From: Desulfobacca acetoxidans DSM 11109
Lineage (GTDB): Bacteria; Desulfobacterota; Desulfobaccia; Desulfobaccales; Desulfobaccaceae
Reading direction: 5' to 3'
Length of the DNA: 64,000 bases
Assembly (NCBI RefSeq): GCF_000195295.1
Contig: NC_015388.1
Location: 744,001 to 808,000, forward strand
The translations under genes were made by a program, and so were the position numbers. The notes beneath the pieces are model-generated. The model searched no databases and was not told where the DNA came from. It worked only from the letters and a program-made list of their open reading frames with translations. This document shows positions 1 to 64,000 of this stretch, in pieces; the first letter of the stretch is position 1, and each line of letters opens with the position of its first letter.

Positions 1-1009
1 GGGCGGCAAGCACCTGGCGGGGTTGCCGCACAATCTGCTGCCCCCGACGCCCATGGCAGGGATCATGGAACACCACGGATGTGGAGGGGACGCGAGCAGG
101 GAAATGCAGGTGATCCAGTCTTTCTAAATCAGCCAAATATTCGCTGGCCTCCTTAACTTTGAGTGCCAGGCTTCCCGCCTGTTCCCTTTCCAGACTATCA
201 GGGAAGAGCCGGTCTAAGCGTTTCAATTGATAACTGCAGGAAGCGCAGGCGGTGACAAGGTAATCCACCTTGAGACCGGCAAATTGTCTGATGACATTCC
301 GGCCAAGGAGCCGGGCCGTTTTCAGGTCCCCGACGCTCGTGGCCAATAGGCCGCAGCAATTCTGTTGTTTCGGTATGATGACTTCGATGCCCAGCCGCTG
401 GCAGATTTTTAAAAAGGCCAGCCCGGCCTGGGGGAAGAGGGCCTGCAAGCCGCAGCCGATAAAGAAAGCGATTTTCTGCTTTCCGGCGCTCGGCAAAAAA
501 TCTGGCACCAGGTTTGTCAGGGGCTGCGAAGCGGGCTGCGGCAGACGCTCCACCAGGCCCGCCAGGGAGGGCCATAATCGATAAAGCAGACCGCTTTTCC
601 GCCCCAGCAAGGAGATTAGCCGCGGCAGGAGGGAGGAGCTGGCGTTCAGGGCCGGAAGCAGGCGATCGGCATGGAGACTCAAATGGGCCAGGGCGAGATT
701 CGGACTCCAGTTATGTCCTAAACGATCATAGATTTCCGCCCGTCCGGCCTTCACCAGATCAGGAATAGGGATTTTGGCGGTGCATCGTTCAACACAGGCG
801 CCGCAGAGAAGACAATATTCCAGGATCTCCAGCAGGCGGCCGCTCGGAGAGAGGGTCCCACCCAGAAACGCCTGCAGGAGGCTGAGCTTGCCCCGGGCCA
901 CTGCGGCTTCTCGGCCTGTCTTCTGGTAAAGCGGACAGACTTCCATACAGGCCCCGCACCGGATGCAGGCTGTGGCCGCTTTGAGTGTCTGACTGAAATC
1001 AGATGTCAT
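1..1009 (-). CDS. glcF: Glycolate oxidase iron-sulfur subunit, C-terminus cut by window edge
   Basis: This reads as the electron-transferring Fe-S subunit that partners the FAD subunit GlcD in a membrane-associated glycolate or D-lactate oxidase. The frame is open from ATG 1009 to base 1 (about 336 codons). Near the N-terminus are two ferredoxin-type clusters, CIRCGACMEVCP and then CLLCGACVERC. Close to the window edge is VVFHDPCHGRRG, the first half of a CCG (cysteine-rich) domain; the last part of the protein lies outside the window. Its start overlaps the glcD stop by 11 bases, so the two are almost certainly co-translated. The substrate (glycolate, D-lactate or another 2-hydroxy acid) cannot be told from sequence alone. 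Confidence 0.88.
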   Translation of the reverse strand, partial: MTSDFSQTLKAATACIRCGACMEVCPLYQKTGREAAVARGKLSLLQAFLGGTLSPSGRLLEILEYCLLCGACVERCTAKIPIPDLVKAGRAEIYDRLGHNWSPNLALAHLSLHADRLLPALNASSSLLPRLISLLGRKSGLLYRLWPSLAGLVERLPQPASQPLTNLVPDFLPSAGKQKIAFFIGCGLQALFPQAGLAFLKICQRLGIEVIIPKQQNCCGLLATSVGDLKTARLLGRNVIRQFAGLKVDYLVTACASCSYQLKRLDRLFPDSLEREQAGSLALKVKEASEYLADLERLDHLHFPARVPSTSVVFHDPCHGRRGQQIVRQPRQVLAA

Positions 1010-2408
1010 GGACGCCGGTAGAAATGGATGGCGGGACAAAGATTTTCCCGGGGTTCATGATGTTATGAGGATCAAAAGCCTTTTTCACGCGCTTACTGAG
1101 GTCGATAGCGGCTGCCGACAATTCCAGGCCAAGATAGGGGGATTTGGTGATGCCGATGCCGTGTTCGCCCGAGAGGGTGCCATCCAGCTCGCGCACCACG
1201 ACAAAGATATTTTTCACGGCGGTGGCAGCGGCCTGGGCTTGGGAGACCTGTTGCCGGTCATACATGACATTGATATGGATATTACCATCGCCGGCGTGGC
1301 CGAAGCACAGAATCGGCAGTTTGGCGTCGCGGCTGATGGCTTCCACTCGAGCAACGAGATCGGGAATGCGGCTGATAGGGACCACCACATCTTCGCTCAA
1401 TTTATGTGGATTGAGCTTAAAAGAGGCTGGGGAGACCAGTTTACGGGCCTGCCAGAGTTTTGCCGTTTCGTCGGCTCCGTCCGCAGTCATTACCAGGGCA
1501 GCGTTCTGAGCCCGGCAGAAGGATTCCATGGCCTCCGCCCTTTCCCGGACATCATGCGGATGACCGTCAACCTCCAGGAGCAATAGAGCCTGGGTCGCCT
1601 CTGGAATCGGAAAGGGCAATAACTCCCGTACGCACTCCAGGGAGGTCCGATCTAAAAACTCTAAGGCGCTGGGCGTTAGACGGGCCTGAAGTATACGGCC
1701 CACAGTTTGAGTAGCGAAGTGCAGGTCGGTAAATCCGGCCAACAGCGTCTGTCTGGCAGCAGGCTGCGGTATGAGTCGCAGGATGATGCGGGTGATAACG
1801 CCCAGAGTACCCTCGGAACCGACAATGAGCCGGGTAAGATCGTAGCCCACCACTCCTTTGGCCGTTCTGACCCCGGTATCAATAATCTCCCCGGTGGGCA
1901 GGACCACGGTAAGCCCCAGGACATAATCACGGGTAACGCCATACTTCACGGCGGCGCTGCCTCCGGCGTTTTCCGCAACATTTCCCCCGATGGTACAAAA
2001 ATTGGCACTGGAGGGATCGGGTGGATAAAAGAGGCCGAATTTCGCCGCTGCGGATTTCAAGCTCCCGGTGATGACTCCGGGCTGAACCACGGCGATAAAG
2101 TTGTCCGGATCGATTTCCAAGATTCGATTCAGGCGGGTGGTGACTAATATTAAACCGCCCTGAACCGGCAGAGCGCCGCCGGTAGTGCCGGTACCGGCCC
2201 CCCGCGGCGTTACCGGGAAGTGATATTCATTGGCCAATTGCAGAATCTGGGAAATCTCGGTTGCATCGGCCGGAAAGGCCACCGCCTCAGGGGTATAGAT
2301 CAGGTTGGCGGCGTCATAGGCATAGCACTGACGATCGGCATTGTCGGTAAGCAGATTGGGCGATCCGATGATGGCTCGAAGACGTTTAAGGACATTGGCA
2401 GGGATCAT
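999..2408 (-). CDS. glcD: FAD-linked 2-hydroxyacid oxidase subunit GlcD
   Basis: This is the FAD-binding catalytic subunit of a glycolate/D-lactate dehydrogenase of the vanillyl-alcohol-oxidase fold, with the next gene (glcF) as its Fe-S partner. The N-terminal FAD domain shows PRGAGTGTTGGALPVQGG and FCTIGGNVAENAGG. The C-terminal substrate domain ends with SGEHGIGITKSPYLG and MNPGKIF, both typical of the family. I start at ATG 2408 (MIPANVLKRL); a 13-codon extension to 2447 runs into a heptamer repeat and looks non-coding. About 469 residues is normal for GlcD. The preferred 2-hydroxy acid is not resolved. Confidence 0.9.
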   Translation of the reverse strand: MIPANVLKRLRAIIGSPNLLTDNADRQCYAYDAANLIYTPEAVAFPADATEISQILQLANEYHFPVTPRGAGTGTTGGALPVQGGLILVTTRLNRILEIDPDNFIAVVQPGVITGSLKSAAAKFGLFYPPDPSSANFCTIGGNVAENAGGSAAVKYGVTRDYVLGLTVVLPTGEIIDTGVRTAKGVVGYDLTRLIVGSEGTLGVITRIILRLIPQPAARQTLLAGFTDLHFATQTVGRILQARLTPSALEFLDRTSLECVRELLPFPIPEATQALLLLEVDGHPHDVRERAEAMESFCRAQNAALVMTADGADETAKLWQARKLVSPASFKLNPHKLSEDVVVPISRIPDLVARVEAISRDAKLPILCFGHAGDGNIHINVMYDRQQVSQAQAAATAVKNIFVVVRELDGTLSGEHGIGITKSPYLGLELSAAAIDLSKRVKKAFDPHNIMNPGKIFVPPSISTGVHDI

Positions 2409-2426
2409 GTTAATAAATATTCTATA

Positions 2427-2456
2427 GTTTCGAGTTTCGAGTTTCAAGTTTTGAGA
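2427..2456. repeat. Heptamer tandem repeat, GTTTCGA type
   Basis: Four imperfect copies of a 7-bp unit (GTTTCGA, GTTTCGA, GTTTCAA, GTTTTGA) lie immediately upstream of glcD. Related 7-bp arrays occur in many intergenic gaps of this window (for example 8504-8522, 20672-20697, 46703-46725 and 51961-51978), often on the opposite strand as CGAAACT or CGGAACT. Confidence 0.75.
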
Positions 2457-2477
2457 TTATCATACTGGAGGTGGTTA

Positions 2478-2529
2478 GTTTCATATAAATCCTCATGTTC
2501 TGAGGAACACAACGAAGCATGAGAACAGA
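2478..2529. repeat. Dispersed hairpin repeat family A, copy 1
   Basis: This is a single degenerate copy of the family A core. It has outer arms of the TTCATAT / ATGAGAACAG type, an inner mini-palindrome TGTTC-tgag-GAACA, and the conserved stretch ACAACGAAGCAT. It sits between glcD and copA. The remaining DNA up to 2674 is AT-rich, and I see no clear promoter or metal-regulator operator in it. Confidence 0.65.
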
Positions 2530-2674
2530 ACCGTTTTTTTATAACCATGCTTATTGGATAATCAACTACTTAGAATATCTCTAGTCTCATAAAAATTGCT
2601 TAGAACACTGTTTCATAGTATTTACTTTCAGTAAGCCGAACGTCTGCTTGAATTCGAGTGCGAGAGTATTCATC

Positions 2675-4942
2675 ATGACCGCTCAATCAACTACCGTATC
2701 CGCCGCCTCACCCCAACGCCAGATCGTCATTGGAGTGGGCGGGATGCATTGCGCCGCCTGCGTCGCCCGGGTCGAGAGAACCTTGCAGGCTGTTCCCGGA
2801 GTACAGAAGGCAATGGTAAATCTCGCGACCCGGCAGGCGCATGTAACCTTTGACACTTCCCAGGCCGACCCGACCCAATTTGCCCAGGCACTTCAAGAAG
2901 CCGGCTTCAGCTATGAAGGGCAGGAAGAACTAGATACTACCGGTATCCAGGAGATCCGCCCGGACCCTGATATCCAGGATTTTAAATACCGGTTTCTGAC
3001 CGCCCTGATCTTGAACATCCCGATTTTTTTGGGATCAATGGTCCATCCACTCCCCCATTGGCTCGGTCTGGCACCCCAAACGTTGCATTATCTCCTCTTT
3101 GGGTTGACGACGCCGGTGATGTTCTATGCCGGCGCCCCGTTCTTTAGAGGCGGCTGGAAAGCAACCCGGCGTAAAAGCGCCGATATGAACACGCTCATCG
3201 CCCTGGGTGCCGGGGCAGCCTATATTTACTCCCTGATAGCCACTTTTTGGCCTCACGCCTTTGCCGCCGCCGGTGTCATCCCGGAGGTGTATTTCGACAC
3301 CAGTGCCATGATCATCACCTTTATCCTCCTGGGCCGTTGGCTGGAGGCCAGGGCTCGGGGGCGGGCTTCCGAAGCCATCCAGCGTTTGATGGCCCTGGCG
3401 CCACCGAGGGCCTCCGTCCGCCGGAATGGCATGGAACAAGAAATTCCGTTGTCGCAGGTTCGGGTGGGAGACCTGATCGTGGTTCGACCGGGGGAGAAGA
3501 TCGCCGTAGACGGGGTGGTGGTGGAGGGAGCCAGTGCCGTCGATGAATCAATGCTTACCGGGGAAAGTCTGCCGGTGAGCAAAGGCCCGGGTGAGGAAGT
3601 CTGGGGGGCGACTTTAAACACCATCGGTTCCCTGGTCTTCCAGGCCACTCGGGTGGGCCGGGACATGGTCCTTTCTCAGATTATCCATCTAGTCCAGGAG
3701 GCCCAAAGTTCCAAGGCCCCTATCCAGCGTTTGGCTGATCAGGTTGCCGCCATCTTCGTTCCGGTGGTCCTCGGCCTTGCCGTTTTTACTTTTCTGGGCT
3801 GGTACTGGTTCGGTCCTTCCCCGGCCCTCTCCCGAGCGCTGATGAACATGGTGGCCGTGCTGATCATCGCCTGTCCCTGCGCCCTGGGACTGGCTACCCC
3901 CACCGCAGTGATGGTGGGCGTCGGCCGCGGAACGGAATTGGGCATCCTCATCCGGGGCGGAGAACCCCTGGAGCGGGCCTATGCCCTGACGGACATCATC
4001 TTCGACAAGACCGGCACCCTGACGCAGGGCAGACCAGAAGTGACCGACGTCATTCCTTTTTCTCCCTGGCAAGAGGAAGACATCGTCAACATGGCGGCGG
4101 CAGTGGAACAACGCTCGGAACACCCGTTAGCTGCTGCCATCCTCCGCCGCTTTCAGGCCGGGGCCAGCGCTCTGCCCGAAGTTACCCGGTTTGAGGCCGT
4201 TCCGGGACTGGGAGTTAAGGCCGAGGTTGATGGCAAACAACTGCTGGTGGGCAGTCCCCACTACTTCTCCCGGTTGCGGATGTCGATCTTATACGCCGAA
4301 CCTACGGTACAGAGATTGACCCAGGCTGGCCGCTCGGTCATCCTGGTTGCCGTTGACGGCCAATTAGCGGGAGTAATCGGGGTGGCTGATACACTAAAAC
4401 CCCAAGCCCCACAGACCGTCAAAACCCTCATCGACATGGGTTTGCAGGTATGGATGCTCAGCGGCGACAATACGCAGACGGCCACGGCAGTGGCCCATGA
4501 AGTAGGAGTCACCAAGGTCCTGGCGGAGGTGCTGCCGGCAGACAAGGCCTCCCGGATCGCTGAGCTGCAGCGCCGCGGACGGGTAACCGCCATGGTGGGC
4601 GACGGGATTAATGACGGTCCGGCCCTGGCCCAAGCCGATGTCGGCCTGGCCTTGAGCAGCGGCGCCGATGTGGCTCTAGCCGCAGCGGATATTACCCTAA
4701 TGAGCGACGACCTTACCTTGATCCCGAAAGCCGTGGCCCTCTCCCGCCAGATGATGCGGATCATCCGGCAGAACCTGTTCTGGGCCTTTTTCTATAATGT
4801 CGTGGCCATTCCAGTGGCCGCCGGGGTCCTATATCCCCTTACCGGTTGGCTCCTCAACCCGGCCTTGGCCGCTATGACTATGGCCCTGAGCTCGGTTACC
4901 GTGGTAAGTAACTCTTTGCGACTGCGGCGGTTTAACGCCTAA
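2675..4942 (+). CDS. copA: Heavy-metal (Cu+) translocating P-type ATPase
   Basis: This is an inner-membrane P1B-type ATPase that exports monovalent copper (or silver) at the cost of ATP. Visible motifs in order are: an N-terminal heavy-metal-binding domain with GMHCAAC; the actuator motif MLTGES; the transmembrane metal site [11 protein letters not shown]; the phosphorylation site DKTGTLT; SEHPLA (the HP motif); and [16 protein letters not shown]. In the last two helices, FYNVVAIP and [15 protein letters not shown] supply the YN and MxxSS pattern of Cu+-type (P1B-1) pumps. I start at ATG 2675; the longer frame opens with TTG at 2648. No chaperone, CsoR or CueR gene is adjacent. Confidence 0.93.
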
Positions 4943-4967
4943 GACGGTTTCCGGTTCTCATATTTCC

Positions 4968-5177
4968 ATGTTGGTCAGGGAGAGTTCCCCCCCGTTCACG
5001 GTTTGTTGCTGCTCACAACATCTTAAACAGAGTTCTGCGGTGGGCAATACCTATCCTATTTTTCTCCTGGGGCCTGTTTCAGTTATTCTTGAGCACCGAA
5101 AACAAGGGGTTGGAGCACAGTTAATTGAGCAGGCCTTTCACCTTGCCAGGATAATGGGCTATTCGACGGTTCTGTCT
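4968..5177 (+). pseudogene. GNAT acetyltransferase remnant, interrupted by a hairpin repeat
   Basis: The frame contains LGPVSVILEHRKQGVGAQLI followed by EQAFHLARIMGYSTVL. This matches the acetyl-CoA-binding motif A of GNAT N-acetyltransferases (the R/Q-x-x-G-x-G/A loop is RKQGVG). The frame lacks the rest of the fold. Directly after STVL it enters a copy of repeat family A (5172-5225) and stops at 5207. The stretch before motif A does not look like a GNAT N-terminus either. I read it as a decayed gene whose 3' part was displaced by the repeat. The rest of the gap to 5318 holds nothing recognisable. Confidence 0.6.
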
Positions 5178-5225
5178 TCATATTTCGTTGTGTTCCTCAG
5201 AATATGAGGATTTATATGAAAACAG
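5172..5225. repeat. Dispersed hairpin repeat family A, copy 2
   Basis: This is a 54-bp hairpin-forming copy. The left arm CTGTCTTCATAT pairs with the right arm ATATGAAAACAG with one mismatch, and the loop carries TTCGTTGTGTTC. It lies exactly where the GNAT-like frame loses similarity to the family, which suggests that the element inserted there. Confidence 0.65.
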
Positions 5226-5318
5226 CTCTTAAAAGCGGCGGGCGCGGCCCGCTCTATGAGTAAATTGCCACTAGATTATCGATTTATTTAACCGGAAACC
5301 TTGCTTACCTCCCCCTGA

Positions 5319-7106
5319 TCATGGCTGGCTCTTGTTCTCCTGCTTTTTCTGTCGTTGAGGTGGAGGCGGGGCTTGCCGCGGCGGTGGAGCGGGGGCCGCC
5401 ATCTGCCGTTGCTGCCTTATCTGCTGCTGGCGTTGTTGAATCTGCATCTGCTGTTGGCGTTGCTGTTGTATCTGCCCCTGCATCTGTTGTTGGCGTTGCT
5501 GTTCCTGTCTGAGCCGGGTCTCCTGTTGTTGCCGCGCCATCTCAAGTTGCTGCTGGCGGCGGAATTGCTGATCCTGTTGGACTTGCTGTTCCACCGAACG
5601 CCGCTGCTGCTGGAGCCGCTGTTCCCGGCGGCGCCGCTCCTCCTGCTGTTGCCAACGCGGTGATTGCTGCGCGGGTAGAGGGTTCGGTCTTACCACCTGG
5701 TTTGCTGGTGTATTGACCGTTTGGGGACGGGAGGTATTGGAAGCCGTTCTCCGGACCTCGGGAGGCCATGACCGGCGTCGGGGTTGAACGCGGTCCAGGG
5801 ATTGCGGCGGTGTTTGGCTTTCGAGAGAGGCTCCGGTACGTCTGGCCTCACCCATCCGGGGCGGAGTGGGCTCATTACTCTCTGTTGGCGAAGTTGCCGA
5901 AACTGTCTGGTATGGAGCGGACTGGCGTTGCCAAATCCTCGGCCTACCATCAGTGCCGGAGGGGGAGCCCCCCTGGTTGCCAGACGTTTGAGAAATCATA
6001 CGGCGCCTCTGATCCGATTGGGAATTTGACGTCGCATCGGCTGTTTCCCAGGATGAAGGCGATATCTGGGCCCGCTGTCCCAAAAACGGTTGGCGCCCTT
6101 CCCGCCGGCTATCTAGTCCCGCACGGGAGCGGCTGAGCGAGGCCGGGGCGGCGATGGCATCCGGGCGGTTTACCTCTCCCGGCCGTATCCTGGCGGGTTC
6201 CACCTGACGGGTGGTGAATCTATGGCTGGCAAGCGAGGCCGGCATGATTTCCCGCCAAGCGGGGTGTCTGGCCTTCAGGTTGGCGGGCGGCAGCGCCTGG
6301 CGCAGATGAGCCAGACGGAGATTTTTATAGCGGCAGTCGCGTTCGATATTAATGTTTGTTACTTTGTTGATGTAGGTGGCGGGCGGTCCCCAGTTGTAGC
6401 AGGCCCTCGGGGCATAGCTGGGAGAGACATAATTGTTGACATACACGGTCCGCTCATAAATGGTTGGAATATACTGGGAGGAGGCCAGGGCATTGGCGTA
6501 GGCGTAGGAATAGGACGACGAATACGGTTCTCCCCAACCGAGGAGAAAATTCGAGGCTGGGGTAAAAATCCAGGACAGGGGCGAGCTTTGATACATGCAG
6601 GCGCTGCCAGCCCCTAAATCCATTGGCTGAGGATAGTCTTCCGCAGCATACATTCCCGAAGAGTATTCTCCTAAGGAAGCAGTATCCGGAGGCGCTACCG
6701 GGCTCCAGCCGATATATTCATCATTGGTCCGCCAGTTTACTGTGTGAGGATACCAGGTACGGCCGGGGACCCAGACCCAGCCATAGTCACTGGTGTTGGC
6801 CCAGTTGCCGTAATGGTAGGTGGCCCATCCCCAGGGTTCATCCGTTTCAAAAACATAGCCTTCCTGGGTGGGAACCCAACGGCCGTTGGTATAGGGCCGC
6901 CACCCCTGATTGACCTGCTGAGGCTGCCAGACCGGGCCATATTGACCGTGATGCAGCCATTGGCCGAATCTGGACAGGGCTTCCTGAAAGAGCGCGGCGT
7001 CCTGCTGTCCGGCTTGCCCTGGCGCCGGGGCCAGCACCCCGGCCCCCATACCCAGAGCACAGATCAACAACAGCACCGGAAAGGTGCGCCAGAATATCTT
7101 TATCAT
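5319..7106 (-). CDS. Secreted DUF6600-like protein with Gln/Arg-rich tail
   Basis: The protein starts with a signal peptide (FPVLLLICALGMGAGVLAPA, cleaved near GQAGQQ). Roughly residues 40-145 are a Trp/Tyr/Gly-rich domain with GWRPYTNGRWVP, DEPWGWATYHYGNW, YGWVWVPGRTWYP and EYIGWSPVAPP, the pattern of the DUF6600 family. The middle is Ser/Pro-rich and low-complexity. Roughly the last 150 residues are almost all Gln and Arg (for example RQQQLEMARQQQ), ending in a proline-rich stretch. It is predicted to be extracytoplasmic. The function of DUF6600 is unknown to me. The basic Q/R tail could form coiled coil or bind polyanions, but that is speculation. Confidence 0.75.
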   Translation of the reverse strand: MIKIFWRTFPVLLLICALGMGAGVLAPAPGQAGQQDAALFQEALSRFGQWLHHGQYGPVWQPQQVNQGWRPYTNGRWVPTQEGYVFETDEPWGWATYHYGNWANTSDYGWVWVPGRTWYPHTVNWRTNDEYIGWSPVAPPDTASLGEYSSGMYAAEDYPQPMDLGAGSACMYQSSPLSWIFTPASNFLLGWGEPYSSSYSYAYANALASSQYIPTIYERTVYVNNYVSPSYAPRACYNWGPPATYINKVTNINIERDCRYKNLRLAHLRQALPPANLKARHPAWREIMPASLASHRFTTRQVEPARIRPGEVNRPDAIAAPASLSRSRAGLDSRREGRQPFLGQRAQISPSSWETADATSNSQSDQRRRMISQTSGNQGGSPSGTDGRPRIWQRQSAPYQTVSATSPTESNEPTPPRMGEARRTGASLESQTPPQSLDRVQPRRRSWPPEVRRTASNTSRPQTVNTPANQVVRPNPLPAQQSPRWQQQEERRRREQRLQQQRRSVEQQVQQDQQFRRQQQLEMARQQQETRLRQEQQRQQQMQGQIQQQRQQQMQIQQRQQQIRQQRQMAAPAPPPRQAPPPPQRQKKQENKSQP

Positions 7107-7126
7107 CGCCTTTCTCCTTCTTTAAC

Positions 7127-7245
7127 GAAAACAGTGAGCAATGGGCGGTGAGCGGTGAGCAGAAAAGGCATTATTGCGAGCAGCCGCCATGGTTCTGTTC
7201 TCATGTTTTGTTGTGATCACCAAAACATGCCAATTTAAATGAAAA
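7127..7245. repeat. Composite family A hairpin plus heptamer block, copy 3
   Basis: It reads AAAACAG, then a degenerate GTGAGCN-type heptamer block (7133-7161), then the conserved CATTATTGCGAGCAGCCGCCA joint (given here as two parts, CATTATTGCGAGC and AGCCGCCA), then a diverged hairpin core. The order is the same as in the 107-bp tandem units at 38.3 and 46.9 kb, but the inner palindrome here is GTTTTG-N-CAAAAC. Confidence 0.65.
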
Positions 7246-7246
7246 C

Positions 7247-7480
7247 ATCGTAATACTTCGGTTATCTGAGAATAGATCAAGGAATGGTAGGTAGTGCCCA
7301 CCATACATTGAAAAACCTCGATTTCCCGATAATTGCCATTATCTGTAGGTCACCCGCAAACCATAAAAATTGGTGTCGGACCATGCCGGAAGGCGGGATG
7401 CGCTGCGCTTTCCCGCTCTACAGCACTCCAATACCGATAGGCTTATCCGTAGAGCCGAATCTTGTATTCGCCCCAGATAA
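7247..7480 (+). repeat. Dispersed repeat family B, copy 1 (interrupted)
   Basis: The left half (AATACTTCGGTTATCTGAG, AATAGATCAAGGAATGGT) and the right half (GAATCTTGTATTCGCCCC) of family B are separated by about 100 bp. The intervening DNA resembles family C (ATTGCCATTATCTGTAGG, then CACCCGCAAACCATAAAAA). This looks like a nested insertion. Confidence 0.55.
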
Positions 7481-7800
7481 CTGAAGTGTTCCAAATAATT
7501 CAATAGCAAATAATGTGCCATCCGAGACACCTGCAACAGATTGATATAATGAGATATATCAACCGATGAAGTGGCAGTTGCGAAATGCAGTCAAGTTATC
7601 TTGTCGGGGTGGGAAAATGAGACAGAATAATTTGACTTATGACTCTCAATCTGATAATGGCGCCGCGAGAATTGCTCGGGGATGTATCCGGTGATAGGTT
7701 TAGGGCAGGGATATCAGTGGGAAAGGCAGCCTCATGGAGGTTTAAAAAATTAATCCGGGGAAGACTTTCCAACAGTAATTGCCATTCTTTAAAAAGCCTC

Positions 7801-7921
7801 CGCAATACTTCAGCTATCTGAGAGAATAGATCAAGGCATGGTGGGCGGTGACCACCCTACAGCGCTACAGCACCGGCAGGCCCACCCGTAGGGGCGAATC
7901 TTGTATTCGCCCCAAACAACT
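7801..7921 (+). repeat. Dispersed repeat family B, copy 2 (intact)
   Basis: This is the best copy of a roughly 120-bp element. It begins CGCAATACTTCAGCTATCTG, passes through AGATCAAGGCATGGTGGGCG and CACCGGCAGGCCCACCCGTA, and ends in a strong hairpin GGGGCGAAT-cttgt-ATTCGCCCC followed by AAACAACT. Inverted copies lie at 17021-17134 and 23226-23347, and a fragment lies near 44714-44752. Confidence 0.75.
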
Positions 7922-7927
7922 CATCCG

Positions 7928-8413
7928 CTATTCGTTTTTTACAATTAATTTCATGCTCAACTGCTTATTGACCGAGGTCTTGCTTACTTCGACCGGCAGG
8001 ATCAACAGGGTCTCTTTAAAAAAGCACAAGCCTATTTTATCATCGCAAAAATTAAGGCGGAATTCGGCCTGCAGGGCGGTGCGTCCGGGCGCCGCCGGGG
8101 CGCTCAGGGTTATAGGCAGATTGGCGGCGGGCAGTTTCTGGCCGAGACTTTGGGTCAGACCGACAATTTTTTTATCTTCGGAGTGGATTGCCACAGTGGA
8201 GGGGGCCTCCTGATTTAATTTGCAGTTAGGTGGTAATTGTAGTTCAATTTTCAAGGTGGCCTCGCCGGGACCAATAATCTGTTGGGGCAAGGTGATAGTC
8301 TGGGTGGCATTAGTGGTCAAGGAACCGCCGAAGACTGCCAGGCACAGGGTTATGAGTGCTAGCAGACGATTGGATCTGGTGGATGTTTGATCTCCGAAAA
8401 AGGAAAGGTGCAT
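7928..8413 (-). CDS. Small secreted protein, resembles the C-terminal domain of NHLRC2/SOQ1-type proteins
   Basis: This is a 161-residue protein with an N-terminal hydrophobic segment (LLALITLCLAVFGGSL) that should act as a signal peptide. The start ATG has GGAGG eight bases upstream. The mature part has LPPNCKLNQEAPSTVAI and near the end FCDDKIGLCFFKETLLILPV. Both recall the beta-sandwich domain that follows thioredoxin and NHL repeats in NHLRC2/SOQ1-like proteins (LPxGYxLNxxAPS ... CxxxxxCxxxxxLxxxPV). Here that domain stands alone, without thioredoxin or NHL repeats. The two cysteines of the C-x6-C pair could form a disulfide. The family assignment is tentative. Confidence 0.6.
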   Translation of the reverse strand: MHLSFFGDQTSTRSNRLLALITLCLAVFGGSLTTNATQTITLPQQIIGPGEATLKIELQLPPNCKLNQEAPSTVAIHSEDKKIVGLTQSLGQKLPAANLPITLSAPAAPGRTALQAEFRLNFCDDKIGLCFFKETLLILPVEVSKTSVNKQLSMKLIVKNE

Positions 8414-8632
8414 AGAGTCCTCCGGTGCAATTTTTTATTGGGGGAATTGATATCTGTAAGAAACCGGTATAATTTAGAATCAATCGGGATAAAAAAACGT
8501 TAACTTGAGTTTTGAGTTTGAGGAAAGATCACCCTATCCATATCGATACGATAGAATTATAATATGTTTTCGTTCATTCTAAACCTTAAACTTGAAACTC
8601 CCAACTTCGCCTGCCTGATATTGAGGTTTTAA

Positions 8633-9868
8633 TTGAAATCCCCAGAAAATCCTCTCGATCTCGAATCCCTGCGTCTAGAACGGGGCGAGACCGAGCTGCG
8701 TTATATCCGTTCCCGGCGACGCCGCAACCTGATGTTTTTTTCCCTCATCATCCTTGTGGTGGTTTCCGGCGTCTGGTGGGTATGGTCCGGTGCTCTGTGG
8801 GGTCAGAAGGTAGCGGTGACCACGGTTCTCAAAATCTATCCCTCTCAGGCTGTCACGCTGCTCAACGCCAGCGGCTACGTGGTAGCACAGCGCAAGGCCT
8901 CCGTCTCTTCCAAGAGCACCGGCCGTTTGTCGTATTTAGGTATCGAAGAAGGCAGTCGGGTACAACAGGGTGAGATCATTGCCCGTTTGGAGAATGACGA
9001 CCTGAATGCCGCCCGGGATCGGGCCGCCTTTAACGTTAAGGCCTCCACGGCCACCTTGGAGCAGGCCCAGGCGGAGTTGACCGACGCCCGTTTGAATTAT
9101 GTCCGCCAGGAAAAACTGCTGGCCCAGAACCTGATTTCACGCCAGGACTTCGACGCCGCCGAGGCTCGCTATCGCAAAGCAGTAGCGGCCGTGGCCAATG
9201 CTCAAGCCACGATCAAGGCCGCGGTGGCGGCCCTGGCCGAAGCCCAGACCGCAGTGGAATACTCCTTCATTCGAGCCCCTTTCAATGGCGTGGTCCTGAC
9301 CAAGAACGCCGAAGTAGGGGAGGTTGTAGCACCCTTCGGCGCCGCCGCCAACGCGCGGGCGGCAGTGGCCACCATGGCGGACATGGACTCGCTCATGGTT
9401 GAGGTCGATGTTTCAGAGGCCAACATTAATCAGGTAAAAGTAGACCAGCCCTGCGAAATTCTCCTGGACGCCCTTCCGGGGGAGCGTTTCTCTGGCAAAG
9501 TTCATATGATCGTCCCGACTGCAGATCGCAGCAAGGCCACTATTATGGTGAAAGTCGCCTTTGACGAGATGGACCCCCGCATCCTGCCTGAAATGAGCGC
9601 CAAGGCCGCCTTTCTGTCCCGTTCCCTCAGGCCGGAAGAGCAGCAACTCCGCTTAGTGGTTCATTCCGAGGCTCTAGTCCAACAGGACGGCCGATCTACG
9701 GCGTTTGTCCTCAAGGAAAACCGGGTGGAGGCCGTATCGGTGGAGGTTGGCCCCAAGATGGGCGATCTGGTAGAAATCCGCGCCGGACTGCGGGAAGGTA
9801 ATAAAGTAGTGCTGCGGCCCCCGAAAAATCTGGCCAGCGGTGATCGCGTGCAGGTCCAGGAAGGCTGA
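8633..9868 (+). CDS. Periplasmic adaptor (membrane fusion protein) of an ABC efflux system
   Basis: This is a MacA/HlyD-type adaptor, expected to be anchored in the inner membrane and to bridge the following ABC transporter to an outer-membrane channel. After a basic N-terminus (RSRRRRN) comes one membrane helix (LMFFSLIILVVVSGVWWVW). Then follow a lipoyl-like half with SSKSTGRLSYLGIEEGSRVQ, an alanine-rich coiled-coil hairpin (about residues 120-205), the second lipoyl half YSFIRAPFNGVVLTKNAEVG, and beta-barrel and membrane-proximal domains. The start is TTG 8633 with GAGG six bases upstream; no better ATG exists. Genes for the ATPase and two permeases follow within a few bases of each other, so this is one operon. 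No outer-membrane factor is encoded here. Confidence 0.88.
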   Translation: MKSPENPLDLESLRLERGETELRYIRSRRRRNLMFFSLIILVVVSGVWWVWSGALWGQKVAVTTVLKIYPSQAVTLLNASGYVVAQRKASVSSKSTGRLSYLGIEEGSRVQQGEIIARLENDDLNAARDRAAFNVKASTATLEQAQAELTDARLNYVRQEKLLAQNLISRQDFDAAEARYRKAVAAVANAQATIKAAVAALAEAQTAVEYSFIRAPFNGVVLTKNAEVGEVVAPFGAAANARAAVATMADMDSLMVEVDVSEANINQVKVDQPCEILLDALPGERFSGKVHMIVPTADRSKATIMVKVAFDEMDPRILPEMSAKAAFLSRSLRPEEQQLRLVVHSEALVQQDGRSTAFVLKENRVEAVSVEVGPKMGDLVEIRAGLREGNKVVLRPPKNLASGDRVQVQEG

Positions 9869-9869
9869 G

Positions 9870-10571
9870 ATGGCATCCGAGGTCGGCCTACCGGTCATCG
9901 TTGAGATCAAAGATCTCAGTAAATCATACCGCCGGGGCGCCCAGATTATCCCAGTATTGCAGCATGTCTGCCTCGACATTCAGGAAGGTGAATTTCTGGC
10001 CCTTATGGGGCCTTCGGGTTCCGGCAAAACTACCCTGTTGAACCTCATTGCCGGTATTGACCAGCCGGATGCCGGAATCTTACGCGTGGCCGGGGTGGAT
10101 ATCTCCCGGCTATCGGAATCGGAACTGGCCGTCTGGCGCCACCGCAACGTTGGCTTTATCTTCCAGTTCTATAATCTGGTCCCGGTCCTCACGGCACTGG
10201 AAAATGTGGAGCTGCCGCTCATGCTGTCGGATCTCCCGAAAGCAAAGCGTAGACAGCACGCTGAATTGGCCCTAAAGTTGGTAGGCATTTATGATCGGCG
10301 GGATCACTATCCCCGGCAACTTTCCGGCGGTCAACAGCAGCGGGTGGCTATCGCCCGTGCCATTGTTACCGATCCGACCATTATCGCTGCCGACGAACCT
10401 ACCGGCGATCTCGATAAGGTCTCAGCCGAAGAGGTCCTCAATCTGATGACCCGCCTCAACCAGGAGCTGCGCAAGACTATCATCATGGTAACCCACGACC
10501 CGCGAGCCGCGGAAAAATCCACCCGGCTGCAGCATTTGGATAAAGGGGTTCTCAAACCCTGCACCGGCTAG
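9870..10571 (+). CDS. ABC transporter ATP-binding protein, MacB/LolD type
   Basis: This is the cytoplasmic ATPase that powers the two FtsX-type permeases downstream. Walker A is GPSGSGKTT, the Q-loop region is FIFQFYNLVPVLTALENVEL (typical of MacB/LolD-like ATPases), the signature is LSGGQQQRVAIARA, and Walker B is IIAADEPTGDLD. I start at ATG 9870, one base after the adaptor stop (TGAGATG), giving 233 residues. A longer in-frame start at 9840 would overlap the adaptor by 29 bases and is less likely. Confidence 0.9.
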   Translation: MASEVGLPVIVEIKDLSKSYRRGAQIIPVLQHVCLDIQEGEFLALMGPSGSGKTTLLNLIAGIDQPDAGILRVAGVDISRLSESELAVWRHRNVGFIFQFYNLVPVLTALENVELPLMLSDLPKAKRRQHAELALKLVGIYDRRDHYPRQLSGGQQQRVAIARAIVTDPTIIAADEPTGDLDKVSAEEVLNLMTRLNQELRKTIIMVTHDPRAAEKSTRLQHLDKGVLKPCTG

Positions 10572-10583
10572 CATATTTGTCAA

Positions 10584-11735
10584 ATGTTTAAATTGATCTT
10601 CCGCAATGCGACGCGCCATCGACTGCGTACGGCACTGACTGTTTTAGGGATGGCTATCGCTATCCTCTCCTTCGGCCTGCTGCGCACCGTGGTAGATGCC
10701 TGGTATGCCGGGGTGGAAGGCGCGGCGGCGGACCGCCTGGTCACCCGCAACGCCATCTCCTTGCTCTTCCGCCTTCCCTTGGCCTACCTCTATAAAATCA
10801 AACCCATGGAAGGGATCAAACGGGTGTCATACGGTTATTGGTTCGGGGGCGTCTATATCGATGAAAAAAAATTTTTCCCTCAATTCGCCGTGGACCTGCG
10901 TCCCTATCTCGAGATGTACACCGAGTTCCTGATTCCCCCGGAACAGCGGCAGGTCTTACTCAAAGAGCGGAATGCCTGTATCGCCGGCCGTAAACTGGCC
11001 CAACGTTTCGGCTGGAAGCTTGGAGACATCATTACCCTGAAAGGAACCATCTTTCCCGGTAATTGGGAGCTGGTTCTGCGGGCTATCTATCAAGGAGCGG
11101 AGGATACCACCGACGAAAGCCGATTTTTCTTTCACTGGGATTACGTTAACGAAACCAATAAGAAAAATCTTCCAGAACTGGCCAATCAGGTAGGCTGGTT
11201 TATCGTTCAGGTGGCGGATCTCGATCAAGCGCCAGCCATTGCCGCTCAGATCGATAACGCCTTTAAAAACTCTCTGGCGGAAACCCTCACCGAAAGCGAA
11301 AAGGCTTTTCAGATGGGCTTCGTCTCCATGACCAAAGCCATCGTTATGGCCATCCAGATCGTGTCATACGTGGTCATCGTTGTCATTCTGATCGTGTTGG
11401 CCAACACCATGGCTATGACCGCCCGAGAACGCCAGAGTGAGCATGCCGTTTTGAAGACCTTAGGGTTTCAGGGCCGACACTTAATAATCCTTATCGCCGG
11501 CGAATCGATTGCCATTGCTCTGATGGGGGGGGTGGCCGGTCTGATCGCCATCTTCCCGGCGGCGCATTTTTTCCGGACTGCCCTGGGCAACTATTTCCGG
11601 GTCTTCAGCGTCTCTGATGCAACCCTGGCCATCTGTCTAACTATCGCTCTGATCATCGGTGCCCTATCGGCTGTTTTTCCGGCCTGGCGGGCCGCCCGGG
11701 TGCCAATCGCCGAGGGTCTGCGAAGGATTGGGTAA
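10584..11735 (+). CDS. FtsX-like ABC permease 1
   Basis: This is a 383-residue inner-membrane permease of the FtsX/MacB fold. One helix lies near the N-terminus (ALTVLGMAIAILSFGLL). It is followed by a large periplasmic domain (about residues 40-245) and then three C-terminal helices, including VVIVVILIVLANTMAMTARE. The cytoplasmic ERQSEHAVLKTLGF motif is the coupling region of this family. It follows the ATPase by 12 bases and precedes a second permease, so the transporter is probably a heterodimer. The substrate is unknown. Members of this group export lipids, peptides or macrolide-like compounds, or power lipoprotein release. Confidence 0.86.
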   Translation: MFKLIFRNATRHRLRTALTVLGMAIAILSFGLLRTVVDAWYAGVEGAAADRLVTRNAISLLFRLPLAYLYKIKPMEGIKRVSYGYWFGGVYIDEKKFFPQFAVDLRPYLEMYTEFLIPPEQRQVLLKERNACIAGRKLAQRFGWKLGDIITLKGTIFPGNWELVLRAIYQGAEDTTDESRFFFHWDYVNETNKKNLPELANQVGWFIVQVADLDQAPAIAAQIDNAFKNSLAETLTESEKAFQMGFVSMTKAIVMAIQIVSYVVIVVILIVLANTMAMTARERQSEHAVLKTLGFQGRHLIILIAGESIAIALMGGVAGLIAIFPAAHFFRTALGNYFRVFSVSDATLAICLTIALIIGALSAVFPAWRAARVPIAEGLRRIG

Positions 11736-11753
11736 AAAGGGGTTGTTCACACC

Positions 11754-12920
11754 GTGAAGATTCCTTTCTCCTACAGCTACCGCAATCTGGTCACCCGGCG
11801 TATGACCACGGCCCTTACGGCGGGGGGGATGAGCCTGGTGGTCTTTGTCTTTGCTGCGGTGCTGATGTTGGCGGAGGGTCTGCGCCAGACCCTGGTGGCA
11901 ACCGGCTCCTTTGACAATGCCATAGTGCTCCGGGCTTCCGCTGAATCAGAGGTGCAGAGCATCATCGAGCGGGACAAAGCGGCCATAGTCACGGCCCAAC
12001 CGGAGATCGCCATTGATCAAGAGGGCCGTCCATTGGCAGCCCGGGAGTTGATCGTGCTCCTGAACCTGCGCAAGCGCGGGTCAAACAGTCCTTCGAACGT
12101 TACGATTCGCGGGGTGTCGCCAATCTCTGTGCAACTACGCCCGGAGATCAAACTTGTTGCCGGCCGCATGTTCCGCCCCGGTTCTTCGGAGATTGTCACC
12201 GGCCGGGATATCGCCCAGCGGTTTGGCGGTGCCGGGTTGGGAGAAACCCTGAGATTTGCAATGCGGGATTGGATCGTGGTAGGGATCATCGATGCCGGCA
12301 AGACTGCCTTCAGTTCTGAAATCTGGGGGGATATCGATCAGATGCAGCAGGCCTTCCGCCGGCCTCTCTTTTCCAGCGTCATTTTGCGCCTGCGCCAGCC
12401 TGGGGATTTCCTTAGTCTAAAAAGCCGCTTGGAGGGCGACCCCCGCCTGCCGGTGGAGGTGAAGCGGGAGACGGTCTTTTATGAGCAGCAGTCTAAGCGG
12501 ATGGCCGATTTTATCCGGCTGCTGGGTCTGGTACTCACCAGCATTTTCAGCATCGGCGCCGTGCTGGGGGCCATGATCACGATGTACGCGGCAGTGGCCA
12601 GCCGCACGGTGGAGATCGGCGCCTTGAGAGCCCTGGGCTTCAGCCGGGGCAACATCCTCACTGCCATCCTGCTGGAGTCCCTGCTTATTGGCCTGATGGG
12701 AGGCCTCGTCGGTTTGGGGGCGGCCTCCTTGATGCAGTTTCTTACTATCTCCACTACCAATTGGCAGACCTTTTCCGAAGTAGCCTTCAATTTCTCTCTC
12801 ACGGCTGATATTTTCCTCAAGAGTCTGCTCTTTGCCCTGGGCATGGGGTTGGTGGGCGGCTTCCTGCCGGCCCTCAGGGGGGCGCGGATGAATATTGTGG
12901 AAGCCCTCAGGGCGTTATAG
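11754..12920 (+). CDS. FtsX-like ABC permease 2
   Basis: This is a second 388-residue permease with the same topology as its upstream neighbour. One N-terminal helix (AGGMSLVVFVFAAVLML) is followed by a periplasmic domain with FRPGSSEIVTGRDIAQRFGG and three C-terminal helices. The coupling motif is SRTVEIGALRALGFSRGNIL and the protein ends ARMNIVEALRAL, as in DevC/MacB-like permeases. The start is GTG at 11754. The stop at 12918-12920 overlaps by six bases the end of a small convergent ORF on the minus strand. Two non-identical permeases with one ATPase and one adaptor suggest a tripartite exporter. Confidence 0.86.
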   Translation: MKIPFSYSYRNLVTRRMTTALTAGGMSLVVFVFAAVLMLAEGLRQTLVATGSFDNAIVLRASAESEVQSIIERDKAAIVTAQPEIAIDQEGRPLAARELIVLLNLRKRGSNSPSNVTIRGVSPISVQLRPEIKLVAGRMFRPGSSEIVTGRDIAQRFGGAGLGETLRFAMRDWIVVGIIDAGKTAFSSEIWGDIDQMQQAFRRPLFSSVILRLRQPGDFLSLKSRLEGDPRLPVEVKRETVFYEQQSKRMADFIRLLGLVLTSIFSIGAVLGAMITMYAAVASRTVEIGALRALGFSRGNILTAILLESLLIGLMGGLVGLGAASLMQFLTISTTNWQTFSEVAFNFSLTADIFLKSLLFALGMGLVGGFLPALRGARMNIVEALRAL

Positions 12921-13034
12921 AAGGGCATCCTGGACGACCGGGGCGTACGGTTCCCTGAGGGCGTCTTCCAAGGCGGCAAGCGCCTTTGCCAGGGTTATCA
13001 GGGGAAGATGGAGTTTTGCGGCTTGCTTTTCCAT
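12915..13034 (-). CDS. 39-codon ORF, resembles a truncated HI0074-family (nucleotidyltransferase substrate-binding) N-terminus
   Basis: This small frame starts five bases downstream of the aroA stop, with AGG directly before the ATG (TAAAGGAATG), so it could be translationally coupled to aroA. The residues LAKALAALEDALREPYAPVV and then QDALL recall the first helix and loop of HI0074-type proteins (ALxxLExAL...RDAxIQRFE), the partners of MNT nucleotidyltransferases. The frame stops where the family would continue with the RFEFTFELAWK helix. It is either a truncated relic or a genuine tiny protein. It ends inside the stop region of the convergent permease gene. Confidence 0.4.
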   Translation of the reverse strand: MEKQAAKLHLPLITLAKALAALEDALREPYAPVVQDALL

Positions 13035-13038
13035 TCCT

Positions 13039-14346
13039 TTAGCTGTTCTCCTTCGAAGCTGAAAGAGCAGAGTTCGTTCCCAGTTTGGCAAAATAATCCC
13101 AGAAATCAGGGAAGGATTTGGCTACACAGTCCGGGTTGGCGATCATCACGCCAGGGGTTTTAAGCCCGGCCAGGGCAAAGCTCATGGCGATGCGGTGGTC
13201 GTTGTAGGTCTCGATAACCACCCCGCGCGGTTTGCCTCCCTGAATAATGAGGCCGTCTTTGGTCTGGTTAACCGTGATGCCCATCTTTGCCAGTTCCGTG
13301 GCCACGGCCTGGAGGCGGTCGGATTCTTTATGCCTGAGGTGCGGGACGCCCGTGATGACGGTTTCGCCCTGAGCGTAGGCGGCCAACACCGCCAAGGTCG
13401 GGACAAGGTCAGGCATATGGGCCATGTTAATCCGAATGGCCTGAAGTTGTCTGCCCCTGAGCACCACGCCGCTTCCGGTCGGCTCCACCTGGCAGCCCAT
13501 CTGCTGCAGAACCTCAAGGAAGCCGATATCTCCCTGGCAGGATTGCGGGTTCAAGTTGGTCAGAGTAATCCGCCCGCCGGTAAGGGCGGCGGCGCCCAAA
13601 AAATACGAGGCGCTGGAGGCGTCCCCCTCCACCTCGTAGTCTCGAGCCTGATACCGCTGGCCGGCCGGGACGCAAAAATTCTGGTAGCCCCGACGGTAGT
13701 AAGCGATGCCGAAGGCCTCCATGACGCTAAGGGTAATATCGACGTACGGCCGCGACACCAGTTCCCCCACTACTTCAATCTCTACGTCCCTGGCAGCAAA
13801 AGGCGAGATCAGCAGGAGGGCGGAGAGGAACTGGCTGCTGATACCCCCGGACACTCGGGATTCACCGCCAGCCAACCCTCGGGCCTGAATTATGACCGGA
13901 GGGCAGCCGTTGTGGTTCTCACAGTGGGCTACAACTCCGAGAAGGGTCAGGGCGTCAAGCAGGTCCTGAATAGGGCGCTGGCAGAGACGGGGCGAGCCGG
14001 TGAGGACATACCGGCCATTCCCTAATGCCGCCACGGCCGTCAGGAATCGCATTGAGGTGCCGGAATCGCCTAAATATATCGGCTCAGTCGGAACCTTTAG
14101 CCTGCCGCCGGCGCCCTCTAGCAGACACTCCTTTTCCTGCCACGTTATTCGGACCCCCAATTGTTCCAATGCCCGAGCGGTCATGAGGGTGTCATCGGCG
14201 CGCAAGAGATTCCTCAGGGAGCTGCTTCCTCTGGCTAGTCCGGCGGCGATGAGAGCCCGGTGACTGAAACTTTTGGAGCCGGGAAGGGTGATAACCGCTT
14301 CCATTGCCTTTACAGGTTGAATTTCCTTGTAAATCAAGCACGACAC
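13039..14346 (-). CDS. aroA: 3-phosphoshikimate 1-carboxyvinyltransferase (EPSP synthase)
   Basis: The product transfers enolpyruvyl from PEP to shikimate-3-phosphate, the sixth step of the shikimate pathway. Signatures are LPGSKSFSHRALIAAGLARG near the N-terminus, LGDSGTSMRFL (the phosphate/PEP site), SRPYVDITL, HLRHKESDRL and ETYNDHRIAMSFAL near the C-terminus. At 435 residues it is of normal length and complete. It is the last full gene of the minus-strand aromatic operon, 40 bases after aroE, and is followed immediately by a 39-codon ORF. Shikimate kinase and chorismate synthase genes are not in this window. Confidence 0.95.
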   Translation of the reverse strand: MSCLIYKEIQPVKAMEAVITLPGSKSFSHRALIAAGLARGSSSLRNLLRADDTLMTARALEQLGVRITWQEKECLLEGAGGRLKVPTEPIYLGDSGTSMRFLTAVAALGNGRYVLTGSPRLCQRPIQDLLDALTLLGVVAHCENHNGCPPVIIQARGLAGGESRVSGGISSQFLSALLLISPFAARDVEIEVVGELVSRPYVDITLSVMEAFGIAYYRRGYQNFCVPAGQRYQARDYEVEGDASSASYFLGAAALTGGRITLTNLNPQSCQGDIGFLEVLQQMGCQVEPTGSGVVLRGRQLQAIRINMAHMPDLVPTLAVLAAYAQGETVITGVPHLRHKESDRLQAVATELAKMGITVNQTKDGLIIQGGKPRGVVIETYNDHRIAMSFALAGLKTPGVMIANPDCVAKSFPDFWDYFAKLGTNSALSASKENS

Positions 14347-14386
14347 CTTTAATCGTTATAGGTTTCCAATATTTTTTTCTCGAAAC

Positions 14387-15214
14387 TCAGGACTCAGCTC
14401 GCTCTTTTCCCAGCGCCTCTAAAGCCGCCCGGCGCATGGTCTCCACCGGCGACGGTTGGCCAGTGAAGAGCTCAAATTGCCGAGCACCCTGATGTATCAA
14501 CATCTGCAGGCCGTCAATGGTGCGAGCCCCTCGTGCCGCCGCTTCTCGCAGCAGACGCGTCTGCAGGGGCTGGTAGACAATATCCATGACCACCTGGAAC
14601 CGGTCTAAACACCTGGCCGGAAGCGGCGTCGCCTCTATATGGGGCGCCATGCCCACCGGACTGGCGTTGATTAGCACCGTGGCGGTGCTTTGGTCGATTT
14701 CCTCCAAAGGCAGACAGGCGACCCCAAACTCCTGGGCCAGGTTTCGGGCCCGATCTGGGTTCAGGTCGGCGACGGTTACCAGTCCTGCAGCCCGGCGAAC
14801 AGCATAGACAATGGCCCGGCCAGCGCCGCCGGCGCCCAGAACCATGATCTGTTGCCCGGATAATGCAATCTGTTCCTGCAAGGGCGTCAGCGCTCCCTGC
14901 CAGTCGGTGTTGCAACCCCACAACCATCCCTGGCGGTTCACGACGGTATTCACGGCGCCGATAGTTTGAGCTTCCTCGTCCACCTCGTCCAGAAGGGGGA
15001 TGATCTCTTCTTTAAATGGGATAGTGACGCTGACGCCGCCGATGTTTAATCCGCGTAATCCCTGCACCGCTGCTACCAAATCCTGAACGGCAAAGGGAAC
15101 ATAGACGGCGTTGAGGCCAAGGGCGGCAAAAGCGGCGTTGTGCATCGCCGGACTGAGGGAATGGGCTACGGGGCGGCCCAGGATGCCGAAAATAATGGTT
15201 GCACCGGTAATCAT
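14387..15214 (-). CDS. aroE: Shikimate dehydrogenase
   Basis: The product reduces 3-dehydroshikimate to shikimate with NADPH. The substrate domain shows GRPVAHSLSPAMHNAAF, and IPFKEEIIPLLD contains the catalytic lysine. The Rossmann domain has VLGAGGAGRAIVYAV. The C-terminal GLQMLIHQGARQFELFTG is characteristic. The start overlaps the aroD stop by four bases (ATGA), which indicates translational coupling. The length (275 residues) is normal. Confidence 0.95.
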   Translation of the reverse strand: MITGATIIFGILGRPVAHSLSPAMHNAAFAALGLNAVYVPFAVQDLVAAVQGLRGLNIGGVSVTIPFKEEIIPLLDEVDEEAQTIGAVNTVVNRQGWLWGCNTDWQGALTPLQEQIALSGQQIMVLGAGGAGRAIVYAVRRAAGLVTVADLNPDRARNLAQEFGVACLPLEEIDQSTATVLINASPVGMAPHIEATPLPARCLDRFQVVMDIVYQPLQTRLLREAAARGARTIDGLQMLIHQGARQFELFTGQPSPVETMRRAALEALGKERAES

Positions 15215-15888
15215 GTCAACATCTCCCAGATGGAGGTCATTTCCTGGACGGTGAGTTGACCCGGCGCCGATTCTTTCCCCGCCTCCAGGACGGCGAAGGT
15301 CAGATAACTGCCCAACAGCGGCGCGATGACGCGGGAGTATTTCCCGGCCGACCCCATGCAGAAGGCGATAATGTCCTGGCCCTGCTGCTGCGCTGCCGGG
15401 ATGAGACCCAATAGGGCGAGGCAGTCTGAGGGGTGATGGGCATAGGTGACCAGCTTGATAATATCGGCGCCGCAGTCGATCATGGCCGTCATAATCTCGT
15501 GCAGCCGGGGGGGAGTCGAGGGACCTTTAAAGTCATGCCAGGAGAGGATTAGCTTGACCGCGCCGCGGTGGGCCAACAGGTCATTTCGCCAGAAGGGATC
15601 GGCGTTGAACTCCACATCTACATAATCCGCCCCCAAATCTATGGCCTGTTCCAGCAAACGCCGACGCGCTGACTCCGGACCGGAAAACCGCCCTCCCTCG
15701 TTGGGCAGGCGGTTGGTAGCGATGACGGGGCCACGCGGAGCGTGGAGTAGATGCTGCAAATCAGGTTGAATGAGATAATCCAGCCGCAGTTCTGCCAGGA
15801 AGCCCTGGGCATGTATCCGGGCCAGGCACTGGCAGGCGGCGTCGCAGTCGGTCTCTACCACCGGGATGCAGATTCTGATGGAGCTCAA
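15211..15888 (-). CDS. aroD: Type I 3-dehydroquinate dehydratase
   Basis: The product dehydrates 3-dehydroquinate to 3-dehydroshikimate through a Schiff base. The TIM-barrel pattern includes LAELRLDYL, GPVIATNRLPNEGGRF, DYVDVEF, SWHDFKGPS and IIKLVTYAHHPSD, in which the Lys of IKLV is the expected Schiff-base residue. AFCMGSAGKYSR matches the phosphate-binding-like loop of type I enzymes. It is overlapped by four bases at both ends by pheA and aroE, so the four genes form one translationally coupled block. At 225 residues it is typical of the stand-alone type I enzyme. Confidence 0.92.
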   Translation of the reverse strand: MSSIRICIPVVETDCDAACQCLARIHAQGFLAELRLDYLIQPDLQHLLHAPRGPVIATNRLPNEGGRFSGPESARRRLLEQAIDLGADYVDVEFNADPFWRNDLLAHRGAVKLILSWHDFKGPSTPPRLHEIMTAMIDCGADIIKLVTYAHHPSDCLALLGLIPAAQQQGQDIIAFCMGSAGKYSRVIAPLLGSYLTFAVLEAGKESAPGQLTVQEMTSIWEMLT

Positions 15889-16970
15889 CTGACTTTCTCG
15901 ATGGCCTCAGCCTTGGGAAACGATCCCAAGATCTTGAAAAAAGCGCTCATCTCTTCCATTTCGTGCAGGCATTCCTGAAGAGCGGACTCCTGTAGATGAC
16001 CGTCCAGGTCGACAAAAAAGAGATACCGCCAGGCAACGGTCTTCATCGGCCGCGAGACGATGCGAGTCATATTGATGCCCCGCTCCGCCAGCGGCCGCAG
16101 CATGTTATACAATGCCCCAGGGGTATCGGCTACCGCAAAAATGATTGATGTCTTATCCGCCCCGGTAGCCCCGGGGGCATAGGGACCGATGATAAAAAAA
16201 TGGGTGGCGTTTTCCCGGTGATCTTCAATACGTGATTCCACTACCCGCAACTCGTATAGGGAGGCCGCAAAACCACTGGCGATGGCCGCCGAATTGGGGT
16301 TGTGGGCCGCCTTCTGGGCCGCCAGACCGGTGGAACTGACTTCCAACACCGGTATCTGGGGCAGGTGTCCTTGCAGCCATTTCCGACACTGGCCATGAGC
16401 GTGGGGGTGAGTATAGATAATTTCAATATCGTTTATCTGGCCGGAACGGGATATCAGGTCGTGGGAGATCTCCAGATAGATTTCGCCGCAGATCTGGAGC
16501 TTGGTTTCAACGAACTGGTCCAGGGTCTCGTTTACTACCCCCTCAGTGGAATTCTCAATGGGAATGACGCCAAGATGATGGTTGCTCTTCTCCACCGCCA
16601 TGAAGACTTCCGAGATGGTGGGCAGGGGTTTAAAAAAAGTGGAGCGGCCGAATTTTTTGATGGCCGCCAGATGGGTGAAGGTGGCCTCCGGACCCAGGAA
16701 GGCTACCGACAATGGCCGCTGTACCTGGCGCGCCGCCGAGATGATCTCTCGGAAGATATTGCGCAACCCCTCCTCGGTAAGCGGTCCGGTGTTGAACCGC
16801 TTGAGACGGTCAAGGACCTCCTGCTCCCGCTTGGGATCAAGTGTGGCCAGATCTTCCCGATTCTTGATTTCCCCGATGGTTTGGGCCAGTTGTAACCGCT
16901 GGTTGATGAGGGTCAAGAGCTGTTCATCGGTGATGTCAATCTGACGCCGAACGCTTTTTTTATCTGTCAT
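15885..16970 (-). CDS. pheA: Bifunctional chorismate mutase / prephenate dehydratase
   Basis: This P-protein converts chorismate to prephenate and then to phenylpyruvate, which commits flux to phenylalanine. An AroQ-type chorismate mutase domain covers about residues 1-90 (RRQIDITDEQLLTLINQRLQ). The prephenate dehydratase domain begins VAFLGPEATFTHLAA. The ACT regulatory domain near the C-terminus has GALYNMLRPLAERGINMTRI, followed by VSRP where many enzymes have ESRP; this site binds Phe for feedback control. About 220 bases separate it from the upstream DHQ synthase II gene, and a family B repeat lies in that gap. Confidence 0.94.
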   Translation of the reverse strand: MTDKKSVRRQIDITDEQLLTLINQRLQLAQTIGEIKNREDLATLDPKREQEVLDRLKRFNTGPLTEEGLRNIFREIISAARQVQRPLSVAFLGPEATFTHLAAIKKFGRSTFFKPLPTISEVFMAVEKSNHHLGVIPIENSTEGVVNETLDQFVETKLQICGEIYLEISHDLISRSGQINDIEIIYTHPHAHGQCRKWLQGHLPQIPVLEVSSTGLAAQKAAHNPNSAAIASGFAASLYELRVVESRIEDHRENATHFFIIGPYAPGATGADKTSIIFAVADTPGALYNMLRPLAERGINMTRIVSRPMKTVAWRYLFFVDLDGHLQESALQECLHEMEEMSAFFKILGSFPKAEAIEKVS

Positions 16971-17020
16971 GAGGAGCCGATACCTCTAAAGTCAGGATGA
17001 GAACTGAATTGTAACACATC

Positions 17021-17134
17021 AGTTGTTTGGGGCGAACACCGGATTCGCCCCTATCGGATGGACCTGTCGGTGCTGTGGGGTGGATACGGTCCGCCATTCC
17101 TTGATTTATTCTCTCAGATAGCCGAAGTATTACG
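17021..17134 (-). repeat. Dispersed repeat family B, copy 3 (inverted)
   Basis: This inverted copy lies between DHQ synthase II and pheA within the aromatic operon. It has AGTTGTTTGGGGCGAA, the hairpin GGGGCGAA-N-TTCGCCCC, then GACCTGTCGGTGCTGT and TTCTCTCAGATAGCCGAAG. It interrupts an otherwise tightly packed operon, so it must be transcribed if the operon is a single unit. A short GGAAACC-like heptamer track follows at about 17159-17178. Confidence 0.7.
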
Positions 17135-17191
17135 TTTCTTGCACCCTCAGACGGCAAGCAGAAAACTGGAAACCGAAATCCAGACCTTAAC

Positions 17192-18187
17192 TTACTTTTC
17201 CAGAATAGTCTCCGTAACCTTGTAGCCGAAATGGCGTCCGGCTTCTTCCAGGGCCACCAATACTTGATCGCCGGGGGATAGCTGCACCACCGAGACGGCC
17301 TCCCCATCGGGCCGGGTGAGTCGGATGGTTTCGGCATTCTGGACAATGGTGCTGCATTCCCGGCCCTCGTGGGTGGCCGTAATCAACATCAAGGGCCGCT
17401 TTTCGATCTTTACCCGACCGACGGTGGCGGGCAGGGTGCGGCCGCTGTAATCCACTACCAGGACTTCATCTCCCGCCTTAAGTTCGCTCAGATATCGGGT
17501 CTTTCCACCTGGAACCCGGATATAGGCGTGCACCGGCCCGGCGTTGACCCGGAAGGGCCGGGCGGCGACATACGGATTCTCGAGGGATTCGGCGTGCACG
17601 AGAAAGAGGGCGGCGGAAGAATTGCCTATCAGCATACCCTGGCCCCGACCCATCTGGGTGCAGGTATCCACGCAGACCCGGTCACCCATGCCCAGGAGGT
17701 GCACCGAGGCTACGGTGGCAGGTGTCAGTTCCACCGGCGGTGAGATTTCTTTGACCAGTCGGAGTAACTGCTTGACCTCGCCTAAATCTGCGGCAGTGAT
17801 GACCAGACCGTCGACCCCGCGCTCCAGAATCCCCAGAAAGGTGCGGGCTTCCTCCACCGTGGCGGCCTCAACAAAAAGATTGGCAGGGCATTGGGCCACT
17901 AAATTTTCGAGTGGGATGATGGTCCAATCCGCGCAATGCACCACCACCGGATGGGTCTTGGCCTTGGCCGCGATATCGGCCTCATCATCGGCCCTGCTGA
18001 GCGTCACCTCGAAAAGGTCCTGTCCCGGCGCCAGGTCTCCATCCGGGGCGATGACGGGAATCTTTCCCAGGGTTTTTACTTCCGCGGCATAGCCGGGGGG
18101 CGTCCAGACTGCGTCGGCACCCCCTTCCAGGGCCGTAGTCACCCGCTTCTTGTCCCAGGGGTCTACCTTAACCCATACCTGTTTCAT
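17192..18187 (-). CDS. aroB': 3-dehydroquinate synthase II (archaeal-type)
   Basis: The product forms 3-dehydroquinate from 2-amino-3,7-dideoxy-D-threo-hept-6-ulosonate by oxidative deamination and cyclisation. It is the archaeal alternative to AroB. The start is ATG 18187 (MKQVWVKVDPW), three bases after the ADH synthase stop. Family motifs are EGGADAVWTPPG, GMGDRVCVDTCTQMGRGQGM and RPFRVNAGPVHAYIRVPGGK. At about 331 residues it is of normal length. Together with the preceding gene it replaces DAHP synthase and AroB. Confidence 0.92.
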   Translation of the reverse strand: MKQVWVKVDPWDKKRVTTALEGGADAVWTPPGYAAEVKTLGKIPVIAPDGDLAPGQDLFEVTLSRADDEADIAAKAKTHPVVVHCADWTIIPLENLVAQCPANLFVEAATVEEARTFLGILERGVDGLVITAADLGEVKQLLRLVKEISPPVELTPATVASVHLLGMGDRVCVDTCTQMGRGQGMLIGNSSAALFLVHAESLENPYVAARPFRVNAGPVHAYIRVPGGKTRYLSELKAGDEVLVVDYSGRTLPATVGRVKIEKRPLMLITATHEGRECSTIVQNAETIRLTRPDGEAVSVVQLSPGDQVLVALEEAGRHFGYKVTETILEK

Positions 18188-18188
18188 C

Positions 18189-18998
18189 TCAGCGCTCCAG
18201 ATCTGGGGTTTGCAGGAAGGCCAGGGCCTCGTCCACTGTGCTGTTTTCGTGTACCAGCAGACTGATAGCGCCCACCATCCGCGTCGGATTACGATGCTGG
18301 AAGACATTACGGCCAATGGAGACCCCGGAGCCGCCGGCCTCGATGGAACCCTTCACCATTTCGAGAATTTCACGGTCGGAATTCATCTTGGGACCGCCGG
18401 CGATAACCACGGGCACCGGACTGCCGGCCACCACTTCCCGGAAGCTTTCCACTGCGCCGGTATAGGATACTTTGACAATGTCGGCGCCCAATTCCGCCCC
18501 TAAGCGCGCCGCATGCTTGATAACTCGGGGTTCGTATTCGTCTTTGATTTTTTCCCCGCGCGGGTAAACCATGGCCAGCAGCGGCATGCCCCAATCCCTG
18601 GCCTCTCGGGAAACCTGTCCGAAGTCGGCCAGCATCTCCCGTTCAGTACCGTCGCCGATGTTCACATGTATGGAAACCGCATCGGCCCCTAATTTGATAG
18701 CCTCCTCAACGCTGCAAACGAGGGTCTTGGCGTTCGGAAAGGGAGAGAGACTGGTGGAGCCTGAGAGATGGATGATTAGGCCGACGTCGCGACCGCGGCG
18801 ACGGTGGCCGGTGGACACCAAGCCTTTGTGCATAACGATGGCATTGGCCCCCCCCATGGCCACGCTATTCACCGTGGTCTTCATATCGATCAAACCTTCG
18901 ATGGGGCCGACCGTGACGCCGTGGTCCATAGGGACGATTACGGTGCGTCCGGTCTCACGATTCAGGATGCGTTCCAGGCGGATCATTTTGCCGATCAT
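18189..18998 (-). CDS. 2-amino-3,7-dideoxy-D-threo-hept-6-ulosonate (ADH) synthase
   Basis: This is a class I aldolase-like enzyme that starts the alternative aromatic pathway by condensing aspartate semialdehyde with a ketose-phosphate-derived unit. The start ATG 18998 is preceded by GGAGG at good spacing. Motifs are [50 protein letters not shown] (the likely Schiff-base lysine region) and VVIAGGPK, as in FbaB/ADHS-type enzymes. It is the first enzyme gene of the operon and is directly controlled by the upstream attenuator. A plain FbaB aldolase is the main alternative, but the adjacent DHQ synthase II argues strongly for ADH synthase. Confidence 0.9.
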
Positions 18999-19066
18999 AA
19001 TACGGGCCTCCTTGTTTTCTGTGGCGCCATCGCCCTGATACTGAAACAACCCTCGGCCTCCGACAT

Positions 19067-19101
19067 AAAAAAAGCCGTGGCCGCTTCACCTGCGCCACAG
19101 C
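19067..19101 (-). terminator. Attenuator terminator hairpin of the aromatic operon
   Basis: Read on the minus strand, an 8-bp stem GCTGTGGC / GCCACGGC (one G-U pair) with a 12-base loop is followed by seven T residues and is flanked by AAAA that can extend the stem. It lies between the leader peptide and the first structural gene, about 70 bases before the ADH synthase start, which is the position of an attenuator and not of a gene-end terminator. Confidence 0.88.
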
Positions 19102-19151
19102 TTTTACTATTTATTTTAGGTAGTTACTTGTTGCAGAAGGAGGGCGCAGGT
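19088..19151 (-). promoter_or_regulatory. Antiterminator pairing of the aromatic attenuator
   Basis: ACCTGCGCC, which directly follows the leader peptide stop (19151-19143 on the minus strand), is perfectly complementary to GGCGCAGGT (19096-19088). The second segment includes bases of the left arm of the terminator, so the two structures exclude each other. A ribosome stalled on the aromatic codons would leave the first segment free and allow antitermination. A ribosome reaching the stop codon would cover it and allow termination. Confidence 0.85.
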
Positions 19152-19220
19152 TCAGGGCCAGAGATAATAAAAGTAAAAATAAAAAGTGCTGCTCTGCTGG
19201 CTTTCCGACCGAACCTGCAT
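19152..19220 (-). CDS. Aromatic leader peptide (attenuation)
   Basis: This is a 22-codon frame from ATG 19220 to TGA 19152. It starts MQVRSESQQSS and then reads TFYFYFYYLWP, giving three Phe, four Tyr and one Trp codon within nine codons. GAGGGG lies about 11 bases upstream. This is the arrangement of classical ribosome-mediated attenuation leaders such as pheL or trpL, and its stop codon abuts the antiterminator arm. The peptide itself probably has no function; its translation rate senses charged tRNA-Phe, tRNA-Tyr and possibly tRNA-Trp. A second overlapping frame from an ATG ten bases upstream is Leu-rich and less convincing. Confidence 0.88.
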   Translation of the reverse strand: MQVRSESQQSSTFYFYFYYLWP

Positions 19221-19250
19221 GGATTCCCATTCCCCTCAATTTATTGAAAT

Positions 19251-19281
19251 ATAATAAAACAGATTTATCCGGGGCTGTCAA
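19251..19281 (-). promoter_or_regulatory. Putative sigma-70 promoter of the aromatic operon
   Basis: On the minus strand a perfect TTGACA (19281-19276) is followed by an AT-rich stretch with TATTAT at 19256-19251 (19-base spacer; TTTATT at 17 bases is an alternative). It lies about 30-60 bases upstream of the leader peptide, which fits a transcript that begins just before it. Confidence 0.55.
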
Positions 19282-19364
19282 GGATATTTCTCGCAGGAAG
19301 AAAATTGCCAGATGTAATTGTCATTCTTTCAAAAACACCCGCAAGCGGGGAGAGGTAGATATCT

Positions 19365-20063
19365 ATGGAAAAAAATATAGTGATCGCGGCGGCCTTAACT
19401 TTGCTTTTTATTGATCTCCTCTCCGCTCATGAACTCTGGGTGGCTAAAGAGAAAGGTAACCTGGTGGTTATGTTTAAGCATGATGGCAAAAGTGATCCTT
19501 ATAAACCGGAATTTGTCAAGACAGCCAAGGGCTTTGATTCATCCGGGAGAGAGGTGGCAGTACGGGTAATCCCGCAGGGCACTCGAACCCTTTTAGCTCC
19601 TGCCCAGCCCCCGGCTTTGGTGTCCATCGTTTATAGCCCCGGAGTTTATTGTAAAACTCCGGAAGGATATAAGAATATCTCCAAGCGCGATGCCAAAGAC
19701 GCTATTGATTCTATTAGAGCGGAAATATTGAATAAGAATTTCTGGCAGTGGAACGATCGCTTTGCTAAACCTTTGGGTGGTAAAATGGAACTTCTGCCAC
19801 TGAAAAATCCTCTTGTCCTTAAGGTTGAGGATAAGCTGCCTTTCCAGGTACTATATGATAGCCACCCCCTGCCAGGGGCTGCGGTGATAGCTGAAGGAAT
19901 AGAGAAAGATTCACTGAAAACCGATGGCAATGGCCGGGCGGAGGTGATCATCAAAAGGGACGGCCTCAATGTGGTAAAGGCTAGACGCAAGACCCCCACG
20001 GTCAACGATCCTGATGCCGACGTTTTAATCGAAATTGCCAATATCAGCTTTTCGGTTAAATAA
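19365..20063 (+). CDS. Secreted DUF4198-like protein (NikM-type)
   Basis: This is a 232-residue protein with a signal peptide ending near LLSAHELWV. An AHELW start to the mature chain, with its N-terminal His, is typical of DUF4198/NikM-like proteins that associate with nickel or cobalt uptake. The C-terminal half has LPFQVLYDSHPLPGAAVIAE and LKTDGNGRAEVII, resembling the transthyretin-like domain of this family. No ECF or ABC nickel transporter is adjacent. It is transcribed divergently from the aromatic operon. A metal-related periplasmic role is inference only. Confidence 0.7.
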   Translation: MEKNIVIAAALTLLFIDLLSAHELWVAKEKGNLVVMFKHDGKSDPYKPEFVKTAKGFDSSGREVAVRVIPQGTRTLLAPAQPPALVSIVYSPGVYCKTPEGYKNISKRDAKDAIDSIRAEILNKNFWQWNDRFAKPLGGKMELLPLKNPLVLKVEDKLPFQVLYDSHPLPGAAVIAEGIEKDSLKTDGNGRAEVIIKRDGLNVVKARRKTPTVNDPDADVLIEIANISFSVK

Positions 20064-20094
20064 AATAGAGCGTTGCAGTTAAAAAGTCAATCTT

Positions 20095-20532
20095 TTAGAG
20101 CAGTTTGACTAGGGCGGCGACGATGCCGATGCCGGCCACCAACATGCCGCCAAGGCGTAGGGTGAGGTCGTGTCGGAGGCGAAGTTCGAGTTCTTTCATA
20201 TCGCGCTTGAGTTCGATCCTGAGTTCCTCGATGTCGCGTTTGGTGCTGGCTTTCAATTCTTCGATGTCGCGTTTGGTAGCAGCATGGAGCTCTTCGATGT
20301 CATGTTTGGTGGCGGCTCGTAACTCTTCGATGTCCAGTTTGATGCTGGCTTTCAATTCTTCGATGTCGCGTTTGGTAGCAGCATGGAGTTCTTCGATGTC
20401 GCGTTTAGTGGCTACCTGGTCGTTGATCAGCGAAGCGATGGCCGTGGTCATGGTCTCCGCCTGTTCCACGGTGAAATGGGCGGCTTTGAGCCTATTGGCA
20501 AACTCTAAAGTATCGAAGGCGATGGCTTTCAT
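20095..20532 (-). CDS. DUF1640-like coiled-coil membrane protein with hendecad repeats
   Basis: This is a 145-residue protein starting at ATG 20532 (MKAIAFDTLEFANRLKAAHF). Residues 1-40 match the N-terminus of DUF1640/CCDC90-like proteins (FDTLxFAxxLxxAGFxxxQAEAxxxA). Residues 41-117 are seven nearly identical 11-residue units of the form ATKRDIEELKA, predicted to form a long right-handed coiled coil. The C-terminus is a single membrane helix (LGGMLVAGIGIVAALVKLL). Homologues often occur next to toxin-like or phage genes, but none is visible here. The function is unknown. Confidence 0.75.
   Translation of the reverse strand: MKAIAFDTLEFANRLKAAHFTVEQAETMTTAIASLINDQVATKRDIEELHAATKRDIEELKASIKLDIEELRAATKHDIEELHAATKRDIEELKASTKRDIEELRIELKRDMKELELRLRHDLTLRLGGMLVAGIGIVAALVKLL
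20182..20412 (-). repeat. Seven in-frame 33-bp tandem repeats inside the DUF1640-like gene
   Basis: Consecutive 33-bp units encode ATKRDIEELHA, ATKRDIEELKA, SIKLDIEELRA, ATKHDIEELHA, ATKRDIEELKA, STKRDIEELRI and ELKRDMKELEL. Units 1-2 and 4-5 are nearly identical at the DNA level, suggesting recent duplication and possible copy-number variation between strains. Confidence 0.85.
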
Positions 20533-20577
20533 AATATATATTATGATCATCTCTTGAAAAGATGTCAAATTTTTCTT

Positions 20578-20640
20578 GGTTATTGCCATTATCTAGCGGC
20601 CACCTGCAAACCATGAAAATCATCTGCCGGTGGCATGAAC
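20578..20640 (+). repeat. Dispersed repeat family C, partial copy
   Basis: It carries GTTATTGCCATTATCTAGCG, GCCACCTGCAAACCATGAAA and CATCTGCCGGTGGC, the left two-thirds of the family C element seen complete at 51893-51956 and (inverted) at 46612-46692. The AGGCT-tcc-AGCCT hairpin and T-run of the full element are missing. Confidence 0.6.
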
Positions 20641-20671
20641 TTCCATCCGGTACGGAAGTCATTTTCTTATT

Positions 20672-20697
20672 AACTCGGAACTCAAAACTCGAAACTT
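20672..20697. repeat. Heptamer tandem repeat, AACTCGG type
   Basis: There are four tandem 7-bp units: AACTCGG, AACTCAA, AACTCGA, AACTTAT. On the other strand this is the same unit type as the GTTTCGA array upstream of glcD. Confidence 0.7.
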
Positions 20698-20875
20698 ATT
20701 TCCTTGGTAATTTTCATGGTGTGTAAGTCGTCCACCTACCATGAAGATAACGTGGTATCGGATGGAAGCACTCTTGAGGGAACCATAGTGGAAACGGCGC
20801 CACCCTCCTGGCTATCCTATTGAATGAGTTTAACCGAGAACATGTTCAATGAATTGTTGATTTTTGTCTCGGGTT

Positions 20876-23125
20876 CTATTGCATTCCGGCGGGATCCATA
20901 TCGACCAGGAGGGTCACATCCGGTCCCCAACCCTTGCCGCCGCTAGCCCGGAGCTGGTCTAATAGTGCGCTCAGGGGTTGGCGGCCGTAGCTTTTGAGCA
21001 ATATCTGCCAGCGGTACTGCTCTTTGAGGCGAGAGCGCGGCGCTGGTGCCGGTCCTAATATTCGCAGGTGTTTCTCCAAGTTATGCGTGCGAAGGATGGT
21101 TTGGGCCGCCCGTGCAACTTTATGGGCCGCGGCCTCTACGGTGGCGGCGTTCTTGCCCTGGAGACGGAGAAGCGCCAAGCGGGTGAAGGGGGGATAACCC
21201 AGGTCGCGGCGGGCTGCCAGTTCGGCTTCATAGAAAGCCTGATAGTCGTGCCGCTGGGCGGCAGTCAGGGCAAAGTGCTCCGGATGATACGTCTGGATGA
21301 AGACCTGCCCGGGACGGTCTCCCCGCCCGGCCCGACCCGCTACCTGGGTCAAAAGTTGGAAGGTCCGCTCCCCGGCATGATACTCCGGAAAATAGAGGCT
21401 GAGATCGGCGGCCACTGCCCCCACCAGAGTAACCTGGGGAAAGTCATGCCCTTTGGTGATCATCTGAGTGCCGATGAGGATGTCCAGCCGGTGTGTCTTC
21501 ATCTCTTCTAAGATCTGGATCGCCTTGCCGCGGTGAGAGGCGGTGTCGCGGTCTAATCGAGCTATCCTGGCCTCTGGGAAGAGCCGGCGGACCTCTCTTT
21601 CGAGAAATTCTCCGCCTAAGCCATAGTGCTTTAAAGCAGTGGACTGGCACTGGGGGCAGACGACCGGGAGTGGTTCCTGATAGCCGCAATAATGGCAGCG
21701 CAGTTTTCCCTCCTGGCGATGCAGGGTGAGGCTGACACTGCAGTGTTGGCATTGAAAGATGTGGCTGCAGAAGAGGCAGAAATAAACGTTGGCGTAACCA
21801 CGCCGGTTGAGGAAGAGGAGGACCTGTTCTTTGCGACTGAGAGTTTCTGCAATAGCCAGGCGCAACGGGGCAGAGATGATCGGTAGGCGACGCCCTTCCC
21901 GGTGTTCCCTGAGGTTTACCAGATGGACCTGCGGCAGGGATTGCGGAGTGACCCGCTCGGGCAGGCTGATATATTGGTATTTTCCCCGTTGTGCCCGGTA
22001 GTAGGTGGTTACCGATGGCGTGGCCGAACCCAGAAGCGTTACGGCTCCGGCCAATTGCCCGCGGTAAAGGGCTGCGTCTCGAGCCTGGTAAGGCAGTCCG
22101 CCTTCATTCTTATAAGACTGGTCGTGTTCTTCGTCCACCACAATCAAGCCCAGGTCGGCTAGGGGGGCAAAAACGGCTGACCTGGCGCCCACCGCGATGT
22201 CCATTTCTTTCAACGCCAGACGGCGCCACTGATCGACGCGGGCGTTATCAGACAGACCACTGTGCAGCAGGGCGACCCGAGGGCCGAAGCGTTGCCGGAA
22301 GGCTTGGCCTATGGGATGTGTCAGGGCGATTTCGGGTAGCAGCACCAAAACGCTTTTTTTCAAGGCCAAGGCTTCTTGGGCGGCTTGAAGATATACCTCG
22401 GTCTTTCCGCTGGCCGTCACCCCGTACACCAAAAAGGGAGAGAAACCCTGCCGCCTCAAGGCGAGACGGATGGCCTGACAGGCCTCCTCCTGGTCAGGGC
22501 TCAAGACGGGCGGCGGCGCGGCTGCAGGTGTTTCGGCAAGGGGATCGAAATGCCGGGCACGCGGCGCGAGAATGACAAGATTGGCTCGCGCTAACCGTCC
22601 GAGAGTCTCGCGGGGCCGGGGAATAAACCGGGATAGATGCGCGAGCGGGCAGCTACCGATATCTTTTAAAAATGCCAGGATAGCCTTGGCTTTGGGACCG
22701 AGACGGCCCGGTTTTTGGACATCGGCGCCGGTCAGGTTAAGGGTGACCCAATATTCTTGGCCGTCATTTTTCCCTGACCGGGGAGTGGGGAGGGCGGTCC
22801 TGAAGACCTCGCCGATGGGGTGCTGGTAATAATCAGCCAGCCAGCGGAAGAAGGGAACCAGTGCGGCGTCGAATCTGGGCCAGGAGTCGAGAATGGCGTT
22901 GACATCTTTTATGGTGACCGTTGGAGTTGCTCGGGCCGGGCCAAGGATATATCCTGTTACTTGACGCCGTCCCACCGGTACCAGAACGGGGACGCCGATC
23001 CCGATGCCAGTGGCCAATTTCTCGGGCAATCGATAGGTCAGAGTGTGGAAGAGGGGGAGGGTGACCGCCACTTCGACCAAGCCGTTTGGGGTTAGACTAT
23101 TTACCGGGGTTGGCGATGGGTTCAC
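20876..23125 (-). CDS. priA: Primosomal replication factor PriA helicase
   Basis: This is the 3'-5' superfamily 2 DNA helicase that restarts stalled replication forks. The N-terminal DNA-binding domain has VEVAVTLPLFHTLTYRLP and VPVGRRQVTGYILG. Walker A is LVYGVTASGKTEVYL, the DEAH-type box is LIVVDEEHDQSYKNEG, and ALLHSGLSDNAR and LLGSATPSVTTYY follow. Zinc motifs are CLFCSHIFQCQHCSVSL and CHYCGYQEPLPVVCPQCQS, with helicase motif VAGRAGRGDRPGQVFIQTYH near the end. Its 749 residues are typical. It appears to be transcribed alone, with a repeat-rich gap upstream. Confidence 0.94.
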   Translation of the reverse strand: MNPSPTPVNSLTPNGLVEVAVTLPLFHTLTYRLPEKLATGIGIGVPVLVPVGRRQVTGYILGPARATPTVTIKDVNAILDSWPRFDAALVPFFRWLADYYQHPIGEVFRTALPTPRSGKNDGQEYWVTLNLTGADVQKPGRLGPKAKAILAFLKDIGSCPLAHLSRFIPRPRETLGRLARANLVILAPRARHFDPLAETPAAAPPPVLSPDQEEACQAIRLALRRQGFSPFLVYGVTASGKTEVYLQAAQEALALKKSVLVLLPEIALTHPIGQAFRQRFGPRVALLHSGLSDNARVDQWRRLALKEMDIAVGARSAVFAPLADLGLIVVDEEHDQSYKNEGGLPYQARDAALYRGQLAGAVTLLGSATPSVTTYYRAQRGKYQYISLPERVTPQSLPQVHLVNLREHREGRRLPIISAPLRLAIAETLSRKEQVLLFLNRRGYANVYFCLFCSHIFQCQHCSVSLTLHRQEGKLRCHYCGYQEPLPVVCPQCQSTALKHYGLGGEFLEREVRRLFPEARIARLDRDTASHRGKAIQILEEMKTHRLDILIGTQMITKGHDFPQVTLVGAVAADLSLYFPEYHAGERTFQLLTQVAGRAGRGDRPGQVFIQTYHPEHFALTAAQRHDYQAFYEAELAARRDLGYPPFTRLALLRLQGKNAATVEAAAHKVARAAQTILRTHNLEKHLRILGPAPAPRSRLKEQYRWQILLKSYGRQPLSALLDQLRASGGKGWGPDVTLLVDMDPAGMQ

Positions 23126-23225
23126 TCTTTGCCCTTAAACTTTGGGACAGACCTGGAGGATGATCCTATCGGGGTCGGGTTCGCTGAGATTGCCACATGA
23201 TTGCGGTTGATGCAGGGTAGCAATT

Positions 23226-23347
23226 CAGTTGTTTGGGGCGAATACAAGATTCTCCCCTACGGGTGGGCCTGCCGGTGCTGTAGTGCTGTAGGGTGGTCGC
23301 CACCCACCATGCCTTGATCTATTCTCTCAAATAGCTGAAGTATTGCG
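23226..23347 (-). repeat. Dispersed repeat family B, copy 4 (inverted)
   Basis: This nearly complete inverted copy carries CAGTTGTTTGGGGCGAATAC, GGGCCTGCCGGTGCTGTAG, GGTGGTCGCCACCCACCATG and CTATTCTCTCAAATAGCTGA. It fills the gap between mrp and priA. Confidence 0.72.
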
Positions 23348-23364
23348 ATGCAGGATATACCGAC

Positions 23365-24591
23365 TCAATCATTCTTGGCCGACAGGTTATCAAGGTGCTG
23401 TTTGACCAGGGTTTCAGGGGAGAGGCCGGATGAGGCAAGGATTACCGTAAGGCCCTGGCGGTTGAAAAAATCCTGCACCGAAGTCTTTAGTCCGGCGGCG
23501 ATGATATGAGTAACCCCCTCTCGTTTTAGCCAGGCCGGGAGGATGCCGGGCTTAAAATCGGGTGGAATGGCCTCTCGTTGCTCAACGATCTGGTTTCGGC
23601 GCACGGTTATTAGAGCAAAATGCTGGTTCTGGGAAAATTGTTCCGCCAGCCGGCCATCTTGGACCGGAACGGCAAATCTGGTCACCCCTGGCTCGCCCGC
23701 AGCCAGAGATTTTTGGGGCTCAGTTTGACCGACAGCGGTGAAGATGTTGTTAAGGACGGTGTCGAGCTCCTGGAAGAAGGGGCTGTCTGCAGGGTCAAGG
23801 TCTTTTAGACGCCCATCGTCGGCGGCCGCGACGATCTGGGGATCAAAGGGCAAAGAGCCCAGCAGATTAAGGTTAAGAGAGCGCATGGCCTGGTCGCCGA
23901 CGCCGGACCGAAACAGAGGAATGGAAGTGCCGCAGTCAGCGCAGACGACATGGCCCATGTTCTCTACGACACCAATTATCTGCAGGCCTATTTTTTGGCA
24001 GAAATTGATAGACTTGCGGACATCGGCGAGGGAAATTTCCTGGGGAGTGGAGACGATAACGGCCCGGGCTTCCGGGATGGATTCGGCAATGGCAAGGTGC
24101 TCATCACCAGTGCCCGGGGGAGCATCAATGATGAGGAAATCCAGGGCTTCCCATTCTATTTGGGAGAGAAATTGGCGGATGATTTTGTGTTTTACGGCGC
24201 CTCGCCAGATGATGGCGGCGTCCCGGTTTTGCATCATCGCTTCCACCGAGATAATTTTTAAATGTTTGAGGTCTTCGGGAAGAGAGTGTTCCCCATGGAT
24301 TAAACTCAAGGGTTTCCCAAGACCCAACATACGATAGACGTCGGGGCCGTGAAGATCAACGTCAAGAAGACCGACGTCAAAACCCCGGCGGGCGAGGGCC
24401 AGGGCGAGGGTGACAGCAACGCTGCTTTTGCCGACGCCGCCTTTACCACTCAGAATGAACAACTTGTATCGGATCTGATCCAGATTCCAACGCAGATGGT
24501 GTTCGTCAGGATGGGCCTCTTGACCTGAGGTTTGTGGGAGTTCAGAGGTTTCGTTAGGGATGATGTCTGTAAGAAAGGAAAAAGTGGTCAT
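23365..24591 (-). CDS. Mrp/NBP35-type Fe-S carrier ATPase fused to a NifX-like domain
   Basis: About residues 45-290 form an Mrp/ApbC P-loop ATPase that carries [4Fe-4S] clusters. The Walker-type LFILSGKGGVGKSSVAVTLA is followed by DVDLHGPDVYRMLG, FLIIDAPPGTGDEHLA and the CxxC pair VVCADCGTS. The last ~110 residues (RFAVPVQDGRLAEQFSQNQH to the end) match the NifX/NifB-C FeMo-cofactor-binding fold (PF02579). The fusion suggests a cluster or cofactor trafficking protein. ATG 24591 is chosen; a TTG nine bases upstream is possible and AGGAGG lies upstream of both. The substrate cluster is not known. Confidence 0.87.
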   Translation of the reverse strand: MTTFSFLTDIIPNETSELPQTSGQEAHPDEHHLRWNLDQIRYKLFILSGKGGVGKSSVAVTLALALARRGFDVGLLDVDLHGPDVYRMLGLGKPLSLIHGEHSLPEDLKHLKIISVEAMMQNRDAAIIWRGAVKHKIIRQFLSQIEWEALDFLIIDAPPGTGDEHLAIAESIPEARAVIVSTPQEISLADVRKSINFCQKIGLQIIGVVENMGHVVCADCGTSIPLFRSGVGDQAMRSLNLNLLGSLPFDPQIVAAADDGRLKDLDPADSPFFQELDTVLNNIFTAVGQTEPQKSLAAGEPGVTRFAVPVQDGRLAEQFSQNQHFALITVRRNQIVEQREAIPPDFKPGILPAWLKREGVTHIIAAGLKTSVQDFFNRQGLTVILASSGLSPETLVKQHLDNLSAKND

Positions 24592-24728
24592 GATGTCCAA
24601 GACCTCCTTAAAATGCCGAAATCTTCAAAGGGTCAATAATGCAAAGGCCAATCCTTTGACCTGGGAGATGATTCCGGTAAGATTTTCGGGCACGGCGTCA
24701 AACTACCCCGATCTACCCCCTAAGCCCG

Positions 24729-26204
<1,476 letters not shown>

Positions 26205-26485
26205 TCAATAATTATAAACGTTCGGCTAAAAAATAATAGTTGAACAGCTAAAATAGAAGCTATTTAAAGTTACTCATTCCGTTACCGCGACGTAGAAACC
26301 GGAACGCTCACCTTCGGATGGTATCCAAACGGCACAGACCGGAAGGTTGGTGATACCTCGAAGTCCGAGCCTGCCATTTATCAGGTAAGATAGACCTGCC
26401 ATGCGGTTAACCGCGATAATTTTATATTAAATTTTATATTATAATTTTATTCTTTTTCGTAGTCAATGCCAGGATCAAAAGGAAC

Positions 26486-26508
26486 CAGGGTAATTTCAAA
26501 GCCGTTAA
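26486..26508 (+). repeat. 23-bp direct repeat, left copy
   Basis: This is a perfect 23-bp match to 36466-36488 in the same orientation, beginning CAGGGTAATTTC and ending AAAGCCGTTAA. The two copies bracket the roughly 10-kb uptake and methyltransferase module. On the minus strand it encodes part of NGFEITL, in frame with a downstream tail VPFDPGIDYEKE and stop. Confidence 0.8.
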
Positions 26509-26669
26509 CGAGAGAACTTTGTGGAGCAAAAAAGAATGGAGGTGGGTTTTGGCAAGAATTTATCCCTGTTTGTAGGAAAATAAACCAGAGGTTAGCAGGG
26601 AAAAAAAGAAACTTTGGGGTGGTAAGGACAGTTTTCTCCCTATCCTTCTGAGAAATAAGTAATTCGAGG

Positions 26670-26780
26670 CTATAATGAAAGGCCAAGGAAACGCAGGGCT
26701 AAATGTGGTTTAGCAGCCAGGCGACGCAATGCCTGGAAAATGTTAGTCACATTAAGACAGGTGAGGGCCGTTTTTTCCAT
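26670..26780 (-). pseudogene. C-terminal gene relic, possibly a transposase tail
   Basis: Just downstream of the methyltransferase an open frame reads MEKTALTCLNVTNIFQAL, then RRLAAKPHLALRFLGLSL and a stop. An in-frame stretch before it (GGLPFTIKRK) also looks like protein. The composition (basic, Leu-rich, ending LGLSL) resembles the last helix of IS-type transposases, but I cannot name a family. It may be a scar of the event that brought the module in. Confidence 0.3.
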
Positions 26781-26827
26781 TTTCCTTTTGATGGTGAAAG
26801 GTAAACCTCCTATTCTGAACCACGTTC

Positions 26828-27838
26828 CTATTTCCGGGCGATATCCAGATCCATTGTTCCCATGGGCGTGTCCAGGGAGTGGGAACGAACCGAGCGAAAA
26901 CCCGCCTTGAGCATGGCTTGCGCGATCTCTCCCTGGTCGAAGCCGAAATCGGCGCCGCTTTGCAATGCCCCGGGCAGAAACCCGAGCGCCACATCCGGTT
27001 TGGTATGCTCATGGGTCAGCCCGTCCTGAAAGGCCGCGAAGTACCCGTCCGGCTTGAGCGCGGCGTATATCTTGGTCAGCAGGGAATCCAGTTCCTGCCT
27101 GGCGAAATTCAGGGTGCTACTAGCCCATATGAGGTCGTAGCCGGAACCGAGGTCGTCGGTTAGGTAATCCCCCTGAGCGATGCCGACCCGTTCCGCCATG
27201 CCGTATTCTTCAATGAATTCCCTGGTCGCCCGGGTAATGGCCGGTCTGTCGAAGACCACCCCGGTCATCGAAGGGTGGGCCTGAACGAAATAGAGGGTGA
27301 AAATGCCGTGTCCGCCCCCCAGGTCGAGCATCCTTGCAAAGCCCGGAAAGCCGTCCAGCTCCGAAACGATCCCGGCCATCATCCTGCCCATTTCCCCGAA
27401 CGCCCAGGCGGCGTTGCTCCTGGACGCCTCGGCCCACAGGTTTTCGTCTTCGATGCCCGGCCCCGGGGCGGGGCCTTCCCGGAGCAGCTTCGGCAGGTCC
27501 TTTAGGGGATCGACGCAGAGCCCCCATGAGAAGCGGAGCAGATCTCCCAGGTACAGGGGCGTGCCCCGCTTGAGAAAGTGGGTGGTATCCGGGAGGTTCC
27601 GGTAGAGGCCGTGCCGTTTTTCCAGCAGGTCCGCGGTAACCAGGCTGTCGAGAAAGAGGCGGGTGTTTGCGGGATGTGTGTCGAGCCGTTGGGCCACTTC
27701 GGCGGGGGAACGAAAGTCGTCCAGGAGATCGAAGACCCCCAGGTCCAGGGCGCTCATCAGTATCCTGGCCGGCATGGCGCCCATGAGCATCCGCCAGAAA
27801 CGTCCGTAACTTCCTTTTGATTCGGGTAGCTGTTTCAT
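26828..27838 (-). CDS. SAM-dependent O-methyltransferase (acetylserotonin/hydroxyneurosporene type)
   Basis: This is a class I methyltransferase with an N-terminal dimerisation/winged-helix domain (ALDLGVFDLLDDFRSPAEVA, LFLDSLVTADLLEKRHGLY). Its SAM-binding core has FARMLDLGGGHGIFTLYF and later YDLIWASSTLNFARQ. This is the architecture of small-molecule O-methyltransferases such as HIOMT and CrtF. I start at ATG 27838, with GGAGG ten bases upstream, giving 336 residues. It is the last gene of a metal-uptake operon (receptor, MFS, two ABC half-transporters). Its substrate is not known; methylation of an imported chelator is a possibility only. Confidence 0.82.
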   Translation of the reverse strand: MKQLPESKGSYGRFWRMLMGAMPARILMSALDLGVFDLLDDFRSPAEVAQRLDTHPANTRLFLDSLVTADLLEKRHGLYRNLPDTTHFLKRGTPLYLGDLLRFSWGLCVDPLKDLPKLLREGPAPGPGIEDENLWAEASRSNAAWAFGEMGRMMAGIVSELDGFPGFARMLDLGGGHGIFTLYFVQAHPSMTGVVFDRPAITRATREFIEEYGMAERVGIAQGDYLTDDLGSGYDLIWASSTLNFARQELDSLLTKIYAALKPDGYFAAFQDGLTHEHTKPDVALGFLPGALQSGADFGFDQGEIAQAMLKAGFRSVRSHSLDTPMGTMDLDIARK

Positions 27839-27868
27839 CGGTAAAACCTCCTTCACGGCAGAATAGGG

Positions 27869-29641
27869 TCAAGCCGGACTAAGGGCGGGAACGTCGCCGA
27901 ATTTCCATTCCTTTAGCCGTTGCTGTTCCCGCCAGAGCGCCGCGTACAGCCCGTTGCCCGCCAGCAGCTCGTCGTGTCTTCCTTCTTCCACGACCTTCCC
28001 CTGGTCGACCACCACGATCTTGTCGGCCCCGGTGATGGTGTTGAGACGGTGGGCGATCACCACGACCGTCTTGTTTCTGACCAGGTCGTTGATGGCCTCC
28101 TGGATAAAGACCTCATTCTCCGGATCCAGGAACGCGGTGGCCTCGTCCAGCAGGACGATGGGCGCGTCCTTGAGCAGGGCGCGGGCAATGGAGACCCGCT
28201 GTTTTTCACCCCCTGAAAGGGTGCTGCCGCCTTCGCCCACCATGGTATCGTATCTGTCGGGCAGGCGCTCGATGAAATCGTGACAGCGGGCGGCCCGGGC
28301 CGCGGCGATGATTTCCTCGCGACCGGCGTCCGGGCGGCCGAGGCGGATGTTGTTGTAGATGGTGTCGTTGAAGAGGTAGACGTCCTGAAACACGACGGAG
28401 ATATTCGCCAGCAGATCGTCGGTCCGGTAGCTGCGGAGGTTTTTCCCGCCGATGCGGATTTCACCCTGGTCCACATCCCAGAACCGGGCGATGAGCCGGG
28501 TAAGGGTAGTTTTGCCTCCCCCCGAAGGCCCCACGAGGGCCGTGAGTGACCCGGCCGGAATCTTCAGGTTTAATCTTTTCAGGATCGGAGCGTCGTGGTA
28601 GCTGAAGGTCACGTTTTTGAACTCGATCTCCCTGCCTTCGAGGCTTCCGCCGGCGTTTCCATCCGGCAGGGGAGGTGTCAGGCGCAGGTCTTCCAGCCGT
28701 TCCACGCCGAGCTTGAAATAGTTCATTTCGCCGAAAAATATGTGGGCGAAGAGGAGCGGCTCGTAGAGGCGCGCCCCCAGGACAAGGAACATGACATAAA
28801 CCGGGATGGCTAGCTCGCCGGCCAGAATGAGGCTGAATCCGTATAGGATAATGAGCGTCAGCCCGGCGTGCAGGACGAAGGAACCGAGGATCATGGTGGG
28901 CCCTGCTCCTGCTTCCAGGCGGATACTGATGGATTTGAGGCGGCGGAAGGTCTTTTCCAGACGTTCGAATTTCACGCCTCTCAGATTGAACGCCTTGATG
29001 AGACGGATTCCCTGGATATACTCGATCATTCTCGAGGCCGAGTCAACTCGCAGCTTCTGGTGCTTCTTGCCCAGGTAGGTGATGATTTTCACGGAGATCC
29101 AGGTCAGGGGGAGGGACAACGGGATCACCAGGGCCGCGGCCAGGGCCAGTTTCCAGTTGATGAACGCCAGACCGGCCAGGAGGGCCGTGGGAGCCGCCAG
29201 GGCGCCGCAAAACTGGGGCAGGTAATGGGAAAATATCTGTTCCACGCTGGCGTAATCGGAGACGATGTAGGCGCCGATATCTCCGGGATCGCGGCTGTTG
29301 TAAAATCCCATGGGGAGCCGGCGGAGATGTTCCACGATGGCCAGACGGCCGTCGGCGCAGATCTCGTAACTGCTTTTGTATGCAGCGAAATAGGCCTTTC
29401 TGCTCACCAGGTAGAGGATGATCAGGGATGCCAGGAGAGCGACGCAGAACCAGGTGACCCGGGTGACGTTCAGGGGAGTTCCCGGATGCTCCAGGGGGTT
29501 GAAAATTTCCCAGACGACGAGGAGAAGGATACCGTAGGGAGCCCCCCGCAGGAAATATTCGAGCACGGTCCAGATGATGAGCGGCCGCACCCGGCGCGGT
29601 TGGCCCATGGTGGCGGCATTGATGAGCGCTATGAGGTTCAT
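27869..29641 (-). CDS. ABC transporter, fused membrane and ATPase domains (YbtQ-like)
   Basis: This is an inner-membrane half-transporter with six helices in the first ~300 residues and a C-terminal ATPase: Walker A GPSGGGKTTLTRL, signature TLSGGEKQRVSIARALL, Walker B IVLLDEATAFLD. I start at ATG 29641 (MNLIALINAATMGQPRR), giving about 590 residues; the longer open frame upstream has no coding character. It pairs with the next upstream ABC gene as a heterodimer, as in YbtP/YbtQ or IrtA/IrtB. Those are exporter-fold transporters that import Fe-siderophores or release their iron. The context of a TonB receptor and an RhtX-type MFS supports this role. Confidence 0.87.
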   Translation of the reverse strand: MNLIALINAATMGQPRRVRPLIIWTVLEYFLRGAPYGILLLVVWEIFNPLEHPGTPLNVTRVTWFCVALLASLIILYLVSRKAYFAAYKSSYEICADGRLAIVEHLRRLPMGFYNSRDPGDIGAYIVSDYASVEQIFSHYLPQFCGALAAPTALLAGLAFINWKLALAAALVIPLSLPLTWISVKIITYLGKKHQKLRVDSASRMIEYIQGIRLIKAFNLRGVKFERLEKTFRRLKSISIRLEAGAGPTMILGSFVLHAGLTLIILYGFSLILAGELAIPVYVMFLVLGARLYEPLLFAHIFFGEMNYFKLGVERLEDLRLTPPLPDGNAGGSLEGREIEFKNVTFSYHDAPILKRLNLKIPAGSLTALVGPSGGGKTTLTRLIARFWDVDQGEIRIGGKNLRSYRTDDLLANISVVFQDVYLFNDTIYNNIRLGRPDAGREEIIAAARAARCHDFIERLPDRYDTMVGEGGSTLSGGEKQRVSIARALLKDAPIVLLDEATAFLDPENEVFIQEAINDLVRNKTVVVIAHRLNTITGADKIVVVDQGKVVEEGRHDELLAGNGLYAALWREQQRLKEWKFGDVPALSPA

Positions 29642-29757
29642 GGTGTATGTCCCTTTACTGAAGAGATGGTGTCGGCATCCGGTTTTCGCGGAAATAATGC
29701 ACGATCCGTGGCGGCGCCTCCGCCGGCTGGCGATCCGCCGGGGCAGGCGCCACGCTT

Positions 29758-31551
29758 TCAGCGGTCGGTCATCGACCCCAGCACCCACTGGCGCGATTGG
29801 GTGTAAGTTCGCCACATCTTGGCGTACAGCCCCTCCAGAGAGAGCAATTCTTCGTGTCTGCCCTGTTCTGCGATTATTCCTGCGTCAATTACCAGTATCC
29901 GGTCGGCGCCGGTTATGGTGCTCAACCGATGGGCGATCACCAGCACGGTTTTTCCCCTGATCAGCCGGGAAAAAGAGGCGAGGATCTTGCCTTCGTTTTC
30001 CGGATCGGCGAAGGCGGTGGCTTCGTCCAGCACCACGATGGGCGCGTCTTTCAGAATGGCCCGGGCCAGGGCTAGGCGCTGCTGCTCACCGCCGGAGAGA
30101 TAGGTGCCCCCTTCCCCCACCAGGGTGTCGTACCCCTTTTCCAGTTGTTCGATGAACTCGTGGCACTGGGCCGCCCTGGCCGCCTCCATCACCTCTTCCC
30201 GGGAAGCGGTGTCGTTGCCCATGCGGATGTTTTCCTCGATGGTGTCGAAGAAGAGCATATTGTCCTGGAAGACGAAGGCCACCAGGCGCATGAGCTCTTC
30301 CGTCCTGATCTGGCGAATGGGAACGCCCCCGATGAGTATTTCTCCGGAATTCACGTCCCAGAAGCGCGCCGCAAGCAGGCCCACCGTTGTCTTCCCCGCA
30401 CCCGAAGGTCCCACCAGGGCGGTGATGGAGCCCGGTTCGGCAAGGAAGGAGATCCCCTTGAGCACCGTTTCCTCATCATAGGCGAAGGTGACGTGGCGGA
30501 ATTCCACGGAAGCTCCCGCGGGTTGCCGGGGGTCTTCGGGTTCGGTCATCTCCTGCTTGTGGAGGATATCGTCTATCAGACCCACGCCGATGCTGTTCTG
30601 TTTGAGCAGACCGCCGATATGCATCAGTTTCAGCAGGGGAAAGAACATCCCTCCTCCAAAAATCAGGAAGAGAATGGCCGTGGGCATAAAGGCGGAATAG
30701 GACGGCGCCTTCAGGAGGAGAAAGATGATCACCGGCGTCAGGAACAGGATGGTAGAGGAAAGCATCGTCAGGAATCCGGTATACGTCAATGCGAATTTCC
30801 TTGTGATATTCAATGCGTAATCCCGATATGAAAGAATAGCCCTCTGGAGCCGTTCGAAGGGTTCCACCGAGCGGCTGAAGATCTTGACTACCTGAATTCC
30901 CCGCACGTACTCGACGATGCTGGCGTTCATCCGGCCCAGTGACTTGAGGTAATTCTCATATACTGCTTTTGATCTGGGACCGTAGTAAATGGACGACTGA
31001 ATGAGAACCGCGCCCAGGAACACCAGGAGTATTACCAGCGACGGCCGCCAGTCGACGGCGAAAAGGAAACCGAGGATGATCAGGGGAAAGACGACGGCCG
31101 TGGTTGCATCCGGGATATGGTGGGCCACGAAGAGTTCCACCCGCTCCACGTCCTCGGACATGACCTTTTTGATGTCGCCCGAAGCCCGTTTGTCGAAGTA
31201 CCCCAGCGGCAGACGCGCCAGTTTGCCCGCCAGCGCCACCCTCAGTTCATAGAGAATGTTGAAGGCGGCGATATGGGAAAGCATGTTGGAAATATAGAAG
31301 AGCACGCCGAAGGCGCAGACGCCTCCCAGGCTGATGAAGCCCCAGCGCCAGATAAAGTCCCGGTTGATCGCTGCGGGGGCGTCCGCATGGAGAGCCAGTT
31401 CCGTCAGAATCCGGTACACCGCCACATAAGGGGTGAACAGGGCGAAGGCGGACAGCACCGCCAAGGCCATGGAACCGATCAGCCACCATTTCTTCGCGCC
31501 TGCGATCTCGATGAGACGGGGCAGCCCGGATTTCCTTTTGGTCTGTTTCAT
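29758..31551 (-). CDS. ABC transporter, fused membrane and ATPase domains (YbtP-like)
   Basis: This is the 597-residue partner half-transporter. Membrane domain signatures are LPLGYFDKRASGDIKKVMSE and IQVVKIFSRSVEPFERL. The ATPase has GPSGAGKTTVGLLAARFWDV, YLSGGEQQRLALARAIL and IVVLDEATAFADPENE. DEATAFADPENE, also echoed in its partner as DEATAFLDPENE, is characteristic of the YbtPQ/IrtAB siderophore subfamily, as distinct from drug exporters. It lies 35 bases downstream of the MFS gene on the same strand. Whether it imports a ferric chelate or exports something is inferred from the neighbours. Confidence 0.88.
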   Translation of the reverse strand: MKQTKRKSGLPRLIEIAGAKKWWLIGSMALAVLSAFALFTPYVAVYRILTELALHADAPAAINRDFIWRWGFISLGGVCAFGVLFYISNMLSHIAAFNILYELRVALAGKLARLPLGYFDKRASGDIKKVMSEDVERVELFVAHHIPDATTAVVFPLIILGFLFAVDWRPSLVILLVFLGAVLIQSSIYYGPRSKAVYENYLKSLGRMNASIVEYVRGIQVVKIFSRSVEPFERLQRAILSYRDYALNITRKFALTYTGFLTMLSSTILFLTPVIIFLLLKAPSYSAFMPTAILFLIFGGGMFFPLLKLMHIGGLLKQNSIGVGLIDDILHKQEMTEPEDPRQPAGASVEFRHVTFAYDEETVLKGISFLAEPGSITALVGPSGAGKTTVGLLAARFWDVNSGEILIGGVPIRQIRTEELMRLVAFVFQDNMLFFDTIEENIRMGNDTASREEVMEAARAAQCHEFIEQLEKGYDTLVGEGGTYLSGGEQQRLALARAILKDAPIVVLDEATAFADPENEGKILASFSRLIRGKTVLVIAHRLSTITGADRILVIDAGIIAEQGRHEELLSLEGLYAKMWRTYTQSRQWVLGSMTDR

Positions 31552-31586
31552 AGTTGCCTATTCTCTTTAAAATCCTGCCTGTTGTC

Positions 31587-32846
31587 TTACGCTTCCAGTT
31601 TGTCGATGGCGGGAGAGAACGCTCCCGAAACCCCGACTCGCCGCGTTCCGGGGGCATAGAGCTTTACGGAGGCGGCCAGCGAGAGAAACGCCAGGCCGGA
31701 AGCGGCGCAAATGGTCGCGGCGTAGCCGAACTTGCCGGCAAAGGTTACGCTGACCGCGCTGGCGACGAATCCCACGACTTGATACAGGCTGTGCTGCATG
31801 GCCAGGTCCGTGGCCGGGGAGGTGTTGTCGGTCTGATCCATCATTACCGTGGACATTACGGTTGCCGCAAGGGTGTGCAGGAACATGAGCGCTCCCACCG
31901 CCAGACAGACGCTGAAGATGTCGTGTCTTCCCCAGGCGGGGAGCAGTAGGAGCAGAATTCCCAGTCCCTGGGCGAGGGCCGTGCCCACCAGCATGGAACG
32001 GCGGCCCACTTTCCGGATCAGCCACCCCGCTCCCATGGCGGCGCTGGCCCCGATCAGGGCGCCGGCGATATTGACGATGAAACCGATGCGTGCGAGGTTC
32101 CAACCGGCATCCACCAGCATCGGAATGATTATGCCGTAGGCGATGCTGATCGCCAGCGGGTAAAGCACCAGAAGTACCAGCCATCTGCTTCTTCCTGGGG
32201 CGGTCCAGTAGCTGTAAAAGCGTTTCAGGTACCCCGTTTCCTCCCAACGGGACGGAACGTGGGCCGGTTCCCTGAGAAAGATCAGTTGCACCAGCGATAG
32301 CAAGGTGACGGCGGCAAGGATCAGCAGAGTGAGAGTCCAGCCGAGGCGCGCATAGAGCATCAGCGCCACGCCTCCGCCCAACATATACCCGAGGAGCCCG
32401 CCGCCGGTTTTGACTGCGTTGCCGTATCCCCGCTCGTCTTCCGTCAGCAGACGGTAGGCCAGCGCGTCCGCGGCGATATCACCCGTGGAGGAGAAGAAAC
32501 AGATGAACATGCAGAGAAAGAAAACGGCCGGACCCCCTGATTGGGGATCGAATCCCGCCGTCAGCAGCAGCGAGATGGCGAGGAGCGACTGGAGAATCAG
32601 GAGCCATCCCCTGAAGTGACCGCTCTTTACAAGGGAATAGCGGTCCAGGACCGGCGCCCAGAGAAACTTAATCCCCCAGAACAGTCCCAGGAGGTAAACG
32701 AAGCCCAGGCGTTCCAGCGGCATCCCTCCCCGGCGCAATACGGCCACCAGCGTCTCCAAGATGAAACTGATCCCGAGGTATTGCGTAATGTACAGCGAGA
32801 AGAGCAGCAGGAGATACCACCGTAAGGAGCGGCGAGGCTCTTTCAA
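31587..32846 (-). CDS. MFS transporter, RhtX/FptX/YbtX siderophore family
   Basis: This is a 419-residue, roughly 12-helix major facilitator protein of the inner membrane. FVYLLGLFWGIKFLWAPVLD followed by RYS matches the first cytoplasmic loop of RhtX/FptX/AmpG-like permeases, and STGDIAADALAYRLLTEDER follows. In known systems these proteins import ferric siderophores such as rhizobactin 1021 or pyochelin, or accompany yersiniabactin uptake. The gene lies 32 bases after the TonB-dependent receptor gene and just before the YbtP-like gene, the expected order for an iron uptake operon. Confidence 0.85.
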   Translation of the reverse strand: MKEPRRSLRWYLLLLFSLYITQYLGISFILETLVAVLRRGGMPLERLGFVYLLGLFWGIKFLWAPVLDRYSLVKSGHFRGWLLILQSLLAISLLLTAGFDPQSGGPAVFFLCMFICFFSSTGDIAADALAYRLLTEDERGYGNAVKTGGGLLGYMLGGGVALMLYARLGWTLTLLILAAVTLLSLVQLIFLREPAHVPSRWEETGYLKRFYSYWTAPGRSRWLVLLVLYPLAISIAYGIIIPMLVDAGWNLARIGFIVNIAGALIGASAAMGAGWLIRKVGRRSMLVGTALAQGLGILLLLLPAWGRHDIFSVCLAVGALMFLHTLAATVMSTVMMDQTDNTSPATDLAMQHSLYQVVGFVASAVSVTFAGKFGYAATICAASGLAFLSLAASVKLYAPGTRRVGVSGAFSPAIDKLEA

Positions 32847-32878
32847 TTCGAGACTCCTTTGGTTTTCCCCGGCCGCGA

Positions 32879-35098
32879 TCAGAACCGGAACCTGAGGCCC
32901 GTTCCGAATGTCCTCGGCTGGCCAAAACCGGCCACGGCCACTGTCGACATGGACTGGAATGCGGTGACGTACGCTTCATCGGTCAGGTTCTTCACGTAGG
33001 CGTAGATGTCCCAGTAGCCGAACCGGTAGCCGATCTTCATGTCCAAGACGGTATAGTTTCCTTTCTTGGCGAAGATTTTGTTGGCGTCATCATAATAGCA
33101 GGTGGCGCCCTGGTTCCGGACATCCGTCCGGGTGTAAAAACCTTTCGGGTGATTATAGGCAATGCCGATTTTCACGGTATGGGCTGGGGTGTTTTCGATC
33201 CTTTGGCCCCCAAAATTTACCGTACCCGTGTCGTAGTCGTCGTATTTGGCGTCGATTAAGCCCACCGCGGCGCTCAGTTCGACACTGTTAATCGGCAGAT
33301 ACGTCGCCTCTAATTCCGCCCCCTGGGAATGGGCCTTACTGGCGTTGCTGGTGACCCAGATCCCCGTTCCCACCGCCTTGTAGACATGGATATCCCTGAT
33401 GTCCATCCTGAAGAGACAGGCGGCCAGCCGCAGGCGATCATACGAGGCTTTCACGCCCAGTTCGTAGTTCGTGGATCTCTCGGGTTTGAAGCTGTTGTCT
33501 TCGACTGTGCCGCTGGTGGCGAAATAATTGAAGCCGCCCGGCATATAACCCTGCGACCAGGAAAAATAGGGGGTCCAATGTTCGTTGATCAAGTAGGACA
33601 GGGCCGCCCTAGGCAGAAAGACGTTCCAGGTTTTCTTGCCGTTCATCGTGTACATGGGGGGACCGCTGCCGCCCACCGGCAGATAGTACGTATTTAGATC
33701 GATCTCCTTCTCTATTCTCTGGTATCGCCCGCCCGCCGTAAGTTCGAATCCCGCGATCAGGGGCACCATCACCTGTCCGAACACGGCCTGGGTGCTGCTG
33801 TCGGCGCATGATACCGCGTTCATTTCATAATTGCCGAAGAAGGTGGGAAACTGCATACCGTAGGGCCCCTGTTTGCGCTGCTCGAAATCGAAATAGACGC
33901 CGCCGACCCAGCGGAACCCTTCCTTTTTGTTGCTCGACGCCCTGAACTCCTGGGTCCAGGTATCGAGTTTGTGCTCGTCGAATATAAGCAGTCCGTTATA
34001 GTAGCTGTTGTTGCCGTAATCGCCGTCGTATTTGTGGTCGATGTCCAGTTTCCTATGGGTGGTGACGGAAGTCAGGTTCACGGCGTCGAAGTTATAGGCC
34101 AGGTTGAGGCTCTGGGAGAAGCTTTCCGTTTTATCAAAAGAGGGCACATCGAAATTTACATATTCGGCGTCTCCCCGGTTGAAGGAGGCGAGCGGAGTCC
34201 CCCCAGGGAGGCCGTAGCCGTCGATCCAGTTTTGCCTTACGTAGTCGTAGGACAGGTTAAGCCTGGCGCTCAGTCTGTCCGTGGGTCTGTAAAGCAGGGA
34301 GCCGCCGAACCACCTGTCGTTTTTGCTGTTCGCATCCCTATCCATGCCTGGGTAGGTGTTCTTGATCCAGCCGTCGTCCTGCTCGTACTGGCCGTAGGCG
34401 CTGACAAAGAACTTATCCTTGACTACCGGCCCCTGCACATTGAAGATGGTCTCGATGTAGTTGAAACTGCCGTACTCGGCGCCGATTCTGCCCTGCCAGA
34501 CGTTGGTCGGCGTTTTCGTAATGACGTTTATTACCCCGCCGATGGCGTCCTTGCCGTAGAGGGCCCCCTGGGGACCCCGCAATACCTCGATTCTTTCCAC
34601 ATTAGCCATGGTGGCGTCGAAACCCCACCTGTCGGTGTACGGCACCCCGTCGATATACATGACCACCGGATTATTGTTCGTGAACATGGAGGCGTTCAGA
34701 CCCCGGATATTTACGGCGTTGCCGTGAGAGGGGCTGGTGTTCATATTGGGAATCTCTTTGATGACATCGGGGATATTTTTTATCTCCTTGTCTTCGATCT
34801 CAGATTCGTCGATGACCGAAACGCTCTGGGGAACCCTGCCGATGTCTTCCTCCATCCGGTTCGCTTCTACGGCAATGGCTTCCAGGGTTACGGATTTCGC
34901 CTCGGCCGTATCCTTTGTCTCCTCCGCTGTCTCCACCGCGGTTTCCTCCGCCCAGGCATTATCGTATGCTGGGGCGGCGAACAGCAAAGCCGCCGCCATG
35001 ATTCCCAGTAACGGGGAGGCGGCGCGCGCCACATTCCTCAGACGCCGCATAAAGCCATTGATGGGGCCCCTTTCTTCTCCGGAATTCTTCTGACCCAC
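32879..35098 (-). CDS. TonB-dependent outer-membrane receptor (siderophore type)
   Basis: This is a 739-residue receptor expected to carry a metal chelate across the outer membrane using TonB energy. A signal peptide (SPLLGIMAAALLFAAPAY, cleaved near AWAEE) is followed by an Ala/Glu/Thr-rich linker. The plug domain has VPQSVSVIDESEI, VNIRGLNASMFTNNNPVVMY, RIEVLRGPQGALYGKDAIGG and VINVITKTP. A long beta-barrel ends RTFGTGLRFRF with the terminal Phe needed for barrel assembly. The start is GTG 35098 with GGAGG upstream. It resembles FyuA-like receptors. No ExbB, ExbD or TonB genes lie nearby. Confidence 0.9.
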   Translation of the reverse strand: MGQKNSGEERGPINGFMRRLRNVARAASPLLGIMAAALLFAAPAYDNAWAEETAVETAEETKDTAEAKSVTLEAIAVEANRMEEDIGRVPQSVSVIDESEIEDKEIKNIPDVIKEIPNMNTSPSHGNAVNIRGLNASMFTNNNPVVMYIDGVPYTDRWGFDATMANVERIEVLRGPQGALYGKDAIGGVINVITKTPTNVWQGRIGAEYGSFNYIETIFNVQGPVVKDKFFVSAYGQYEQDDGWIKNTYPGMDRDANSKNDRWFGGSLLYRPTDRLSARLNLSYDYVRQNWIDGYGLPGGTPLASFNRGDAEYVNFDVPSFDKTESFSQSLNLAYNFDAVNLTSVTTHRKLDIDHKYDGDYGNNSYYNGLLIFDEHKLDTWTQEFRASSNKKEGFRWVGGVYFDFEQRKQGPYGMQFPTFFGNYEMNAVSCADSSTQAVFGQVMVPLIAGFELTAGGRYQRIEKEIDLNTYYLPVGGSGPPMYTMNGKKTWNVFLPRAALSYLINEHWTPYFSWSQGYMPGGFNYFATSGTVEDNSFKPERSTNYELGVKASYDRLRLAACLFRMDIRDIHVYKAVGTGIWVTSNASKAHSQGAELEATYLPINSVELSAAVGLIDAKYDDYDTGTVNFGGQRIENTPAHTVKIGIAYNHPKGFYTRTDVRNQGATCYYDDANKIFAKKGNYTVLDMKIGYRFGYWDIYAYVKNLTDEAYVTAFQSMSTVAVAGFGQPRTFGTGLRFRF

Positions 35099-35215
35099 TT
35101 GCTTGACACCTCCTTTTCGATCGAGATTTAACTTGAACGGGGCAATTTGTTGTCATGGACGATTATTCTTAGCCTTCCGCGCCGATTCAGCGGCACCTCA
35201 CAGAAAGGGATAGAC

Positions 35216-36028
35216 TCATGGCGAGGTGAAATGCAAGTGTACGATTCTGCACGACAATCGTGATCTTAGTAGAGGAAGTCGCATGAGGAAGCCGACCCAG
35301 CCCCACCGATCCTTGCAGTAGTCAAGGTAGTGCCATTCCTCCACCAATCGCAGGCCTGCATGCCAGGTTTCCAACTCCCGGCTGTTCTTCATTCCCCACT
35401 TAAACTCCACGGTGCTGTCGATCTTCTTGATCGAGTCGTTGTATTTGCTCCGGCCCGCAAGCAGCGGCCCGAGCACGTCGACCAGCATCTCCGCTCCGGG
35501 AAACCGGGGAATAAGGTGCGCCAAAAAAGACTTCACCTCATCTATGGCGAAGTACATCAATACACCTTCGGCGATGAAGAGAACCGGATCGTCCCTGGCG
35601 CCCAGGTTGTCTATCCAGGAATAATCGAAGATGGATTTGGCGATACAATGATCCAACCGGTCTTTAGAGAAAAACCGTTGCCGCAGGGCGATGGCCTCGG
35701 GCACATCCAGGTCATACCAGCGAACCTGCGGGAGGCCTAGACGCTCGAAACGCGTGTCCAGACCCGCGCCCAGATTAATGATGATGCCCTGGGGGTGGCG
35801 TTTCAGGAAATCCCGGGTGGCCGCGTCCAGCAGCATCGACCGGATGGAAACGCCAACTTGCGTCATCCAGGCCCTCTCAAAGCGGGAAAAATCATAGTGG
35901 AGGCAGGCCACAATTTCGCCGGCCTTGTCATCGACGATGATGGGATGCGACCGCCGGGATTCCGCGGCGCGGGCCCACAGATTGATGAGCATTGTTTCCG
36001 GAATGCCGTGCAACTCCGGGTTTTCCAT
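35216..36028 (-). CDS. SAM methyltransferase, leucine carboxyl methyltransferase/TcmP family
   Basis: This is a 270-residue protein of the PPM1/TcmP-like family (PF04072). GIIINLGAGLDTRFERL is the SAM site, followed by RWYDLDVPEAIALRQRFF and LFIAEGVLMYFAIDEVKSFL, the conserved acidic and EGVLMYL motifs. TcmP-type members O-methylate carboxyl groups of polyketides. It is the first gene of the uptake operon, about 117 bases before the receptor gene, and lies under the operator-like palindromes. Two different methyltransferases in one uptake operon is unusual. The substrate is unknown. Confidence 0.85.
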   Translation of the reverse strand: MENPELHGIPETMLINLWARAAESRRSHPIIVDDKAGEIVACLHYDFSRFERAWMTQVGVSIRSMLLDAATRDFLKRHPQGIIINLGAGLDTRFERLGLPQVRWYDLDVPEAIALRQRFFSKDRLDHCIAKSIFDYSWIDNLGARDDPVLFIAEGVLMYFAIDEVKSFLAHLIPRFPGAEMLVDVLGPLLAGRSKYNDSIKKIDSTVEFKWGMKNSRELETWHAGLRLVEEWHYLDYCKDRWGWVGFLMRLPLLRSRLSCRIVHLHFTSP

Positions 36029-36152
36029 GATTATTTTCCTTTGCTGGCTTTAACTTTTTTTATCTAACTCACACCGCTTACCGTTAAAATTACGCCACCG
36101 CGCTCTGCCAGGCCCTTTTGCCGCCCAACTTTATCCGACCAACCCAGATAAA

Positions 36153-36191
36153 TGTATGATGATTAATACAATGTATGATATATCAAACATT
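36153..36191. promoter_or_regulatory. Overlapping palindromic operator-like sites, proximal
   Basis: A 22-bp inverted repeat at 36170-36191 has half-sites AATGTATGATA and TATCAAACATT (one mismatch pair). Just upstream, TGTAT at 36153-36157 and ATACA at 36166-36170 form a second, overlapping inverted pair, and AATGTATGAT recurs at 36151-36160. The block lies about 125-165 bases upstream of the first gene of the uptake operon. The design differs from the Fur-box consensus as I know it. Confidence 0.6.
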
Positions 36192-36229
36192 TAGGACAAA
36201 AAAAAAATTAACCCAGATTCATTTTTTGA

Positions 36230-36310
36230 TTAGGTCCTACCCCATGGGCCTACGGCAGTTGCCTCCAGGATGAGGCCGCCGGTGGTTGCGGCCTGATGGA
36301 TAGCTCCATA
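36230..36310 (-). pseudogene. Old Yellow Enzyme-like N-terminal fragment
   Basis: On the minus strand a 26-codon stretch reads YGAIHQAATTGG, then LILEATAVGPWGRT and a stop. It matches the FMN-binding N-terminal region of OYE-family flavin oxidoreductases (YYAQRAxxGGLIxxEATAVSPxG). No start or remainder of the gene is present, so it is a fossil if real. It lies inside the module bounded by the direct repeats. Confidence 0.35.
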
Positions 36311-36399
36311 TCTAAGGCTGTAAAAATCCCCTGCCCCTGGAGTCCGCCATCAGCTCCCACCGTAGGGAGTTTTGACAGTTCATGCATCAATTCCTTCAA

Positions 36400-36421
36400 A
36401 ATGTTTGACGTGTAAAACATT
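36400..36421. promoter_or_regulatory. Palindromic operator-like site, distal
   Basis: This is a 22-bp inverted repeat with half-sites AATGTTTGACG and TGTAAAACATT. The outer AATGTTT / AAACATT is perfect, and it has the same length and outer bases as the proximal site at 36170-36191. It lies about 230 bases further upstream, near the right direct repeat. Confidence 0.55.
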
Positions 36422-36465
36422 ACATTCCGAGATGAATATCTGTCAAGCTTTTTTTGTTTTTGGGA

Positions 36466-36488
36466 CAGGGTAATTTCAAAGCCGTTAA
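36466..36488 (+). repeat. 23-bp direct repeat, right copy
   Basis: This is identical to 26486-26508. On the minus strand the reading frame entering this copy is open for 30 codons (...NRLVPQHINGFEITL, 36466-36555). In the left copy the same frame continues into VPFDPGIDYEKE and a stop. Joining the two would give one continuous frame. Confidence 0.8.
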
Positions 36489-36835
36489 TATGTTGAGGAA
36501 CTAGCCTGTTGGCATTTAATTTGAGTCTGTCATCATATCGCGTAGTTTCCAGTAATTAAGCATCGCCATGCATCGGTTTCGCCTTTGATCCAGATTAAAC
36601 TTTGCAAATGGTTTAAGCTCTGCTAATATTCAAAATTTATATTAGAATTGTATCGCTGCTTCTTCAAACTCATGAACAACACCCAATTGCCTAAATTGAC
36701 GGATCGCAAAGAAGGGGATGACTCCCCACCCCCTCTTTTTTCCAGACATACAATCAATTTCCCCGTATTTCATCAACCTCTTTGGATCTCAGCTCACAAC
36801 TCAGCGATCATTTACGCAAAGAAAGGCCTAGCAGT

Positions 36836-37819
36836 ATGGGGCTGACAGCATCTGACATATGCGATCTGCAGCAATGGCAGGTCAAATTGACCCGATCACT
36901 CCCCTTGCGGTTTCTTAAGAATCAACGGCCGGAGAGCGACCTGCTGATGCCGTTCTTGGAGTTATTCAAACAACATGTCCCATCAACGCCGGTCATCACC
37001 GAAGCCATTCCCGAAGATGAGCTTCCAGGGTTGGCGGTCGGGAAAGTCTGGCGATATCACGCCGTGCCGGAGGGCATCAAGCTGATCCTGTTGGGAGAAA
37101 TTCTAGCGGCTTTGAACGGCGCTGTTTCGGTCGGGGAAGAGACCTGGCGGAATCGGTGGCAACAGTTGCCCCTGGCCCCGGAGTTGACCATTTTCATCTC
37201 CCCTCAGTGCCCTTTTTGTCCTCAGATGGTCCGACGCCTGATTCCTCTCACGATAGTGCCACCTCAGGCCCTGATCACCTTAATCGATGCCAGTCTGTTT
37301 CTGGAAACGGCCCGGCAGTTTGAGATTAAAGCGGTTCCGACCCTGTTGGTAAACGGCGTCTACCGGCTCACCGGGGCTTTTCAGGTGGACGAGCTCCTGG
37401 ACCTATTGGAAAAGGCCGACCCCGCCCAACTGCCGGCGGCTTTTTTAGAAAGAATGCTCACCGACGGGCAGGCGGCGCGGGTAGCTGAGATGATGTTGGC
37501 CCATGGCGCTATCTTTACCAATTTTCTGCCGTTGTTGACGCATCCGGAGATCAACGTCCGCTTGGGGGCCATGGTGGCGGTGGAGGCGATAGGTGAAGTC
37601 GACCCCGTCCTGGCCGCCAGCGTTTTGCCCTGGCTGTGGCAGGAGTATCCTCAGCATGAGATGGCGGTGCAGGGTGATATCCTCTATCTTATCGGCGAGT
37701 GGGGTGACTCATCCTGGCTGCCGGTTCTGGAAGCTGCCCTGGTCGATACCGAGGCGGCGGAGCTACGGGAAAGTCTTGAGGAGGCGCTAACGAAAATTGC
37801 TCAGAAATCAGCTAACTGA
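36836..37819 (+). CDS. Thioredoxin-like CPFC protein with HEAT-type C-terminus
   Basis: About residues 110-215 form a glutaredoxin/thioredoxin-like domain resembling archaeal PDO and the AhpF N-terminus: LTIFISPQCPFCPQMVRRLI with the redox-active CPFC, and VPTLLVNGVYRLTGAFQVDE with the cis-Pro. The preceding ~100 residues may be a degenerate first thioredoxin fold without cysteines. The last ~110 residues are HEAT/armadillo-like (LLTHPEINVRLGAMVAVEAI, LIGEWGDSSWLPVLEAALVD). I start at ATG 36836, with AAAGG upstream; a TTG start at 36782 has no ribosome binding site. The protein is cytoplasmic. Its redox partner is unknown. Confidence 0.78.
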   Translation: MGLTASDICDLQQWQVKLTRSLPLRFLKNQRPESDLLMPFLELFKQHVPSTPVITEAIPEDELPGLAVGKVWRYHAVPEGIKLILLGEILAALNGAVSVGEETWRNRWQQLPLAPELTIFISPQCPFCPQMVRRLIPLTIVPPQALITLIDASLFLETARQFEIKAVPTLLVNGVYRLTGAFQVDELLDLLEKADPAQLPAAFLERMLTDGQAARVAEMMLAHGAIFTNFLPLLTHPEINVRLGAMVAVEAIGEVDPVLAASVLPWLWQEYPQHEMAVQGDILYLIGEWGDSSWLPVLEAALVDTEAAELRESLEEALTKIAQKSAN

Positions 37820-38688
37820 GTTTGTGAAATAAATTCCCGGAAGATTTTGACTATACAACTGAGGCTTCGGAGCTTGAATTTTTTCAAGAAATATTTATTA
37901 TTATTTATTATGGTCCGGAATGGCCAGCTTCCCGCCACTGCCCCGAAGCCGATCCAATGATTGATTTTATATTTCTCTTGAGTTAAATAGATTACTTGAA
38001 TCAATTGGGAGTCGATCATTAAAGAACTGAATATTCCATTGATTGCCAGGAATTGAGACTGTTGCGATTATCTTATAATGTGGCCAACGGGTTTAAGTTT
38101 TTAGACATCTTCGGTTTGATATTGAAGGGTGCGGCGCATTGCCCCCCTGGTAGTCTGATCCCCCGCTCGACCGCAGGATACAATAGCCTCTCACTTACAT
38201 GGCACTGATTTTCTTGCCAATTTGCTAGCTGTCCTGATCGTTTGGAAGAATCTTAAATTCCTGACATACAAATTGGCATGTCCTGGTGATCACAACGGAG
38301 CATGAAAACAGAACCGTGGCGGCTGCTCAAAATAATGTTGTTGCTGCTCACGGCTCACGGCTCACTGTTTTTATATAAGTGCACATGTTCTGCCGAACAC
38401 AACGAAGCATAAAAACAGAATCGTGGCGGCTGCTCAAAATAATGTTGTTGCTGCTCACGGCTCACGGCTCACTGTTTTTATATAAGTGCACATGTTCTGC
38501 CGAACACAACGAAGTATAAAAACAGAATCGTGGCGGCTGCTCACAATAATGTTTTTGCTGCTCACGGCTCACGGCTCACGGCTCACTGTTTTTATACAAG
38601 ATTCTTTGTCTCGTTCAAAACAGCAGACAGGCGAGAAGAAAATCTTTGTCATCGCCGCGAGTGAAATGCCATACTTCGAGGAGCGCCG
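37820..38688. other. Intergenic region with a 107-bp tandem repeat array, no gene seen
   Basis: From 37820 to 38277 the DNA is AT-rich with no convincing frame. It includes a perfect 16-bp palindrome CTTGAATTTTTTCAAG near 37873. From 38278 to 38603 is the tandem array. The final stretch carries the ribosome binding site GAGGAG for hdrC. Confidence 0.6.
38278..38603 (+). repeat. Tandem array of three 107-bp composite units (family A)
   Basis: The landmark CACAACGNAGNAT starts at 38291, 38398 and 38505, giving a period of exactly 107 bp. Each unit carries AAAAACAGAAYCGTGGCGGC, TGCTCANAATAATGTTKTTG, a CACGGCT heptamer block and CTGTTTTTATATAAG, then the mini-palindrome TGTTC-tgcc-GAACA. Unit 3 has one extra heptamer. 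The arms CTGTTTTTAT and ATAAAAACAG can pair across the junction of adjacent units. Confidence 0.9.
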
Positions 38689-39276
38689 ATGGAAACGGCT
38701 TTACCCCAAAATTTGACGCCGGATTTTAGTTTTAGCGATGAAATCCTGCAAGACCGCCACATCGCCGTGACGGATTGTTATCAATGTACGAAATGTTCTT
38801 CGGGTTGCCCGCTCACCTTTGCCATGGACTTGCTGCCCCATCAGATCATCCGGTTGTCGGCGCTAGGTCAAAAAGACCTGGTTCTGAGCAGCAATACCAT
38901 CTGGGTCTGCTCCGCCTGTGAAACCTGCACAACGCGTTGCCCCAACGATATTGATATTGCCGGCGTCATGGACTACCTTAAAGAACAGGCTGTTAAATCC
39001 GGTCGACCGTCGCCGCAGCGAGACGTGCTGGCCTTTCATAGGTCCTTTCTGGCTGACATTCGACTTTCGGGAGGGCGGCTGAACGAACCGCTTCTGATGG
39101 GCCTGTTTGCCTTGCGGCGGAAGGGCCTTTTGACCAAACTGATGACCGGTGCCATGACGGACGACCTTAAGCTGGGTTTCAAAATGTTTCAGAAAGGACG
39201 TCTCAGTATCAAACCGCCCCAGAAGGTGCAGGCCAAGGCGGAGTTGAAGAACCTTTTTAAGAAAGCAAAGTCGTAG
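38689..39276 (+). CDS. hdrC: HdrC-like heterodisulfide reductase subunit (two [4Fe-4S] clusters)
   Basis: This is a 195-residue electron-transfer subunit with two ferredoxin motifs, CYQCTKCSSGCP and CSACETCTTRCPNDID, as in HdrC. It should pass electrons from HdrA to the catalytic HdrB. GAGGAG lies upstream of the ATG. The C-terminal third is basic and Lys-rich (KLGFKMFQKGRLSIKPPQKV). HdrB and a large HdrA homologue follow within 75 bases, so these form one operon and probably one complex. Confidence 0.9.
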   Translation: METALPQNLTPDFSFSDEILQDRHIAVTDCYQCTKCSSGCPLTFAMDLLPHQIIRLSALGQKDLVLSSNTIWVCSACETCTTRCPNDIDIAGVMDYLKEQAVKSGRPSPQRDVLAFHRSFLADIRLSGGRLNEPLLMGLFALRRKGLLTKLMTGAMTDDLKLGFKMFQKGRLSIKPPQKVQAKAELKNLFKKAKS

Positions 39277-39285
39277 GATGAAAAT

Positions 39286-40137
39286 ATGAAAGTTTCCTAC
39301 TACCCTGGTTGTTCCCTGGAGCACAGCGCCAGAGATTATGAGGAGTCTATTGAGGCGGTGGCGGGTTTGCTGGACGTCCAGCTTGAGGAAATTCCGGACT
39401 GGAACTGCTGCGGCGCTACTGCGGCGCACAGCCTCAACAAATACCTATCCCTGGCCCTTCCGGCCCGTAATCTGGTCCATGCCGAAGGAATCGGCCAGGA
39501 TGTCGTCGTCCCCTGCGCTCTGTGCTTTAATCGCCTTAAGGCGGCGGAACACGCCCTGCTGGGACCCGAGCAGGCATCGCTCGGGATGGATTACCAAGGT
39601 ACCATAAGGGTCTGGGATCTGCTGGATTTTTTGACTCAAGAGGCAATCCTGGATCAGATCAGAGACAGAATTGCCAAGCCCCTAAAGGGTCTGCAGACCG
39701 TCTGCTATTACGGCTGCATGGTGGCCCGGCCGCCTAAGATCACTAGCAGCAGGAATTGTGAAAACCCTACCAATATGGACAGACTCGTAAAAACTTTGGG
39801 CGCCGATCCATACCCCTGGTCCTACAAGACCGATTGTTGCGGGGCGGGCTTTACGATTTCCCGGCCTGATATTATCGACACCCTGGTCAAGCGCCTCTAT
39901 GATCGGGCCCTCGAGGCCGGAGCGGAATGTTTCGTGGTCTCCTGCCAGATGTGCCAGGCCAATCTGGATATCTCGCAGGAGCGAATCGCCCGGAACACCG
40001 GCCAAAATTATTACCTGCCAGTGCTCTATTTTACTGAACTGATCGGTCTGGCACTGGGCCACCCGGACGTTCAGACCTGGCTTAGCCGCCACTTTGTCGA
40101 TCCCTTGCCCCTGCTGCAGGACAAGGGCTTGATATAA
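39286..40137 (+). CDS. hdrB: HdrB-like subunit with two CCG domains
   Basis: This is a 283-residue homologue of the catalytic subunit that reduces disulfides at noncubane [4Fe-4S] clusters. Both cysteine-rich CCG motifs are complete. The first is YYPGCSLEHS ... DWNCCGATAAHS ... PCALCFNRLK. The second is CYYGCMVARPPK ... KTDCCGAGFTISRP ... SCQMCQANLD. It lies nine bases after hdrC. In a non-methanogen the natural disulfide substrate is unknown; roles in redox balancing with DsrC-type or other thiols have been proposed for related complexes. Confidence 0.9.
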   Translation: MKVSYYPGCSLEHSARDYEESIEAVAGLLDVQLEEIPDWNCCGATAAHSLNKYLSLALPARNLVHAEGIGQDVVVPCALCFNRLKAAEHALLGPEQASLGMDYQGTIRVWDLLDFLTQEAILDQIRDRIAKPLKGLQTVCYYGCMVARPPKITSSRNCENPTNMDRLVKTLGADPYPWSYKTDCCGAGFTISRPDIIDTLVKRLYDRALEAGAECFVVSCQMCQANLDISQERIARNTGQNYYLPVLYFTELIGLALGHPDVQTWLSRHFVDPLPLLQDKGLI

Positions 40138-40207
40138 CTATATTTTAATCCGCAACCGGATTTTCGGTTGCAGAAAATATGACTTCAGACTTACAACAGG
40201 AACTTCT

Positions 40208-43200
40208 ATGGTGACGGACGCAAAAAAAACCATCGGGGCAGTGATGGTGGTTGGTGGCGGCATCGCCGGTCAGCAAGCCGCGCTGGACACTGCCAACGCC
40301 GGTTTCAAAGTTTATCTGGTGGAAAAGGATATCTCCCTGGGCGGCATTATGGCGAAATTGGACAAAACCTTTCCCACCAACGATTGTTCGACCTGTATGC
40401 TCTCCCCGAAACTGATCGAAGTAGGTATGCATCCTGATATTGAGATTATCACCCAGGCCGAGGTCAAGAAGGTGGAAGGAGAGCCCGGCAATTTTTCCGT
40501 CACCCTTTTACAACAGCCACGGTACATTGATTTAGAAAAATGCAATGCCTGCGGCGACTGTGCCAAGGTCTGTCCGGTGGAAATGCCTTCGGCCTTCGAT
40601 GAGGGAATGGGCCTCCGCCGGGCTGCTTATCAGCATTTTCCACAGGCCATTCCGGCCCAGTATGCTATTAAAAAGTTTGACCGGCCTCCCTGTGTCAACG
40701 CCTGTCCGGCGAATATCAAAGTTCAGGGATATGTGCAACTGATTAAGGTGGGGAAATACGAGGAAGCGGTCAGGTTAATCATGGACGACCTGCCCCTGCC
40801 GGGGGTTCTGGGCCGCATCTGCCCGCATCCCTGTGAGAGCGCCTGCCGCCGGCAAGAAATAGACGAAGCCATAGCCATCTGCAACCTGAAGCGCTTTGCC
40901 GCCGATCAGGTGGATCCAGCCAGCCTGACCATTCCCATGATAGCCAAAAAGAAGGAAAAAATCGCTATTATCGGTTCCGGCCCGGCGGGTCTTTCCTGCG
41001 CCTATCAACTGGCCCGGCGAGGCTATCAGTGCACGATCTTCGAGGCCCTGCCGGTTGCAGGAGGCATGCTGCGCGTCGGCATCCCCGACTATCGTCTGCC
41101 CAAGACCGTGTTGGACCAGGAAATTGCCTACATCCAGCGATGGGGCGTCGAGATCAAGACCAACACCGCCCTGGGAGCAGATTTTTCCCTGGATGATCTT
41201 TTTAAAAATGGTTACAAGGCGGTCTTTCTGGGTCTCGGGTGTCACATGGGCGGGGAACTGGGCATCCCCGGAGAGGAGGCTGCCGGGGTTATTCAGGGAG
41301 TTGATCTCTTGCGCCAGCTGGCTTTGGGTCAAGAACCGGCGATCGGCAAAAAGGTCGTGGTTATCGGCGGCGGCAATGTGGCTTTTGACGTCGCCCGCTC
41401 CGCCAGGCGGCTGGGTTCGGAGGTGACCATCCTCTATCGCCGCACCCGCACGGAAATGCCGGCCAATATCGAGGAAATTGAAGAAGCCGAATGTGAAGAC
41501 ATCGATATCCAATACCTAATCGCCCCCCAGGAAGTCATCGTCCAAGACGGCGTAACCGTGGGGCTGCAATGCATCCGCATGGAGTTGGGAGAATCCGACG
41601 TTTCCGGGCGGCGGCGGCCTATCCCCAAACCTGGGACCGAATTTGTGGTGGACTGCGACATGATCGTCCCCGCTATCGGCCAGCGGGCAAACCTCAACGG
41701 CATCACCGGTGCAGGCATCCGGACCACGCGGTGGGGCACCATCGAAGCCGACCCGATCACCTATATGACCTCCCGGGAAGGCGTCTTCGCTGCCGGTGAT
41801 GTCCACGTCGGCCCCTGGATCGCCATCGGCGCCGTGGCCGGAGGCAAAGAAGCGGCTGAATCTATTGACCGGTTTCTATGGGGCCGGGACCTGGGTGCGG
41901 GCCGGGGGTTGAGTGAAGAAGCCAAGGCCATGCAGCACTGGATGGACATTCCCCTGGATGAAGAGAAGCATCCTCGTCAGGGCATGCCCCAACTGCCGCA
42001 CGAACTCTGTTGCACCTGTTTTGATGAAGTGAAGCTGGGTTATACCGAAGAGCAGGCCAGAGCCGAGGCGGCGCGGTGCTTAAACTGCGGCGGCTGCTCC
42101 GAGTGTATGCAGTGCGTGGCGGCCTGCCAGGCTGGGGCCATCATTCATGATCAACGACCGCAGCTCCAGGAACTCCAGGTAGGAGCGATTATTCTGGCCC
42201 CCGGCTACCGCCCCTTTGACGCCCGGCAGAAAGCTGAGTATGGCTACGGGCGCTACGCCAACGTCGTCACGGCTCTGGAGTTCGAACGCATTCTGTCTGC
42301 TACCGGACCGTTTCATGGCCACGTTCAACGTCCTTCTGACGGTCAGTCTCCTAAAAAGATCGCCTGGATTCAGTGCGTCGGTTCCCGGGACAAGTCTATC
42401 AACCGGAATTACTGCTCCTCGGTCTGTTGTATGTACGCCACTAAGCAGTCAATCATCGCCAAAGAACACGATGCTCAGGTGGAACCTAGTATCTTCTTTA
42501 TTGACATGCGGGCCCATGGCAAAGGTTTCGACCGCTATTATGAACGGGCGCAGGAAATCGGCGTCCGCTATGTCCGCTCAATGATCTCTCGCATCGCCGA
42601 GAAACCCCAGACCAAGAACCTGGAACTTTCCTTCGTAGACGCCAACGGCACTATTGCCACAGAGGAATTTGATCTGGTGGTTTTGTCAGTCGGACTGGAC
42701 GTGCACCCGGATGCCCTGCCGTTGGGAGAGTGTTTGGGTATCGAGACTAACCCATGGAATTATGCGATTAGCCGTCCTTTTGATGAGGTGGCTACCTCCC
42801 GTGACGGCGTCTTTACCTGCGGCGTTTATCAGGCCCCGAAGGATATTCCCGAGACCGTGACCCAAGCTTTGTCTGCCGCCGCCTCTGCCGCCGCCTTACT
42901 GACCGAGGCCCAGGGCAGCATGTTGTCACAGAAGACCTATCCCCCTGAGAGAGACGTTTCGCAAGAAGAACCCCGAGTGGGCGTCTTTGTCTGCCACTGC
43001 GGCATCAATATCGCCGGGGTCGTGGACGTGGCCCAGGTCACTGAATACGTCAAGACCCTTCCCTACGTCACCTACGCCGATCATTACACCTTTACCTGTG
43101 CCAACGATTCTCTGGAGAAAATGAAGGAGATTATCGAAGCGCATAAGCTGAATCGGGTAGTGGTGGCCTCCTGCAGCCCCCGAACCCACGAACCTCTCTT

Positions 43201-44629
43201 TCAGGACAATCTACGCCAGGCCGGTCTCAATAAGTATCTCTTTGAAATGGCCAACATCAGGGATCAGGATTCCTGGGTTCACCAGGGAGAACCGGCGCGA
43301 GCGACCGAGTTGGCCAAGGACCTCATCCGGATGGCAGTCGGGCGAGCCCTGAAGCTGGAGTCATTTCGGGAGACTCAGTTTAAAGTAGTCCAGCGCGGCC
43401 TGGTTATCGGCGGCGGTCTGGTTGGCATGACTGCGGCCCTGACCTTGGCTGAGGCCGGCTACGAAGCCACCTTGGTGGAAAAAACACCCGAACTGGGGGG
43501 GATGGCCCGGCGGCCGCACTTCACCCGGGACGGCCACTTGGTCACCCCTTTCATGGAAGAGTTGATCCGGCGGGTGCGAAACCATCCACGGATCGAAGTC
43601 CTTACCGAAGCCAAGGTTGTTGATTTCAACGGCCATCTGGGGAGATTTACCAGCATTGTGCAGACCGGCGACGGCAGTCGCAGGGAAGTTTTCCACGGTG
43701 CCGCCATACTGGCGCCAGGCGCAGTAGAATATCGGCCGGAAGAATATCTTTATGGTCAATCTGACCGGATTATGACCTTAATGGAACTGGAGGAGAAGTC
43801 TGCTGGCGGGTGGCAGCCAACCCCAGGCGGCAGTGTCGTCATGATCCTGTGCGTCGGCTCCAGGGAGCCCGAACATCCTTACTGCTCGCGGGTCTGCTGC
43901 ACCAAAGCCATCAATAACGCCATCTGGATTAAGGAAAAAGACCCATCGGCCCAGGTTGCTATACTCTACCGGGATATTCGTACGTTCGGGTTCAATGAAC
44001 TCTACTATCAGAAGGCGCGAGAACTGGGGGTGCGTTTTATCCGCTTTGATCGGGAAAACAAACCAGAGGTGGTAACAGAAGCGGATGGCCTCAGAGTCTC
44101 GGTCTTTGATCAAAACCTGCGGACCAACATCCTCCTGCCGGCTGATTGCCTGGTGTTGGCTGCGGCGCTGCGTCCCAGCCCCGGCATGGCCGAAGCCGCC
44201 CGGGTCTACAAGCTGTCTTTGGACATGGACGGTTTCTTCCTGGAGGCCCACATTAAGCTGCGGCCCCTGGATTTTACCAGTGACGGGTTTTTCCTGGCGG
44301 GAACGGCCCATTCACCTAAGTTTACCGAGGAGGCTATTGCCCAGGGAAAAGGGGCCGCGGCACGGGCTATGGGCATCCTTTCCCGGGCCACTATGGAAAT
44401 CAGCGGTGCCGTGGCGTATGTCAACCCGGATGCCTGTGTCGGCTGCCTTAATTGCCTGCGGGCCTGTCCCTATGGCGTGCCCGAGTTCAACCGGGAATTG
44501 GACAGCATCGTCATCGACCCGGCCTCCTGCCATGGCTGCGGCAACTGCTGCGCCACCTGCCCGGCGATGGCTATCGACATCAAACACAGTAAGGGTGCGC
44601 AGTTCGAATCGCTGTTAAAGGCAATTTAA
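40208..44629 (+). CDS. Giant HdrA-GltD-HdrA fusion flavoprotein
   Basis: This is a 1473-residue fusion. Residues 1-150 form an HdrA N-terminus (VVGGGIAGQQAALDTANAGF; CSTCMLSPKLIEVG; CNACGDCAKVCP). Residues ~155-600 form a GltD-like NAD(P)H module (CVNACPANIKVQGYVQLI, GRICPHPCESACRR, IIGSGPAGLSCAYQLARRG, VIGGGNVAFDVARSARRLG, FAAGDVHVGP). Residues ~620-900 return to HdrA (CLNCGGCSECMQCVAAC, CVGSRDKSINRNYCSSVCC). Residues ~920-1400 are a second HdrA (VFVCHCGINIAGVVDV, SCSPRTHEPLFQDNL, VIGGGLVGMTAALTLAEAGY, CSRVCCTKA). The end is a two-cluster ferredoxin domain (CVGCLNCLRACPYG, CHGCGNCCATCPAMAID). With HdrB and HdrC it probably forms an NAD(P)H-linked, possibly bifurcating, complex; no Flx or Mvh genes are present. 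Confidence 0.9.
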   Translation: MVTDAKKTIGAVMVVGGGIAGQQAALDTANAGFKVYLVEKDISLGGIMAKLDKTFPTNDCSTCMLSPKLIEVGMHPDIEIITQAEVKKVEGEPGNFSVTLLQQPRYIDLEKCNACGDCAKVCPVEMPSAFDEGMGLRRAAYQHFPQAIPAQYAIKKFDRPPCVNACPANIKVQGYVQLIKVGKYEEAVRLIMDDLPLPGVLGRICPHPCESACRRQEIDEAIAICNLKRFAADQVDPASLTIPMIAKKKEKIAIIGSGPAGLSCAYQLARRGYQCTIFEALPVAGGMLRVGIPDYRLPKTVLDQEIAYIQRWGVEIKTNTALGADFSLDDLFKNGYKAVFLGLGCHMGGELGIPGEEAAGVIQGVDLLRQLALGQEPAIGKKVVVIGGGNVAFDVARSARRLGSEVTILYRRTRTEMPANIEEIEEAECEDIDIQYLIAPQEVIVQDGVTVGLQCIRMELGESDVSGRRRPIPKPGTEFVVDCDMIVPAIGQRANLNGITGAGIRTTRWGTIEADPITYMTSREGVFAAGDVHVGPWIAIGAVAGGKEAAESIDRFLWGRDLGAGRGLSEEAKAMQHWMDIPLDEEKHPRQGMPQLPHELCCTCFDEVKLGYTEEQARAEAARCLNCGGCSECMQCVAACQAGAIIHDQRPQLQELQVGAIILAPGYRPFDARQKAEYGYGRYANVVTALEFERILSATGPFHGHVQRPSDGQSPKKIAWIQCVGSRDKSINRNYCSSVCCMYATKQSIIAKEHDAQVEPSIFFIDMRAHGKGFDRYYERAQEIGVRYVRSMISRIAEKPQTKNLELSFVDANGTIATEEFDLVVLSVGLDVHPDALPLGECLGIETNPWNYAISRPFDEVATSRDGVFTCGVYQAPKDIPETVTQALSAAASAAALLTEAQGSMLSQKTYPPERDVSQEEPRVGVFVCHCGINIAGVVDVAQVTEYVKTLPYVTYADHYTFTCANDSLEKMKEIIEAHKLNRVVVASCSPRTHEPLFQDNLRQAGLNKYLFEMANIRDQDSWVHQGEPARATELAKDLIRMAVGRALKLESFRETQFKVVQRGLVIGGGLVGMTAALTLAEAGYEATLVEKTPELGGMARRPHFTRDGHLVTPFMEELIRRVRNHPRIEVLTEAKVVDFNGHLGRFTSIVQTGDGSRREVFHGAAILAPGAVEYRPEEYLYGQSDRIMTLMELEEKSAGGWQPTPGGSVVMILCVGSREPEHPYCSRVCCTKAINNAIWIKEKDPSAQVAILYRDIRTFGFNELYYQKARELGVRFIRFDRENKPEVVTEADGLRVSVFDQNLRTNILLPADCLVLAAALRPSPGMAEAARVYKLSLDMDGFFLEAHIKLRPLDFTSDGFFLAGTAHSPKFTEEAIAQGKGAAARAMGILSRATMEISGAVAYVNPDACVGCLNCLRACPYGVPEFNRELDSIVIDPASCHGCGNCCATCPAMAIDIKHSKGAQFESLLKAI

Positions 44630-44792
44630 TTCATCGGATGGGACACCCTCGAACGAAAAAAAAGCCGATGCGAAACAACCCATTTTAATGGGAAGAGATA
44701 ATGCCATGTGGAGGCGAACCTTGTGTTTGCCCTCAGCAACCGAAGTATTATGAAAATTCTTTAAACACCTTATAGTTCCATGTCGCAGGACA

Positions 44793-46520
44793 GTGACGGC
44801 ACTTATCATGGGAAATCATTCATCATCGCCGGATATGGGAAGCCCTAACGCTACGGTCCTCCAGCAATTTATTCTCCGTCCGATCATGCTGATTGTCATT
44901 GTTCTTTCCCTCGTTTATCCCGCAACAGCAATAGCCGCGGTCAAGAACGTCATCGTCCTGATCATGGATGGTTGCGGGGACGAACAGCTCACTCTGGCCC
45001 GCTGGTACAAGGGAAGTCCCTTAGCCCTAGACGCCATTCGGGTAGGAGCAGTCAAGACATATAATGCCGATTCGGTCATCCCCGACTCTGCCTCGGCTGG
45101 CACTGCGTATGCTGCCGGGGTTCGCACCAATAGCGGGGTGGTCAGTTTAAGTCCTAAAACTACAACTATTCCTCCAGCGCCCGCTCACACCCTAAAAACG
45201 CCGCGACAACCTTGCGCTACCGTCCTGGAAGGGGCACGCTTATTGGGAAAGTCCACCGGTGTAGTGGTCACCTGCCGCATCAGCCACGCCACGCCGGCTA
45301 CCTATATGGCGCATACACCCTCCCGGAAAATGGATGAGGACATCACAGAGCAGGCTGTGTACCAAAATATCGATGTGGTTATGGGCGGAGGGAAAAAATA
45401 TTTCCGGCCCCAATCCGCCGGGGGTAACCGGCAAGATCAGGAAGACCTTATCAGTGTGCTGCAGACCCATGGCTATCGGGTTATCCAGAACCGGACGGAA
45501 CTGCACAAGCTTGACAAAGGTAAAGTCTTCGGGCTGTTTGCGTCCAACCACCTCGAAGCTGAAATTGACCGCCTGGAATGTGCTCCCGAACAACCCTCAC
45601 TGGCGGAAATGACCCGCAAGGCCATTCAACTCTTGTCCGCTAATCCGGCCGGCTTTTTTCTTCTGGTGGAAGGTTCCCAGATTGATTGGGCCTGCCACGC
45701 CCACGATCCGGCCCATCTGATTGGCGATCTGCTTATGTTTGACCGGGCAGTTCAGGCAGCTTTAGATTTTGCCCAGAAAGATGGCCAGACCTTACTCCTG
45801 GCCTTACCGGACCACAATACCGGCGGCATGAGCATCGGCAATCAGTGCTCTGATCATTATTATACCCGGTTGCAGCCGGAAGCCCTCATTGCCCCCCTGA
45901 AGAAAATGCAGCTTTCCGCACCCACCCTTTGGCGTCGGGTGGGCAAAGATAAGACCCCTGAAAAAATCAAGGACACGGTTATCAGATATTGGGGAATACA
46001 ACTGACCGAGAAAGATGCCCAGGAGATCCTCAAGAAAGCGGAACAGTACGGCAAGAATGCCCACAACGCCTTTGGAGAGGTAATCTGCCCGAAATACACT
46101 GATATCGGCTGGACCACCCACGGGCACACCGGCGGTGATATCCCTTTGTTCGCCTGCGGCCCCCATCGTCCCGTCGGTCTGCTCGATGCCCCTGACATCG
46201 GTCGCCTCACCGCTGAGGCCATGGATCTGGATCTAAACCTGCTTAGTGCACGTCTCTTTGTCGAGGCCCGGCAAGCCTTCCCGGCCCAGGCGGTGCGGCT
46301 TGATCACACCGACCCTTATAATCCGGTAGTCAGGATCAGTTATCATGACCGGCAGGCATCGTTGCCGGTGAACAAAAACCTCCTCTATTGGGGGGAAGAG
46401 GTTCTTCCCCTCGAAGGGGTCGTGGTCTACCTTCCGGAAACCGAGACAACGTATCTTCCGGTTCAGGCAATACAGGCCATTAAAGGGGAATCCAAACCGT
46501 TGCCTCCGATTACGAAATAA
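44793..46520 (+). CDS. phoA: Alkaline phosphatase
   Basis: This is a periplasmic metallo-phosphomonoesterase of the PhoA superfamily. After a signal helix (LIVIVLSLVYPATAIAAV) it shows VIVLIMDGCGDEQLTLARW (first metal Asp), IPDSASAGTAYAAGV with the nucleophile Ser, HATPATYMAHTPSR, FFLLVEGSQIDWACHAHD, LLLALPDHNTGG and WTTHGHTGGDIPLFACGP (metal ligands). At 575 residues it is longer than E. coli PhoA, with an extra C-terminal beta-rich part. The start may be GTG 44793 or ATG 44808; neither has a strong ribosome binding site. No Pho box is evident in the roughly 160-base gap upstream. Confidence 0.87.
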   Translation: MTALIMGNHSSSPDMGSPNATVLQQFILRPIMLIVIVLSLVYPATAIAAVKNVIVLIMDGCGDEQLTLARWYKGSPLALDAIRVGAVKTYNADSVIPDSASAGTAYAAGVRTNSGVVSLSPKTTTIPPAPAHTLKTPRQPCATVLEGARLLGKSTGVVVTCRISHATPATYMAHTPSRKMDEDITEQAVYQNIDVVMGGGKKYFRPQSAGGNRQDQEDLISVLQTHGYRVIQNRTELHKLDKGKVFGLFASNHLEAEIDRLECAPEQPSLAEMTRKAIQLLSANPAGFFLLVEGSQIDWACHAHDPAHLIGDLLMFDRAVQAALDFAQKDGQTLLLALPDHNTGGMSIGNQCSDHYYTRLQPEALIAPLKKMQLSAPTLWRRVGKDKTPEKIKDTVIRYWGIQLTEKDAQEILKKAEQYGKNAHNAFGEVICPKYTDIGWTTHGHTGGDIPLFACGPHRPVGLLDAPDIGRLTAEAMDLDLNLLSARLFVEARQAFPAQAVRLDHTDPYNPVVRISYHDRQASLPVNKNLLYWGEEVLPLEGVVVYLPETETTYLPVQAIQAIKGESKPLPPITK

Positions 46521-46611
46521 AGTATAGTACAGATTAATCAACACTTTTAGGCTATTCCACGTCACTGGCTTATCTGAAAATTTGTTACCAAGAAAAAAGT
46601 TTCGAGCTAAT

Positions 46612-46692
46612 AAAAAAAATTCTACCTAGGCTGGAAGCCTGGGCCACCGGCAGATGATTTTTCTAGTTCGCGGGTGGCCGCTAGGCAATAAC
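46612..46692 (-). repeat. Dispersed repeat family C, complete inverted copy
   Basis: Read on the minus strand it begins GTTATTGCCTAGCGGCCACC, continues with ATCATCTGCCGGTGGCC, and ends in a hairpin CAGGCT-tcc-AGCCTAG followed by GTAGAATTTTTTT. The hairpin plus T-run could terminate transcription arriving on the minus strand. Confidence 0.7.
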
Positions 46693-46843
46693 AATTAATC
46701 AGAGAATAAGTTTCGATTTCCGAGTTTCAGGTTAATAAAAAAATAACTTTTTTTCGGGTTTTTGGTTTTTCCTGATTCCCTTCTTCTAAGAAAGGGTTAG
46801 GATGAAGGAAATATAGGGTTATTTTTAACGGATAGCCGGTATC

Positions 46844-47183
46844 TTATATAAAAACAGTGAGCCGTGAGCCGTGAGCAGCAAAAACATTATTGTGAGCAGC
46901 CGCCACGATTCTGTTTTTATGCTTCGTTGTGTTCGGCAGAACATGTGAACTTATATAAAAACAGTGAGCCGTGAGCCGTGAGCAGCAAAAACATTATTGT
47001 GAGCAGCCGCCACGATTCTGTTTTTATGCTTCGTTGTGTTCGGCAGAACATGTGGACTTATATAAAAACAGGTTATAGGTAAGGGGTAAGAGGTAAGAGG
47101 TAATGACACCTGGCAATCCGTTGGAAGTCGACTGTTTTTATGCTTCGTTGTGTTCTTGAGAACATGGGAACTTATAAATAATG
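46844..47183 (-). repeat. Tandem array of 107-bp composite units, with a variant third unit (family A)
   Basis: TTATATAAAAACAG begins at 46844, 46951 and 47058 (period 107 bp), and a diverged TTATAAATAA begins at 47172 (114 bp). The units are nearly identical to the array at 38278-38603 but in the opposite orientation. In the third unit the GTGAGCC-heptamer cassette is replaced by a different one with GGTAAGA-type heptamers (about 47070-47105), while the hairpin core GCTTCGTTGTGTTC-N4-GAACATG is kept. The array ends about 20 bases before the GAPDH start. Confidence 0.9.
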
Positions 47184-47205
47184 ACAATTACAAAGGAGGT
47201 CGTCG

Positions 47206-48204
47206 ATGGCAAAGGTTGCAATTAATGGCATGGGGAGAATCGGCCGGGCGGCGTTAAAGATTATCCTCAACACCCCGGAACTCGATCTGGCCGCCGTAAA
47301 TGATCTGATGGGGATGGACAACCTGCTTTATCTCCTAAAATACGATACGGTTTACGGCCGCTATGACCGACCGGTATCGGCCGTTGGCGGCATCTTACGG
47401 GTGGGAGACAAAGAGATACAATTTTTTAGTGAAAAAGATCCCACCAAGCTGCCCTGGAAGGAACTTGACATCGATGTCGTCTTAGAATGCACCGGCGTCT
47501 TTACCAGCAGAGAGGGTCTGGAAAAACACATCCAGGCCGGCGCCAAAAACGTCATCCTCTCGGCTCCGGTAAAAGGCGATGGCGAAATCCCGATGGTGGT
47601 GCACTGCGTCAACACCCCTGAAGGCCGATGCCAGATTATCTCCAGCGCGAGCTGCACTACCAACTGCATTGCCCCGGTGATGGAGATCATCGATCGCCAT
47701 ATCGGTATCAAGAAGGCGCTCATGACCACTATTCACGCCTATACCTCGTCCCAGGCCATCGTCGATGGTCCGGCGAAAAAAGTCAGGCGCGGCCGGGCCG
47801 GCGCGGCCAACTTCGTGCCCACTTCCACCGGCGCCGCCAAGGCCACTACCGTCGCCTTGCCCCAGCTCAAAGGCAAATTTGACGGCGTGGCCGTGCGCGG
47901 GCCAGTCCCAGTGGGCTCTCTGGTGGATATTGTTCTCCTGAGCGCCCGCCCCACTACAGTGGCTGAAATCAATCAGATATTTAAAGAAGAAGCAGCCGGA
48001 CCCCGTTACCAGGGCGTTCTGGGCTATGCCGAAGATGAGATTGTCTCCTCCGATGTCATCCGCGACAGCCGAGCCTCTATCTTCGATCCTAGCATGACTA
48101 CGGTCGTGGACGGCGATCTGGTAAAGGTGATGAGCTGGTATGACAATGAGTGGGGTTACACCAATCAGATGATTCGGGAAGCCGTCCGCATCGTCAAAGG
48201 CTAA
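47206..48204 (+). CDS. gap: Glyceraldehyde-3-phosphate dehydrogenase, type I
   Basis: The product oxidises glyceraldehyde-3-phosphate to 1,3-bisphosphoglycerate in glycolysis, or the reverse in gluconeogenesis. The NAD domain begins VAINGMGRIGRAALKII. The catalytic site is SSASCTTNCIAPV, with HAYTSSQAIVDGP, RRGRAGAANFVPTSTGAA and SWYDNEWGYTNQM following. AAAGGAGG lies eight bases before the ATG. At 332 residues it is complete. A tandem repeat array sits directly upstream, so the promoter must lie within or before it. Confidence 0.96.
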   Translation: MAKVAINGMGRIGRAALKIILNTPELDLAAVNDLMGMDNLLYLLKYDTVYGRYDRPVSAVGGILRVGDKEIQFFSEKDPTKLPWKELDIDVVLECTGVFTSREGLEKHIQAGAKNVILSAPVKGDGEIPMVVHCVNTPEGRCQIISSASCTTNCIAPVMEIIDRHIGIKKALMTTIHAYTSSQAIVDGPAKKVRRGRAGAANFVPTSTGAAKATTVALPQLKGKFDGVAVRGPVPVGSLVDIVLLSARPTTVAEINQIFKEEAAGPRYQGVLGYAEDEIVSSDVIRDSRASIFDPSMTTVVDGDLVKVMSWYDNEWGYTNQMIREAVRIVKG

Positions 48205-48219
48205 AATAGACAACAACCC

Positions 48220-48240
48220 GGGTGGGGTTTTCCCCCACCC
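48220..48240 (+). terminator. Hairpin after gap
   Basis: GGGTGGGG pairs with CCCCACCC across a short T/C loop just downstream of the gap stop codon. Only a weak T-tract follows, so it may be an inefficient or partial terminator before hpt. Confidence 0.45.
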
Positions 48241-48286
48241 CATTAAAGTCAGTCGGAGAATCAACACCTTCTCTTTCGGGATTTCT

Positions 48287-48808
48287 ATGTCGCCTGTCAT
48301 AACGCCTGTTATTTCCCGGCAGCGGATTCAGGAGCAGGTCTATGACCTGGCCACCCGGATCAACCATGATTACGACAATCAGGAGCTGGTGATTATCGGG
48401 GTGCTCAAGGGAGTCTTCATCTTTTTAGCCGACTTGGTAAGGCTGCTGAAGATGCCGGTCCGGATAGATTTTGTCCATCTGAGCAGCTACGGCCAAGGCT
48501 CAACTTCTTCCGGGGAGGTCTTGGTCCGCAAGGACGTGGAGATATCACTCAAAGACCAACACGTGCTCATCGTCGAGGACATCGTCGATAGCGGCCTTAC
48601 CATGGCATTTCTCCTGCAGCATCTCCAAACCCGCCGACCCGAGAGTTTGAAAATCTGTTGCCTGATCGATAAGACAGAGCGTCGCACTGTCTCTGTGCCT
48701 CTGGACTATGTCGGGTTTTCAATAGACCAAGGCTTTTTAGTGGGCTACGGCCTGGACTACGCCGAACAACATCGTCACTACCCGGATATCTGTAAAATCC
48801 AACTATAA
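48287..48808 (+). CDS. hpt: Hypoxanthine phosphoribosyltransferase
   Basis: This is a purine salvage enzyme making IMP (and GMP) from hypoxanthine or guanine with PRPP. The PRPP-binding motif is VLIVEDIVDSGLTMAFLLQH; VIIGVLKGVFIFLADLVR and SSYGQGSTSSGEV are also family-typical. CCLIDKTERRTV and VGFSIDQGFLVGYGLDYAEQ complete the fold. At 173 residues it is normal. It lies 80 bases after gap and ten bases before a small membrane protein gene. Confidence 0.94.
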   Translation: MSPVITPVISRQRIQEQVYDLATRINHDYDNQELVIIGVLKGVFIFLADLVRLLKMPVRIDFVHLSSYGQGSTSSGEVLVRKDVEISLKDQHVLIVEDIVDSGLTMAFLLQHLQTRRPESLKICCLIDKTERRTVSVPLDYVGFSIDQGFLVGYGLDYAEQHRHYPDICKIQL

Positions 48809-48817
48809 CTGTCAAAT

Positions 48818-49030
48818 ATGCAGATTTTAGGAATAGATCTCTTTTATGTCCTACTGATCATCGGGGCCATTGTCATCTTTCTGATGCTGCGCGAGTTTAA
48901 CTGCTGGTATTGGAAGATCAATCAGCGCCTGGCCCTGCTGGAAGAAATCCTGGCCCGCTTGGAGAGATTGGAAGGCCAACCGCCGCCTCCCCGCCACCAA
49001 CGCAGGTTCCCCGAGATCAGCATCGAATAA
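48818..49030 (+). CDS. Small single-helix membrane protein
   Basis: This is a 70-residue protein with one N-terminal membrane helix (LFYVLLIIGAIVIFLMLREF), then NCWYWKINQRLALLEEILAR, a short amphipathic helix, and a proline/arginine-rich tail. Similar short proteins with an FWCWYWKINE-like motif occur in other bacteria, but I know of no function. It follows hpt by nine bases and is probably co-transcribed with it. Confidence 0.6.
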   Translation: MQILGIDLFYVLLIIGAIVIFLMLREFNCWYWKINQRLALLEEILARLERLEGQPPPPRHQRRFPEISIE

Positions 49031-49181
49031 ACCGGACCATGTCCAGATGATCCATCCCCGTCATCCGGCCCGTTCTTTCCGTTTGCAGGAAGAAGAGCAA
49101 AAACGATGTAATGTCTATTCATCAACGTTGACAGTCGAGAATAGCTTGGGTATGATGAAAGAAAAATACAGGAGCTTGAAG

Positions 49182-49562
49182 ATGCACAGAGTTAATTCCT
49201 TCCGTTTGTTTGTGCTTAGCTGCCTGGTCTTGGTTTTGATAGTGGTCTTTCCCGGTTGGGCGGCGGAGCAGGCCTTCATCTTAGACGGCACCCTGTGGCA
49301 GGATCTGTCGTATGACGCCCGGATAACGTATGTCAAAGGCGTGTGCAATATGGCTGACTTCGAGTGTCAGATCGGCGGGGCGGGCCGGGGATTTTGCGTT
49401 GCCAAGATGCTGGTGGAGGAGCTAAAGGCCAAAGCCGTAGGCGATGTTGTCAAAGATATCGATCAATATTATCAGGAAAATCCGGAGAAAATAAAAACCA
49501 GCGTGTTAGAGGTCATGGTACGACGGGCTACGAAACTGTGCCCGCCTGAACCAACAAAATAA
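49182..49562 (+). CDS. Small secreted protein of unknown function
   Basis: The start ATG 49182 has GGAG seven bases upstream and gives a clean signal peptide (RLFVLSCLVLVLIVVFPGWA, cleaved before AEQAF). The 103-residue mature part begins FILDGTLWQDLSYDARITYV and contains four cysteines (GVCNMADFEC, GRGFCVAK, TKLCPP), which could form disulfides. DGTLWQDLSYDxRxxYVxGV resembles small periplasmic proteins found beside envelope genes, and the next gene is a lipoprotein. No enzyme motif is seen. Confidence 0.68.
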   Translation: MHRVNSFRLFVLSCLVLVLIVVFPGWAAEQAFILDGTLWQDLSYDARITYVKGVCNMADFECQIGGAGRGFCVAKMLVEELKAKAVGDVVKDIDQYYQENPEKIKTSVLEVMVRRATKLCPPEPTK

Positions 49563-49574
49563 AGAGGATAAACC

Positions 49575-49808
49575 ATGCGGAAAATCATTGTCTTAGTCTT
49601 GCTGGTGAGTTTTCTGGCAGTGGGCTGTTCGGGTATGTCGTATACTACTCAACGCACCCTGAGTGGCGGAGCCGTCGGAGCGGCTGGCGGTGCTGCCATC
49701 GGCGCCATCGCCGGTTCGGCCGGAACCGGAGCGGCTATCGGGGCCGGCGCCGGAGTTGTCGGCGGGTACCTTTATGACCGCTATAAAAAATCTCGGGGCG
49801 AGCCCTGA
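49575..49808 (+). CDS. Glycine-zipper lipoprotein
   Basis: This is a 77-residue protein with a lipobox (FLAVGC), so it should be lipid-anchored. The rest is a glycine zipper (GGAVGAAGGAAIGAIAGSAG, then TGAAIGAGAGVVGGYLYDRY), as in YMGG/OmpA-like envelope lipoproteins. It lies 12 bases after the secreted protein gene and is likely in the same operon. Its role is probably structural, in the envelope. Confidence 0.78.
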   Translation: MRKIIVLVLLVSFLAVGCSGMSYTTQRTLSGGAVGAAGGAAIGAIAGSAGTGAAIGAGAGVVGGYLYDRYKKSRGEP

Positions 49809-49838
49809 TCGCCGATTGGTAAAATTGTCTTATAAAGA

Positions 49839-49859
49839 GCACAGGCGGGACGCCTGTGC
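49839..49859. repeat. Perfect short hairpin repeat (REP-like)
   Basis: GCACAGGCG-gga-CGCCTGTGC is a perfect 9-bp stem with a 3-base loop, followed by CACCAATAG. It lies between two convergent genes and resembles palindromic repeats common in many bacterial intergenic regions. It may act as a bidirectional mRNA-stabilising hairpin. Confidence 0.65.
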
Positions 49860-49919
49860 CACCAATAGTTTTTTCAATTACTCTATATTTGACATCAGAT
49901 TACTATTATGTCCACATCT

Positions 49920-51455
49920 TCATTTTTTCCGCGGCAGACGGCAGGCGTGGGGCAGTGTGGGGGTAAAACGCTCCGGTCCGGCTGTGATCGGGCGACCGAT
50001 TCTGTCTGCCAAGCCCCTAAGCATGCCTTTAAAAACGTATTGGTGCAGGGGATAGACGCTATACCAATAGATGATGCCGGCTAAACCTCGCGGCAGGAAT
50101 CGGGACAGTTCCCGCAGCTCTACCAATTCCGGACCGAGTGGTATGATGGCAAATTCAAGTATCGCTTCTCCGGGTACCTTCATCTCCGCGAGCAGCAGCA
50201 GGCGGCTCTCAGGCTCCACCTGCAATACTCGCCAGAAATCGAGGGCGTCCCCGACGTAGAGCTCGGAAGGATGCCTCCGGCCACTCCGGAAACCGATGCC
50301 GCCGATGAGCCGATCGATCCAACCCCGAACTTTCCACAGGATGTTGCCGAAGTACCAACCGTTTTCCCCTCCGATGCTGACCAGAGACTGCCAGACGGCG
50401 GCTGGCGTTGCCCTCAGGGTTACCCGATAGCCGCATTCCAGGATGGTCCCGCCAGCATAATTGACATCACCGCAATAGACCCACTCCGGTGGGACCGAGG
50501 CACTGGCATCAGTCCAACAGGTGTCTACCTGCTGCATCTTGATTTTATTTAGGGCCAGTCGGATGGTCTCGCGGCAGGTCAAGAGTTTTTGGGGGATGAT
50601 TTCCCGGATGCGATTTTCCTGGCAAATCACCGGATTTTGCAGGCCTTCGGCTAATGGCCGAGCGATGGCTGCAGGCACCGGTGTCACCAGATGAATCCAC
50701 CAGGAGCTCAATCCGGGAGTCAGTACCGGTACCGGAATGATCAACCGTCTGGCCAGACCAGCCTCTTTGGCATAAATGTTGAACAATTCCTGGTATGAGA
50801 GGATGTCCGGGCCACCGATGTCAAAGGTCTGCCCCAGCACCTCATCATGCTCCAGGCAACCCTGCAGATAGTTTAAGACATTGCTGACGGCTATCGGCTG
50901 TACCGGATTGCGCAGCCACCGTGGCGTAATCATTACTGGCAACCGGTCCACCAGATAGCGCAGGATTTCAAAAGAGGCGCTGCCCGAACCCAGGATCATC
51001 GCTGCCCGCAAAAAGGTGACGGGAACCGGACCGGATTGCAGGATGCGGGCGACCTCGGTGCGGGAGCGCAGATGCTCGCTCAAATGGGGGTCTTCCGGTT
51101 TCCCGAGGCCTCCCAAATAAATAATGCGGTTTAAATTCGCCGCCGTTGCGGCCTGCACCATATTATGGGCCCCGGTCCGGTCGGCCGTGGTATACGAATC
51201 CGGCGCCGCCATCATGGAATGCACCAGGTAATAAGCCGCCCAGCAGCCCTCGGTCGCCTGCTTCAGGGACGCCGGATCCAAGACATCTCCCTGAGCCAGC
51301 TCCACGGCAGGATGGCTGGCCCAGGGGCGGCATTGCAACTTACTGAGAGAGCGCCCCAAGGCCCGCACTCGGTAGCCAGCCGCCAACAGATGCGGGATGA
51401 GGCGTCCGCCGATATATCCCGTAGCTCCTGTAACTAATACCGGTTCAGACCGCAT
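49920..51455 (-). CDS. SDR/NAD(P)-binding protein fused to a DUF2867 domain
   Basis: This is a 511-residue cytoplasmic protein. Residues 1-300 form an atypical short-chain dehydrogenase (LVTGATGYIGGRLIPHLLAA, AYYLVHSMMA, RIIYLGGLG), like YbjT/NmrA-type sugar epimerase relatives. About residues 340-500 match DUF2867 (ATPAAVWQSLVSIGGENGWY, LWKVRGWIDRLIGG, RHPSELYVGDALDFWRV), a START-like fold. The fusion is common, but its substrate is unknown to me. It is encoded downstream of a small cysteine-rich protein gene, with a terminator between them. Confidence 0.85.
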   Translation of the reverse strand: MRSEPVLVTGATGYIGGRLIPHLLAAGYRVRALGRSLSKLQCRPWASHPAVELAQGDVLDPASLKQATEGCWAAYYLVHSMMAAPDSYTTADRTGAHNMVQAATAANLNRIIYLGGLGKPEDPHLSEHLRSRTEVARILQSGPVPVTFLRAAMILGSGSASFEILRYLVDRLPVMITPRWLRNPVQPIAVSNVLNYLQGCLEHDEVLGQTFDIGGPDILSYQELFNIYAKEAGLARRLIIPVPVLTPGLSSWWIHLVTPVPAAIARPLAEGLQNPVICQENRIREIIPQKLLTCRETIRLALNKIKMQQVDTCWTDASASVPPEWVYCGDVNYAGGTILECGYRVTLRATPAAVWQSLVSIGGENGWYFGNILWKVRGWIDRLIGGIGFRSGRRHPSELYVGDALDFWRVLQVEPESRLLLLAEMKVPGEAILEFAIIPLGPELVELRELSRFLPRGLAGIIYWYSVYPLHQYVFKGMLRGLADRIGRPITAGPERFTPTLPHACRLPRKK

Positions 51456-51516
51456 AGTTCCTCTCTCCCTTTTGATCCTGCAATCTTTTCCGACATTCCC
51501 CTGTCACCACAAATAG

Positions 51517-51537
51517 AAAAAGGCGGGAATGCCCGCC
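51517..51537 (-). terminator. Rho-independent terminator after the 59-aa gene
   Basis: On the minus strand GGCGGG-catt-CCCGCC is followed by TTTTT. It separates the 59-aa cysteine-rich protein gene from the SDR-DUF2867 gene. Confidence 0.75.
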
Positions 51538-51565
51538 CGTTCCAGATGCCCTGTGGTTGCGCCGG

Positions 51566-51745
51566 TTAATTCTGCACGCAGCCGCAGGTAGAGACGATGA
51601 CCCAATTCTCTTGCTCTTGCGGCGGCAGTTGCTGATATTCTTCCTCGCTGAGGAGGTACTCCGGCGGCAGGTAATTCATATCTTCTTCACACATACATCC
51701 TCGCCCATAGCAATGCTCGCAATTTTTAGGCACATATACCTTCAT
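51566..51745 (-). CDS. 59-residue cysteine-rich protein
   Basis: This is a small complete frame with start ATG 51745, GGGAG about nine bases upstream, and its own terminator downstream. It begins MKVYVPKNCEHCYGRGCMCE and ends VIVSTCGCVQN. Six cysteines occur as CxxC, CxC and a C-terminal CxC; the middle is acidic and Pro/Glu/Gln-rich (LSEEEYQQLPPQEQE). This could bind Zn or an Fe-S cluster, or form disulfides. There is no signal peptide. I do not recognise the family. Good ribosome binding site, terminator and codon use argue that it is real. Confidence 0.72.
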   Translation of the reverse strand: MKVYVPKNCEHCYGRGCMCEEDMNYLPPEYLLSEEEYQQLPPQEQENWVIVSTCGCVQN

Positions 51746-52083
51746 GGCTGTTATGCTCCCTGTCTGATGGTCAGATAAGAAAAAAAATACTCATTTATAT
51801 TGTACTATCATATGAGGTTCTGGCAAAACTAAATTTTCCCTTGCTTGTCATTCCGAGCGTAATGAATAATTTAATTTTCATGACCTGTAAAGCACCCGCA
51901 AACCATGAAAACCCTCTGCCGCTGGCGAGGCTCCCAGCCTGGGCAGAATTTTTTTAATAGCTTGAAACTTGAAACTTTTTTTCTTGGTAAGGTATCTGAC
52001 AGGCTAAGATCATTCATTCTGTTCGGGTAGATAAAAACAACTATGGCGCCAGAGTTTCGTACTATTGCTATGGTTTCAATGGC
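51746..52083. other. Intergenic region with repeats, no gene seen
   Basis: It contains a family D-like fragment (51815-51870), a complete family C element (51893-51956) and a CTTGAAA heptamer pair (51961-51978), followed by AT-rich DNA up to the nadE stop. Confidence 0.65.
51893..51956 (+). repeat. Dispersed repeat family C, complete copy with terminator-like end
   Basis: It reads CACCCGCAAACCATGAAAA, CCTCTGCCGCTGGCG, then the hairpin AGGCT-ccc-AGCCT nested inside CTGCC / GGCAG, then AATTTTTTT. This is the same element as the inverted copy at 46612-46692. Confidence 0.7.
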
Positions 52084-53724
52084 TTAGGTCTCGTAACGTG
52101 CTGCAATGGGCATCCTCCGGCCGCTGCCAAAAGCCTTTGAGGTTACCTTTAAACCCGGGGCCGCCTGTCGACGCTTATATTCATTGCGGTCCACTGCTTG
52201 GATTACCCAGCGCACTGTCTCGGGATCAAAGCCCCGATCCACAATCTCCTGATAACCCCACCCTTCGTTAATGTAATATTCTAATATCTGATCCAGAATT
52301 TCATACGGAGGCAACGTGTCCTGATCCCTCTGGTTCGGCCTCAGTTCGGCGGAAGGCGGTTTGGTCAAAATCTCCTGCGGAATAAGTTCTCTCTGGCGGT
52401 TAATATAGCGGGCCAGATCGTAGATCATGGTCTTGGGGACGTCCGAGATCACTGCCAGACCGCCGCTCATATCGCCGTAGAGGGTGCAATAACCCACCGC
52501 TAATTCGCTCTTATTTCCGGTAGAAAGGACCATATAGCCCAACCGGTTTGAAAACGCCATCAGAATATTGCCCCGGATACGGGCCTGGATGTTCTCCAAC
52601 GCCACGTCCAGATCGCCTACCGGGAAACAGGCCGGCAAGGAACTCAGGTAGGCCTGGTATATCGGGGTGATAGGCACAGTACAGGTTTTTACTCCCAGAT
52701 TATCGGCTAGACGTTCCGAATCAGCGATACTGCCGGGGGAAGAATATAGCGAAGGCATGATCACCCCCAGGACATTCTCGAGCCCTAACGCCTGCCGGGC
52801 TAGATAGCAGGTCACGGCCGAGTCAATCCCGCCCGACAATCCCACCACCGCTTTGCTGAACCCACATTTGCGCAAGTAGTCCTTCAGTCCTAATATCAAG
52901 GCGTCATGTACCGAAGCAATTTCCGCCGCCGGCTGATATATCTCCGCCCGTCCAGACACAGAGGTATCCACTGTTACCACGGCTTCTTCGAAGGCCGGCA
53001 ACACCGCTACGGGCGTACCTTGGGCGTCAAGGACCATGCTTCTGCCATCAAAAATCAACTCATCATTGCCCCCTACCTGGTTAACCAGGATAAAGGGCAC
53101 CTGATAGGCCTGGCAATGTCCTTGGATAAGTCGGCGGCGGATCTCTTCTTTGCCGCAATGAAAAGGGGAGGCGGAGATATTGATAAAAATTGTTGCTCCT
53201 TGTTGGGCCAGCTCCTGGATGGGGTTGAACAGATATAATCGTCTGGCGTTGGCGTCATATTCATACCAGGCATCTTCACAGATGGATACACCAAGGATCT
53301 CGTCTTTAAAGGGAAACACCCGAACCAGGGCGGGAGGATCAAAGTAACGGGATTCATCAAAGACATCGTAAGTGGGCAACAGCGATTTCGCCTGCCAGTT
53401 TATCTGCCCCTGGTAGATTAACAGAGCGGCGTTATATAGCCCTTTACCGGTAGCCAGACCGGTAGGTACGGGGGCCCCGATGAGCAGCCCCGTCTCCGGA
53501 TGCCGAGCGGATACTTCTCTCAACTCTTCCACCGCCTGTTGGACCCGGTTGATCAACGAGTGTTTTTCCAGGAGATCCCGAGGTGGATAAGCTGTCAAAT
53601 AGAGCTCAGGGAAAACAACTAAATCGGAATTTCCGGCAGCTTCGCTAAATACCTTGACCGCTCGGGCGGCATTGCCGTCAATGTCTCCCACTACGGCATC
53701 GAGTTGGGCGATAGTTATGTTCAT
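52084..53724 (-). CDS. nadE: Glutamine-dependent NAD+ synthetase
   Basis: The product amidates nicotinate adenine dinucleotide to NAD+ using glutamine. The N-terminal ~260 residues are a nitrilase/glutaminase domain (VVFPELYLTAYPPRDLLEK with the catalytic Glu, AKSLLPTYDVFDESRYF with the Lys region, LGVSICEDAWYE with the Cys). The C-terminal ATP-dependent domain has VGLSGGIDSAVTCYLARQAL and GNKSELAVGYCTLYGDMSGG. At 546 residues it is normal for the bacterial two-domain form. It appears to be transcribed alone. Confidence 0.95.
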   Translation of the reverse strand: MNITIAQLDAVVGDIDGNAARAVKVFSEAAGNSDLVVFPELYLTAYPPRDLLEKHSLINRVQQAVEELREVSARHPETGLLIGAPVPTGLATGKGLYNAALLIYQGQINWQAKSLLPTYDVFDESRYFDPPALVRVFPFKDEILGVSICEDAWYEYDANARRLYLFNPIQELAQQGATIFINISASPFHCGKEEIRRRLIQGHCQAYQVPFILVNQVGGNDELIFDGRSMVLDAQGTPVAVLPAFEEAVVTVDTSVSGRAEIYQPAAEIASVHDALILGLKDYLRKCGFSKAVVGLSGGIDSAVTCYLARQALGLENVLGVIMPSLYSSPGSIADSERLADNLGVKTCTVPITPIYQAYLSSLPACFPVGDLDVALENIQARIRGNILMAFSNRLGYMVLSTGNKSELAVGYCTLYGDMSGGLAVISDVPKTMIYDLARYINRQRELIPQEILTKPPSAELRPNQRDQDTLPPYEILDQILEYYINEGWGYQEIVDRGFDPETVRWVIQAVDRNEYKRRQAAPGLKVTSKAFGSGRRMPIAARYET

Positions 53725-54285
53725 TGTCCTGAGAGCTGAGGAAAAATATAAAAAAGGAAAATCATCTCCTGCCGGTCATTGGAGGTTGCCAAGCAGAGCA
53801 GAAATACGCATATTTTTTTGTGCCGGAAAAAATCATTTGCTGTCTCCGGGATCTCCAAGGCAGCTATTTTAGCGGAATTATATTTTTAGATTTATGTAAT
53901 TGCTTATATATGCCGATCTACCTATAACATTTTGCAAAATACATCTTTTGTGGTAAAAATAAAGATAGTGGAGGTTTTTGCAAAACTCGTATTATAGGGT
54001 TATTATCATTCTGATCGTAGCGAAGAATCTAATATTTCTAAAGGCTTAAGATCCTCCACTTCGCTCAGGATGACACAAAAAGCTATTTTGCCAAAGGCTC
54101 AATGCTAAACAGTTTCTGACTGTGTGGCTATGCTTGGAGAAACAGCGCCCTTCTTATACCCCGAATGCTTGGTTTAACTCAATCGATTGGAGCATGAGCA
54201 CCTCTTCACGTAATTACTGAAACTTTTCATAGAAGCGAGATATTTATCTAGCAAATCGGCAATTTTGCCAAGTCGATGAGGTCAT
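53725..54285. other. Intergenic region, one family D repeat, no gene seen
   Basis: A family D element occupies about 54005-54082. A weak family C-like fragment (CTGCCGGTCATTGGAGGTTG) is at 53777. The remainder is AT-rich, without a credible frame or clear promoter. Confidence 0.6.
54005..54082. repeat. Dispersed repeat family D (CATTCTGA / TCAGGATGA inverted arms)
   Basis: The left arm ATTCTGATCGTAGCGAAGAA and the right arm AGATCCTCCACTTCGCTCAG then GATGACA form an imperfect inverted repeat. This resembles the widespread GTCATTCTGAGCGAAG-type elements of many bacterial genomes. Fragments resembling one arm are at 51815-51870 and 56128-56178. Confidence 0.6.
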
Positions 54286-54948
54286 ATGTCAGTTATGGAA
54301 GACATTATTCAAAATCTGCCCCTGGCTGTGCTCGTTTTTGATCACCAAGGTAAATTTATCTATGGCAACGACGCCGCCTGCCGTCTCTTTAACCTTAATC
54401 CTCATCAGGCTTACGGTGAAACATGCTCGCAACTTCTTCCTGACCTGCCGAACATTCTGTATCCCAACAACCAGGTAGGCTCCAGTGAGTGTTGTCTCAA
54501 AGACTTGGCATCGGGTAAGATCTGCTATAACCGCAGAGGCCAAAAACTGTTTTGCCGCAGCCTGCCGCTTCCCGGTGATCCGTCCGGGCAGTACCGTCAG
54601 CTCCTCTTGGTAGAGGATATGCATGATCATTGTAACCTGGCCGGAAGGGTGTTAGAGGAAGAACGCCTCATCGGCGTCACCGAAATCAGTAATACCCTGG
54701 CCCATAAGCTCAATCAATACCTGCAGGTTATCATGGGATATGTCAGCCTGCTGACCCTCGAACTGACCCCCGAACACCCGTGTTACAGTTATCTTAACAA
54801 GATACTGGAACAGTTGGAAAACATCCGTTTAACAACTCATAAACTCTCAAATATCCACCATTATGCCGTCATCGAGCGACCGGATGGCCGCCGCATGTTC
54901 GACTTGGATGAGGCTACCGCTGAGGGCACCAGCCTGCATCTCCGATAG
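54286..54948 (+). CDS. PAS protein with histidine-kinase-like dimerisation domain but no ATPase domain
   Basis: This is a 220-residue cytoplasmic protein. Residues ~5-110 form a PAS sensor domain (LPLAVLVFDHQGKFIYGNDA, YNRRGQKLFCRSLPLP). Residues ~125-205 resemble a HisKA dimerisation/phosphoacceptor domain: GVTEISNTLAHKLNQYLQVI, then MGYVSLL, with His140 where kinases have AHEINNPL. No N, G1 or G2 ATP-binding boxes follow and the protein ends 20 residues later. It could be phosphorylated by another kinase, act as a dimerising sensor, or be a truncated kinase. No response regulator is adjacent. Confidence 0.72.
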   Translation: MSVMEDIIQNLPLAVLVFDHQGKFIYGNDAACRLFNLNPHQAYGETCSQLLPDLPNILYPNNQVGSSECCLKDLASGKICYNRRGQKLFCRSLPLPGDPSGQYRQLLLVEDMHDHCNLAGRVLEEERLIGVTEISNTLAHKLNQYLQVIMGYVSLLTLELTPEHPCYSYLNKILEQLENIRLTTHKLSNIHHYAVIERPDGRRMFDLDEATAEGTSLHLR

Positions 54949-54993
54949 ACCGGCCATTCTCCTGGAGGTCCGGGCAGGAAAGTGCCCTTAAGA

Positions 54994-55932
54994 CTAGCTG
55001 ATCATCACCTTAGTACCCACGCAACTGACCATAAACTGCTCCGGGAAAGCGGCATAGAGGGACGCCAGGGCCCGAAAACCGGTACAATGACCAGCAAGTA
55101 TCAGGCCGATGTCAAGTTCCTGCAAGCCCTTGATGGTATTTTGAATTAATTGCTCCCCTCCCGCGGTCAGATGAAATCCGCCGATAACCGCTGCTACCTT
55201 TGTCTCTCCGGTGAGTTTCTGAGCGTATCGGATCATGTTGGTGATGCCGGGATGGGAGCAGGCGGCGACGACGATCAGGCCGCGATTTTTGACCTTCATA
55301 ATTAACACCTGCTCATCCCGAAAATCATCCCGTTCTTCTTTCCCATTGACTATCCGCTTCGCCCCCGGCAACGGGGTTTCATAGCTGACGCTGGCCTCAA
55401 CGGGACCACTGATCAGGGCGCCTCCGGCGATCAGAGTCGGCTGGGTGTTTTCCCGCAGTCTGGCTCCGGCCCGCTCGAGCGCCTCCCGCTCCAGGGTCCA
55501 GGGTCCCACCCGTCCTCTGGGGGTGATCAACAGTTTGGGCAGATAGCAGTCCGGATGCAGATAAACCTCCAAGGGGGACTGGCGCCTGGCCAGCACTTCC
55601 TGCAAACCGCCGTAATGATCGGGATGACCATGGCTTAAAAAAAGCGCCTCGATATCCTCTACCGACCTCTCTAAGGCCTCCAAATTGTTAAAGAGGACCA
55701 AGGGCGAATTCGACGTATCCATGAGAATCCGTTTTGTCTGGCCGTTGAGCTCCATAGTGATGAGCATGGACAGACCGTGGGCTGCGATGAGAGGTTTTTT
55801 GAGACGCCCGGGCGTCATCCGCTCCACTACCCCGGGCAGAGAGGGTTCAAAGACATCAATAAAATTGTCCACCACCATCTCGACCGTCGCAGACCCAAGT
55901 TCTGGAAGTTCCATAACATACCCCCGCTTCAT
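54994..55932 (-). CDS. MBL-fold metallohydrolase, methanopterin-synthesis-like family
   Basis: This is a 312-residue metallo-beta-lactamase fold protein. The metal motif is LFLSHGHPDHYGGLQEVLAR, and RGLIVVAACSHPGITNMIRY and VIGGFHLTAGGEQLIQ supply further ligands. LILAGHCTGFRALASLYAAF is typical of the group annotated as 7,8-dihydropterin-6-methyl-4-(beta-D-ribofuranosyl)-aminobenzene 5'-phosphate synthase-like. Outside methanogens this annotation is rarely proven, so the reaction is unknown. It is probably cytoplasmic and appears to be monocistronic. Confidence 0.8.
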   Translation of the reverse strand: MKRGYVMELPELGSATVEMVVDNFIDVFEPSLPGVVERMTPGRLKKPLIAAHGLSMLITMELNGQTKRILMDTSNSPLVLFNNLEALERSVEDIEALFLSHGHPDHYGGLQEVLARRQSPLEVYLHPDCYLPKLLITPRGRVGPWTLEREALERAGARLRENTQPTLIAGGALISGPVEASVSYETPLPGAKRIVNGKEERDDFRDEQVLIMKVKNRGLIVVAACSHPGITNMIRYAQKLTGETKVAAVIGGFHLTAGGEQLIQNTIKGLQELDIGLILAGHCTGFRALASLYAAFPEQFMVSCVGTKVMIS

Positions 55933-56237
55933 GCCTCAAAGATAATAAACGATCAACACGTGGCAAACGGCATTGAGATAGTTGATCTTATGCCGCTGCT
56001 GACAGCCAACCGCGCCCCATCCAGCCACTGTTGCATTCTAACCTCAGGGCCAGCGGTTTTGTCAAGTCAGAAAGTCACCTCAGACGGCAAAAATCAAACA
56101 TTCTTTTCTAACGTTGGTTCATTAATGGGATGAGAGGCCGTTGCAGAAGAAAATGACGCTGATCGTAGCGATTAATTAGTCCGAAGTTCGGATAACGATG
56201 GAGCCGGCTAACCTGATATTACAAAATATACAGAGGG
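55933..56237. other. Intergenic gap, family D fragment only
   Basis: It has a family D-like fragment (GAGGCCGTTGCAGAAGAAAA, then TGATCGTAGCGATTAATTAG, about 56128-56178). Otherwise I see nothing in it. Confidence 0.5.
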
Positions 56238-57485
56238 TTAACGGCTCATAGAAGCCAGAAATTCTGCATTGTCCTTTGTGCCGCGCATTTTTTCCAGGAG
56301 GAATTCCATACTGTCGATAGGATTCAAGGGCGACAGCAGTTTGCGCAAGATCCAGATGCGGTTGAGGTCATCTTGAGGAAGAAGCAATTCCTCTTTGCGG
56401 GTCCCGGAACGGTTAATATCTATGGAGGGGAAGATACGCTTCTCCACCAGCTTGCGGTCAAGGTGAATCTCCATGTTGCCTGTGCCTTTGAATTCCTCGA
56501 AGATCACTTCGTCCATCCGGCTGCCGGTATCGATCAGCGCGGTAGCAATGATGGTTAAGCTGCCACCCTCCTCGATATTGCGCGCTGCCCCGAAGAATCG
56601 TTTGGGGCGATGCAGGGCGTTGGAATCCACCCCGCCGGACAGTATCTTGCCACTGGGCGGCACCACGGTGTTATAAGCACGCGCCAGGCGGGTAATGGAA
56701 TCTAACAAGATTACGACATCGCGTTTATGCTCCACCAGTCGTTTGGCCTTTTCCAGAACCATCTCGGCCACCTGCACATGACGCTGAGCCTGTTCATCGA
56801 AGGTCGAACTCACTACCTCGGCCTTCACGGACCGTTGCATATCGGTAACTTCTTCCGGACGTTCGTCGATGAGCAGCACGATCAGAATTACTTCCGGATG
56901 ATTGGTCACAACGCTGTTAGCAATGCTTTGCAGCAGCATGGTCTTGCCGGTCCGAGGAGCAGCCACAATCAGCCCCCGCTGCCCCTTGCCGATGGGCGTC
57001 ATCAGATCCATAATCCGGGGGGAAAAATTATCCGGGCCGGTTTCCAAATGCAGTCTTTGATTGGGATAGAGCGGCGTCAGGTTGTCAAATAAGATCTTGT
57101 CCCGGGTGCTCTCCGGATCTTCAAAATTGATGTGCTCTACCTTGAGCAGGGCGAAATACCGTTCGCCTTCCTTGGGAGGCCTGATCTGACCCGAAACAGT
57201 GTCGCCGGTGCGCAGATTAAAACGGCGAATCTGGGAGGGGGAGACATAAATATCATCCGGTCCGGGAAGATAATTGTAATCCGGGCAGCGTAAGAAGCCA
57301 AAACCGTCTGGCAGAATCTCCAAAACGCCCTCACCATAAATAAAGCCGTTCTTTTCTGTCTGGGCCTGCAGGATGGCAAAAATCAATTCCTGCTTCCGCA
57401 GTCCGGCCGCCCCTTCAATATTAAACTCCCTGGCCAAACTGGTTAACTCACCGATCTTCTTTTCTTTTAACTCTGTTAAATTCAT
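56238..57485 (-). CDS. rho: Transcription termination factor Rho
   Basis: This is the hexameric RNA-dependent ATPase that ends transcription. I start at ATG 57485 ([20 protein letters not shown]), giving 415 residues. The N-terminal Rho-N helix bundle is followed by the cold-shock-like RNA-binding domain ([20 protein letters not shown]). The ATPase has [40 protein letters not shown], and the Q- and R-loop region [40 protein letters not shown] is near the end. A gap of about 355 bases precedes it. Confidence 0.96.
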
Positions 57486-57841
57486 AAACTCCCCATTCCG
57501 CACTACACTGCTCCTCCAAAAATAAGACAAATACTTTTTTTCACAAAGTTTCCTCTTCCATTACTGCAATCGTCTACTGCCTTTTTCCGCTGAGTGAAGG
57601 GAAAATGCCAGGCTGTGGTTTTTACTGATTAGAGCCTTTCTCGGCTCCCAAATACTTTTGATCTATGGCCAATTATGCAAACCGGGATATTGTGGTTGGG
57701 GATGCGAATTGAATAACCGCCTATTCCACCGGTAACGTTTAGATTATTTTCATGGGGGTATGGATGTAATCTGATTTATCTTATCGGCTCAAAACCGAAC
57801 TTCCTGAAGGCAGGCTTTATGTCACGGTAAACTTTTTAGAT
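57486..57841. other. Intergenic region upstream of rho, nothing recognised
   Basis: It is AT-rich with a short GAGCC-tttct-GGCTC hairpin near 57630. rho leaders can carry autoregulatory signals, but I cannot identify one here. Confidence 0.4.
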
Positions 57842-58447
57842 TTATTTGTCAAGCTGTTTTCTTAAGGTAAGGGTTATCTTTTTTACCTGTTGGCGGGTTT
57901 CCTCAATTGAGAAAGAGTTGTCGACAACAAAATCCGCCTTCTCGATCTTTTGGTCAAGGGGAATCTGGGCCTCTAGGATGCCCTCGATCTCTGGCCCTGA
58001 CCGGACATCACGCCGGGCCAGTCGGCGCTTCTGCCTCTCCCGGTTGGCGTAGACCACAATAATGAAATCATACAGGCCTTCCAGACCCAACTCAAACAGG
58101 AGAGGGATTTCTACTACCACCAGGGGCACCCCTTGTGATTGGAGCTGCGCCAGATTTTCTTGCAGCTCTTGGGCGATCCAGGGATGAAGAAGCTGGTTCA
58201 GCTTTCTCCGGGCCGTAGGGTGGGTAAAGACCAGGTGAGCCAATTTCCCCCGGTCCAAGGTGCCATTTTTCTGGAAGAATTCCCCCCCGAAGTTTTGCCG
58301 CACCGCCTCCCAAGCCGGTCGACCGGGAGTAACAACCCTGCGGGCCAATTGGTCACTGTCGATGACCGGAATACCAGCCTCTCGAATCATCGCGGCGACG
58401 GTACTCTTGCCGGAGGCTACTCCACCAGTCAAAGCTACCTTAATCAT
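57842..58447 (-). CDS. coaE: Dephospho-CoA kinase
   Basis: This is the last step of coenzyme A synthesis, phosphorylating dephospho-CoA. The P-loop is VALTGGVASGKSTVAAMIRE, followed by VIDSDQLARRVVTPGRPAWE and VVEIPLLFELGLEGLYDFII. At 201 residues it is normal. The start overlaps the rluD stop by four bases (ATGA), so it is translationally coupled to rluD. Confidence 0.94.
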   Translation of the reverse strand: MIKVALTGGVASGKSTVAAMIREAGIPVIDSDQLARRVVTPGRPAWEAVRQNFGGEFFQKNGTLDRGKLAHLVFTHPTARRKLNQLLHPWIAQELQENLAQLQSQGVPLVVVEIPLLFELGLEGLYDFIIVVYANRERQKRRLARRDVRSGPEIEGILEAQIPLDQKIEKADFVVDNSFSIEETRQQVKKITLTLRKQLDK

Positions 58448-59439
58448 AGGCGCTGCTGCTCCAAAAAATCCAAGATCTTCTGCAAATCCTCCGGCAGCGG
58501 CGCCTCCAGGTCTAGTTCAAGATCTCGGCAGGGGTGTTTGAGGTGCAACTTCCAGGCATGCAGTGCCTGTCGGCGCACCAGGGGACGCAACTCGGTTAGC
58601 TCCGGGGGCAGGACCAGCAATCGCCGGTCACCGGCGCCGTAGATTTTATCGCCCACTACCGGATGTCCCAGAGAAGACAGGTGCACCCTGATCTGATGCG
58701 TTCTGCCGGTGTGTAACTTGAGTTCCAGCCAACTAAAAGGTCCGGGGTATTCCTGCAGCCGCCGCCAGGACGTTGCCGCCGGCCGCCCGCGGCGGGAAGT
58801 TACGGCCATTTTGTGTCTTTGAGTGGGATGCCTCCCGATTTCTTCTTCGATCTCACCCTGGTTTTCGGAAAACCGTCCCCAGACCAAAGCGAGATACCTC
58901 TTATCCACCCGACGGTTTTTGAACTGCTTGATCAACGCCTGATGCGCCCTGTCGGTTTTGGCTACCACCATCACGCCGCTGGTGTCTTTATCCAGCCGAT
59001 GCACCAACCCCGGCCGCTGCACATCGCCAATTCCTCCCAGATCGGGACAGTGGTGCAACAAGGCGTTCACCAGGGTGCCGGAACTCTGACCGGCACCCGG
59101 ATGCACGGTCAGACCGGGCGGTTTATTGAGCGCCAGCAGATCTTCATCCTCATACAATATCTTTAAAGGGATGGGTTCCGGAGCCAGATGCCAGCGCTGT
59201 ACCTCTGGAGGGCTGACGGCCACTCGGTCGCCTTTGCGCATATGGTAATGAGGTTGCCGCTCTTCTTGATTAACCTGCACCAAACCGGCTTTTATCCATC
59301 TCTGCAGGCGGGCTCGGGAAAAGGATGGCATTTTCCGTACCAGAAAGTGATCCAGCCGCAGACCTTCCTCTTCAGCCTCGACATCAAGGGTTGTCCCGGT
59401 TGGTGGGGGGTAATCAGGATCGGACGTGGGAACCGCCAT
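58444..59439 (-). CDS. rluD: RluD-type 23S rRNA pseudouridine synthase
   Basis: This enzyme isomerises uridines in 23S rRNA (helix 69 for RluD). An N-terminal S4 domain (GLRLDHFLVRKMPSFSRARL, QRWIKAGLVQVN) is followed by the catalytic RluA-family domain: RPGLVHRLDKDTSGVMVVAK with the active-site Asp, WSWLELKLHTGRTHQIRVHL (the first residues read FSWLELK) and SSLGHPVVGDKIYG. At 331 residues it is normal. Its start overlaps the end of the PIN-TRAM gene by 26 bases. RluC/RluD specificity cannot be told by eye; the single S4 plus RluA-type layout fits RluD. Confidence 0.88.
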   Translation of the reverse strand: MAVPTSDPDYPPPTGTTLDVEAEEEGLRLDHFLVRKMPSFSRARLQRWIKAGLVQVNQEERQPHYHMRKGDRVAVSPPEVQRWHLAPEPIPLKILYEDEDLLALNKPPGLTVHPGAGQSSGTLVNALLHHCPDLGGIGDVQRPGLVHRLDKDTSGVMVVAKTDRAHQALIKQFKNRRVDKRYLALVWGRFSENQGEIEEEIGRHPTQRHKMAVTSRRGRPAATSWRRLQEYPGPFSWLELKLHTGRTHQIRVHLSSLGHPVVGDKIYGAGDRRLLVLPPELTELRPLVRRQALHAWKLHLKHPCRDLELDLEAPLPEDLQKILDFLEQQRL

Positions 59440-60439
59440 CGTCCTTGATTTCAGTAAAGATCATGCGGCCAGCAGTAGTCTGGAGGACGCTGGTGACCGC
59501 CACGTTGACTTCTTTACCGATGTATTGCCGGGCATTTTCGATTACTACCATGGTGCCGTCATCCATATAGGCAATCCCCTGACCCTGGGATTTGCCTTCC
59601 CGGAGAATCTGCACCTGCATCGTCTCCCCCGGCAACACGGCGGATTTTAAAGAATTGGCCAATTGATTGATGTTCAATACTTCGATGCCGCGCAACTGCG
59701 CTACTTTGCTAAGATTAAAATCGTTGGTCAAGATTTTGGCATGCAGCTTGAGGGCTACCTCCACCAGCTTCGAATCAACATCCATCCGTTCAATATCGGT
59801 ATCCAAAAATTCCACCCGCACCCGATTCTGCTTCTGGATGCGGTGCAAGATATCCAAACCGCGGCGGCCGCGCATCCGCTTTAAATCATCGGAAGAATCA
59901 GCAATATATTGCAATTCTTTCAAGACAAATTTGGGAACGATCATCGTTCCCTCCAAAAAACCGGTATCGCAGAGATCGGCAATTCGCCCGTCAATGATGA
60001 CGCTGGTATCCAGTACCTTGGGCAGGTGGCGAAAGGTTTTGCCCCCTTCTAAAAAAGGCGGCGAGACGATCTCTTCCACCTTTTTGCCGCCCAACATCAG
60101 CCCGACGTAACCGAATATTGCCGAAAAAAAGATATACAAGGGAATCTGTAGAGTGGGCAGTTCTAAGAATTGTTCGAAAGGATAACTCGCTAATTTGGCG
60201 ATACCTAATCCGGTAAACAAGCCCAAGGTGCCACCCATAATCGTTTTAAGCGGTACCCGCTTAACGACCCGTTCCAACTGCAGGGTGAGAAAGGCAACGA
60301 TGAGTCCAAAGCCTCCTCCCGCCCAGCCGGCCCACCAGAGATGTTGCAGATGTGGAATCTGGCTCCCGATTAAGTAGCCGCTAACCGCACAAACACCCCC
60401 TAAAATACACCCGACGACAATCTTTTGAAACAACCGCAA
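59414..60439 (-). CDS. Membrane PIN-TRAM domain protein (YacL type)
   Basis: Four hydrophobic segments fill about residues 1-125 (VGCILGGVCAVSGYLIG, AGWAGGGFGLIVAFLTL and others). A PIN nuclease-like domain follows (KVLDTSVIIDGRIADLCDTG, ILTNDFNLSKVAQLRGIEVL, with acidic residues of the active site). A TRAM domain ends the protein (GQGIAYMDDGTMVVIENARQ). This is the YacL architecture found next to carD in many bacteria, as here. The start is probably TTG 60439. PIN domains cleave RNA, but the substrate is not known. Confidence 0.87.
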   Translation of the reverse strand: MRLFQKIVVGCILGGVCAVSGYLIGSQIPHLQHLWWAGWAGGGFGLIVAFLTLQLERVVKRVPLKTIMGGTLGLFTGLGIAKLASYPFEQFLELPTLQIPLYIFFSAIFGYVGLMLGGKKVEEIVSPPFLEGGKTFRHLPKVLDTSVIIDGRIADLCDTGFLEGTMIVPKFVLKELQYIADSSDDLKRMRGRRGLDILHRIQKQNRVRVEFLDTDIERMDVDSKLVEVALKLHAKILTNDFNLSKVAQLRGIEVLNINQLANSLKSAVLPGETMQVQILREGKSQGQGIAYMDDGTMVVIENARQYIGKEVNVAVTSVLQTTAGRMIFTEIKDDGGSHVRS

Positions 60440-60498
60440 TCACCTCTGTTTCTTCATCCTTCCATGGTCATGGGTTGAATAGCGGTGGATAAGGGCAG

Positions 60499-61008
60499 TC
60501 AGGCCAACGCAACCTGCTCCATTGCGGTTAACTCCAACAAGCTGTTGATTTTTTGTTCGATTTTGTCTTCCTCCTTCTTCTCGGCGATGGAAAGTTCTTT
60601 CACTAATAGGTTCTTGGCGGTATCCAACATCTTGCGTTCGCCAAAAGAAAGATCCTTGTCCAGCTTCAGCAAGGTCAGGTCTCGCAAGACTTCGGCGACA
60701 TGAAATAACGAACCGGTTTTGATTTTCTCCATATAATCGCGGTAGCGCCGGTTCCAGGTCTGGTGTTCCACCACCCGGTCTTTTTTTGCCAGAATCTCAT
60801 AAATAGTGGTCACCGCCTGACCGTCGATAATTCCACGCAGTCCGACGTTGGACGCATTGTGCGTCGGGATCATAATGATCATGTTATTATCTAATATTCG
60901 CATTATATAAAACGTCTGGTGATTCCCCGATATTTCTTTATCCTCGATTGACTCGATAACCCCAACGCCGTGTGCCGGATATACGGCCAAGTCGCCCAAT
61001 TGGAACAT
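60499..61008 (-). CDS. carD: CarD-like transcription regulator
   Basis: This is a 169-residue CarD/CdnL protein that binds the RNA polymerase beta subunit and stabilises open promoter complexes. The N-terminal RNAP-interaction domain is FQLGDLAVYPAHGVGVIESI. The helical C-terminal domain has WNRRYRDYMEKIKTGSLFHV and LSFGERKMLDTAKNLLVKEL. It is the first gene of a minus-strand cluster with the PIN-TRAM protein, rluD and coaE, a frequent neighbourhood for carD. Confidence 0.92.
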   Translation of the reverse strand: MFQLGDLAVYPAHGVGVIESIEDKEISGNHQTFYIMRILDNNMIIMIPTHNASNVGLRGIIDGQAVTTIYEILAKKDRVVEHQTWNRRYRDYMEKIKTGSLFHVAEVLRDLTLLKLDKDLSFGERKMLDTAKNLLVKELSIAEKKEEDKIEQKINSLLELTAMEQVALA

Positions 61009-61144
61009 ACTTATGCCTCCATCTTCTAATTATTTCTAATAATATCAAATTTTAATCGATTCGCCAAGTAAATTTCCAAGCCCGCCGATTGCTAAAAAGG
61101 CATTGCTAGTTTCTTTCATATGTGTTTTACTGAAACAATTGTTT

Positions 61145-62527
61145 ATGAGGTCAATTATTACCCCGATATCGCCGGAATACCCGCGAATTTACTCCGTGGC
61201 AGATCTGACCAGAATGATCAAGGATCGTCTGGAGCAGGAGTTTCCCTTGGTTTGGGTGCAGGGAGAGGTGTCAAATCTGCGGTCGCCGCACTCCGGACAC
61301 TGTTATTTTACCCTGAAAGACGAGGCAAGCCAGCTCCGGGTAGTAATTTTTCGGAGTTATTACCAGGCGATGCGTTTCAAACCGGTCGACTCTTTAAAGA
61401 TTGTCTGTCGCGGTCAGCTCACGGTTTACGAGCCTCGGGGTGAGTATCAGCTGTTAGCCGACTATACCGAACCTCTGGGGATGGGGGCGCTGGCCCAGGC
61501 CTTTGAACAGCTCAAGGCCCGCCTGGATGCCGAAGGTCTTTTCGACCCGCGATACAAAAAACCTCTACCCTATCTGCCGCATCGACTGGCCGTGGTAACG
61601 TCTCCCAGTGGCGCCGCCATCCGGGATTTTTTGCAGATTCTGCATCGCCGCTTTCCCAATATACAGGTGCTGGTCTATCCGGTGCGGGTGCAAGGCGCCG
61701 GCGCGGCTGAAGAGATTGTCGGTGCCCTGCGCACCCTCAACACCATGCCCGACCTGGACGTCATTATCCTGACCCGGGGTGGCGGCTCGCTCGAAGACCT
61801 TTGGGCCTTCAATGAAGAAAAGGTGGCCCGGGCCATTTTTCAATCAACCATCCCGGTGATTTCCGCTGTAGGACACGAGATTGATTTTACCATCGCCGAT
61901 TTTGTAGCTGACCGACGCGCTCCTACTCCCTCGGCCGCCGCTGAACTTGTCGTACGCCCCCTGGAGGAGTTGCAGCTTGAGCTGCAGCGCCTAAGCCTTT
62001 CATTGCAGCGCCGATTTTTGAACTTATTACAGCAGGGCCGGGAGCGTCTGCGGCTCTCAGGCCATCGCCTCAAAGACCCACGCCGACGGGTAGCCGACCT
62101 CAGACTCAGGTTGGACGAACGTGCCGAGCAGCTCCAACGTCTCTGGCAGACCAAACGTCGGGACGCCGCCGCTAAACTCAGGCTGGCCGCCGCCCGCCTC
62201 TCTCTCTTGAGCGTCCGCCGTCGGAGCGAAGGCCAGCGTTTATTGCTACAGCAGGATAACCGCCGACTGCAACAGGTTCTTAGGCGCCGGCTGAGTGATC
62301 ACCGAAGGTTGTTGGAGCATCTGACCGACCGTCTCCGCCCTCTCAATCCGGCTGCCATCCTGGCCCGCGGTTATGCCGTGGCCTTAACGCTGCCCGACCG
62401 GGCGGTTTTGCGGACATCCCAACAGACTGCCGTGGGTGCGCCGGTGTTAGTACACCTGCACCACGGTGCTCTCAGATGTCAGGTGACGTCCATAACCGAC
62501 GAAACTTTACCGTTGCCTACAAAATAA
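61145..62527 (+). CDS. xseA: Exodeoxyribonuclease VII large subunit
   Basis: This is the catalytic subunit of ExoVII, which degrades single-stranded DNA from both ends. The N-terminal OB fold has [20 protein letters not shown] and [20 protein letters not shown]. The catalytic core has [40 protein letters not shown] and [21 protein letters not shown] long Arg/Leu-rich coiled coil follows (about residues 280-400). [15 protein letters not shown] is near the end. I start at ATG 61145 (460 residues); 14 extra codons to TTG/ATG 61103 are not typical. It heads the xseA-xseB-ispA-dxs operon. Confidence 0.94.
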
Positions 62528-62564
62528 CTGCGGCACCGGCTTCCAGACTGGGCAGAATTAATTT
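62528..62564 (+). repeat. Family C fragment
   Basis: CTGCGGCACCGGCTTCCAGA, then CTGGGCAGAATTAATTT, directly after the xseA stop. It resembles the 3' hairpin part of family C without the T-run. A GGAAACC-type near-heptamer track (62573-62598) follows and supplies the leader of xseB. Confidence 0.5.
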
Positions 62565-62602
62565 CTGAATACCGACCGGAAACCAGGAAACCGGAAACTC
62601 AC

Positions 62603-62851
62603 ATGGCCAAAAATAGTTTTGAAGAAAATTTACGAGCGCTGGAAGATATTCTACAACAGTTGGAACATGGTGATCTTCCCCTGGAGGCCGCGCTGGCCAG
62701 ATTCGAAGCCGGTATGCGCCTAATCCGCCTCTGCACTGAACAGCTTGATGCCGTGGACCGGAAAGTGGAAATCCTCTTGCAGGACGAGGCCGGCAATCTG
62801 ATCACCAGACCTTTTCTCACCCCCAACGAGGCCAAGGGGTCTGATGTCTGA
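62603..62851 (+). CDS. xseB: Exodeoxyribonuclease VII small subunit
   Basis: This is an 82-residue partner of XseA that binds its long coiled coil. FEENLRALEDILQQLEHGDL followed by PLEAALARFEAGMRLIRLC is the conserved two-helix pattern (LExIVxxLExGxLxLExSLxxFExG). About 75 bases separate it from xseA, with a repeat fragment between, and 48 bases separate it from ispA. Confidence 0.93.
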   Translation: MAKNSFEENLRALEDILQQLEHGDLPLEAALARFEAGMRLIRLCTEQLDAVDRKVEILLQDEAGNLITRPFLTPNEAKGSDV

Positions 62852-62899
62852 GTCACACTAGAATCATACAGTGAATTCACTAGCTAGGTTGGGTTTCGC

Positions 62900-63790
62900 A
62901 TGGACTTGAAAACCTATCTCTCGGAACGCAAGACCCTGATTGATCAGGCGTTGGAGTGTTATCTGCCCCCTGGCAACGGCCCCGGCCAACGGGTGGTGGA
63001 GGCTATGCGCTACTCGCTGCTGGCTGGCGGCAAACGGCTCCGTCCGATCCTTTGTTTGGCGGCGGCTGAGGCGGTGGCGGGCAATGTGGAACAGGTCATG
63101 CCGGTAGCCGGCGCTTTGGAAATGATTCACACCTATTCCCTTATCCATGATGATCTGCCGGCGATGGATGACGATGACTTCAGACGAGGACGCCCTACCT
63201 GCCACAAAAAATTTGACGAAGCCACTGCCATCCTGGCGGGGGACGGCCTTCTCACCGCCGCCTTCGAGGTCCTGGCCGCTGCTGCGACCAATCACCCGGC
63301 CCAGGCAAGCGTCTACCATGAAGTAGTCCAAACCATCGCCAGGGCGGCTGGCTATCAAGGAATGGTAGGGGGTCAGATGGCCGATTTATTAGCTGAGGGT
63401 CAACCGAGTACCCTGGAGCAGGTTGAGGCTATTCACCGCTTGAAAACCGGAGCTTTGCTCACGGCTTCGGTGCGCTCCGGGGCGCTGCTGGGCGGTGGTT
63501 CAGCCCGAGATATTCTGGCCCTGACGCACTATGGAGAAAAATTCGGTTTAATCTTTCAAATTACCGATGACTTACTAGACGTGGAAGGCGAGTCTGCTGA
63601 AATGGGCAAGCCCACCGGTATGGACGCCATCCGTCAGAAAGCCACCTATCCGGCCGTGATGGGTGTTGCTGCGGCCAAGAACCAGGCCCGCGATCTCGTC
63701 GCAGCCGCCCTGGTGGACCTCCAGCCTTTCGGCGAACGGGCCGAACCGCTGCGGCAATTAGCCCGGTATCTACTTGTTAGACGTCAATAG
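62900..63790 (+). CDS. ispA: Farnesyl diphosphate synthase (polyprenyl synthetase)
   Basis: This prenyltransferase condenses IPP with DMAPP and GPP. The first Asp-rich motif is [20 protein letters not shown] and the second is [37 protein letters not shown] and [13 protein letters not shown] are also characteristic. At 296 residues it is normal. It sits between xseB and dxs, the usual bacterial order, and feeds quinone and undecaprenyl synthesis. GGPP rather than FPP as product cannot be excluded. Confidence 0.93.
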
Positions 63791-63804
63791 TCACAGGAGT
63801 AGCC

Positions 63805-64000
63805 ATGTCCGATCCCAAACCTCAATTTTCGGTGTGCTCTGAGGCATTAAGCCTGCAGAAAAAAAGCCTACTGGATGCCATTAACAGTCCGGTTGATCTG
63901 AAAAGGCTGGCGGTGGAGCAACTTCCCCAACTAGCCCAAGAAATCCGCCAACAGATCATTAGCACAGTCTCTACTACTGGCGGGCATCTGGCTCCTAATC
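63805..64000 (+). CDS. dxs: 1-deoxy-D-xylulose-5-phosphate synthase, N-terminus only
   Basis: The frame opens at ATG 63805, with AGGAG five bases upstream, and runs to the window edge. [20 protein letters not shown], then [12 protein letters not shown] and [10 protein letters not shown], is the conserved start of DXS (LLDxINxPxDLKxLxxxQL ... SxxGGHLxxxLG). DXS makes the first intermediate of the MEP isoprenoid pathway from pyruvate and glyceraldehyde-3-phosphate using TPP. About 65 codons are in the window. Confidence 0.9.

Follow-up and report, generated by a model that had tools for sequence, protein, structure and literature searches.

The region ahead of the ADH synthase gene of Desulfobacca acetoxidans DSM 11109 carries a short ORF rich in aromatic codons followed by a hairpin with a T run, raising the questions of whether the downstream operon is controlled by a translating ribosome and, if so, which amino acids are read. 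The locus was analysed within a window of 64,000 nucleotides (NC_015388.1, positions 744,001 to 808,000), the whole stretch of DNA to which all coordinates below refer unless otherwise indicated. The source genome is complete (3.28 Mb), and its nearest named relatives by ADH synthase are Desulfobacca MAGs with 90–91% identity. Sequence comparison and RNA folding make it very probable that transcription of the ADH synthase-to-aroA operon is controlled here by a ribosome-mediated attenuator.

The operon, its leader and the predicted switch

Six aromatic genes lie consecutively on the minus strand. The first encodes ADH synthase (2-amino-3,7-dideoxy-D-threo-hept-6-ulosonate synthase; 18189–18998; TIGR01949, 385 bits against a cut-off of 299), followed by 3-dehydroquinate (DHQ) synthase II (17192–18211, start approximate; NF002627, 477 bits; PF01959), the chorismate mutase/prephenate dehydratase PheA (15885–16970; NF008865, with a CM domain), the type I 3-dehydroquinate dehydratase AroD (15211–15888; TIGR01093), the shikimate dehydrogenase AroE (14387–15214; TIGR00507) and the EPSP synthase AroA (13039–14346; TIGR01356). 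The order ADH synthase–DHQ synthase II–PheA was kept across Desulfobaccales and is also widespread in Desulfobacterales; AroE and AroA or AroD were mostly encoded close by. An earlier note, made from the letters of this DNA alone, had called the operon archaeal-type, a description that suits ADH synthase and DHQ synthase II, whereas pheA, aroD, aroE and aroA are bacterial-type. A REP-like palindrome, GGGGCGAA..TTCGCCCC, occurs twice in the window (17029–17051 and 7891–7913; none expected by chance); one copy sits in the DHQ synthase II–pheA gap, and the palindrome was also seen near locus L355. Positions 20095–20589 (minus strand) encode a protein of 164 aa that has ATKRDIEEL repeated in tandem and a hydrophobic segment at its C terminus, and is weakly CCDC90-like (PF07798).

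The TTGACA box, leader ORF, complementary segment, terminator and seven T residues described in the earlier note were all found on the minus strand where it had placed them. We infer a promoter from the –35 box TTGACA (19276–19281), which is conserved in relatives, and a –10-like TATTAT (19256–19251), so that transcription would be expected to start near 19244. The spacer of this candidate promoter, 19 nt, is long, and a consensus scan with 16–18 nt spacers listed no promoter at the leader. The ORF (19152–19220), which has orthologous aromatic leaders in relatives, encodes the 22-codon peptide MQVRSESQQSSTFYFYFYYLWP, with three Phe, four Tyr and one Trp codon at positions 13–21. Ribosome-position folding assigned F13 Y14 F15 Y16 F17 Y18 Y19 (19164–19184) as the sensing codons and predicted that Trp21 (19158–19160) lies past the switch point. 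The GAGGGG at 19232–19237 is the likely Shine-Dalgarno sequence of the ORF and also forms the outer part of segment 1; GAGG or GTCGAGG was found at the matching place in relatives.

The alternative pairings were computed by folding and duplex comparison. The inner part of segment 1 (19209–19218) pairs with 19155–19146, bringing GCAGGTTC, near or after the start codon, together with GAACCTGC at the ORF end, and in the no-ribosome fold the GAGGG of the probable Shine-Dalgarno sequence also pairs with CCCTC. Segment 2 (19143–19155) can take either segment 1 or segment 3 as its partner; its ACCTGCGCC (19151–19143) abuts the leader UGA and is fully complementary to GGCGCAGGT in segment 3 (19088–19096), 46 nt downstream (duplex, –18.7 kcal/mol). 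Segment 3 overlaps the left arm of the terminator hairpin, formed by segments 3 and 4 (19070–19105; –19.8 kcal/mol; arms 19105–19092 with 19084–19070), and the seven-T run at 19067–19073 provides the U-tract. The hairpin is conserved, with 99.7% of cells paired across 27 sequences. The genome holds a single copy of the leader DNA. Two of these elements, the 1:2 pairing without a ribosome and the use of GAGGGG as leader Shine-Dalgarno sequence as well, are additional to the earlier note.

The window RNA was then folded with all sequence up to the ribosome 3′ edge removed. When the A site was placed at codons 13–19, each position gave the antiterminator and a terminator probability of 0.02 or lower; this probability was intermediate with the ribosome at Leu20, and 0.94 with the ribosome at Trp21, Pro22 or the stop codon. 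Without a ribosome, segments 1 and 2 paired and the terminator probability was again 0.94.

From the computed ORF, its conservation, the pairings and the switch codon we infer the following course for the transcript, the stalling and the response in vivo. RNA polymerase would start near 19244, and a ribosome would translate the 22-codon peptide. Scarcity of charged tRNA-Phe or tRNA-Tyr would stall the ribosome at codons 13–19 and leave segment 2 free to pair with the emerging segment 3, and this pairing would block the left arm of the terminator and allow transcription to continue into the operon from ADH synthase to aroA. With an ample supply of both Phe and Tyr, the ribosome would reach the stop codon and cover segment 2, and segments 3 and 4 would form the terminator. 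If no ribosome is loaded, segments 1 and 2 would pair, the leader Shine-Dalgarno sequence would be buried and the terminator would form.

Amino acids predicted to be read, and a second leader in the same genome

The earlier note suggested that this one leader could sense Phe, Tyr and Trp together. This version of the attenuator is unlikely here, even though a Trp codon closes the run, PWP or LWP directly before the stop codon is conserved in the genus, and 38 of 61 representatives from across the phylum carry at least one Trp codon inside the run. When the 3′ edge of the ribosome was shifted from 8 to 16 nt beyond the A site, codons 13–18 stayed on the antiterminator side for all footprints and Tyr19 for 8–14 nt; Trp21 was on the antiterminator side at 8 nt, half-way at 9 nt and past the switch, favouring the terminator, at 10 to 16 nt. 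As codons 13–19 are on the antiterminator side and Trp21 mostly is not, the codons designed to be read are those for Phe and Tyr, and the window leader is predicted to read these two and not Trp, which would be sensed only with a 3′ footprint of 9 nt or less. Joint sensing of Phe, Tyr and Trp may occur elsewhere, in lineages whose leaders carry Trp codons inside the run.

Another argument against joint sensing at the window leader is a second, Trp-rich attenuator-like leader in the same genome, where genes for the DAHP as well as the ADH entry route are present. A canonical DAHP synthase gene (NF006421, TIGR01361) adjoins aroB (TIGR01357), and upstream of the pair lies the leader ORF MNMSAILHFWYWWFPRGTPAP, with an HFWYWWF run (L328:1065–1248; genome C1:1076553–1076736). 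This ORF is followed by a hairpin of –22.0 kcal/mol and then TTTTTATTT, and a segment GGGACCCC is complementary to GGGGTCCC in the hairpin arm. The fold switches within the leader's own Trp codons, between Trp12 and Trp13. Folding without a ribosome predicted read-through, and the default state of this leader may therefore differ from that of the window leader. SFWGWWF was found at the matching place in two congeners (L332 and L333), and no leader of the HFWYWWF/SFWGWWF type was found ahead of DAHP synthase in more distant members of the order.

Each route to dehydroquinate thus seems to have a sensor of its own, for Phe and Tyr on the ADH route and mainly for Trp on the DAHP route, an arrangement that argues against joint sensing at the window leader. 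Separate attenuators on two chemically different dehydroquinate routes appear to coexist within one genome, and the Phe/Tyr leader and the mainly-Trp leader would be a transcriptional equivalent of the DAHP synthase isozymes of E. coli, each of which has its own feedback regulation.

Conservation across Desulfobacterota

Every genome of the order that carries an ADH synthase orthologue (26/26; proteins 81–100% identical) has an aromatic-run leader ORF at a similar place. Sampling across the phylum found aromatic leaders also in most Desulfobacterales and in many other families of Desulfobacterota, with MQHQNLIPTSGFYFWYWFSHARGRGRGAV and MQRISSNHTSSYAAGIFSWYFFAYFTGACGRELC as examples outside the order. 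No such leader precedes paralogues of about 35% identity. A run score of at least 8 was reached by 86 of 133 distinct upstream regions, compared with 2 of the 133 reverse complements and, among shuffles, 2.1%, and a U-tailed hairpin followed 85 of these 86 leaders. The Phe/Tyr run stays while other residues of the leader peptide vary between species. The comparison of orthologous leaders had been set beforehand as a test of the attenuator proposal, and the aromatic run and the complementary arms were kept rather than absent.

Segments 2 and 3 are ACCTGCGCC and GGCGCAGGT in Desulfobacca, TGCGCC..CTTTTAAAAG and CTTTTAAAAG..GGCGCA in the other family of the order, and GGTCTGCC and GGGCAGACC in Desulfobacterales; in every one of these groups, segment 2 suits the segment 3 that belongs to it. 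Within the order, pair counts agreed with all three helices and showed little covariation. As the helices are too conserved there for covariation to be decisive, partners were swapped between species instead. The 2:3 duplex energies of the 61 representatives summed to –1724 kcal/mol, compared with –1266 ± 32 kcal/mol for swapped partners, and none of 20,000 permutations reached the total of the own pairs, in a test where relatedness lowers the independence of the samples and the automatic search took the second hairpin in some loci.

Full-length equilibrium folding gave a complete switch in 18 of 61 representatives and in 1 of 244 controls, in which the stall effect was lost after shuffling of the segment from the run to the hairpin. 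At the other 43 loci the terminator was favoured at equilibrium, indicating that the decision must fall during transcription, as in known attenuators. A co-transcriptional arm measure of 0.69, against 0.47 for the control, separated the two partially. From the comparison of upstream regions it is beyond doubt that the aromatic run is more than chance, and attenuation of the ADH synthase operon by a translating ribosome, as proposed in the earlier note, is strongly supported by the conservation of leader, complementary arms and terminator at orthologous loci.

A rival reading is a translational mechanism, in which the leader would govern whether ribosomes can reach their binding site on ADH synthase. 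Segment 4 has a further hairpin partner downstream, and archaeal homologues have hairpins ending at the Shine-Dalgarno sequence, but the conserved switching hairpin of the window leader ends in a T run 70 nt ahead of the start codon and its arm excludes the Shine-Dalgarno sequence, making translational control improbable to a high degree at this locus. An ordinary terminator or transcribed spacer accompanied by a chance aromatic ORF can practically be discarded: five-codon TWY runs are no commoner in this genome than the reversed-pattern control (48 overlapping matches against 52), so the run alone is unremarkable by composition and the evidence lies in its conservation and structure, but a chance ORF is contradicted by the orthologous leaders, as run, position, terminator and complementarity are conserved in dozens of genomes from several families.

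An ADH synthase gene with an aromatic leader and a hairpin was also seen on contigs labelled Falkowbacteria and Myxococcota (L073 and L078), which reflect either gene transfer or misassigned contigs.

Known attenuators and archaeal upstream ORFs

The E. coli trp leader is a four-segment attenuator (mechanism: PMC1183508). The window leader shares with it an ORF of cognate codons, the pairings 1:2, 2:3 and 3:4, and predicted termination when untranslated or fully translated. It differs in reading Phe and Tyr, in a segment 1 that includes its own Shine-Dalgarno sequence and in controlling the ADH route to dehydroquinate. The enterobacterial pheA leader is a Phe-rich leader before the prephenate dehydratase gene; the window leader is likewise rich in Phe codons with such a gene downstream, but its Tyr codons outnumber those for Phe, and ADH synthase is the first gene and pheA the third. 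In the his leader, a six-segment attenuator, the terminator is the third hairpin (5:6) and is released by a relay of 2:3 and then 4:5 pairing, whereas at the window leader it is hairpin 3:4 that carries the T run. Some relatives (L132–L138, L069 and L070) are his-like, with a first hairpin that lacks a T run and a second that carries one, cases read by eye since automatic sorting by terminator number, one or two, proved unreliable where hairpins swallowed T runs. The right arm of their first hairpin, CCACGGCT, can pair with the left arm of the second, AGCCGTGG, and by analogy the second hairpin could be unlocked by such 4:5 pairing. In Acholeplasma, the uORFC-13-1 motif ahead of aroF also combines a uORF, a terminator and attenuation logic (PMC8632094). 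It resembles the window leader in placing attenuation at the entry step of aromatic synthesis and differs in its organism group and in its target, a DAHP synthase gene rather than ADH synthase.

An Rfam covariance scan of the window found nothing relevant at E values up to 10, with Phe, Trp and His leaders, T-box and riboswitches included, and a scan of 17 relatives gave none at the gathering score. The window locus has a short leader ORF with a start, a ribosome site and clustered codons for end-product amino acids, an intrinsic terminator ahead of the first gene, a downstream operon that makes the sensed amino acids and, by folding alone, a mutually exclusive antiterminator on stalling at the sensing codons. 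As every feature of a trp-type attenuator that can be tested on sequence was found and Rfam gave no match, the leader is assigned to a new family of this type. No aromatic attenuator is mentioned by Rodionov 2004 on delta-proteobacteria, and no description of an ADH synthase leader was returned by a literature search that may have missed earlier comparative attenuator surveys. While the attenuation mechanism is known, the ADH synthase leader family across Desulfobacterota appears undescribed; the new elements are the pathway under control, a codon set that combines Phe and Tyr, how widely the leader is conserved, and its coexistence with a Trp leader on the other route. In Desulfobacterota, a large family of leaders with no entry in Rfam 15 would thereby stand over the ADH route, the alternative way into aromatic amino acid synthesis, and the codons and segments named for the window leader make it experimentally testable.

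The ADH synthases of Desulfobacterota branch among archaeal ones in the tree, and short ORFs with a C-terminal aromatic run, such as GFYFGFSFGYWFSF and FFGFYYQFYYYWY, were found upstream of ADH synthase at 30/30 loci in Archaeoglobaceae (L226–L255) and at 47/48 in Methanomicrobiales (L211–L225, L256–L279 and L288–L300). The same phylum-level search found no such ORF at 27 other loci save for two or three weak or unplaced matches. At a run threshold of 10, 18 of 30 Archaeoglobaceae loci were detected, compared with 1.7% of shuffles, and many of the ORFs in this family begin about 25–30 nt downstream of a TATA-like box. A hairpin in Methanomicrobiales spans the gap from the leader stop codon to the ADH synthase Shine-Dalgarno sequence and is stabler than shuffles (mean z of –1.5 over 40 loci); the pairing probability of the Shine-Dalgarno sequence was not above control (0.68 compared with 0.67), and the arm-swap test is partly circular there. 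On the ADH synthase tree, the label "leader" changes at least three times on well-supported branches, and repeated origin or loss is therefore likely.

On this comparison of upstream sequences, chances are about even that aromatic leader peptides control ADH synthase in both domains and that the archaeal ones sense amino acids, probably at translation because the Methanomicrobiales hairpin bridges the leader stop codon and the Shine-Dalgarno sequence. If so, the terminator-using bacterial attenuator would be the counterpart of archaeal leader-peptide control, and Archaea too would have leader peptides that sense amino acids. A limited literature search found no description of an archaeal amino-acid leader; that uORFs act in archaea is stated in general terms in a 2023 methods paper (PMC10219788).

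Methanofollis carries two tandem ADH synthase genes that are about 56% identical (L211 and L214; L212 and L215), with a leader directly upstream of the first gene only. A Ser AGC codon recurs within the aromatic run, as TTTAGCTAT, in Desulfobaccales (L009–L027), Methanofollis and Archaeoglobaceae.

Follow-up and report, generated by a model that had tools for sequence, protein, structure and literature searches.

The three 22-bp palindromes in front of a putative siderophore-uptake operon in Desulfobacca acetoxidans DSM 11109 are, with a probability of roughly four in five as judged from sequence, the operators of an unlinked DtxR-family (MntR/IdeR-like) iron repressor which would keep the operon silent under iron-rich conditions. 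Such a repressor is the most likely regulator since a motif derived from the upstream regions of dtxR, feoB and exbBD genes ranks the three palindromes first to third in the window. The window is the whole stretch of DNA analysed, i.e. the 64 kb at positions 744001-808000 of the single 3,282,536-bp contig (C1). The palindromic sites, which have no strand, are the following:

36151-36172, no strand: O2b, whole 22-bp site AATGTATGATGATTAATACAAT, two mismatches to AATGTNTGA-N4-TCANACATT
36170-36191, no strand: O2a, 22-bp palindrome AATGTATGATATATCAAACATT, no mismatch to the same pattern
36400-36421, no strand: O1, AATGTTTGACGTGTAAAACATT, one mismatch to the same pattern

O2a and O1 occur as described in the earlier note (0 and 1 mismatches). 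The arrangement it had noticed at 36151-36170 does overlap O2a, but instead of a half-site it is a full 22-bp site at 36151-36172 with two mismatches, which is shifted by exactly 19 bp against O2a and shares 3 bp with it. At up to three mismatches the pattern finds O1, O2a and O2b and no other place in the window, the mean in 100 dinucleotide shuffles being 0.11 and the maximum 1. Throughout the 3.28-Mb genome it is matched at four places with up to two mismatches, three of them being O1, O2a and O2b (reversed control pattern: two matches per strand), and at 11 places with up to three mismatches, compared to five for the reversed control pattern. As the search pattern was taken from the window sites, independent testing relied on motifs derived from other genes and on a PWM built from non-window sites.

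A 22-bp palindromic motif was learned by EM from six upstream regions of the same genome which were picked by gene (dtxR1, feoB1, dtxR2, dtxR3, exbB and feoB2) and contained no window sequence. It converged on AaTGTTTTaTTAAtAAAACAtT with a likelihood of 43.2, compared to 27.7-36.4 in 20 Markov-shuffled sets, and assigned the three window sites the ranks 1-3 of the 64 kb (19.0, 18.0 and 15.3; next 7.3) with O2a at the top. With the 20 null motifs, none of the three sites ever entered the top ten of the window. Adding two regions of another genome of the class (G021), which were delimited after being looked at, led to the same result (likelihood 60.5 versus at most 42.6 in 12 nulls). Furthermore, the PWM from 12 non-window sites scored O2a with 28.8 bits, O1 with 25.3 and O2b with 22.6, the next window position reaching 13.6; in 3.84 Mb of Markov sequence no position reached 22.6. 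Chance similarity in AT-rich intergenic DNA has a practically negligible probability as an explanation of the sites: the region is indeed AT-rich and two of the sites share sequence partly via their overlap, but three matches were found in none of the 100 shuffles and the sites come out on top with a motif learned independently of them. O1, O2a and O2b are real operators, far above chance, and the box in this genome reads AATGTTTKA-N4-TMAAACATT.

Scanning the genome with the motif, as proposed in the earlier note, yielded clear further matches besides the window sites. A whole-genome profile without the window sites gave at least 14 matches at at least nine places among the 150 of 1382 candidates that were scored, the E-values of the single matches being weak (0.06 to 2.6). 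Seven of these places correspond to feoB1, exbB (two), dtxR2, dtxR1 and the window (two); two of the nine (1261494 and 1817943) are not associated with an evident iron gene. The same applies to three PWM matches of at least 20.9 bits, one of which is intergenic (3063419) and two of which are located inside ORFs (289926 and 288823).

A strong intergenic match (GATGTTTTAATTGTAAAACATT, 25.6) was detected at 1261493-1261514 (L042:5494), the nearest downstream long ORF encoding a fused cysteine synthase/cysteinyl-tRNA synthetase. The intergenic match at 3063419-3063440 (L043:5420; 24.2) precedes the gene of a small exported-looking protein of unassigned family by about 180 bp. An ORF at 1260321-1260851 is built of repeated HVLPNTTKHKNRIVAAAHNNVFAAHGSRLTAHCFY units and probably represents a tandem DNA repeat that is read through.

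The genome encodes three full-length DtxR-family proteins, all of which contain PF01325 (Fe_dep_repress) and PF02742 (Fe_dep_repr_C) above cut-off:

C1:409512-410261: dtxR1, DtxR-family regulator with a C-terminal FeoA domain, adjacent to feoB1
C1:1138717 (L075): dtxR2, with a FeoA domain, adjoining feoB2
C1:1434009: dtxR3, followed by exbB and exbD

Copies of the motif are located 15 bp before dtxR1, 33 bp before feoB1 and also upstream of dtxR2, dtxR3 and exbB; thus, the same motif precedes all three full-length DtxR-family genes. A convincing site belonging to feoB2 itself was not detected. The regulator, which the earlier note supposed to be perhaps unlinked, would accordingly be encoded at one or more of three distant loci which carry the motif. 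A regulator dedicated to the operon, as also supposed there, does not agree with the presence of the same motif before dtxR, feoB and exbBD genes.

Co-occurrence cannot alone name the binding protein, and some other regulator which additionally controls dtxR, feoB and exbB could bind the sites. This is very unlikely since all three full-length dtxR genes possess an upstream site, as expected for autoregulation, since G021, which alone among the other genomes of the class encodes a close relative of DtxR1, carries the motif before its dtxR gene, and since a second DtxR lineage (G042 and G194) shows similar TTTGAT/TTAGAT palindromes before its dtxR genes. Of the 29 class genomes, two (G021 and D. 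acetoxidans itself) contain a relative of DtxR1 at E up to 1e-60, and in G021 the motif is also found before the next feoA-like ORF.

Solved MntR proteins (best E 2.3e-15) are among the matches of DtxR1, as are FeoA proteins. DtxR1 has the metal ligands D12, C104, E107 and H108, which are the same in DtxR3; DtxR2 has lost Cys and His from the primary metal site, with Tyr and Arg at their positions, and its sensing may be altered or absent. The neighbouring feoB, exbBD and siderophore genes would favour iron as the metal. As the Asp, Cys, Glu and His site mixes iron- and manganese-type ligands, Mn(II) is kept as a candidate. The FeoA-containing PgMntR of Porphyromonas gingivalis has the same Asp-Cys-Glu-His site as DtxR1 and DtxR3, described in PMC4805248 as a mix of iron and manganese elements; it differs in having two FeoA domains and is reported there to bind the promoter of the manganese transporter (FB2) and not the ferrous-iron FB1 promoter.

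The operon downstream of the palindromes comprises the following genes:

35216-36028, minus strand: SAM-dependent methyltransferase, first annotated gene (Pfam LCM, 44.6 bits versus a cut-off of 22.3; TIGR00027, 48.4, under the cut-off of 93.55)
32879-35098, minus strand: TonB-dependent siderophore receptor (TIGR01783, 240.5 bits versus a cut-off of 223.5)
31587-32846, minus strand: MFS transporter related to RhtX/FptX (TIGR02718, 170.4, under the cut-off of 356.15; Pfam MFS_1)
29758-31551, minus strand: ABC transporter, membrane part and ATPase fused (Pfam PF00664 and PF00005)
27869-29815, minus strand: second fused ABC transporter (Pfam PF00664 and PF00005)
26828-27856, minus strand: O-methyltransferase, with which the operon probably ends (Pfam Methyltransf_2 and Dimerisation)

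These gene families suggest a role in ferric-siderophore uptake. Upstream of the first gene a candidate promoter and a possible leader ORF were detected:

36419-36446, minus strand: P1, candidate sigma-70 promoter (TTGACA at 36446-36441, 16-bp spacer, TGTAAT at 36424-36419, preceded by an A tract)
36250-36387, minus strand: possible 45-aa leader ORF (MHELSK... / MHELSKLPTVGADGG...), GAAGG 5 nt before the ATG

Read on the minus strand, the order is AAAAAAAGC-TTGACA-N16-TGTAAT followed by O1, which takes in the last bases of the -10 element as well as the probable start site; P1 lies approximately 390 nt before the methyltransferase gene. The upstream regions of dtxR1 (TTGACA-N16-TATAAT), dtxR3 and the dtxR gene of G021 (TATATT) share this layout, and O1 is therefore best read as the operator of P1, with O2 as a second control point. 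A consensus promoter scanner did not list P1 among its sigma-70-like promoters, since it demands an A at the second -10 position, and found the region no richer in promoters than shuffles.

The leader ORF begins about 25 nt past the predicted P1 start and has no Pfam match. Rfam covered 35000-37500 on both strands and gave nothing at E up to 1, hence no riboswitch of a known class. Folding of the leader (36411-36195) is modestly better than that of shuffles, which is not significant (z -1.42; 15 of 200 as good). On the minus strand a T run follows the GC-rich leader at 36200-36209; the corresponding U run at the leader end hints at a possible attenuator.

The spacing of the sites is a further feature common to the operators of this genome. 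When each site was scored with a PWM that excluded its own group, a second site with a score of at least 10 was located 19 bp away in seven of nine cases; at the remaining offsets between 8 and 40 this occurred once for 16 and once for 30, and otherwise not at all. The 19-bp phase of O2a and O2b recurs at the operators of dtxR1, feoB1, dtxR3, exbB and G021, and O1 is a single site. Cooperative binding, one of two explanations offered in the earlier note for the repeated sites, would suit this arrangement. The other, looping, is possible but unnecessary as the site at 36400 overlaps its own promoter.

Silencing under iron-rich conditions would come about as follows. A repressor from one or more of the loci dtxR1-feoB1, dtxR2-feoB2 and dtxR3-exbBD would, at sufficient Fe(II), be loaded with metal and bind as adjacent dimers. 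At O1 it would cover the -10 end and the start region of P1, and at O2a/O2b it would either cover a second promoter or block elongation. The operon would thereby be silenced, and iron shortage would release it together with feoB and exbBD.

Activators of the AraC/YbtA/PchR type are common for siderophore-receptor operons. Among relatives the gene series is rare: a match to the methyltransferase was obtained in two of 99 genomes, and a match to the receptor with E up to 1e-80 in seven of 395, D. acetoxidans being included in both counts. At the Campylobacterota loci L007-L009 the receptor is found near an AraC-type gene, and the TonB gene of G194 is preceded by an AraC gene. Nevertheless, binding of such an activator to the D. 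acetoxidans sites is highly improbable: no AraC gene is linked to the operon, the only two PF12833 proteins of the genome are encoded at distant positions (926913 and 1761578), the first combined with a cNMP domain and the other with DUF6597, and the sites are palindromes common to dtxR and feoB promoters. In the protein encoded at 926913 (L011:1480-2259, minus strand) an AraC-type HTH and a cyclic-nucleotide-binding domain are fused.

Conservation of the motif upstream of orthologous operons, for which the earlier note had proposed to look, was not observed: none of eight 700-bp stretches upstream of Desulfobacterota relatives of the TonB receptor scored above 8.1. At four AT-rich Campylobacterota loci the motif did not rise above the level of AT-rich DNA, the best score (20.5) lying inside the receptor gene of L007. 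Since the orthologous operons elsewhere lack the motif, the proposed control of the operon by it would be a trait of this genome and may have been acquired after transfer. In G194 a strong match (ATAGTTTGATAAATCAAACATA, 26.6) is located at L024:6773, 99 bp before an AraC gene which is followed by genes for a TonB receptor and an O-methyltransferase.

A Fur-family regulator would be another candidate, as the genome encodes four PF01475 proteins above cut-off and delta-proteobacterial iron uptake is described in PMC545781 as controlled by Fur via WTGAAAATNATTTTCAW, a dFUR box which for Desulfovibrio and Geobacter is predicted there to act on feoAB and iron uptake. This box belongs to a different family and was not found near the operon: no dFUR-box-like WTGAAAATNATTTTCAW occurs in 36029-36790, and three window matches with three mismatches lie elsewhere and are near chance. 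Furthermore, the regulator genes preceded by the motif are those of the DtxR family, and the surroundings of the four Fur genes (L079-L082, 3.3 kb each) contain no PWM match above 15.5. Binding by Fur is therefore very unlikely, and the DtxR-family repressor remains the preferred reading.

The classic DtxR/IdeR box has the consensus TWAGGTTAGSCTAACCTWA, which has no match at up to three mismatches in the 64 kb. The earlier note was thus right in seeing no classic DtxR box, but a view of the sites as unrelated to DtxR-type regulation is not supported, since their motif precedes all three dtxR genes. The operon box is most likely a divergent DtxR-type box. DtxR and IdeR of Corynebacterium, Mycobacterium and Saccharopolyspora resemble the proposed regulator in their wHTH family and in the palindromic operators of iron genes, and IdeR/DtxR are described to place two dimers on each 19-bp box (PMC8464063); the box described here differs from theirs and its palindromes are repeated at 19-bp shifts. 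SloR of Streptococcus mutans resembles the proposed arrangement in its adjacent palindromes over the promoters of mntH and sloABC and its cooperative binding as a DtxR-family protein (PMC12096823), and differs in motif, spacing and metal, which is manganese. Neither a DtxR regulon nor this motif was found to be described for Desulfobacca or its relatives in paper titles or the beginnings of abstracts, most subscription journals and RegPrecise lying outside this scope.

The FeoA-domain DtxR proteins of other Desulfobacterota share the architecture and the autoregulatory-looking sites over TTGACA promoters, but differ in their recognition helices (e.g. SNSSVTGALR and NSSSVTGALR), those of the three D. 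acetoxidans proteins and of G021 being HKSSV or HKSTV. Relatives of DtxR1 with 54-63% identity have SNSSV- or NSSSV-like helices, and many of them TTTAGG-N4-CCTAAA-like sites; the dtxR genes of G042 and G194 encode VTPATV and VTRATV helices and are preceded by the intermediate TTTGAT/TTAGAT palindromes. In a comparison of helix and motif, 57 loci gave 42 distinct parsed helices (4 HK, 38 other), the rest being duplicates or unparsed. With an HK-PWM applied to 170 bp upstream in a leave-one-out manner, the HK genes scored 24.8, 19.5, 12.9 and 3.1 and the others up to 17.2; the dtxR2 site, which lies outside the 170-bp stretch, scores 23.0 when left out. As this separation is incomplete, the link between helix and motif is suggestive only, and an exclusive HK link is weakened by the 26.6 match in G194, whose readable DtxR-type proteins include no HK helix. 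We tentatively propose, at somewhat less than even odds, that a small DtxR clade (HKS[S/T]V; represented to date by D. acetoxidans and a single further genome of its order) switched its operator from the TTTAGG type to ATGTTT...AAACAT at 19-bp shifts, and that a sparsely distributed siderophore-uptake operon, AraC-linked elsewhere, came under its control via a dtxR1-like operator-promoter unit.

The regulator would thus belong to a known family and use a variant operator box. Delta-proteobacterial iron regulation has been described through Fur (PMC545781), and the operator turns dtxR1-feoB1, dtxR2-feoB2, dtxR3-exbBD and siderophore uptake into a testable iron regulon in a sulfate reducer. The HKS and SNS-like DtxR subgroups furthermore form a natural pair for studying the joint change of helix and operator.
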